The notes under the pieces are model-generated. The model did not search any database and had not been told where the DNA came from. It saw only the letters and a program-made list of their open reading frames with translations. The translations under genes and the position numbers were made by a program. From a virus: DNA of 26,297 nt. Positions 1-26,297 of this stretch are shown piece by piece (the stretch's first letter is position 1; each line of letters starts with the position of its first letter). The stretch is from the IMG/VR virus record IMGVR_UViG_3300020185_000228, positions 1-26,297 of that record; one strand, written 5' to 3'.

Positions 1-1010
1 TATACAGCATTATTATATTTATTAATAAAGATGTTCTTGGCTTTATACAACAGTCGACTTATTTTGAATATATTAAGTATGTCTTCTTTCTTGTTGTTGA
101 AAGATTGCATTGTTTGCTGAGTGTTGTCTGTTGCTCTTTGTTTTCCCTTATCGCTCTTTAGCTTATCGATCTTCTTTTGAGAACGTTCTGAAAACCAATT
201 AATGAAACCATCATAAGACTTCATAGGATCTTCTAGAAAGTTACCAGATCTGATTTCAGTATTAATGTAAATGTTCAATAAAGCCGCTGGAAGATTATCA
301 TAGTCTATTTGACTGTCAATTGCATCGGACTCATTTACCAATTTAACAACTTCAGCTTCTTCTTCATCGGTCAATGTCACAGTTCCGGTATCATCTGTGA
401 AGTATGCGTCATCAAACCAAACCTCTGGAGATCTTTTAAGACCTGAAACATCAGCGCCAAAACTAGCTCCACTGTCCAAACTACTATACGTTGTATGAAA
501 AACAATACCGAATTTAGCTTGTCCAATTTGTTGACCTAAACTAGAGTCGACTGGAACTGCATAAACAATTGTGTTAGGCTTAAATCGATAATGTGGCTCC
601 CCATCAATATTAGTCGTACTAATCATCTCATCATCGAACATAAAATCGCCCTGCATGATGTTTTTGATATTAAGCCTAGGCAGATACTCAAGCGCTCTTG
701 TTAATTTGTCGACAAGACCCGGAGCGTGTCCATGGTTTTTAATAATATCTTCAGCGGTGTAGTTTATTTTTGGAACCTTGTTGAAGATTGATTTGGTTCC
801 TACAAAGAACTTGCCATTGTCCGGATTAATACCAACAAAGATAGCCGGCGCACCGTCCCATTTAACGGACGTTTTAATTTTAGACGAGGAATTACCCTTT
901 AGAGTTTTTAAAAGCTCCACAAGGAATGCTCTAGCCATCTTATAGCCATCTGAACCCTTGGTTAAGACTAGTTCTTCAAGGTGGGTAAGGTGGGTGTTCG
1001 CTTTAGCCAT
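1..1010 (-). CDS. Nucleotidyltransferase-like (RNA/DNA ligase-fold) phage protein, 3' end outside the window
   Basis: The frame is open from an ATG at 1008-1010 to the window edge, about 336 codons, so the C-terminus is missing. Residues 48-56 read SVKWDGAPA, matching the K-x-D-G nucleotide-binding motif I of ligases and capping enzymes with Lys50 as the candidate adenylated lysine. MQGDFMF (119-125) and KFGIVFHTTY (166-175) sit where ligase motifs III and IIIa would be expected. The same combination with NPDNGKFFVGTK and KINYT...NHGHAPGLV is familiar from cyanophage and other marine T4-like phage proteins of unknown function (I recall the family as DUF6267, not checked). It follows the metallopeptidase gene by 42 bases in the same direction. 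Activity is unproven; the fold may be used for binding only. Confidence 0.8.
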   Translation of the reverse strand, partial: MAKANTHLTHLEELVLTKGSDGYKMARAFLVELLKTLKGNSSSKIKTSVKWDGAPAIFVGINPDNGKFFVGTKSIFNKVPKINYTAEDIIKNHGHAPGLVDKLTRALEYLPRLNIKNIMQGDFMFDDEMISTTNIDGEPHYRFKPNTIVYAVPVDSSLGQQIGQAKFGIVFHTTYSSLDSGASFGADVSGLKRSPEVWFDDAYFTDDTGTVTLTDEEEAEVVKLVNESDAIDSQIDYDNLPAALLNIYINTEIRSGNFLEDPMKSYDGFINWFSERSQKKIDKLKSDKGKQRATDNTQQTMQSFNNKKEDILNIFKISRLLYKAKNIFINKYNNAV

Positions 1011-1052
1011 TAATAATATCTCTTTTTTTGATGAGCAATTGTTGCTTTGTTT

Positions 1053-1763
1053 TTATTTTTGTTTCTTCTGTCGAATAGCCTCTTTTATAGCTATCCTGAC
1101 GAGCTTTTGAATTTGCTCCTTTAGAGCATCCTTGCCCTCTTCATCTAAGATACGATCCTCCGAATCTCCGTCGGCAGAACAAGGAGACTCGCCCTCTTCC
1201 ACAACTTCTTCAATTTCTTCAGCTTCTTCTTGGATCTCACCGGTTCCGTTAAATTGCTCAAACTCCTGAAGAGAATTGAAATTAAAACCCCAAGCCTCGG
1301 ATAGTAATGTTGAGATTTCTTTATTTTTCCAATCTTTTGTGGACATGTTATTGTCTCCTGTTTGTAAATGTTCGTAGTAAATAGTACCTTTTGTACTGTC
1401 TTCCCAATCTCTGAAAACTATTGACGCTTGATACGCTTCAATTTCCATATTTCTCATATGTGGATCAGACTGTGCGTATCCTTGTTCACCCATACCGGTT
1501 ACTTGGTCAAAGTCCCCGTTGCAGTTTTGTTTGTGGTGCATTAGCTCGTGAGCTAATGATCTCATAATATCTTTTGGGTGTCGTTTTCCAATGTATATTG
1601 TAATTGACTCCTCTTGCGGGTCATAAAAGCCAGTTTTTCCCATTGGATTGTTGGCTTCGTTCTCATTATTCTTCAAAAAGAGCTTAGGAACTCGGTTAAA
1701 GCCCATTTTCTCTTGCGCATATGGCATAAATTGGCTTATAAGCTGAGTCAGCACATCGTTCAT
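1053..1763 (-). CDS. HExxH zinc metallopeptidase with acidic tail
   Basis: The protein has 236 residues. SLAHELMHHKQN at 69-80 is a classic HExxH zinc site (His72, Glu73, His76), with MEIEAY at 106-111 offering Glu107 or Glu109 as third ligand, the layout of gluzincin-type peptidases. The N-terminal 125 residues form the peptidase domain. After a linker comes a separate part starting near Met140 with DWKNKEISTLLSEAWGF, then a very acidic stretch (about 178-210) and a basic helix LVRIAIKEAIRQKKQK. Such small HExxH proteins recur in marine T4-like phages; the substrate is unknown. An internal ATG (1344-1346) has an excellent ribosome site, so a shorter second product of about 97 residues is possible. 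Confidence 0.85.
   Translation of the reverse strand: MNDVLTQLISQFMPYAQEKMGFNRVPKLFLKNNENEANNPMGKTGFYDPQEESITIYIGKRHPKDIMRSLAHELMHHKQNCNGDFDQVTGMGEQGYAQSDPHMRNMEIEAYQASIVFRDWEDSTKGTIYYEHLQTGDNNMSTKDWKNKEISTLLSEAWGFNFNSLQEFEQFNGTGEIQEEAEEIEEVVEEGESPCSADGDSEDRILDEEGKDALKEQIQKLVRIAIKEAIRQKKQK
1344..1359 (-). promoter_or_regulatory. Internal ribosome binding site and start inside the metallopeptidase gene
   Basis: AGGAG at 1355-1359 (minus sense) stands 8 bases before an in-frame ATG at 1344-1346. It marks the boundary between the peptidase domain and the KNKEISTLLSEAWGF tail, and could start a separate 97-residue protein. It looks better than the start site of the full gene. Confidence 0.45.
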
Positions 1764-1798
1764 TTAGATACCTCTTTTAGTCATATATTAGCCTAATA

Positions 1799-1833
1799 TA
1801 CTCTAAATAGTTACTAAATTGGTCTTTAGAGTA
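1799..1833. repeat. 9-bp inverted repeat in the leader of the metallopeptidase gene
   Basis: TACTCTAAA (1799-1807) and TTTAGAGTA (1825-1833) form a perfect 9-bp dyad with a 17-base loop, 36-70 bases before the start codon. No T tract follows, so it is more likely an operator or RNA hairpin than a terminator. The ACTATTTA motif (1804-1811, minus sense) overlaps one arm. The rest of the 1764-1904 gap shows no gene. Confidence 0.45.
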
Positions 1834-1904
1834 AACTCTGACGGGTTCTTAGAGAATATATCAACCCACTTGACTCAAAATAACAGATATATCACAATAT
1901 AAGG

Positions 1905-2171
1905 TCAATTTTTGTCATCTTTGCCACTTGTTTTTGAAACCAGCCGCAAACTTAGAGAAAAATGCTCCAATTCTGCCTTATCCCCAGCCAATGGTACCAC
2001 TGTCGATATTGAAACTAATCGATTGGAACGAATTTCGTTTCGAATGCAAACAATAAAGCCATATTTATAGTCCCAGCGGCTTTTGTCAATGCTCCAAGTT
2101 GACCACTCTACTATATCACCCACTTCAAACGCTTTAGAAGAGATTTCTCCAAATACTTCTTTCTCTTTCAT
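1905..2171 (-). CDS. Small GD(I/L)V-family protein (SH3-like barrel suspected)
   Basis: The protein has 88 residues. FEVGDIVEW near residues 15-23 and YGFIVCIRN about 20 residues on match the two core strands of the family repeated through this window; the C-terminus ends in LRLVSKTSGKDDKN. The family is seen as many short paralogues in marine phages, with no function known to me. It lies 46 bases after the stop of a membrane protein gene. A 16-codon frame (from 2220) ends on its start codon as ATGA and may couple translation; the ribosome site at 2171 itself is weak. Confidence 0.7.
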   Translation of the reverse strand: MKEKEVFGEISSKAFEVGDIVEWSTWSIDKSRWDYKYGFIVCIRNEIRSNRLVSISTVVPLAGDKAELEHFSLSLRLVSKTSGKDDKN

Positions 2172-2217
2172 TGTAATAGTAATCTATAAATCATATAAGT
2201 ACCTTTAATAGGATACA

Positions 2218-2373
2218 TTAATAGATTATATCATTCTCCTTCACTATAGAGACTGAGAGTAGAGCGGCAAGTATAGTAATCATAGAAAACTCGTATCCAA
2301 AAACTAAATAGACTAGCCAGCATGCCCCAATGACGGCACAAGCTTTCCAAAATCTTCCAAACTCAAATAACAT
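2218..2373 (-). CDS. 51-residue membrane protein
   Basis: A short frame whose ATG (2371-2373) overlaps the stop of the preceding gene as TAATG. The product starts MLFEFGRFWKACAVIG, has a hydrophobic stretch (about 12-25, ACWLVYLVFGY) and a second one (about 31-44, MITILAALLSVSIV), and ends in the charged KENDIIY. Two short membrane passes, or one pass and one re-entrant segment, are likely. Membrane proteins of this size in phages are often holin or lysis accessories or superinfection factors, but nothing here selects among these. Confidence 0.65.
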   Translation of the reverse strand: MLFEFGRFWKACAVIGACWLVYLVFGYEFSMITILAALLSVSIVKENDIIY

Positions 2374-2663
2374 TAGTTAAATCCTATTTCTATTAGCTCG
2401 TCGGGATCGATAACTACCATTTCACTGTTATTAGAGTATATCAAGTGTCTTCCCTGGGAGTCATATGACTTATATAATACATAAACTCTAATACCACGTG
2501 GAACTCTTATAAAACTACGAGTGGCTGGCTGAAAACACCAGATATAACCAGACCCGACAATGAAGTGTGATGGAACTAGATCACCATCATCCGGCTCTAT
2601 CTCACCAGACACTTGTTTAACCAGTCTTTTAATAAGATCTGAAGCCTTTTCTATATCGTTCAT
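2373..2663 (-). CDS. Small GDLV-type protein
   Basis: The protein has 96 residues: an N-terminal helix (MNDIEKASDLIKRLVKQVSG), then DDGDLVPSHFIVG, a beta-rich body, and DPDELIEIGF at the end, where the final DEL.EI strand is typical of the GD(L/I)V family. It is translationally coupled by TAATG to the 51-residue membrane protein downstream. The ribosome site is poor. A hydrophobic frame with no normal start codon runs into its start codon from upstream (2660-2758), so its real leader may be more complex. Function unknown. Confidence 0.65.
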   Translation of the reverse strand: MNDIEKASDLIKRLVKQVSGEIEPDDGDLVPSHFIVGSGYIWCFQPATRSFIRVPRGIRVYVLYKSYDSQGRHLIYSNNSEMVVIDPDELIEIGFN

Positions 2664-2784
2664 ATTTTAACTAGGGTATAGAAATTAGAAACAATAACAA
2701 TAATAGAAATTATACAAGCACCGAGTAAACAAAGGTAGCTTATTGTTGAACATAATATTCATTTTAACACTTTTTTAGTAAAGT

Positions 2785-3105
2785 TTAAAAGAAATCTAGA
2801 GCCCACGCAATTGCGAAGCCCATTGCTGATTGTACAACCATAAAAATGGTTACCGACTTTGTACGAAACTCTTTCAAATCGTTAACCTCGTCGAACAGTT
2901 CACGTAGCTGAGTAGGAGAAGAGACTTCATCCATCTTCTCTTTCCAGACTTTTAGATCTTGAACCTTATCTTCTTTCGCCTTCAACTCTGTTAGCTGGTT
3001 TTGTACCAACTGAAGCTCGTTTCTTAAAGCTTCGATTCCCCCAGCCAGGGTTTCAAGTTGTTTTAATACTAATTTAGAATAGGTTTCCCAGCCATTATTA
3101 TCCAA
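2785..3105 (-). CDS. Coiled-coil protein with C-terminal membrane anchor (holin-like candidate)
   Basis: The protein has 106 residues and starts at TTG, chosen because GGAGG lies about 9 bases upstream and no ATG is near. Residues about 10-60 are a heptad-rich coiled coil (LKQLETLAGGIEALRNELQL and onward). KVWKEKMDEV, SSPTQLRELFDEV and LKEFRTKSVTIFMVV lead to one hydrophobic segment (about 87-105) ending WALDFF. This order is common to small marine T4-like phage proteins seen near lysis or virion genes. A cytoplasmic coiled coil with a C-terminal anchor would fit a holin, antiholin or envelope tether; none is proven. Confidence 0.7.
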   Translation of the reverse strand: MDNNGWETYSKLVLKQLETLAGGIEALRNELQLVQNQLTELKAKEDKVQDLKVWKEKMDEVSSPTQLRELFDEVNDLKEFRTKSVTIFMVVQSAMGFAIAWALDFF

Positions 3106-3122
3106 AGCGAATCCTCCAATCG

Positions 3123-3130
3123 TAAATAGT
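3123..3130 (-). promoter_or_regulatory. Recurrent intergenic motif ACTATTTA, copy upstream of the coiled-coil gene
   Basis: In the minus (gene) sense ACTATTTAC is followed by GATT and the GGAGG ribosome site. The same octamer occurs at 1804-1811, 12515-12522, 14360-14367 and 23089-23096, all between genes. On the plus strand it reads TAAATAGT, and two copies extend to TATAAATAGT, which contains the T4 late promoter core TATAAATA but points against the genes. Role unresolved. Confidence 0.35.
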
Positions 3131-3224
3131 GCTCAATCTACGTTATCTTTGTAATTCCTTTTTCCACTTTATAAATGTAAATATTTTCTATATTGCTAAG
3201 TTCAAATACTTCGCTTTTTGCTTT

Positions 3225-3491
3225 CTAATTGTTGTGCTTGTAGGAAGTATCAAAGAGGTCCATCAAAATATCAAGTAGGTTATCATCATCCTCAAATTCA
3301 TCTTCATCCATAATGAGTGACACAAGCTTGTAAAGTTCACCGGGGCTAATACCAAGACTACCAAGGTCTTCATTATTACGAATAGCATTGCGAACGTCCT
3401 CAAGTCTGTGGTGAGAAAGAATATAATCAGCAGAGGGCGAGGGGTGGCTTTCTTTTAGGTATCCTCGCCAATTTTCAAGTAGGAGTTTCAT
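3225..3491 (-). CDS. Tag-first protein (MKLLLENWR leader), acidic helical body
   Basis: The protein has 88 residues. It begins MKLLLENWRGYLKES, the shared leader of this cluster, with YLKE forming an L-x-E site like those cut by T4-type prohead proteases. The body (SADYILSHHRLEDVRNAIRN, then an acidic EDEFEDDDNLLDILMDLFD helix) matches no family I know. The ATG overlaps the upstream stop as ATGA and no good ribosome site precedes it, so translational coupling is likely. I infer a head-internal protein carried with the DNA, by analogy with T4 internal proteins. Confidence 0.8.
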   Translation of the reverse strand: MKLLLENWRGYLKESHPSPSADYILSHHRLEDVRNAIRNNEDLGSLGISPGELYKLVSLIMDEDEFEDDDNLLDILMDLFDTSYKHNN

Positions 3492-3901
3492 TTTTCTATC
3501 TTTTGCCCGCTGATAAGGATTACACTGCCTAGCCTTCTAAACTCCATCGTATCTGTCAACTTTCCGTCTATCAGTGCCATTGCATGCTCTTTAGACGAAA
3601 GATAATATACACCTTGAGGATGTTCTGCTATAAATTTCTTTAGAGTAGGACGCCACCTTTCCATAGCTGCTCTTTGCCACCAACTATATATGTTAACAGA
3701 TTTATATCCCAGCTCTTTTGTAAGGGTCATATAAACATCAATGCCGTCAGTAAATCCATCACACACTTCGTTATTCGGATCTGCAAGTTTATCCTCATCT
3801 CCGAAGTGGGTAGCTATTGCTCTCACTGTGGCATTTGTACATACGCTTGCTGTAGCCATTTCTGTTATATACTGTCTCCAATTTTCAAGTAGCAGTTTCA
3901 T
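3488..3901 (-). CDS. Tag-first papain-like cysteine peptidase candidate
   Basis: The protein has 137 residues. The leader MKLLLENWRQYITEM contains an I-T-E site at 12-14. The body resembles the phage papain-like fold whose pattern is Cys...VRAIA, then GxYxxxxxxHAxAxxDGxxxDT: here Cys21 in SVCTNATVRAIATHFGD, His106 in GVYYLSSKEHAMALIDG and Asp117 in KLTDT. After cleavage at ITE, Cys21 would lie near the new N-terminus. The assignment is from pattern memory, without a search; loss of activity or use as a binding domain is possible. ATGA overlap couples it to both neighbours. Confidence 0.7.
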   Translation of the reverse strand: MKLLLENWRQYITEMATASVCTNATVRAIATHFGDEDKLADPNNEVCDGFTDGIDVYMTLTKELGYKSVNIYSWWQRAAMERWRPTLKKFIAEHPQGVYYLSSKEHAMALIDGKLTDTMEFRRLGSVILISGQKIEK

Positions 3902-4311
3902 TTTCTATATTCATCATCCCAATCAAACTTTTCTTCTCCGTCATAAACGTGACGAAGGGTATCATGGTACGTTCCGCTATAAACATAAGCATCAAAACCA
4001 TTTTCGCCAGCCAGCCATTTTTGAAATATCCGATGGTTACCATCTTCAACTAGCAATTGTTTCTTATCGATATTATAGAATAACACAGGTAACCCATCTG
4101 TCATGCTCAGTTCACCACGCCATATATCTGATAATACACCCTCGCCCTGCTTAGTAATCATACTTAACGATTTAAATGGAATATTCTGAACCAAGACTCC
4201 TTCTTCGCCTTCTTCCTCATCAAACTCTTCTTCTCCTTGGAGAATCTCAATAGGAAGAAAGTTCAACTCTTCATTCAAATACTGACGCCAGTTTTCAAGT
4301 AGGAGTTTCAT
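3898..4311 (-). CDS. Tag-first protein with ParB/Srx-like domain
   Basis: The protein has 137 residues. The leader is MKLLLENWRQYLNEE with L-N-E at 12-14. A glutamate-rich linker (about 26-40) is followed by a domain with PVLFYNIDKKQLLVEDGNHR and IFQKWLAGENGFDAYVYSG. The DGNHR...G.....V pattern is that of ParB/sulfiredoxin-like proteins (compare DGHHR), which can have nuclease or ATPase activity, although the domain is short here. The C-terminus is acidic and aromatic (FDWDDEYRK). A GAGG ribosome site lies 8 bases before the ATG. I infer packaging in the head; the domain call is moderate. Confidence 0.7.
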   Translation of the reverse strand: MKLLLENWRQYLNEELNFLPIEILQGEEEFDEEEGEEGVLVQNIPFKSLSMITKQGEGVLSDIWRGELSMTDGLPVLFYNIDKKQLLVEDGNHRIFQKWLAGENGFDAYVYSGTYHDTLRHVYDGEEKFDWDDEYRK

Positions 4312-4532
4312 TTAAGTGTCCTCTCCACAGTATTAACCAGCGCTTCCAGTTGCTCAATTACTTCAACGGGGATCTCCGCTTGATTTCCATATATAGCAGC
4401 CAAAAGTTCAGCAACATCGCCTTCAAACTTAATAACTCTCTGAATGGGTTCTTCTGGAGCAGCAGACGATGAGGGAAAATCAATCACTTCCCCTTCCATT
4501 AGTTTTCGCCAATTTTCAAGTAGGAGTTTCAT
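4308..4532 (-). CDS. Tag-first short acidic protein
   Basis: The protein has 74 residues, beginning MKLLLENWRKLMEGE, with LME as the possible cut site. The remaining 59 residues (VIDFPSSSAAPEEPIQRVIK, then helical EVIEQLEALVNTVERTLK) have no recognisable family. The start overlaps the SNase stop (ATGA) and the end overlaps the next tagged gene. It may be a small internal head protein. Its small size after cleavage resembles T4 internal proteins in scale only. Confidence 0.75.
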   Translation of the reverse strand: MKLLLENWRKLMEGEVIDFPSSSAAPEEPIQRVIKFEGDVAELLAAIYGNQAEIPVEVIEQLEALVNTVERTLK

Positions 4533-4864
4533 TTTTTATATTCCTCTGCATAGCCTTCATTAACTAGTTTGTGGCATATGTTTACATCATTTTTAAATAT
4601 AGTTCCGAGACACCTGCCGTACTTGCCAACACCATGAGACTGCAAAACGAACGGGTCATCCGGAGAGCCCATAATCTCTTTGAGAAAGGCTTTTGCTTTC
4701 AACCCGTGCTCCTTTTCGGTTAAGTTTTTTGTGCGCGTCTCGGGGGCGTCAATGCCGTTTAAACGTATGCGCTTCTTAACCCATACATCAAAACCTAAAT
4801 CGATTATTGCATCAATGGTATCTCCATCTATAACTCGAATCAATTTAGCGCGGTATGTATACAT
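4529..4864 (-). CDS. Staphylococcal nuclease-like (SNase) endonuclease
   Basis: The protein has 111 residues from the ATG at 4862-4864, which overlaps the preceding stop as TAATG; a longer frame back to 4885 lies inside the upstream gene and is unlikely. It shows the SNase pattern AKLIRVIDGDTIDAIIDLG, RIRLNGIDAPETRTKN and an AKAFLKEIM helix, then VGKYGRCLGTIF with HKLVNEGYAEEY near the end. Conserved Asp in DGDT, Arg/Asp/Glu in RLNGIDAPE and Arg in YGR match the calcium-dependent nuclease. It lies directly before the tagged genes but has no such leader. Could serve host DNA degradation or DNA ejection; function inferred. Confidence 0.85.
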   Translation of the reverse strand: MYTYRAKLIRVIDGDTIDAIIDLGFDVWVKKRIRLNGIDAPETRTKNLTEKEHGLKAKAFLKEIMGSPDDPFVLQSHGVGKYGRCLGTIFKNDVNICHKLVNEGYAEEYKK

Positions 4865-7344
4865 TATGATATAAAGTTTCGCCAAGACTTAACGAGATTC
4901 TCGTTGATATTATCACCTTTCACATCAGGGACATATAATTTTTTCATCTCAACAAGGGTTTCGTTAAAATCAGCAGCCAAATTATCCTCGTCGTCCGCAT
5001 CTCCTGTGACTAGTTCCCGAAATAACTCAGACATTTCATCAGGCTGATCAGCGTTTACCATAAATGTTACTGTTAGTTTTATATCCGACCCTTCTCCATC
5101 CTGACTGACTCTTGCATCATAATCTAAATAATATTCTGAATCAACTTCTTTTCGTGCGGCATACAATAGTTTCTGTTTCAGCGAAGTCTTAAACTCGCGC
5201 GAGTCTATAATCTTTATCATAACTAATGGATCCATGCCCCAATCTGCAGGTTCATAATAAAAACTATATTTAGCGGTTGCTTCATAACTCTCATCATATC
5301 CTCCGTCTGTCTCTAGATCCCACTCATATGATTCCAAGTCTCCGTCCTCTATCTCTCTGGCTAGTTTTATAAACGCCCCACCTGACATATAACCTTCATC
5401 CTTGAAAAAACTCTCAAGCATAGATTTATACATGTCTCTTTTGTCATCCTGTAAGTCAATAGCGGCGCACGTGTTTTCGTAGTCTTCAACCATTACCAGA
5501 TATTGACCGTTGCCACCGTTATCTGGATGTTCTAGATTAAATTGGCAAGACCATTTAACACCCTGGTTATCCGGCAGGTAACTTACCCTAGCAGTGCTTG
5601 CAACGAATATATCTCCCATACGATCATTTATATGCTCCGCCGACCACAGGTCCACAGCACCGGGATTAGGATAACTGCTCCACTCGTTAGCCTCCCACTT
5701 AAAATGCAATGTAGCAGAAGCGTCTATATAAAAATCATCACCTCCGTCATCCTCAACGCTAGCCTCAACATGAGTGTTCGCGTAACGGTTGTTCCACTCT
5801 TCAGATATAGCGTTGACTTGATTCTCCATGATCCCGCCGGGGTCTCCCAGATCTTCTGGTGTTAGTTCATCTTCATCATCACTGTTTATTTGAACCTCTC
5901 CTTCTATATACTCTCTGTAATCATTTGAATCAAAAAGAAATCTAGATAACAGGCTATTGGGAGCGGTATCAAAATATGTGCCTCCAAATAAATAAAAGTT
6001 TTCACCATCAAGCTTTCCTGACTCTGTTTTTGGAAAATCTTGTATAGACTCAATATCTTGTGTAGCCGAAGCCCAAGAAGTTATTCTATTTAGTAGTCCC
6101 GGTATATTTCGACCGTATACTCTAATCTCTGGAACAGCTAGTTCCGAACCATCGTTCCAGTTTTTAGGCTTTAAGCTGCCTCCTACTGAAGACAACACAT
6201 TATCCTGATAATATGCAAACTTCCTAAGTCTGATTCTTGACTCGGGAGTTATACCCAATCCAATATCGCCTCCTCTGGTCTCATCTTCAAATATTTCTCC
6301 TGATTGGATCACTGATTCGGCTTCTTCTATATTTTTAGCTCCGGTTGCCTTTAAAAGATCATCTGTTGAGACAACGTATGCAACTGCACCATGTCCCTGA
6401 GCCTCTGCAACAGCGCATTTATAATATGACTGGTAAACACCTTCCTGGCTAGGAGGAGAATGACATGAAGTTATATCTTCAAAATCGCTCATTCGTAATA
6501 CATCGATTGGGTGCCGAGTGACGATTATACTATATGTGTCATCTCTCATTCCGCTTACCTTCTCTTTGATAAATCCTGCGTTCTTCTGCCAGTAATCACT
6601 CAGACCAGCAGCCCAGTCTGCTGCTGCGGTGGGTTCGAGTTGAGTTTTTTTAATGGAATCATAATCGGCTCGCATACTCCGATTCCGGCTAAGAACAGGT
6701 TTCTTATATAGACCTAAAAGTCTTTGCATATCGGGTAGATATACATTAAGAAGGTTGTGAATCTGATAAAATCTTTTTAGTTCTTCATCAGTGAGAATCT
6801 CTGAAATCTTTTTTCTAATACCCAGAGCAGCAAATCGTGTCTCATAGGGCTCTTGTGGAGGTGCGGCTATCTTATCGATGTATACTTTTTGTTTTTTATA
6901 TAAATCAACAATCTTTGCCAAGAACTTACCAATTTTCATAGTAATTTTCTTAGATTTAGTTTGTCTACCTTTCGAATCAGAATCCCATTTCAATTCTGGA
7001 TACTCTTGTATCGCAGAAATCATCCCCTTATCCCAATCAACCTCATAACCCTGTGTTTCGAAGAATGAAATAAATTTACCAATTTCAGTAGACTCATCTT
7101 TCGTTGGAAAATCAATTATAAGGCGTGTTTTGTCTTTAAAAACATTACCTAGGGATAAAGCGCCGTCGAGAGCGATATCATCAAGAATGGATTCTATGGA
7201 TTCCATTTCACCTTCTGTTACTTCTCGGAGCACACTTTCAGAACCTGCATATAAATCAGTTGTTTTTGACCCAGGATTGATAAGTTTATCTAGATTTTCT
7301 AATAATCTTACTGATTTAAGCAGTATTTGTTCATTACTAAGCAT
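4864..7344 (-). CDS. Large phage protein of 826 residues, probable virion component
   Basis: Largest gene of the window. The N-terminal 260 residues are mostly helical and charged. The best conserved block looks to be residues 277-325: RHPIDVLRMSDFEDITSCHS, then CAVAEAQGHGAVAYVV, with two Cys and one His that may be functional. Later comes an acidic beta-rich part with many YESY/EWDL-like strands. The final 13 residues, NENLVKSWRNFIS, resemble the leader of the tagged genes but at the wrong end. TGGAG lies 5 bases before the start. I recall similar long proteins in marine phage metagenomes without a known role. Position between packaged-looking proteins suggests a virion role. Confidence 0.75.
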   Translation of the reverse strand: MLSNEQILLKSVRLLENLDKLINPGSKTTDLYAGSESVLREVTEGEMESIESILDDIALDGALSLGNVFKDKTRLIIDFPTKDESTEIGKFISFFETQGYEVDWDKGMISAIQEYPELKWDSDSKGRQTKSKKITMKIGKFLAKIVDLYKKQKVYIDKIAAPPQEPYETRFAALGIRKKISEILTDEELKRFYQIHNLLNVYLPDMQRLLGLYKKPVLSRNRSMRADYDSIKKTQLEPTAAADWAAGLSDYWQKNAGFIKEKVSGMRDDTYSIIVTRHPIDVLRMSDFEDITSCHSPPSQEGVYQSYYKCAVAEAQGHGAVAYVVSTDDLLKATGAKNIEEAESVIQSGEIFEDETRGGDIGLGITPESRIRLRKFAYYQDNVLSSVGGSLKPKNWNDGSELAVPEIRVYGRNIPGLLNRITSWASATQDIESIQDFPKTESGKLDGENFYLFGGTYFDTAPNSLLSRFLFDSNDYREYIEGEVQINSDDEDELTPEDLGDPGGIMENQVNAISEEWNNRYANTHVEASVEDDGGDDFYIDASATLHFKWEANEWSSYPNPGAVDLWSAEHINDRMGDIFVASTARVSYLPDNQGVKWSCQFNLEHPDNGGNGQYLVMVEDYENTCAAIDLQDDKRDMYKSMLESFFKDEGYMSGGAFIKLAREIEDGDLESYEWDLETDGGYDESYEATAKYSFYYEPADWGMDPLVMIKIIDSREFKTSLKQKLLYAARKEVDSEYYLDYDARVSQDGEGSDIKLTVTFMVNADQPDEMSELFRELVTGDADDEDNLAADFNETLVEMKKLYVPDVKGDNINENLVKSWRNFIS

Positions 7345-7435
7345 TATTTCTCCAGTCGCAGTAACTGCAAGATAGTTCGTCCGTCAAGATCATACCACAG
7401 TTAGGGCAACACTCATTTTTTGTTGTAAAAGTCAT
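7337..7435 (-). CDS. 32-residue zinc-ribbon protein
   Basis: A very short gene: ATG at 7433-7435 with GAGGAG about 6 bases upstream, stop TAG at 7337-7339, overlapping the next gene by 8 bases. The product is mainly one zinc site: CCPNCG near residues 9-14 and CSYC near 23-26, giving C-x2-C...C-x2-C. The strong ribosome site, exact fit between two genes and clean metal-binding pattern make it real. Target (nucleic acid or protein) unknown. Confidence 0.75.
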   Translation of the reverse strand: MTFTTKNECCPNCGMILTDELSCSYCDWRNNA

Positions 7436-7438
7436 AAT

Positions 7439-7882
7439 TTACTCCTCTTTGTCGATATTTGCACGCTCTTGCCAGTCGGATGACACGCTATCTTCTTTTA
7501 TTGGACCGCCCTTTGCCCATGTTCGGCAAGATCTGGCACTGTGGCACTTAAAGTGGTGCATCCAACAGTACCCAAGTAGACCATCTTCATCAGAAGTCTC
7601 TCCTGGCATGCACTGCAGCATTCGAGGAGATATATCAAAAGCAACGCAGTTACCACATTGCGATTTCGTAGCAGCTTCGGTGGTTGTATTCCAGTATTCT
7701 GCTATGCTTTCCCAGTAATCTCCTGGTTCATCAACGTTTAAAGGTCCATATTGGACGTGTTCTGCTTGAATAGCAGAATCTCTGTTCTTAGTATTGAGTT
7801 CTATGTCTTGAGTTGCCGGCGGGCACACTAAACTTTTTGCTTCCTTAATAAACTTTTTAAAATTTTCTAATATTAGTTTCAT
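7439..7882 (-). CDS. Tag-first cysteine-rich (metal or iron-sulfur) protein
   Basis: The protein has 147 residues. Its leader MKLILENFKKFIKEA is the diverged form of the MKLLLENWR tag and the closest here to the T4 internal-protein leader MKTYQEFIAEA; IKE at 12-14 is the possible cleavage site. The body carries Cys at 76, 79, 91, 106, 113 and 119 in QCGNCVAFDISPRMLQC and GYCWMHHFKCHSARSCRTWA, ending KGGPI. This spacing recalls small [4Fe-4S] proteins of HiPIP type, or a zinc fold; I cannot decide. GGAG precedes the ATG. Similar sequences are common in marine phages. Confidence 0.75.
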   Translation of the reverse strand: MKLILENFKKFIKEAKSLVCPPATQDIELNTKNRDSAIQAEHVQYGPLNVDEPGDYWESIAEYWNTTTEAATKSQCGNCVAFDISPRMLQCMPGETSDEDGLLGYCWMHHFKCHSARSCRTWAKGGPIKEDSVSSDWQERANIDKEE

Positions 7883-7885
7883 AAC

Positions 7886-9067
7886 TTACTCCGCAACCGA
7901 CTTAGAACCACGGCATTTCCACTTCTTACGGGATAATGCATTGGCACAAGGGGGATTTTTACACTTTTTAATCTTTGCTGACCTTGCGCAGTACGCATCA
8001 CCTTTTTTAGTGCCGGGTCTGATACGGTCTCCACCGCCTTTTGCTTGTCCTTTCTGTCCGAATGAGCGACATTTTCCGTCTACTCGCTTAGCAAAGCGCT
8101 TTCCTTTGGAGGGTTTGCAAGCTTTTTTCTTTTTCTTCTCTTCTAAACTGTCCATTAAAATAATATCGCCATCTTCGTGGACTTCTATGTTACTCGAAGA
8201 GTTTATAATCTTATTTATCTCTTCTTTTGATGCCTTTGTGTGTTTTTTCAGTGCGTCCATACCGGCAGCACCACCCTCATCACGCAAAGCTTTGATTACT
8301 TTTGATTTTAAATCAGAAGCTTCTTCTTTAATTTTTTCATAAGAGCCCGCTGCGCCCTTTTTTGTGCCTTTTGCTCGCTGGTGTCCATCCCAGCATCTCA
8401 ATTCATCAAGCACTGCGCTCAATTCTTCTCGTATAATCTGATCTAAATCCAAGGGAAGGTTTTCGTTTGTAAACTTAAGGTTTTTAGGAACATCTAAGCC
8501 GCGATCTTTGTAAGCTTTTTCAGCCTGCTTGGTAGTAATCTCGCCACTTCTAAGTCTCCTTATAACCGCCTTGCTGAAGTTTTGAGCACTAACTGCTGAT
8601 GAACGTGTTGCTTGTGACTCTTTCTTGGAGTTGCCCCAGTTTTTGGCACCAACTTTGCGACACTTAACGAGAGCACCAGAAGCGTAAGCACTTGGCCACA
8701 CTTTATAACGTGACTTTACCTTATTATAGCATGCATCTTTCTTGGTTTTCTCTTTCTTTTCCTCGTCAAGTACTGCCTTCAATTCTTCACGAATGATCTG
8801 TTCTAAATCCATGGATAATTCCTCATTTTTAAATCCTTTGCAAGCGCTTGGAGTAGGTCTGCAGCGTGGTTTTTTTGATCTCTTCTCACCATCAGAGCGC
8901 CCACAGGACTTACACTTACCATCACGACACGTGTTGCAGTCAACCCAGCCGCCTTTTTTGCCAGGAGCACCTTTACGCTTAAACCAGTCACCTAAATTCT
9001 TCTCCGAACTTGGTTTTTTGGTTAATTTGCGCTTCTTTTCATCGATGTTTCCATAAAGATCATTCAT
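7886..9067 (-). CDS. Composite basic, cysteine-rich protein with internal tag repeats
   Basis: The protein has 393 residues built of modules. (1) 1-80: GDWFKRKGAPGKKGGWVDC then C..C clusters and CKGF. (2) about 86-107: MDLEQIIREELKAVLDEEKK. (3) DACYNKVKSRYKVWPSAYAS with VKCRKVGAKNWG. (4) a second spacer, LDLDQIIREELSAVLDELRC, near 206-225. (5) a helical part, KIKEEASDLKSKVIKALRDE and onward. (6) a C-terminal part with KRFAKRVDGKCRSFGQKGQA and CANALSRKKWKCRGSK. Modules 1, 3 and 6 are lysine/cysteine modules seen in marine phage proteins and probably bind nucleic acid. The repeated spacer contains I-R-E and L-D-E sites, so processing into separate internal proteins is conceivable. It lies 2 bases after the Nudix stop. 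Confidence 0.8.
   Translation of the reverse strand: MNDLYGNIDEKKRKLTKKPSSEKNLGDWFKRKGAPGKKGGWVDCNTCRDGKCKSCGRSDGEKRSKKPRCRPTPSACKGFKNEELSMDLEQIIREELKAVLDEEKKEKTKKDACYNKVKSRYKVWPSAYASGALVKCRKVGAKNWGNSKKESQATRSSAVSAQNFSKAVIRRLRSGEITTKQAEKAYKDRGLDVPKNLKFTNENLPLDLDQIIREELSAVLDELRCWDGHQRAKGTKKGAAGSYEKIKEEASDLKSKVIKALRDEGGAAGMDALKKHTKASKEEINKIINSSSNIEVHEDGDIILMDSLEEKKKKKACKPSKGKRFAKRVDGKCRSFGQKGQAKGGGDRIRPGTKKGDAYCARSAKIKKCKNPPCANALSRKKWKCRGSKSVAE
8403..8452 (-). repeat. Internal 50-bp repeat, copy A (second IIREEL spacer)
   Basis: Encodes LDLDQIIREELSAVLDE. About 80% identical in DNA to copy B at 8763-8812, and similar in protein to the N-terminus of the gene at 13890-14324 (LKQIIKEELSAVLTEA). 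Confidence 0.75.
8763..8812 (-). repeat. Internal 50-bp repeat, copy B (first IIREEL spacer)
   Basis: Encodes MDLEQIIREELKAVLDE. With copy A at 8403-8452 it brackets the CYNKVKSRYKVWPSAY module of the composite protein, consistent with module duplication or insertion by recombination. Confidence 0.75.
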
Positions 9068-9069
9068 TA

Positions 9070-9510
9070 TTAGACATTCTCCAGTACTTTCTCCAATAAA
9101 TAGATCGGAATCTCACTATTGTCGAGGTCTTTTATTTCTTCTAAGTTCGCCCACTTCCAATCATCGTGCTCTATTTCACCAGTTATGGGATTTGGAATGT
9201 CGACGTTTATTTCTCCTGACCACTCTCTCGTCAAAAAGTAGTGCTTTTTTGGCTTAGGTTCGCCCAAATAGGTCAGATTTTCTATATTGCACACTAAGCC
9301 CGTCTCTTCTTTTAACTCTCGACATGCGCCATCCTCGATAGAAGAGTCCTCATCATCGATATGACCTCCAGGGATAGTCCACTGCCCCCCGCGCTCATCG
9401 ATATTTGAACGTCTAATAATAAGAAATCGCTGCTTATCATCAAGGCAAGCAACGATCCCCACATCTTTAAGTTCACCTTCGGTTAAAAAGTTGTTCCATT
9501 TAACGTTCAT
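9070..9510 (-). CDS. Nudix hydrolase with a tag-like leader
   Basis: The protein has 146 residues. Nudix box: PGGHIDDEDSSIEDGACREL followed by KEETGL, with the REL.EE.G core intact and one extra residue in the first half. VGIVACLDDKQRFLIIRRS and QWTIPGG precede it as expected. Nudix enzymes cleave nucleoside diphosphate-linked compounds; substrate unknown. The N-terminus MNVKWNNFLTEGEL resembles the capsid-targeting style leaders nearby (aromatic, F-L-T-E site at 8-11), so it too may be packaged. The start overlaps the protease stop by 11 bases. Confidence 0.85.
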   Translation of the reverse strand: MNVKWNNFLTEGELKDVGIVACLDDKQRFLIIRRSNIDERGGQWTIPGGHIDDEDSSIEDGACRELKEETGLVCNIENLTYLGEPKPKKHYFLTREWSGEINVDIPNPITGEIEHDDWKWANLEEIKDLDNSEIPIYLLEKVLENV

Positions 9511-10249
9511 TTACAGCACAGGCTTTCGAATTGCTGAGTAAAGAAGAACACAAAGGCTGAATTGCAGTCTTCATATCCAAATTGTATACCGGAACAATCC
9601 AAACCATATTCTCCTGAACTTGTAAATCTGGTTTCCTCTCTACATCTACCCCCCACAAAATACCAACGACGTGACCCTTGGAGTTGTAAATAACCGATCC
9701 AGAACAACCAAACCACCCATAAGTGTTTAACATTATTTGTGTTCCGCGCCCGTCAAGCTCCTCGTATCCAGCAACTCTTCCTCGGTAAGTCATCAAACTG
9801 TGCCAAGATGGAAAACCAGAATAAGTAATTTCTGTGCCAACTTCGGCGATATCACCAACCGGCTTCCACTTCATCGGTTTTGCAACTTGAAATGGAGAGA
9901 TGGCGTATAAGACAGCAATATCATGTACAGGATCTGAGTGGACTAAAACACCCCAGATGCTTTCTCCTGCGCTTTGCAACATATACTGAGATCCTACTGC
10001 TCCAGATGCTACATGCTGAGCGGTGACGACCAGCTGCAAGTCATAATATTCTATTAGGCTCCCTGATCCGTGACCGTTTCCTGACAGGACCCTCACTGAA
10101 GCCTGCCTGACTCTCTTTTCTACCATCGTCATAGAAGAGCTTACATCGACTACTTTAATAATATTCTCCTCTACTGTTTCCTTTTGTACCCCTGCTCCAA
10201 GACCAAATAGAGCAGTAATCAGCCCCAGACTTGCAAATAAATTCATCAT
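9500..10249 (-). CDS. Exported trypsin-like serine protease
   Basis: The protein has 249 residues from the ATG at 10247-10249, with GGAGG 9 bases upstream; a TTG at 10258 would overlap that ribosome site. Residues 1-22 (MMNLFASLGLITALFGLGAG) form a signal peptide or membrane anchor. The catalytic triad is clear: His79 in LVVTAQHVAS, Asp110 in PVHDIAVLY and Ser183 in GWFGCSGSVIYN, with VVGILWGV after it. This is the trypsin/DegP-like fold found in some phages, often exported. No PDZ domain. It is first after a terminator and probably heads the left operon. A role in envelope modification or virion maturation is inference. Confidence 0.85.
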   Translation of the reverse strand: MMNLFASLGLITALFGLGAGVQKETVEENIIKVVDVSSSMTMVEKRVRQASVRVLSGNGHGSGSLIEYYDLQLVVTAQHVASGAVGSQYMLQSAGESIWGVLVHSDPVHDIAVLYAISPFQVAKPMKWKPVGDIAEVGTEITYSGFPSWHSLMTYRGRVAGYEELDGRGTQIMLNTYGWFGCSGSVIYNSKGHVVGILWGVDVERKPDLQVQENMVWIVPVYNLDMKTAIQPLCSSLLSNSKACAVNER

Positions 10250-10337
10250 TATATTCAACCTCCGAACTTAATTAGTATTAGGCAGTGCGTTCTCTTATAA
10301 AAAAAAATAAAAGATAGCAACCCAAGAACAAAGAAAA

Positions 10338-10370
10338 GCCGACAATTGCGATATTAACCACAATGCCGGC
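10338..10370 (-). terminator. Rho-independent terminator
   Basis: In the minus sense GCCGGCA pairs with TGTCGGC (7 bp with one G-T pair) around a loop of about 19 bases that may pair further, followed by TTTTCTTT. It ends the middle operon after the gene at 10417 and isolates the serine protease gene. The remaining gap (10250-10416) contains AT-rich sequence but no convincing promoter. Confidence 0.65.
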
Positions 10371-10416
10371 TTAATAGAAGCACCTATATGGGCTTTTATC
10401 TAAAATTTCTTTTCTA

Positions 10417-10620
10417 TCATTCGGTCAAACCATCAGATAACAACTCAATCTGCCCGGCTGATATATCAATAGTATATTGCTGTTTAATTAAATAGACCAG
10501 TACTGAAGGATACCTCGTTTCCTCTGCTTTAAAAATTCCAGACAACACTATACCCGACAAAATATATTTGTCGCCATTGTGATCATACAACGTTAGACTA
10601 ACTAAAGATCCAATTGGCAT
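10417..10620 (-). CDS. Small GDLV-family protein
   Basis: The protein has 67 residues from the ATG at 10618-10620, placing MPIGSLVSLTLYD at the N-terminus as in its paralogues; a longer frame to 10671 would overlap the upstream gene by 31 bases. ILSGIVLSGIF is the second core strand and AGQIELLSDG the last. SH3-like barrel suspected. Last gene before the terminator at 10338-10370. Confidence 0.6.
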   Translation of the reverse strand: MPIGSLVSLTLYDHNGDKYILSGIVLSGIFKAEETRYPSVLVYLIKQQYTIDISAGQIELLSDGLTE

Positions 10621-10640
10621 ATACCAAGAGACTTTTGATC

Positions 10641-11102
10641 TTAAATGGTCTCTGCTTTTTGCTGGATCCATTCTTCAGCTTCTTTGCTGGTATTAAAAGT
10701 CTCAGATAAGCCTGTTAGATATCGACTAGTTGCTGTCTCGATCGCAGCCCATTGCCACTTCCAGTCAGATTCCTTACACAGAATAAGAGCACCACTGACT
10801 GATAATCGAAGCTTTTGTTCATAATCGATCTTCTTGGTTGCTAATAGAGATGATAACACCTTTTTTTTGTTGATTGTGAATCGATCGACTTCTATATTGA
10901 CAACTTCCGACTCACGTGTCTGCTCACAGTCAGCTCTGATGATTTTAAATTCTACTTTTCGGAGCTTTGCGGAAAAATTAGGTTTAATCTCTCGCTCGAA
11001 TATTTCAGTCATAGTTTCTTCACCGGACTCAAAAACAGCAATAGGGGATTTTGCCCTTTTTCCATTCTTAAAGACCTTGTATACGTTCCAGTTATAATTC
11101 AA
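10641..11102 (-). CDS. Conserved phage protein of unknown function (YKVFKNGKRAKSP type)
   Basis: The protein has 153 residues, starting at TTG (11100-11102) with GGAG about 6 bases upstream, inside the preceding gene (11-base overlap). The N-terminal YKVFKNGKRAKSPIAVFE and C-terminal ESDWKWQWAAIETATSRYL, GLSETFNTSKEAEEWIQ recall a small protein I know from cyanophages and other marine T4-like phages. No catalytic motif stands out; tryptophan and basic residues suggest a compact two-part fold. Its neighbours are GDLV-family proteins. Confidence 0.7.
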   Translation of the reverse strand: MNYNWNVYKVFKNGKRAKSPIAVFESGEETMTEIFEREIKPNFSAKLRKVEFKIIRADCEQTRESEVVNIEVDRFTINKKKVLSSLLATKKIDYEQKLRLSVSGALILCKESDWKWQWAAIETATSRYLTGLSETFNTSKEAEEWIQQKAETI

Positions 11103-11400
11103 AAGTTTCTCCAGTTATAGAATGCCAATCGTAAGTTCCTACCGCTATTGATAGCTTAAGTCCCTCTTCCTCTAATAATGTGCCCATTGGGCTTTCTTCA
11201 TATTGTTCTTTCACAATATTATTAATCCATTTAACTTCCCAAACATAAACGTCATCTTCTATCATATCGATGTGATGACACCTGTTGATTAAGATTCCAA
11301 TATGACCTCCTAAATTATCGACTACAATGTCACCTACGTTTAGTATAACACATTCAATCGTTTCGCGCAAGTCTTTGTATGATGAGTAGTTTGAATTCAT
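11092..11400 (-). CDS. Small GDIV-family protein
   Basis: The protein has 102 residues. ILNVGDIVVDNLGGHIGILI contains both core strands of the family (GDIV, then GILI), followed by YVWEVKWINN, the aromatic strand typical of members. An N-terminal extension of about 20 residues precedes the barrel. Overlaps the next gene by 11 bases. Function unknown. Confidence 0.7.
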   Translation of the reverse strand: MNSNYSSYKDLRETIECVILNVGDIVVDNLGGHIGILINRCHHIDMIEDDVYVWEVKWINNIVKEQYEESPMGTLLEEEGLKLSIAVGTYDWHSITGETFEL

Positions 11401-11403
11401 ATA

Positions 11404-11667
11404 CTAATTACTACTCAGAAGCAGGAATAGCCCTTCTTCAATCATATTATTTATCCCTTTTTCGGGATAAGGTATGACCCGCGATACATTAATAGACAAA
11501 TCAATGGTTGCCCAAGCAATATCCCAAGCTTTTATAGCTGGGTAATATATTCCATTGATTGTACACTCTTCTATTATGATTATCTTAGATATTAATATAC
11601 CAGTTTCCATGGTACGTAAATCTATTATAATATCTGCAGCTGCTAGGTTATAATCAGACTTGCTCAC
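11404..11667 (-). CDS. Small protein, diverged relative of the GDLV family
   Basis: The protein has 87 residues from a GTG at 11665-11667. AAADIIIDLRTMETGILISK has the strand-turn-strand outline of the family without the GD dipeptide. KAWDIAWATID and the final LFLLLSSN fit the aromatic and last strands. Placed 3 bases before the next GDIV gene. The start codon is uncertain. Confidence 0.55.
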   Translation of the reverse strand: MSKSDYNLAAADIIIDLRTMETGILISKIIIIEECTINGIYYPAIKAWDIAWATIDLSINVSRVIPYPEKGINNMIEEGLFLLLSSN

Positions 11668-11691
11668 ACATTAAATAGCGCGGCGGTCGAC

Positions 11692-11949
11692 CTAAATTGT
11701 TCTGATCCAAATATGTTGATTTTTATGGACGCAGTTAATAATCTCAGAGGTTTCCTTGTCGTTATCATCGCAGGACAAGTGAGGTACAAATAAAAAACTG
11801 TCTTTTGTTCTTTGTTTTGTTCTAAGGTGATTATTAATGAGACTGTCCAGGCTCTCTGGGTCGTCTGATACTGTGTCTCTTGCGTTTTCCTCGCTAGCGG
11901 CTTCGAAGCTGGCGCTGAGGAACATAACTAAGAGGAATAAATACTTCAT
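11692..11949 (-). CDS. Secreted or periplasmic small protein
   Basis: The protein has 85 residues with a clear signal peptide: MKYLFLLVMFLSASFEAASE, cleavage probably near Ala15-Ala18. The mature part is hydrophilic, with Cys at about 59 and 72 (HLSCDDND, INCVHKNQ) that could form a disulfide. No lipobox. Phage proteins of this kind can act in lysis or in exclusion of other phages, but nothing identifies this one. Confidence 0.65.
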   Translation of the reverse strand: MKYLFLLVMFLSASFEAASEENARDTVSDDPESLDSLINNHLRTKQRTKDSFLFVPHLSCDDNDKETSEIINCVHKNQHIWIRTI

Positions 11950-12003
11950 ATGATTTTAGCCCTTGATGATACGACTTAAGTAGTTCATTAAATAATGTTA
12001 GTC

Positions 12004-12219
12004 CTAAGAATTAATAACTACATACTGACCAAGATTCCCGTGAAATGTCCAGGTTTCATATCCAACTTTAGGAAAGTATATAAGCATCATAGGGGATTTA
12101 GCATCAACCTTCCGAACATAGCCGAGTCCACGCTCTTCCAAGTGGGGGTTACTCGACGCAGGTGTCGGTACATATTTAATCCACGATCCAATGATGGCTG
12201 GCTCCCTATCAGATTTCAA
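12004..12219 (-). CDS. Small GSW-type relative of the GDLV family
   Basis: The protein has 71 residues from TTG (12217-12219), which overlaps the previous stop as TTGA. IIGSWIKYV replaces GDLV, GLGYVRKVDAKSPMMLIYF is the second strand pair, and GNLGQYVVINS the end. The start is less certain than most because it is TTG and lacks a good ribosome site; coupling to the upstream gene could compensate. Confidence 0.55.
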   Translation of the reverse strand: MKSDREPAIIGSWIKYVPTPASSNPHLEERGLGYVRKVDAKSPMMLIYFPKVGYETWTFHGNLGQYVVINS

Positions 12220-12497
12220 ATTTTAATCCGGTCAATAATATATGGGTGATGGAAGGAGAGATCTTTATAAAGCTTCTTGATAATCTGTTTTGAGATATCT
12301 GCCATTTCTTTCTGAGTACTCTTATCACTCATAATAGTTTTAAGCTCTTCTTTTACTATTTTTTCTACCGACTTTTCTACTTCGTTCTTGAGTTCATCTT
12401 TGATCTGCTTTTTGATCATTCGCTCAATATCGTTCTTATCTGTTTTCGTTAGCTCTTCGTTTATAAGAAGCTTAAGTTCTGTGACGGTAAATTTCAT
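12216..12497 (-). CDS. Helical protein with INEEL leader
   Basis: The protein has 93 residues. The N-terminus MKFTVTELKLLINEELTK belongs to the second leader type seen here (compare LKQIIKEEL), with I-N-E as potential protease site. The rest is lysine/glutamate-rich helix (IERMIKKQIKDELKNEVEKS and onward) and ends KKLYKDLSFHHPYIIDRIKI. I recall close relatives of the C-terminal block in marine phages. Probable coiled coil. GAGG lies 8 bases before the ATG, and an ACTATTTA motif (12515-12522) stands just upstream. Confidence 0.7.
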   Translation of the reverse strand: MKFTVTELKLLINEELTKTDKNDIERMIKKQIKDELKNEVEKSVEKIVKEELKTIMSDKSTQKEMADISKQIIKKLYKDLSFHHPYIIDRIKI

Positions 12498-12523
12498 TCA
12501 TGAATCCTCGAATATAAATAGTA

Positions 12524-12796
12524 TTATTCACTGGTTTGTGACTTATCTTTTAATATATAGGCAGGTTGTAGGTGTTTCATCGCAACCATCATTTTTTCGC
12601 CACTATAAAGCCATAGAACTTCACAACTACCACCCGGATTATATAAGCGGTCAAACGTTGAAGGCAGCTGACCAATGACGATTCCAATTTTATTAGCTAA
12701 AGGCGAAAAATCAAGCTCATAACCGACAAATAACACCAAGTCACCGATATTAAAATTATCTTGTTCGTGTGGGTTAGTCTGTTTGTTTGCTAGCAT
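12524..12796 (-). CDS. Small GDLV-family protein
   Basis: The protein has 90 residues from the ATG at 12794-12796, overlapping the zinc-ribbon gene by 23 bases; a longer frame to 12880 covers that gene out of frame. FNIGDLVLFVGYELDF, NKIGIVIGQLP, CEVLWLYSGEKMM and LQPAYILKD show all strands of the family, making this one of its clearest members. Confidence 0.75.
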   Translation of the reverse strand: MLANKQTNPHEQDNFNIGDLVLFVGYELDFSPLANKIGIVIGQLPSTFDRLYNPGGSCEVLWLYSGEKMMVAMKHLQPAYILKDKSQTSE

Positions 12797-12929
12797 TAAT
12801 TTTTTGCTCTTCTTTGATTGGCAAGATTTCTTCAGTGAGCCACTTATCGCACTCAGGGCAGCGAGCAGGCAGCCGAGCAATCATGCCAGTTCTGCAATGA
12901 TAACACACGTGTGTCAGTTTCGTTTTCAT
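12774..12929 (-). CDS. 51-residue zinc-ribbon protein
   Basis: Starts at the ATG 12927-12929. VCYHCRTGMIARLPARCPEC gives C-x2-C (9, 12) and C-x2-C (24, 27), a zinc ribbon; the C-terminus is charged (KEEQKINASKQTD). A TATAAT box ends 7 bases before the ATG, so the transcript probably begins at or next to the start codon (leaderless). Upstream extension to 12965 would run through the promoter and is unlikely. Confidence 0.7.
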   Translation of the reverse strand: MKTKLTHVCYHCRTGMIARLPARCPECDKWLTEEILPIKEEQKINASKQTD

Positions 12930-12936
12930 AATATCT

Positions 12937-12965
12937 ATTATACCATTGATTTGGGCAATAAACAA
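12937..12965 (-). promoter_or_regulatory. Sigma-70-type promoter, leaderless
   Basis: TTGTTT (12960-12965), 17-base spacer ending TGG, and TATAAT (12937-12942): an extended -10 promoter. The predicted start is about 12930, next to the ATG of the zinc-ribbon gene. Confidence 0.6.
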
Positions 12966-12974
12966 GAAAAAAGC

Positions 12975-13325
12975 TTATTCGATAAGTAAAAGATAGTCAC
13001 CGTTGAACAGTCCTGTAGTGTTGCATAATGCGCGTGAGGGGTGTGTAGTCCAAGTAACCGTATACTCTCGATCATGGTAGGCTTCAATAACCACACCAAT
13101 ATATAGATCATCAACAGATGCATTCCCTGCAATTATTTTTCGATACGCCGGCGCAACAGTCACCAAATCTCCAACGTCAAAACTGCGCGATTCAGCCAGA
13201 ACCTTATGCAAGCTTTTAAATACGTGAGCATCAGGGCTTATCGGTGTCCAGTGCGTCTCTTTTAATAATTCACCCGAGCCGCTAATAGCGCTTATAAACT
13301 TTTTGCCAGAAGATTCATCGCCCAT
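12975..13325 (-). CDS. GDLV-family protein with N-terminal extension
   Basis: The protein has 116 residues. The first 47 (MGDESSGKKFISAISGSGEL and onward) are an extension not seen in the other members; then FDVGDLVTVAP, YIGVVIEAYHDREYTVTW and NGDYLLLIE form the family barrel. No ribosome site is obvious at the ATG. The 93-base gap upstream (13326-13418) holds two A-rich tracts but no recognised signal. Function unknown. Confidence 0.7.
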   Translation of the reverse strand: MGDESSGKKFISAISGSGELLKETHWTPISPDAHVFKSLHKVLAESRSFDVGDLVTVAPAYRKIIAGNASVDDLYIGVVIEAYHDREYTVTWTTHPSRALCNTTGLFNGDYLLLIE

Positions 13326-13418
13326 GCGGTATATAGAACGTTCCTGCTTGTTTTACGAATCGATTTTTTTTCCCTATATTTTTTTTGCCAACCAGCACAC
13401 ACTAGCAAACCTTCTAGC

Positions 13419-13742
13419 TTACATTTTTCCTCTGCTAATCAAAGTTAAAGCACCTGCTCCAATCTTAATCGTGCAAGGTGGATAACCAAATAACATTAAT
13501 GAGTCGAATTCTGTTCTACGAATATTAAAAAAATGCACGGTAAGGATATCCCCAAGATGTCCAGCGCCAGAAATTGTTGTTTTGCCTAGCACAATACCAA
13601 TGCGACCGGGTTTCTCTGGATCCAACCAAGGAGATCGATCTATTAACTCACTCTTTGGATTATCTTTATTGTAAACAATACGAGGAGGGTCTGCATTCCA
13701 AACTAAATCTCCATCATAAAACTGTTTAAGCTCAGCAGCCAT
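13419..13742 (-). CDS. GDLV-family protein
   Basis: The protein has 107 residues. FYDGDLVWNADPPR, GRIGIVLGKTT, DILTVHFFNIR and AGALTLISRG are the four family strands in order, with a longer loop (NKDNPKSELIDRSPWLDPEK) after the first. A promoter is seen at 13767-13794, so it probably heads its own transcript. Confidence 0.75.
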   Translation of the reverse strand: MAAELKQFYDGDLVWNADPPRIVYNKDNPKSELIDRSPWLDPEKPGRIGIVLGKTTISGAGHLGDILTVHFFNIRRTEFDSLMLFGYPPCTIKIGAGALTLISRGKM

Positions 13743-13766
13743 TATTAACTCACAGCCGCTGTAAAT

Positions 13767-13794
13767 ATTATAATGCCAATCAGTCGTCGTACAA
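13767..13794 (-). promoter_or_regulatory. Sigma-70-type promoter
   Basis: TTGTAC (13789-13794), a 16-base spacer and TATAAT (13767-13772), about 25 bases before the ATG at 13742. Upstream is a GC-rich tract with GGCGC/GCGCC hairpin halves near 13817-13830 but no T run, so I do not call a terminator. Confidence 0.55.
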
Positions 13795-13889
13795 TTAAAT
13801 CTAAGTCAAGCCATGGGCGCCCACGCGCCGGCAAAGCTAATAGGGTGCTAGCAACGTTGGCGCGGAATAGGGACAGTGTTGGCTAATGA

Positions 13890-14324
13890 TTAATTTTTTG
13901 TTGGTTTCAGCGCTGCTAGCATCGATTTTGTGCCGTGACGTTTGATCGCTTGACGTATATCCCCTAAAGGGAACTGACCGTCGCTAGCGAACTTCCGAAG
14001 CAGGTGAACATATTTGCGTCCACCGTATTTTCTAGAACGTGATGCCATCCATTTAACAAGCAAGACCACATCAGAATCGTCGATATCGAGGTTATCGCTA
14101 GCATCCATCCACTCTCTCCAATCGTCCCATAATGCCATGGCATCGTCAAACTCTTTTTCTTCAGGTGGTATTACGGGCTCTGGTGGTAACTTTGCTTTCG
14201 GTTTCGGCATGCGCGCAGGGTCCACGTCAAACCCTAACGCGGGATCGAACACTTTAGCCTCTGTCAGAACAGCGCTAAGCTCTTCCTTGATAATCTGCTT
14301 AAGTCTTACTTTGGTTATCTTCAT
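13890..14324 (-). CDS. Protein with IIKEELSAVLTEA leader, unknown function
   Basis: The protein has 144 residues from the ATG at 14322-14324 with AGGAG 10 bases upstream; the frame continues to 14405 but that part lacks a ribosome site. The leader MKITKVRLKQIIKEELSAVL then TEAK closely matches the spacers of the composite protein at 7886-9067 and carries I-K-E and L-T-E sites. A proline-rich linker (about 30-55) leads to a helical domain (FDDAMALWDDWREWMDASDN, LLRKFASDGQFPLGDIRQAI). Perhaps a second class of packaged proteins; inference only. An ACTATTTA motif lies 36 bases upstream. Confidence 0.7.
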   Translation of the reverse strand: MKITKVRLKQIIKEELSAVLTEAKVFDPALGFDVDPARMPKPKAKLPPEPVIPPEEKEFDDAMALWDDWREWMDASDNLDIDDSDVVLLVKWMASRSRKYGGRKYVHLLRKFASDGQFPLGDIRQAIKRHGTKSMLAALKPTKN

Positions 14325-14441
14325 TGTGTCGCGACTCCTTAATCTGTTGTATACGAATGTAAATAGTGTATTGTGTGGTATAAGTCTGGAAAATTTTAGG
14401 CGCAATATTTTTGCCCGCGTGGCAGCTGCCGTTGGTTTTAA

Positions 14442-14636
14442 TCATATCTTTTCGAAGAGATCCTTAGAACACCAGGTACCTGTCCAATCATTTTTGTATG
14501 CTATTTTTATTTCGGTGGTTTCCGCGCTAAGCTCAAGTACAATGCAAATAGCATGGGCGTAATATAGCTCATAGAACTTATGCTTAAGCGCTATATCCCT
14601 CATCTTAACTAAATCTCCTACTTCGAAGTCTTCCAT
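14442..14636 (-). CDS. Small GDLV-family protein
   Basis: The protein has 64 residues, close to a minimal family member: MEDFEVGDLVKMRDIALKH, YAHAICIVLEL, TEIKIAYKNDWTGTWC, SKDLFEKI. A dyad (TTCCGA-ATATC-TCGGAA, 14671-14687) lies 35 bases upstream. It is the first gene after the long non-coding block. Confidence 0.75.
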   Translation of the reverse strand: MEDFEVGDLVKMRDIALKHKFYELYYAHAICIVLELSAETTEIKIAYKNDWTGTWCSKDLFEKI

Positions 14637-14670
14637 ATCTGCTATTTTTTATTCCTGGGTTTTTTTGGGA

Positions 14671-14687
14671 TTCCGAATATCTCGGAA
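14671..14687. repeat. Dyad upstream of the 14442-14636 gene
   Basis: TTCCGA-ATATC-TCGGAA, a perfect 6-bp inverted repeat with a 5-base loop. Could be an operator or weak hairpin. Confidence 0.4.
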
Positions 14688-14757
14688 AATATTGGCGGTA
14701 TTGTGAATGTCCTAAGCGCAGCCTACACAGTTAACCAATCCATGGAGACATACATTC

Positions 14758-14785
14758 GGGTATAGGGGGTAGGGGGGGTCCCCCA
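14758..14785 (+). other. G-run tract (G-quadruplex-capable) with C-run partner
   Basis: Plus strand: GGG, TATA, GGGGG, TA, GGGGGGG, T, CCCCC. The runs satisfy a four-tract G-quadruplex pattern if the 7-G run supplies two tracts; alternatively GGGGG-T-CCCCC forms a perfect palindrome. It is unique in the window. Confidence 0.5.
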
Positions 14786-14964
14786 CGTTAATCAAATTCT
14801 ATCTTCATTAAGGGAAAGCTCAACTAAGTTACTGTAATCATTAATGATTTAAAATGCACACTTAAGCGATACTGTAGCATATTGTATACAAATTGCTTAA
14901 TATTCCACTTAATTTGCTTATCATTAGCCAATATGAGCTCATATGTCGATTAATATTAGTGTTA

Positions 14965-14993
14965 ATTATAGCATATGATTATAATATAAGCAA
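14965..14993 (-). promoter_or_regulatory. Sigma-70 promoter in the non-coding block (downstream copy)
   Basis: TTGCTT (14988-14993), 17-base spacer ending ATATGC, TATAAT (14965-14970). No coding frame follows for about 330 bases. Confidence 0.6.
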
Positions 14994-15101
14994 GGGTTAA
15001 TAGTATAAGCTTAGGCTAGCATGCTATAGCGCTAGCGTACCGTAAGCTTATCTTATTTAATCTCCGTCCATGGAGCTGCTAGCTATCTCTTAGCTTATTC
15101 T

Positions 15102-15131
15102 ATTATAGCATATATTAGTCTAGACTGTCAA
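15102..15131 (-). promoter_or_regulatory. Near-consensus sigma-70 promoter in the non-coding block
   Basis: TTGACA (15126-15131), 18-base spacer ending ATATGC, TATAAT (15102-15107): both hexamers are perfect consensus. The next gene start is 465 bases downstream, so it probably makes a long leader, an ncRNA or an origin transcript. It shares the ATATGCTATAAT block with the second promoter. Confidence 0.7.
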
Positions 15132-15147
15132 GCATTATGTTATATAT

Positions 15148-15167
15148 TGCCGGCGGAGATGCCGGCA
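15148..15167. repeat. GC-rich hairpin upstream of the consensus promoter
   Basis: TGCCGGC, loop GGAGAT, GCCGGCA: a perfect 7-bp stem. No T tract in either direction, so not a standard terminator. It sits 17 bases before the -35 box. Confidence 0.5.
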
Positions 15168-15526
15168 CTGTAACTGATACATTAACGCACTATTAGCTAA
15201 TCGTAGGCAATACGTATTAGATGGTTCTGTTAAGCATTCGGGCAATATGGGGAAGGCTGTTAGTCTGTTGGTCCTGTTGGTGTCTACGTACTAAACCCCC
15301 ACACACAGTTCTAACAATTTATAAATACGACAAATAACATAATAGCATCATATAACCTAACTAACCTTTACTAAACTACCTAAGACCACTTACATTATAA
15401 CGGGTTAGAGTTAACTTAACTCCGAGTGTACATTGGATTTAGATACTGTAATACCTAATGATGCTTGTCTTCTTACTATTACTCTTGCTTAATAACTTTC
15501 GTTAACTTGGGTTTGTTTTATATTCT

Positions 15527-15781
15527 TTATAACATCTCTCGGACCTTTTCATTCGTTTCGTTTGTTTGATAAAGCTTCTTCATATGGTGCAGAAGGGAAT
15601 GATCGATTAGTAAAGGGGTTGACTCTCCTGCAATCAGTATCTTATGGTTCTTGATTATCAGACCATCATCACGATGAGGAATAAGATCCTTTCCGATGTA
15701 AAGAGCTATCTTATTATTGATGTTTGGAGTCAGGCGACTTACCGTTCCAAACTTTACCAGATCACCCGGCTTAACTTGCAT
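15527..15781 (-). CDS. Small GDLV-family protein
   Basis: The protein has 84 residues. MQVKPGDLVKFGTVSR at the N-terminus, then KIALYIGKDLI and the LIIKNHKILIAG strands, followed by a helical tail (LLHHMKKLYQTNETNEKV) longer than in relatives. Last gene of the operon starting at the promoter 17304-17364. Function unknown. Confidence 0.7.
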   Translation of the reverse strand: MQVKPGDLVKFGTVSRLTPNINNKIALYIGKDLIPHRDDGLIIKNHKILIAGESTPLLIDHSLLHHMKKLYQTNETNEKVREML

Positions 15782-15807
15782 TCTTCTTTATCCCTTTGCC
15801 TTGTTGC

Positions 15808-16101
15808 TTAGAACTGCTCTAATTGTGGGTGAATAGATGGATGACCAGCCCAACGAGCTATAGACCAGTTAGCCTTAGAAGTAAATAGGGTATCATCCTT
15901 TCGTTGAAAGAATCGTGTCTTTGTCTTGTGCCATTCTTCTGTCTTTGGGCATCGTGCTAAGTGCTCTACTGCATACATTGCTGTACACAGTTTGTTATCC
16001 TCTAGGACGTCTGCTGTTAATACGATACCTGTCACTGTAATATCCAACATATCGATTAGCACTGTTTGATCTTTCTTAAGCTTCATGCTGTTATTAGTCA
16101 C
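15808..16101 (-). CDS. Small protein, diverged GDLV relative
   Basis: The protein has 97 residues if it begins at the GTG 16099-16101; an ATG at 16084-16086 gives 92. KKDQTVLIDMLDITVTGIVL has the two core strands (TVLI, GIVL) without GD. LCTAMYAVEHLARCP and WSIARWAGHPSIHPQLEQF are distinctive, with a Trp-rich end. Not recognised further. 51 bases separate it from the preceding gene. Confidence 0.6.
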   Translation of the reverse strand: MTNNSMKLKKDQTVLIDMLDITVTGIVLTADVLEDNKLCTAMYAVEHLARCPKTEEWHKTKTRFFQRKDDTLFTSKANWSIARWAGHPSIHPQLEQF

Positions 16102-16152
16102 TTTGTTTTATTCTCTCTGCCGGTTATCTCTGGGATCTCTGTTCTCTCCTCT

Positions 16153-16968
16153 CTACTTCATCTTTCGCGCCTTCATAATGTGACGTTCTTCTACTGTTTC
16201 TACTTGTCCTGCGCCGACGGGTAGAACGTGATACCGCTTGGCACCTTTGCAAGAGGATACAATAGGCTCGGCATCAGCCTTAATTACTAGCAACTTCTTA
16301 GACTCCCAAGACCTGCCACGGTTTGGGCTAGTACTTCGAAGCTGAACCCAGGTTCCCTTACTGTACTTGGGTTCAGCGTGGTGCGCAGTTAGAACCCTCT
16401 TAGCGTACTTATTCTGCGTGATCTTGTTGTATTGTGCGAAAGATGGAACAAAGTCTTTATCCGATAATACGGTCTCAGAGACGTTATGAAAGTAATTTGT
16501 ACCATGCTCATAATAGTGTGCTAGCACCATAAGATCATCTCTCATACCGTTCTTGTTCGCCCTGTAGTCTACAGCGAACTGTTCACGTGTAAGCTTAATC
16601 TCAGGCGTGTTCTCGGATTCAATCTTGCGCAGGGTTGCTAGTTGATTGGGTGACATATGATAATGCGCGCTTGTTGCCTGTCTTTGCAGACTTTCAACAA
16701 AGCCGCTCGACCAGCTATTTGGCTCAACTAGTTCTTTAAGGTTGTTAAGTCGATCGAGCATACTCTTATTAGCGTCTTCTGCTTCTGATAACTTAACTGG
16801 ATCATATCTTTCCTCTAGCCTTTGCACCCAGGCAGCGCGCCCGGCAGACAAAGACCTCTTTGATTCATAATAACACAAGAGGCTTTCAACTAAGTTAAGA
16901 TCATATTCTGAAAGACTGTTATTAGACTTCAAGGCTAGCAGTCGGGTTCCGTAAGTTACTCTAGGCAT
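16153..16968 (-). CDS. 271-residue protein of unknown function with SH3-like C-terminus
   Basis: The first 200 residues are helical (YDLNLVESLLCYYESKRSLS, KLSEAEDANKSMLDRLNNLK) and include a His/Tyr-rich stretch, DDLMVLAHYYEHGTNYFHNV. The last 70 residues (YSKGTWVQLRSTSPN, KKLLVIKADAEP, RYHVLPVGAGQVETVEERHI) look like the GDLV barrel fused to a larger protein. GGAGG at the end of the upstream gene serves as ribosome site, 3 bases separating stop and start. No enzyme motif seen. Confidence 0.65.
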   Translation of the reverse strand: MPRVTYGTRLLALKSNNSLSEYDLNLVESLLCYYESKRSLSAGRAAWVQRLEERYDPVKLSEAEDANKSMLDRLNNLKELVEPNSWSSGFVESLQRQATSAHYHMSPNQLATLRKIESENTPEIKLTREQFAVDYRANKNGMRDDLMVLAHYYEHGTNYFHNVSETVLSDKDFVPSFAQYNKITQNKYAKRVLTAHHAEPKYSKGTWVQLRSTSPNRGRSWESKKLLVIKADAEPIVSSCKGAKRYHVLPVGAGQVETVEERHIMKARKMK

Positions 16969-16971
16969 ATT

Positions 16972-17283
16972 TCAAGCTCCTCCGTTGCTGCTTTCGCGCT
17001 TGGCGTCTTCAGCGTCAAGCTCCGCCAGATCCTTAGCAATGTCCGCAACAGTGAGCTTGCGAGTTTTGCGCGCTTTGTTTGCTGCGCGATCCAGCGCTCC
17101 CCAACGCCTAGAGTTAGCTGGATGCTTGCAGACGTGCAGGTTTTCGATTCCAAGCGCGCTAAAGCGCCTCAGAGCGCCTGTAGCTGCGCGCAGGCTGTCA
17201 GGCTTGGTTAGGACCGTCTCGCGGGCAGAGAGCCGACCAGCGGCATCTAGGGATAGGTGGGTCTTGCTTAGGTAATACTTCAT
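16972..17283 (-). CDS. 103-residue basic protein, first gene of an early operon
   Basis: Starts MKYYLSKTHLSLDAAGRLSA; about 21 Arg/Lys residues, with RRFSALGIENLHVCKHPANS and an Ala/Lys-rich helix (KARKTRKLTVADIAKDLAEL). Unrecognised; its basic character would suit nucleic acid or host-protein binding. AAGGAAG provides a ribosome site. It follows the compound promoter at 17304-17364 by about 20 bases. Base composition is GC-richer than the left half of the window. Confidence 0.65.
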   Translation of the reverse strand: MKYYLSKTHLSLDAAGRLSARETVLTKPDSLRAATGALRRFSALGIENLHVCKHPANSRRWGALDRAANKARKTRKLTVADIAKDLAELDAEDAKRESSNGGA

Positions 17284-17303
17284 TCTTTCGCTTCCTTGAT
17301 TGA

Positions 17304-17364
17304 TGTATACATTATCTCATATGCGAGAGGGAAAGTCAACCCGGTTCTGTCAAGGGGTTGTCAA
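17304..17364 (-). promoter_or_regulatory. Compound early promoter, copy 1 (ATGTATACAT type)
   Basis: Minus sense: TTGACA (17359-17364), N5, TTGACA (17348-17353), N8, TTGACT (17334-17339) as -35, 17-base spacer, GATAAT (17311-17316), then palindrome ATGTATACAT overlapping the start site. Drives the gene at 16972-17283 and three genes beyond it. Confidence 0.85.
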
Positions 17365-17381
17365 GTCTTTTCGACATCCGA

Positions 17382-18674
17382 TCAACCATCTACAGCTATG
17401 ATCCGCTCGTTGGTTTTAAAGTAAGGGCGATCTGCGTTAGCTTTGTTCGTCATCCACATCCTCTGACACTTGCTAGCGATAGGCTTAGGCGCGCACAAGT
17501 CTGTTAGCACGATATGACCATCAAAGCCCTGTTCGTTAACGTACTTAGTTGGGGCGTTAAAGCAAGTACCGCCATTCAATACCCGCTCAGTGACCCTAGT
17601 TTGTCCCTTCTTCCAGACATATACCTTATCTTTTGCAACTTTTGTATCAAAGGGAACGATCGTGAATTCAGCAATTTGAGCTAGCTTGTTCAGTTCTGAG
17701 AAAAACATAGCCAGCATATTATCATCGACAGATCCAGACTGATCGATACTAATCGCAATCTTTGCGTGACGGCGCACGCGCTTACCAGCGTGAACACGAG
17801 GAAAGCGCTTGTTAAGGCGTCGAGGAGTCGATTGCTTATCAGACCGCTGAGATGTTTTAACGAAATACCTAAGAACCTTACGCCAATCGATCTTAGTTGT
17901 AATACGTTCCATAATCGACTGGCGCATACTGCGGGAAACTGTACCCCAACTGCGAGACTTTTCAGCTTCTTCAGCTGCGCTCTTGATAGCATCCTTTAAG
18001 CGTTCTTTGGCGATCTCCTGGGTTGTACTGTCACCCTCTCCAAATCCTTCGTGAGAATCAAAAGAATCAGCACCACCAAAAGGATCACCACCAGAGGGAT
18101 CGCCACTCTCGCTAGAGCCTTCCCCACTCTCGCTGGAACCCTCGCCCTCTTCTTTCTCCTGCTCTTCCCCCATCTTCTTAAGTGCTATCAAATACCACTC
18201 ATAAGACATACAAGACGGAAGATCTTTAAATGGACCCTCGCCAGGAAATACTCCAACCATAGGATTGCCCGATGGCATCATAGGACCAGGGTTTGATTCG
18301 CTTGGCAGCTTTCCCTTCATCTCTGGCAAACCGTTAATAGCGAGATCCATCGCGATATTATCGATACGCTGAATACCCTCGGATGGCTTGCGTCCGGTAA
18401 CGTGTTCGAATATGAGATGATAAAATTCGTGCATCAGAACGCCAAGCTTGTGTTCATCGCTCAGCGCTCCCATGAACTCAGGGTTATACAACAATTCAAA
18501 CTGCGCTGTATCCGGGTTCATACGGACACCGGCGGTAGGAATCGCGTTAGTTGGAGTCTTATCAATTCGCCGCGAGATAGAAGCAAAGAACGGCTCTTTG
18601 AGCAGCAGGCGCGCAGCGTGCATATTAAGGTTGAAAGCGATGGGTTCGGGCTTAGGATCTTCAGTGTTCATCAT
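17382..18674 (-). CDS. Metallopeptidase-like/VWA domain protein (MoxR partner), leaderless
   Basis: The protein has 430 residues. The N-terminal domain has VLMHEFYHLIFEHVTG (His82, Glu83, His86) and NIAMDLAIN, the pattern of DUF2201-type VWA proteins with a metallopeptidase-like first domain. A low-complexity Gly/Ser/Glu linker (about 176-218) follows. The C-terminal VWA-like domain keeps the MIDAS metal site: IDQSGS (Asp312, Ser314, Ser316), GGT (Thr371) and LTDL (Asp393). Such proteins work with MoxR AAA ATPases, here encoded just upstream in the same direction. The ATG falls exactly at the predicted transcription start, so translation is probably leaderless. Confidence 0.85.
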   Translation of the reverse strand: MMNTEDPKPEPIAFNLNMHAARLLLKEPFFASISRRIDKTPTNAIPTAGVRMNPDTAQFELLYNPEFMGALSDEHKLGVLMHEFYHLIFEHVTGRKPSEGIQRIDNIAMDLAINGLPEMKGKLPSESNPGPMMPSGNPMVGVFPGEGPFKDLPSCMSYEWYLIALKKMGEEQEKEEGEGSSESGEGSSESGDPSGGDPFGGADSFDSHEGFGEGDSTTQEIAKERLKDAIKSAAEEAEKSRSWGTVSRSMRQSIMERITTKIDWRKVLRYFVKTSQRSDKQSTPRRLNKRFPRVHAGKRVRRHAKIAISIDQSGSVDDNMLAMFFSELNKLAQIAEFTIVPFDTKVAKDKVYVWKKGQTRVTERVLNGGTCFNAPTKYVNEQGFDGHIVLTDLCAPKPIASKCQRMWMTNKANADRPYFKTNERIIAVDG

Positions 18675-18734
18675 GTATACATTATCTCATATGCGAGAGA
18701 GAAAGTCAACCTAGTTCTGTCAAGTAGATGTCAA
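18674..18734 (-). promoter_or_regulatory. Compound early promoter, copy 2 (leaderless, ATGTATACAT type)
   Basis: TTGACA (18729-18734), TTGACA (18718-18723), TTGACT (18704-18709), 17-base spacer, GATAAT (18681-18686). The next six bases are GTATAC, then the ATG of the VWA gene at position +1. The two distal hexamers overlap the end of the gene at 18720-19010, whose stop TGA is part of one TTGACA. Confidence 0.85.
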
Positions 18735-19010
18735 CTCCCACTCGGCAGCTAGCTCCGTTTCGCTAACTGAGATCTCCTTTCCTGTCGATGGGTTGATGAC
18801 TTTATAAGCAAGGCGCGTACCGCCCCACTTTTCCGATTTAAGATCATCTTTCGATGTTCCGTAACGTGGGCGATGCGTATCACGAACTTCGATCACAATG
18901 TGCAACGCAGCAGATCCGCTAGCGGATCTGCGCACGATTAGCTCGCCTTTGACCAAAGGTCTATCAATTGTTGATAGACTCTTAATCATCGCCAAGCGGC
19001 GCGATCTCAC
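18720..19010 (-). CDS. 96-residue protein between the ATPase and VWA genes
   Basis: Begins at GTG (19008-19010) overlapping the ATPase stop as GTGA, or at the ATG of MIKSLSTIDRP seven codons later. RPLVKGELIVRRSASGSAAL, HIVIEVRDTH, GGTRLAYKVINPSTGKEISV and SETELAAEWEL suggest a small beta-rich fold, somewhat like the GDLV barrels. Co-transcribed with the MoxR-type ATPase; it could adapt ATPase to VWA protein, but this is inference. Its end overlaps the next promoter. Confidence 0.65.
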   Translation of the reverse strand: MRSRRLAMIKSLSTIDRPLVKGELIVRRSASGSAALHIVIEVRDTHRPRYGTSKDDLKSEKWGGTRLAYKVINPSTGKEISVSETELAAEWELTST

Positions 19011-20089
19011 TGATTGCCGCCAAGGATTTCAACAAGGTGCTCGGAAACACGTCGACCGCTAGCGGATTGCGCCTTGTGGAGCGCGATCACATTCTCAATC
19101 TTCTCGGTATCGCCGATCGCTGTCCAGAGCTTCATGGCGACCTCGCTAGGGAGCGTTACAAAGTACTCCGCAAGGTTCGAAATCTGATCAGCGGAAAGTT
19201 CGACATCAAATACCTTCGAAGCTTCGAACTTCTCAATCATTGCAGAATGATCATTAATGCCCCACTTTGCTGTCTTATCGATCTCTCCTCGTTCTAGGAT
19301 ATCTTCGATCGAAACCTGCCATTCGTACTTTTCAACAAAATCACGAAAGGATACAGCTGCTTCAAAGCCAACAAATGCGGTTGCGAGATGAAAGAGCAGA
19401 TCGCGATCGCCTTCCTCATCAAACACACCAGCCGGCACCAGGGTATCGTTAAGGCGCGTCCAAGATCGACGAGAAGGATAAACCTTATTAGGCTCGTAAT
19501 CCCCAATGTGCTCCAAATGTGTGCGGTTGTGATTGATGAAATCCCACAAAATGCCGTTGACGTTAGCCTGAGCCCACTTAAGCCAATCCTCAACAGAGGG
19601 ATCCACGTCAAATACAGACCATCGATCCAGTTCTGCCGGATCCATCTCTCCAACTTGGTATTGTGAACCGTGATCACCGCCATTGACAGCTGCGATAATC
19701 AAAGTATCAGGGTGCAAATGCCAACCGTTAATCTTGCGGCTATCCGTCAACTCAAATAAGCCTTGACGAACTTCCATTACTGCGCGATCAACCTCATCGA
19801 GAAATAGCACAACTGGGTTAGCGCACGCGGTTACTAGCCAGTCGGGAGCGTTCCAAGTGGTTGCCTTGCGCCCATCGATCTCGGAATCTGCGGTATCTGG
19901 CAATCCCAACAGATCGCCTTCCGTCATTTGAGAGGCGCGACGTTCGATAATCGGCAGCCCACGCTCTTCAGCAATCTGATAAACAACTTGCGACTTTCCG
20001 ACTCCATGACGACCGCGAATAAGGACGGGCAACTTGGCTGCAAGAATGTGGGGTACAACTGAGGTAAAGGTTGCGAAGTCTACGGACAT
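19007..20089 (-). CDS. MoxR-type AAA+ ATPase
   Basis: The protein has 360 residues. Walker A GRHGVGKS at 26-33, Walker B VVLFLDEVDRA at 93-103, sensor-1 IIAAVNGG around Asn136 and an Arg in PAELDRWSVFDVDP (about 156) give a complete MoxR/AAA_5 ATPase. The MTEGDLLGLPD segment (55-65) is the usual insert after the first strand. The C-terminal 150 residues are helical. Family members remodel or load protein complexes together with VWA proteins, and one is encoded two genes downstream. CAGGAG lies 9 bases before the ATG. Promoter at 20129-20194. Confidence 0.9.
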   Translation of the reverse strand: MSVDFATFTSVVPHILAAKLPVLIRGRHGVGKSQVVYQIAEERGLPIIERRASQMTEGDLLGLPDTADSEIDGRKATTWNAPDWLVTACANPVVLFLDEVDRAVMEVRQGLFELTDSRKINGWHLHPDTLIIAAVNGGDHGSQYQVGEMDPAELDRWSVFDVDPSVEDWLKWAQANVNGILWDFINHNRTHLEHIGDYEPNKVYPSRRSWTRLNDTLVPAGVFDEEGDRDLLFHLATAFVGFEAAVSFRDFVEKYEWQVSIEDILERGEIDKTAKWGINDHSAMIEKFEASKVFDVELSADQISNLAEYFVTLPSEVAMKLWTAIGDTEKIENVIALHKAQSASGRRVSEHLVEILGGNQ

Positions 20090-20128
20090 ATTTTATTGCT
20101 CCTGGGGAGTGATTGGGCGGTTCTCTAT

Positions 20129-20194
20129 CTTACTTAGTAAGTATACCACAATGTTCAAACGAAAGTCAAGCGGGTTCTGTCAAGGGGTTGTCAA
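20129..20194 (-). promoter_or_regulatory. Compound early promoter, copy 3 (CTTACT-A-AGTAAG type)
   Basis: TTGACA (20189-20194), TTGACA (20178-20183), TTGACT (20164-20169), 18-base spacer, TATACT (20140-20145). The start site carries a different dyad, CTTACTAAGTAAG (20129-20141), instead of ATGTATACAT. Same 11/14 spacing of the hexamers. Drives the AAA ATPase. Confidence 0.85.
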
Positions 20195-20415
20195 CGATTG
20201 CAACAAGCTGGATGATCCCAGTTTTCATATTGCCAGTCGCTGATCTGCTCATCCTTGCATAGACCATCGACCCAGTTATTCCATTCCTCGGATCTTGCTG
20301 GATAGTCTGGGATCCCATCTTGCTCGTAAGCCTCTTGGACGTAAGGAAGAATGTTTTCTTCAAATTCGGCGCAAGCCTGGACCCAGGTCATAACGTGTGG
20401 AAGATTTTTAGCCAT
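20191..20415 (-). CDS. Small acidic tryptophan-rich protein
   Basis: The protein has 74 residues with five Trp and many Asp/Glu (TWVQACAEFEENILPYVQEA, EEWNNWVDGLCKDEQISDWQ), ending ACCNR. Probably all-helical, negatively charged; such phage early proteins often bind host proteins, but I recognise no family. AAGGAG in the leader, own compound promoter, and the end of the gene overlaps the next promoter. Confidence 0.7.
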   Translation of the reverse strand: MAKNLPHVMTWVQACAEFEENILPYVQEAYEQDGIPDYPARSEEWNNWVDGLCKDEQISDWQYENWDHPACCNR

Positions 20416-20437
20416 TGCTTAAGCTCCTTTGCTCATT

Positions 20438-20500
20438 GATGTATACATTATCGCATATGCGAGAGGGAAAGTCAACCCGGTTCTGTCAAGGGGTTGTCAA
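20438..20500 (-). promoter_or_regulatory. Compound early promoter, copy 4 (ATGTATACAT type)
   Basis: TTGACA (20495-20500), TTGACA (20484-20489), TTGACT (20470-20475), 17-base spacer, GATAAT (20447-20452), palindrome ATGTATACAT. Nearly identical to copy 1 over about 60 bases. Drives the acidic protein gene. Confidence 0.85.
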
Positions 20501-20506
20501 ACAAGT

Positions 20507-20854
20507 TTACTGACAGTCTGTCACAACGTTGTCAACTTTGACACTAGGATAGCAGACTGCACGATTAATATAGTCGATATCATCAGACAGCGCGCTAAAG
20601 GCTTCGTTAACTCGAATTCCGTCGCGCGTAGCTATTGGCTCCATCGGAAGCGCGCGCAACAACGGGCTCTTGGGCATCGACACTAATCCGCTAAGGATCA
20701 GCATCTCAATCGCATCTTGCATATCGGATTCTACGCCCTGTACAGCGTAGATCGATCGATCCTCCACATCGGCAATTCGCGATAGTATATGGTATTCCTC
20801 TTCCGTTAGGTTAAGTTCGCGGAGTTCTGCGCTTGTTAGCTTGTGATTGCTCAT
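20507..20854 (-). CDS. 115-residue protein of unknown function
   Basis: MSNHKLTSAELRELNLTEEE leads into a probable helical domain (YHILSRIADVEDRSIYAV, DMQDAIEMLILSGLVSMP) that might be a winged-helix-like fold, then RDGIRVNEAFSALSDDIDYI and a short tail. DNA binding is possible on shape alone; no motif proves it. GAGAG serves as ribosome site. Single gene with its own compound promoter. Confidence 0.65.
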   Translation of the reverse strand: MSNHKLTSAELRELNLTEEEYHILSRIADVEDRSIYAVQGVESDMQDAIEMLILSGLVSMPKSPLLRALPMEPIATRDGIRVNEAFSALSDDIDYINRAVCYPSVKVDNVVTDCQ

Positions 20855-20873
20855 TCTTTACTCTCTCTCATTT

Positions 20874-20936
20874 GATGTATACATTATCTCATACGCGACA
20901 GAAGAAGTCAAGCCTGTTCTGTCAAGTGGATGTCAA
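20874..20936 (-). promoter_or_regulatory. Compound early promoter, copy 5 (ATGTATACAT type)
   Basis: TTGACA (20931-20936), TTGACA (20920-20925), TTGACT (20906-20911), 17-base spacer, GATAAT (20883-20888), palindrome ATGTATACAT. Drives the gene at 20507-20854. Confidence 0.85.
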
Positions 20937-20969
20937 GTCTTTTTCGTTAGTCGCTCAGCGCGCCACCCC

Positions 20970-21893
20970 TCATTCAGGGGCATAATGATCCGCTTTCTTG
21001 ATTCCCAGCACCTTGCGAGCCTTGGTTACCCAATCATCTTCTTGATCTTGCCATTTTGGCTTAAAGTAAATGAAGGTGTTACGTCGTCCTTTTGAATTGC
21101 CCTTCGAAGGGAAAGCTTCCTTACGAGACATAACTTTCATATCCTCAGTAGGGATAGCAGTTAGAGCTTCGTGGGGGGCTACAAAAACTGATTGAGTTCG
21201 TTTGCTTCTAACAGCATCCACACTAGTATTTGTCATTCTTGCGGAATATGGGCCTGGCTTTTTGCCACCCAATTCACCCATAGAAGAACAGCGAATAATA
21301 TACCGGTCCCTTGATTGATCAACGCCGCGTCTGTCATCGATATAAGATGCTAGATCAATTGCTGTGACTAGTCCGACTGTCTGTCGATCTCGTGTCCATC
21401 GACCGCCAGAATCATAACCGCTACGAGTCTGAATCACCAGTGATCCGACCGCGATCCCTTCATCTCTTAGTATCCCTGCTGCCTCAGCGCGGTCTTTCTT
21501 GATCTGGTACGTAAGGATCTTATAATCGTTGGCAAGATTCTCACACTTGCGCCGATCGTGACCGGAATGCCGGCAATAACTACAGCGCTTCTTCGAACTT
21601 TGGCGCTCTTCCTTGGCTACTTTCTTGCCAGTCGCTAGATCTATGTTTGTGCGGCTTAGGTATCTCTTACGCTGCGTTTCAGCACACTGATCATAATAAT
21701 CTGCTTCTTGTTCCTTCCGTTCAGCAGTGCAAGTCGCGTGCGCTCCGGTTACTGCTCCGCTCCTCCAGCTAGCGGCTACCCAGATAGACCTAAGATAGCT
21801 CTTCTTTAACTCCTCAGTGAGCTTAGCACACCCGCGCCTGTTGTGCCCTTTGGCGTGACAATATCCGCATCTTACCGTTCCGTTCCAAGACAT
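20970..21893 (-). CDS. Double zinc-knuckle (CCHC) protein
   Basis: The protein has 307 residues with two exact C-x2-C-x4-H-x4-C knuckles: VRCGYCHAKGHNRRGCAKL (Cys9, 12, His17, Cys22) and KRCSYCRHSGHDRRKCENL (Cys104, 107, His112, Cys117). Knuckles of this type bind single-stranded RNA or DNA. The later part has IAVGSLVIQTRSGYDSG, TVGLVTAIDLASY and YIIRCSS, resembling an expanded GDLV barrel, and ends in a basic region with KWQDQEDDWVTKARKVLGIK. AAGGAG ribosome site. I recall single-knuckle proteins in marine phages; two knuckles plus barrel is unusual to me. Confidence 0.75.
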   Translation of the reverse strand: MSWNGTVRCGYCHAKGHNRRGCAKLTEELKKSYLRSIWVAASWRSGAVTGAHATCTAERKEQEADYYDQCAETQRKRYLSRTNIDLATGKKVAKEERQSSKKRCSYCRHSGHDRRKCENLANDYKILTYQIKKDRAEAAGILRDEGIAVGSLVIQTRSGYDSGGRWTRDRQTVGLVTAIDLASYIDDRRGVDQSRDRYIIRCSSMGELGGKKPGPYSARMTNTSVDAVRSKRTQSVFVAPHEALTAIPTEDMKVMSRKEAFPSKGNSKGRRNTFIYFKPKWQDQEDDWVTKARKVLGIKKADHYAPE

Positions 21894-21913
21894 ATTTCTT
21901 TCTCTCCTTAGTT

Positions 21914-21976
21914 GATGTATACATTATCGCACAAGCGAGTGTAGAAGTCAACCGGGTTCTGTCAAGTAGATGTCAA
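21914..21976 (-). promoter_or_regulatory. Compound early promoter, copy 6 (ATGTATACAT type)
   Basis: TTGACA (21971-21976), TTGACA (21960-21965), TTGACT (21946-21951), 17-base spacer, GATAAT (21923-21928), palindrome ATGTATACAT. Drives the zinc-knuckle gene. Confidence 0.85.
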
Positions 21977-22026
21977 GAAATATAACCCAGCTTGAACCTG
22001 ACATATGCAGCCGGCACTAGTGGATC

Positions 22027-22383
22027 CTAGGCTTTCCCTTTCGCGTTCGGGTTCCCAGCGTTGTACGCTACGTGGCGCATCGGTCGACCGCCGATCGGAC
22101 TATTTGAGCTTGATAGATGACCTCCGTAACCTCCGTTATGCCCAGTGTTGTCCTTCCAGGCTGAAGCGTAAGCTTGACGATCTTCCTTAGACTCAAAGGC
22201 GACGATCGAGATTGCAGCTGTCTTGCCATCTCCAGAAGTCAAACCCAGATACCTGACAGCCGTCTCAGTTCCCAATTCCTCAACACAAGAAGGGCATTCG
22301 TTGATCTTTCCTCCAACTTGCTGTTTATAGTGACCGTTAAGGTTGAATGTTGCTGCGCAGTGCTTACATGTTTTTATATTCAT
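22027..22383 (-). CDS. Zinc-ribbon phage protein (KHC...CPSC type)
   Basis: The protein has 118 residues from the ATG at 22381-22383, 17 bases after the previous stop; a longer frame runs into that gene and is unlikely. Cys6, Cys9, Cys30 and Cys33 (TCKHCAATF, NECPSC) form a zinc ribbon. The body, ETAVRYLGLTSGDGKTAAIS and ESKEDRQAYASAWKDN, and the end NAGNPNAKGKA recall a small conserved phage protein of unknown function. The glycine-rich NGGYGGHLSSSNSP part is probably flexible. Cotranscribed with the gene upstream. Confidence 0.75.
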   Translation of the reverse strand: MNIKTCKHCAATFNLNGHYKQQVGGKINECPSCVEELGTETAVRYLGLTSGDGKTAAISIVAFESKEDRQAYASAWKDNTGHNGGYGGHLSSSNSPIGGRPMRHVAYNAGNPNAKGKA

Positions 22384-22399
22384 TGTCTTACTCTTATCT

Positions 22400-22786
22400 T
22401 TACCATTCAACCGGATCGTTAGCGATAGGGGCGGGAATCGTGCCACCCATCATACGGGCGGCGCGCCGGTCAGCGCCGCAAGAACTGTTATTTTCTGGTT
22501 GCTGTTCTTTCTCTGCTATCTCATCGCCTGATCGTGATAACTGCGCAGCTGCTTCGAAGCCGATAAAACTATTCCGACTGTTAGAATTGCAGCTGTGACT
22601 TGATATAAGATCTCGTAATTCCATATCCAAGTTAGACAAGGATATTTTTTCTTCTTCCTCTCCAATGGAGAGGAGCCGGTAGCCGGCGCTGAGTTGCAAG
22701 TCAAGGATTCGATCGCCTATCAAACCCAGCAACAGTGACGCTTCTTCTTCCTCTAATTCAAAATTAATGTTACGGCGTTCTCGCAT
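22400..22786 (-). CDS. 128-residue acidic helical protein, unknown
   Basis: MRERRNINFELEEEEASLLL and a helical region (LIGDRILDLQLSAGYRLLSI, LSNLDMELRDLISSHSC) precede a low-complexity tail with Cys, Ser and Gln and the end RRAARMMGGTIPAPIANDPV. The tail looks disordered. TGGAG lies 8 bases before the ATG. First gene after the promoter at 22803-22865. Not recognised. Confidence 0.6.
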   Translation of the reverse strand: MRERRNINFELEEEEASLLLGLIGDRILDLQLSAGYRLLSIGEEEEKISLSNLDMELRDLISSHSCNSNSRNSFIGFEAAAQLSRSGDEIAEKEQQPENNSSCGADRRAARMMGGTIPAPIANDPVEW

Positions 22787-22802
22787 ACGTTCATCTCCAG
22801 AT

Positions 22803-22865
22803 TACTTAAGTATTATCTCACAGGCGCGCTAAGAAGTCAAGCCTATCGTGTCAAGAAAATGTTAG
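22803..22865 (-). promoter_or_regulatory. Compound early promoter, copy 7 (TACTTAAGTA type)
   Basis: CTAACA (22860-22865, decayed distal hexamer), TTGACA (22849-22854), TTGACT (22835-22840), 17-base spacer, GATAAT (22812-22817), then a third kind of palindrome, TACTTAAGTA (22803-22812). The decayed hexamer lies within the arm of the inverted repeat at 22860-22877. Confidence 0.8.
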
Positions 22866-23081
22866 GGATCTCTGCTGGGGTCGCCGTTCTCGTCGCGCAC
22901 ACCCACACACTAGTCTTACTATAACTCCCGAAAAACAATTATTAGGTTAAGTTATTCGGGTTTAGATGAAGCGTAGAAATAGCCCACTTGAAAAACAATA
23001 TTCAGCAGACTGCTTAATCCGTGGATTCGTTCAAGACACTGAATCCACATAACCATATTTAAACAGCAGAGATCCCTAACA
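22860..23081. ncRNA. Candidate structured RNA or small element closed by an 18-bp inverted repeat
   Basis: The two ends, TGTTAGGGATCTCTGCTG (22860-22877) and its exact complement (23064-23081), pair perfectly over 18 bp. Inside are a CCCGAA/TTCGGG hairpin (about 22927-22960), an AGCAG-A-CTGCT hairpin (about 23003-23014), GTGGATTC/GAATCCAC with a 12-base loop (23021-23048), and two GAAAAACAAT direct repeats. No frame is present. No clear target-site duplication flanks it, so a structured RNA is my first choice and a MITE-like element the second. It lies between two early operons. Confidence 0.55.
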
Positions 23082-23119
23082 AAGGATATAAATAGTTAAT
23101 ATTTTTGTGTAGTAACTGA

Positions 23120-23305
23120 TCAAGCCTCTGCTGGAGGGTGGTTGCTTGCAAACAAAAGCAGCCGTGTATCTAGATCCGACGGGTTTTTTAAAGCCTCATC
23201 ATACAACAACATCATAGCTAATAGGCTCTCCATTCGATATAGTGTTAACTCAAATGGTGTTGCGATCTCTGCTTGTTCGTTAGTCTGTTCGGGTGTCATC
23301 GACAT
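23120..23305 (-). CDS. 61-residue protein, unknown
   Basis: Sequence MSMTPEQTNEQAEIATPFEL, then a helix (TLYRMESLLAMMLLYDEALK) and NPSDLDTRLLLFASNHP. Amphipathic helices, no metal site, no signal peptide. AGGAG 9 bases upstream is a good ribosome site. A 16-codon frame begins 41 bases earlier (23346) next to the predicted transcript start and ends inside this gene; it may be a leader peptide. Confidence 0.6.
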   Translation of the reverse strand: MSMTPEQTNEQAEIATPFELTLYRMESLLAMMLLYDEALKNPSDLDTRLLLFASNHPPAEA

Positions 23306-23349
23306 ACCACTCTGCTCCTGATGTTTTGTTCTGGTTCTTTCTTCATCCT

Positions 23350-23409
23350 GTATACATTATCTCACAGGAGTCAGATGAAGTCAAGCGCATTCTGTCAAGA
23401 GGGTGTCAA
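23350..23409 (-). promoter_or_regulatory. Compound early promoter, copy 8 (TGTATACA type)
   Basis: TTGACA (23404-23409), TTGACA (23393-23398), TTGACT (23379-23384), 17-base spacer, GATAAT (23356-23361). The palindrome is shortened to TGTATACA. Drives the gene at 23120-23305. Confidence 0.85.
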
Positions 23410-23421
23410 TCATCATAATGT

Positions 23422-23775
23422 TCATAGTTGTAGTTCCGAGTTGTCAACTTTTACCATAATTCCTAAGTCTAGATAATCGATTTCAGTGTTCAAGACTTCC
23501 AAAAGCAAGCGCAGATCTTTGTTGTTCGTTTCTGATAAATCTAAAGGCTTAAAAGTTATATCTTTTAGAGCTATAATCGCCTCTGGGTTGTATTGCACCG
23601 GAAACCTACGAAGAGGATCCCCTTTTTTTAAAAAAGATTCGAGATCTATCGCAGATCTGATCTCCAAGTAAACGAACAAATTTGTGATCGCATGGATCAG
23701 CGCTCCCTTCTCGGTTAAATGCGCTTGTGTCGAACATAAGCCCTGTTCTACGTCGAGCATAGTATAAATCATCAT
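23422..23775 (-). CDS. 117-residue protein, unknown
   Basis: Taken from the tandem ATGs at 23770-23775 (MMIYTMLDVEQGL). The open frame continues upstream to 23871, but that part covers a membrane protein gene in another frame. The product has a helical N-terminal half (ALIHAITNLFVYLEIRSAID) and a Leu/Asp-rich end (LRLLLEVLNTEIDYLDLGIM). No motif recognised. 13 bases separate it from the membrane protein stop; the ribosome site is weak. Confidence 0.6.
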   Translation of the reverse strand: MMIYTMLDVEQGLCSTQAHLTEKGALIHAITNLFVYLEIRSAIDLESFLKKGDPLRRFPVQYNPEAIIALKDITFKPLDLSETNNKDLRLLLEVLNTEIDYLDLGIMVKVDNSELQL

Positions 23776-23788
23776 ATGGTGAATATCG

Positions 23789-23893
23789 CTATAGCGTGAA
23801 ATAATCAATAATTGGAGGAAGGAATACCAGGGTAACCACAAACCCAACAATAATCGATAAGACCATGACAATAGTATCTAGCAGCTTAGACAT
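23789..23893 (-). CDS. 34-residue single-pass membrane protein
   Basis: ATG at 23891-23893, stop TAG at 23789-23791. MSKLLDTIVMVLSIIVGFVV is followed by TLVFLPPIIDYFTL: one hydrophobic helix with a short N-terminal tail. Its ATG overlaps the stop of a 25-codon frame as TAATG. Small early phage membrane peptides can modify the host envelope or exclude other phages; unproven here. Confidence 0.6.
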   Translation of the reverse strand: MSKLLDTIVMVLSIIVGFVVTLVFLPPIIDYFTL

Positions 23894-23970
23894 TACAGCA
23901 CCATACCACGCTCAGCGGCGCTCAGATTGGTTTGAAAGCTTTTAGTTTTCTTTATCAGGGTCGACATCAT
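23893..23970 (-). CDS. 25-residue leaderless frame (leader peptide candidate)
   Basis: Frame MMSTLIKKTKSFQTNLSAAE followed by RGMVL. Its ATG is exactly six bases after the -10 box, the same position as in the VWA gene at 18674, and its stop overlaps the next ATG as TAATG. The coincidence of both junctions supports translation; no homology is known to me. Confidence 0.4.
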   Translation of the reverse strand: MMSTLIKKTKSFQTNLSAAERGMVL

Positions 23971-24030
23971 ATATACATTATCTCACAAGCGAAAGAGAAA
24001 GTCAAGGGTTCTTTGTCAAGAGACTGTCAG
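23971..24030 (-). promoter_or_regulatory. Compound early promoter, copy 9 (ATATATACATT variant)
   Basis: CTGACA (24025-24030), TTGACA (24014-24019), TTGACT (24000-24005), 17-base spacer, GATAAT (23977-23982). The distal half lies inside the gene at 24002-24274, whose stop TGA is part of the TTGACT -35 box. The palindrome has one mismatch. Confidence 0.8.
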
Positions 24031-24274
24031 CAGAGCTAACGATTATTAGCTCGCTTGTTGCTTCCCATGTAGAGCTATTAGCTGGTCCGCCCCAAAATAC
24101 TAAGTTCATTGTTCGATTATCAGCGCCGGCTGTTGAGGTTTTTCTGACAACCCCAACAGTCATATTGTCCATAGATTCATCAGTACGCATATTATGAATA
24201 GAAACATCAGTGATCGATATTACGAGATCTCCAATTCTAGGCGGCGGTCCATTATTATAAGTTCTGTTTAGCAT
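24002..24274 (-). CDS. Small GDLV-family protein
   Basis: The protein has 90 residues. PPRIGDLVISITDVSI, MTVGVVRKTSTAG, MNLVFWGGP and ATSELIIVSSADS are the family strands in order. GGAGG lies 7 bases before the ATG, which overlaps the previous stop as TAATG. Its last codons double as promoter hexamers. Adjacent to a paralogue at 24274-24546. Confidence 0.75.
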   Translation of the reverse strand: MLNRTYNNGPPPRIGDLVISITDVSIHNMRTDESMDNMTVGVVRKTSTAGADNRTMNLVFWGGPANSSTWEATSELIIVSSADSLLTKNP

Positions 24275-24546
24275 TACAACTCCTCCACGTGAATTAAGTG
24301 CATTTCATGGAACTTAAGAATCTGTGAATTTGTCATATGAACCCACCAAATAGATCCGCCTTTCCCCCAAGCTTTGGCAACATTAGCGCGTGGCGTTGGA
24401 TTCCAAAATTCTTCATCAGATTCAGGGCGCGCCATTGTTTGAACAGTGGCAAGCCCAATCAGATGACCCATACGACTAGCCGGCATGCTATAAACGTGAA
24501 CGTTGTCAGTGATCCTTACTAGATCACCTTTTTTAAAAATCCTCAT
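24274..24546 (-). CDS. GDLV-family protein
   Basis: The protein has 90 residues from the ATG at 24544-24546 (MRIFKKGDLVRITDN), a 14-base overlap with the preceding gene; the frame upstream to 24696 lies in that gene out of frame. HLIGLATVQTMAR, SIWWVHMTNSQ and FHEMHLIHVEEL complete the fold. A tryptophan pair in the third strand is notable. Tandem paralogue of the gene at 24002. Confidence 0.75.
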   Translation of the reverse strand: MRIFKKGDLVRITDNVHVYSMPASRMGHLIGLATVQTMARPESDEEFWNPTPRANVAKAWGKGGSIWWVHMTNSQILKFHEMHLIHVEEL

Positions 24547-24859
24547 CATCCTCTTCCAGCGAGTCAGACCATGGATCATACTGCCACGATCGTTCATAAT
24601 AACCATCTTCGTTATAACCAGCTTCGCTAAAGCTGAATTCACGACGATAAACGCTTTGATCTTCTTCCATAAATCGATCCGACATATCTGTAACAACCTG
24701 TTCTAAAAGATCTTCAAGATAACTTAATTCTTTGAAGGCTTCTTCTTCTGCGCTCTTAGCTTTATCGATAAGTTCTTGCTTTTCTTTCTTTTCTTGCTTA
24801 AGCCGAAATTCGTTTAAATCAACAACATTATCAGAATCATTATTATCGTTATAACTCAT
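24533..24859 (-). CDS. Acidic coiled-coil protein
   Basis: The protein has 108 residues from the ATG at 24857-24859, just after the preceding stop. DLNEFRLKQEKKEKQELIDK and KSAEEEAFKELSYLEDLLEQ form a long charged helix; the end is aromatic and acidic (YYERSWQYDPWSDSLEEDDE). Possibly a host-protein binder; not recognised. Upstream extension to 24910 would overlap the previous gene by 49 bases. Confidence 0.65.
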   Translation of the reverse strand: MSYNDNNDSDNVVDLNEFRLKQEKKEKQELIDKAKSAEEEAFKELSYLEDLLEQVVTDMSDRFMEEDQSVYRREFSFSEAGYNEDGYYERSWQYDPWSDSLEEDDEDF

Positions 24860-24861
24860 TT

Positions 24862-25179
24862 TTATCGCATCTTCATCTTGATGCGGGCTGGCACACCGGG
24901 AGAGGTCCAAACACTACCCAAAGAATTCCAGACAACTGGATCCATACACTCATCAGCATATCGCCTGGCCAGGTTAACGTGAGAGCTTGTAGTTTGACTG
25001 TGATAGTTTGCAGTATTCGCTGTATAATCAGCAATAATTGTCCGACCATCCGGAGAGCGCCGACCAATCTTCAGCGAATAGGAAAATAAATCACCAGCTG
25101 CATTGCAGTGCAAGGAGCCATTACCATTGCGCGCGATTTTTCCAGACTGCCAAGCTTTTACTACGTTTTCATTCTTCAT
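24862..25179 (-). CDS. Conserved small phage protein (DYTA...SQTTS.HV type)
   Basis: The protein has 105 residues: VVKAWQSGKIARNGNGSLHC, DLFSYSLKIGRRSPDGRTII, ADYTANTANYHSQTTSSHVN and LARRYADE. This order (LxSYxLxIGR...DYTA...SQTTSxHV) is one I know from many unrelated phages as a small protein of unknown function. First gene after the promoter at 25223-25288; it heads an operon of four. Confidence 0.75.
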   Translation of the reverse strand: MKNENVVKAWQSGKIARNGNGSLHCNAAGDLFSYSLKIGRRSPDGRTIIADYTANTANYHSQTTSSHVNLARRYADECMDPVVWNSLGSVWTSPGVPARIKMKMR

Positions 25180-25222
25180 TGTTTCTTGCTCACTTATATG
25201 GCGGGGTTGGGGGCTTCTCTAT

Positions 25223-25288
25223 CTTACTTAGTAAGTATACCACGAGAACGAAAGAAAAGTCAAGTCGATCTTGTTAAGTTGATGTCAA
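25223..25288 (-). promoter_or_regulatory. Compound early promoter, copy 10 (CTTACT-A-AGTAAG type)
   Basis: TTGACA (25283-25288), TTAACA (25272-25277), TTGACT (25258-25263), 18-base spacer, TATACT (25234-25239) and dyad CTTACTAAGTAAG (25223-25235), as in copy 3. Drives the four-gene operon 25179 to 24002. Confidence 0.85.
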
Positions 25289-25294
25289 GAGATC

Positions 25295-25546
25295 CTAAGC
25301 TGAGCTAACGAGTATCAACTCGTCAGCAAGATATCCATTAGACACTAGCCCGCCTTGTTTGTGCTTCAACTCCAAACCACTTAAGCGGTATTCCTCTAGA
25401 GAAGGAGAGCTAATTAGTTTAGGTCCTAAATGATATACCTTAACTAAGGTCATACTAGTTGCAGGGCTACTAGAGACAGAGTGTATAATACCATACCTTC
25501 GATAAGCTAATTCATACTTTAATTTAACGATATCTCCTATCTTCAT
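25295..25546 (-). CDS. Small GDIV-family protein
   Basis: The protein has 83 residues. MKIGDIVKLKYELAYRRYGI at the very N-terminus, then MTLVKVYHLG, and ADELILVSSA at the end, almost the same final strand as the gene at 24002 (SELIIVSSAD). The 113-base gap upstream (25547-25659) holds no gene or clear promoter. Confidence 0.75.
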   Translation of the reverse strand: MKIGDIVKLKYELAYRRYGIIHSVSSSPATSMTLVKVYHLGPKLISSPSLEEYRLSGLELKHKQGGLVSNGYLADELILVSSA

Positions 25547-25659
25547 CTATTTTCTCTATATTTCTGTTAATTTGTTGATTAGGTTGTGTCCGTATTGTGG
25601 CTTGGAAAGAAAAAAATATGGGTCGAAAAATTATGTGTGATTGGCAGGCTCAATCTACA

Positions 25660-26013
25660 TCAATCATTAAATCTTACATAAGGGATGCCGGCGGGCAGTT
25701 CCCCGCTTATGATCCCTCCGTGCTTACATATGATATCTACCACAAGTTGTCGAGGGACAAATGGGAATACTGTCTTTGTCAGGCTGCTGGGGCCTTCTGC
25801 ATACTGCTCCAATAAAGGTTCTGGAGAAGATAGCATACCAATTTCGACTAATGAATATGAATCTGCATAGTTGGTCCTTGGGCGGCTGTAATGAAACTCA
25901 CTAGCTTGCACGCTCATACTAAACCCGGATGCGCATTCGACTCTTTTATTCGGGCGATAATCGAAACTAGTCGACGCTGCCGATCCGCCAATAGGTCTCT
26001 TATTGAAATACAT
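25660..26013 (-). CDS. Conserved phage protein (ASEFHYSRPRTNYAD type)
   Basis: The protein has 117 residues. MSVQASEFHYSRPRTNYAD, YSLVEIGMLSSPEPLLEQYA, TVFPFVPRQLVVDIICKHGG and GELPAGIP recall a family in marine T4-like phages (xVEIGxPS..., V...I.KHGG). No catalytic motif is evident. A 72-codon frame on the opposite strand is rejected in its favour. Confidence 0.65.
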   Translation of the reverse strand: MYFNKRPIGGSAASTSFDYRPNKRVECASGFSMSVQASEFHYSRPRTNYADSYSLVEIGMLSSPEPLLEQYAEGPSSLTKTVFPFVPRQLVVDIICKHGGIISGELPAGIPYVRFND

Positions 26014-26064
26014 TCTTGTTCTCTTTTTTCTATTTTTAAAACTAGTTGACCATATGTCTGCGTG

Positions 26065-26271
26065 TCAGAACCGATCGCTCTCCAGCCACTTCTTAGATGG
26101 GATCATCGATCGCTCCTCAATAAGATAAGGGTGGATGCGCCCGCTGATAAAAACAATCCATCTTTGTGGGCTGTGGTGTTCCATCAGGATTCCACATGTC
26201 GCTCTTTTATTGTAATGGGGGTAGTCGATAGAACAGGTTTTTACCAGATCACCGACTTTAAACTTATTCAT
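26065..26271 (-). CDS. Small GDLV-family protein
   Basis: The protein has 68 residues: MNKFKVGDLVKTCSIDYPHY, CGILMEHHSPQRWIVFI, RSMIPSKKWL. Compact family member with the usual order. AGAAAGAAG before the ATG is a fair ribosome site. An extended -10 box lies 18 bases upstream at the window edge. Confidence 0.75.
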   Translation of the reverse strand: MNKFKVGDLVKTCSIDYPHYNKRATCGILMEHHSPQRWIVFISGRIHPYLIEERSMIPSKKWLESDRF

Positions 26272-26288
26272 TCTTCTTTCTTGTCTAT

Positions 26289-26297
26289 ATTATACCA
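26289..26297 (-). promoter_or_regulatory. Extended -10 promoter element, cut by window edge
   Basis: TGG then TATAAT (26289-26294) in the minus sense, as in the promoter at 12937-12965. The -35 region is outside the window. Confidence 0.45.

Follow-up and report, generated by a model that had tools for sequence, protein, structure and literature searches.

A 14-residue leader shared by unrelated proteins of uncultured marine phages: a probable capsid-targeting tag with exchangeable cargo

Why should neighboring viral genes with dissimilar products begin with one and the same short peptide? The question is raised by a 26,297-base stretch of viral DNA (the window, a whole IMG/VR record that is probably a piece of some larger genome) in which, according to an earlier sequence-only reading, four consecutive genes at 3225–4532 share one N-terminal tag. 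Re-reading of the window confirmed this run, as well as the coordinates and leaders of all the tagged genes, which without exception lie on the minus strand. Gene 1 (3225–3491) encodes an 88 aa protein with an acidic body of no assigned family behind the leader MKLLLENWRGYLKE (3450–3491), which ends in YLKE; gene 2 (3488–3901) encodes a 137 aa protein of phrog_3754, of unknown function, with the leader MKLLLENWRQYITE (3860–3901) ending in YITE; the product of gene 3 (3898–4311), also 137 aa long, has a DGNHR motif in its body and the leader MKLLLENWRQYLNE (4270–4311) ending in YLNE; and gene 4 (4308–4532) encodes 74 aa, its leader MKLLLENWRKLME (4494–4532) being shorter by one residue, with L-M-E. 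Neighbors in this run overlap by 4 nt (ATGA-type). A fifth gene (7439–7882; 147 aa, cysteine-rich), which had been credited with a related leader, bears one of the same MKLLLENWR type (MKLILENFKKFIKEA / MKLILENFKKFIKE, 7841–7882). The leader common to these five genes, MKLLLENWR-x-[YF]-[LI]-x-E (hereafter, A-type), matches the window five times, and the reversed pattern does not match at all.

The bodies behind the leader are unrelated, as had been surmised, in that BLAST detects no relation among those in the window. The papain-like and ParB-like labels that had been attached to some of them did not hold: there was no Pfam match above the cut-off and the models were of low confidence (pLDDT of 45 and 57 for genes 2 and 3), the ParB-like character of gene 3 is apparent by eye only, and a sequence search found no PDB relative of this protein. 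The homologs of gene 2 in IMG/VR are near-identical copies only. Matches to the T4 late promoter (TATAAATA) number four in the window, compared with two expected, an uninformative result.

The A-type leader is widespread. When viral contigs were searched with a fully degenerate DNA pattern for leaders of the MKLLxENW type, in which positions 9–14 were left free, at least 119 stretches matched; among the matches listed, the tag is borne by 273 IMG/VR proteins (of at least 50 aa) in 103 BLAST body clusters. The latter figure sets an upper bound on the number of families, given that remote homologs fall into separate clusters and that a small number of members are spurious. Counted by cluster, R9 is found in 84 of the 103, an aromatic residue or histidine (Y/F/H) at position 11 in 97, L/I/V/M at position 12 in 96 and E14 in 85, with no conservation in the tagged proteins past residue 14. 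The tag is confined to the N-terminus: its core lies within residues 1–28 of 229 proteins (110 body clusters), compared with 5, 0 and 0 in three equal internal windows, and so is far beyond chance. In 23 related records, the leader pattern gave 102 matches and the reversed DNA pattern none. Among ~85,000 cellular genomes (257 Gb), there were two matches, both soon running into stop codons; by this sequence criterion, these appear to be spurious and the tag to be restricted to viruses. The A-type leader was not found in cultured phages of the collection searched, nor was a published account of it found in the open literature, where full-text searching for a sequence string has little power. As far as can be judged from predicted proteins, then, one 14-residue start is common to dozens of unrelated proteins in a large group of uncultured marine bacterial viruses.

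The end of the leader is equally distinctive. The motif [LIVMF]-x-E is observed in residues 10–19 of 94 of 98 tagged proteins, and in only 14–18 of the 98 in later windows. When E14 is missing (18 leaders), a displaced site is kept in 12 cases (YLLTE, QLLVE, TRLHE, NNLLAE), compared with 3–6 in control windows; such retention of a shifted L-x-E is to be expected of a cut site rather than of a rigid docking motif. The leader end would therefore seem to behave like a cleavage site, cleavage itself being inferred, not observed. A few leaders lack any L-x-E. In one pair with bodies 94% identical (L052 2249, MKLLLENWRDTSWE; L108 2429, MKLLLENWRQYITEDWRDTSWE), the L052 leader seems to have lost the L-x-E segment through a short deletion and may be a natural candidate for an uncut leader.

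The absence of a prohead protease had been named beforehand as an outcome that would refute a head-loading role of the leader, but a gp21-type enzyme is present in the relatives. PF03420 (T4 gp21, peptidase S77) is detected in every one of the 12 records that bear the leader and are 130 kb or longer (E-values from 1e-25 to 1e-35; the base rate in large marine phage contigs is unmeasured) and in 6 of the 43 shorter ones. A distance of some 65–110 kb separates the main leader cluster from gp21 in the long records, which is why short fragments seldom show the two together. The window, as a 26 kb fragment, contains neither a protease gene nor a capsid gene, so that the link to both rests on relatives; one of these, a 194 kb record with gp21 (G001; L012), has six gene families in common with the window.

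The major capsid proteins of the tagged phages are gp23 relatives. In the capsid alignment, LLRE/A, LLKE/A, LISE/A and IVSE/A (the slash marking the putative cut, which was itself not observed) fall on FLTE/A of T4 gp23, the known cut site (E65/A66). The most conserved element of the propeptide in the same alignment is LL-x-KW...LLEG, with an invariant W; it resembles LLENW...LxE, which suggests, in the absence of a test, that the leader may imitate the core-binding arm of the capsid protein. By sequence affinity, the tagged phages are far-T4-like (for far-T4 phages, see PMC4360716), and among named phages the closest capsid proteins are those of Rhodothermus phage RM378, Microcystis phage Mel-JY01 and Flavobacterium phage immuto. 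A gp21 is annotated in all three, and the A-type leader is absent from the stretches of them that were read. Tagged genes are also found beside the protease itself. In 8 of 11 relatives, the gene adjoining gp21, or one gene off, starts with an A-type tag (MKLLLEHWNRYLQE, MSEMKVIIERWDRYINE, MKNEEFKIINERWDRYLKE and others) or with a second, B-type tag described below (MKITKLRLRRIIKEEI, MQIKKSRLRQIIKEEV and others), by a count that was made by eye and includes degenerate forms. The gene order read in T4 is 20-67-68-21-22-23, and these flanking positions are those where T4 keeps the core proteins 67/68/22.

The best explanation, to which a probability of about 80% can be assigned, is that the leader is a capsid-targeting propeptide, like the CTS of T4, that is cut by gp21 and serves a much larger and rapidly exchanged cargo; packaging, cleavage and injection are all inferred. 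As the prohead grows, its scaffold core would be bound by the initial ~14 residues, which probably form a short amphipathic helix; a gp21-type protease would then cut after L/I-x-E at about residue 14, and the mature bodies would stay beside the DNA in the head and accompany it into the next host. Loading would require the tag alone and, therefore, any body could be attached, with exchangeable clusters of tagged genes carrying nucleic-acid-repair, nucleotide-acting, protein-modifying and unknown activities. To this extent, the initial interpretation of a capsid-targeting leader with swappable cargo is supported. Its comparison with the T4 start MKTYQEFIAEA stands for the layout, an aromatic residue followed by [LI]-x-E, and fails for residue identity. 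The features in common with T4 IPI–III and Alt, which have a CTS cut by gp21, are a short N-terminal peptide on unrelated bodies, that layout, a gp21-family protease, a gp23-type capsid with the same cut motif and hypervariable cargo. Unlike the T4 signal, which reads MKTYQEFIAE/A in the internal proteins re-read from the record and spans 10 residues, the leader MKLLLENWRxYLxE spans 14; T4 tags only a handful of proteins, compared with ~100 body clusters here; and the tagged phages add a further tag class within their genomes and a family tagged at the C-terminus, packaging being unproven. In T4, the first 10 residues suffice, with residues 8 and 10 governing processing (PMC9026906). Thus, a handful of tagged head proteins was known from T4, and what is new is the far larger scale, the second tag class, the turnover and a different tag sequence. 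The leader differs in sequence from the T4 CTS, and both its removal and the presence of the tagged proteins in virions are inferences only; the tagged proteins are therefore not assigned to the T4 internal-protein family. The few leaders without L-x-E, a C-terminal tag without this motif in one family, and the lack of identity to the T4 CTS beyond layout are points against the capsid-targeting reading. No virion proteome of the tagged group was found and, to judge from the collection searched, no member has been cultured.

The family with the C-terminal tag is represented in the window by an 826 aa protein (4864–7344; tag ENLVKSWRNFIS, about 4867–4911). In this family (L012, L013, L024, L073 and others), the A-type core E-x-[LIV]-V-K-x-W-[KR]-x-[FY]-[LI] is C-terminal in 21 members and N-terminal in 4, with L009 tag-like at both ends; T4 Alt is likewise processed at both ends (PMC9026906). 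No L-x-E follows the C-terminal tag. The existence of such a family, along with a helix predicted at low confidence over leader residues 2–13 and aromatic and aliphatic residues that would suit a docking helix, leaves some room for an uncut tag. The tag might then be an address for the tail, the cell envelope or the replication compartment, or else a peptide that docks onto a single phage protein, with the L-x-E forming part of the docking helix. Such a role is improbable given that L-x-E is retained even when moved by a few residues, that the tag is carried by genes adjoining the prohead protease, and that the L-x-E/A site occurs in the capsid proteins of the group as well.

The B-type tag, MKITKxxLKQIIKEEL...LxE, starts 67 body clusters at the same loci as the A-type. 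E14 is present in 66 of the 67, and another [LIVMF]-x-E is observed at residues 17–25 in 49 (4–5 in later windows); the tag is N-terminal in 69 clusters and internal in 3. The window contains two such genes, one for a 93 aa protein (12216–12497; leader MKFTVTELKLLINEEL, homologs with MKITKKQLKRIIIEEL) and one with the start set at an internal ATG at 14324 (13890–14324; leader MKITKVRLKQIIKEELSAVLTE). Genome G007 has 15 genes in which an A- or B-type tag was found, and 13 of these are located within 3–16 kb. Probably, the second class serves the same job as the first. B-like leaders are also present in immuto and in the uncultured phage LR756508. Two candidates for further general classes, the C-terminal A-type and EAIxxLLRKHLRG, were rejected, each being restricted to one family.

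Gene turnover between sister genomes is concentrated at leader genes. The window and its sister L008 have long flanking blocks that are 80–93% identical and cassette arrays that differ, L008 having extra leader genes before and after 4308–4532 and lacking genes 1 and 2, and the homology blocks stop within leader DNA. The body of gene 3 is 98.6% identical to that in L008 and the leader only 85.7%, the L008 leader being 95% identical to another one on the same contig. When all loci are taken together, 464 homology ends are obtained, 52 of which are located in a leader on both sides, compared with 0–4 in shifted controls. Such ends involve 52 of 279 leaders vs 54 of the 1032 remaining gene starts, in pairs that are not independent of one another. 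Since BLAST extends through any conserved leader, these ends show enriched turnover, not crossover inside the leader. Leader replacement as a rule was rejected: leader and body are similar to about the same degree in most ortholog pairs, and swaps are therefore occasional. Codons 3–5 for Leu (CTC CTA CTT) are common to 48% of pairs of unrelated genes, compared with 0.8% expected, a degree of sharing beyond codon usage that is consistent with exchange through leader DNA. The leaders of the HAD family nearly all have CTC CTA CTT and those of the HiPIP family are synonymously diverse, as though one part of the cargo moved about and another stayed in place. The mobile regulatory cassettes of T4-type phages are promoter cassettes, whereas the repeat in the tagged phages is a coding leader. 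The likeness to these cassettes lies in short repeated DNA that accompanies modular gene shuffling (Arbiol et al. 2010, cited in PMC4177764).

The shared Leu codons and the hotspots at leader genes could also be taken to mean that the leader acts chiefly at the DNA or mRNA level, as either a recombination anchor or a translation-start element, with the peptide as a by-product. This is very hard to sustain when the tag is encoded by 72 different 24-mers, residues 9–14 hold although the codons vary, and the unrelated second tag obeys the same L-x-E logic. A Shine-Dalgarno/leader CTCCT hairpin as the cause of the shared codons failed as well, SD-like sites being rarer with CTCCT and the folding energy hardly changed. 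The same conclusion follows from the Nudix hydrolase of the window (9070–9510), the identity of which was confirmed and which had only tentatively been credited with a related leader (MNVKWNNFLTE, 9478–9510, the core alone). That suggestion was borne out by the core W-x-x-F-L-T-E being kept: W-x-x-[FYVH]-[LIVM]-x-E is found in 20 of 23 short homologs and is encoded by 20 different DNA sequences, which implies selection at the protein level. Nudix homologs bear either xxKWNxFLTE or the full MKLLLENWxxxLNE (MKLLLENWQEVLNE, MKRLFENWHHFINE).

Other systems resemble a capsid-targeting leader in part. The Dar antirestriction proteins of phage P1 are loaded into the head via an N-terminal signal (the targeting signal of DarB) and delivered to the host (PMC9024508), a parallel to the loading inferred here, but no consensus is common to their N-termini, and a separate scaffold system appears to be missing from P1 (PMC9024508). 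No DarA or DarB homologs were among the families shown by Pfam and PHROG scans of the 98 tagged proteins, with no search by name. In giant phages of the SPN3US/phiKZ type, the prohead protease strips N-terminal propeptides from inner-head proteins (PMC5694885); unlike the leader, these propeptides mostly exceed 100 residues and are not common to many unrelated proteins.

Most of the 98 tagged proteins had no match in Pfam, PHROG or PADLOC scans. The matches that were obtained include protein kinases, AAA_33/polynucleotide kinase, zeta-toxin-like proteins, poly(A) polymerase/tRNA nucleotidyltransferase, 2H phosphoesterase, Nudix, DEDDh exonuclease, GNAT, HNH, HAD RNA-repair and S-AdoMet lyase, among others; the ADP-ribosyltransferase likeness of some bodies is by eye only. 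Several of these activities would suit counter-defense on entry, an inference from annotation; T4 IPI acts against GmrSD, and IPIII is needed on strain ECOR17. Conversely, the tRNA nucleotidyltransferase and Nudix cargo would also make sense as ordinary intracellular enzymes. The fifth leader gene, previously taken for a cysteine-rich metal protein, is indeed related to proteins annotated 'high potential iron-sulfur protein' (HiPIP), and its homologs bear MKLLFENWKKFINEA and similar leaders. A distant homolog without the leader is encoded by Actinomycetia phage DSL-LC01 (OQ999401.1, 63051–63785; L165), where it sits directly before the capsid maturation protease genes.

A broader and distinctly tentative proposal is that far-T4-like marine phages possess a general code for loading the head, two or more tag classes (MKLL[LFM]ENWRxYLxE and MKITKxxLKQIIKEEL...LxE) directing some 100–170 families into virions from turnover clusters in which leader DNA would act as the recombination anchor, so that injected effectors are swapped almost as in an integron. 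If the leader is indeed a capsid-targeting tag, a feature of T4 becomes a readable code, and the proteins injected by uncultured ocean phages could be named from a motif in their raw sequence. The candidate first-minute effectors (kinases, GNATs, nucleases, RNA-repair and nucleotide-acting enzymes and many unknowns) would then be listed for counter-defense tests, and the tags might be portable for loading proteins into phage heads. Leader-anchored exchange, if it holds, would explain the turnover of such repertoires.

Several further observations pertain to these genomes. In the 484 kb uncultured phage LR756508.1 (L177, 25745–31624), a run of proteins with YRGT-type motifs, ADP-ribosyltransferase-like by eye, lies near a T4-like capsid gene; these proteins start with MKFKELLKEQ, MRLKNVLLKEQ, MKLKGILKEA and similar sequences and are possibly a third tag class with Alt-like cargo. 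In the window, 1053–1763 encodes a HELMH metallopeptidase-like protein, many homologs of which end in a common helix, EAIxxLLRKHL[KR]G. By eye only, 19007–20089 is a MoxR-like AAA ATPase gene and 17382–18674, in the same region (17382–20089), a VWA/metallopeptidase-like gene.
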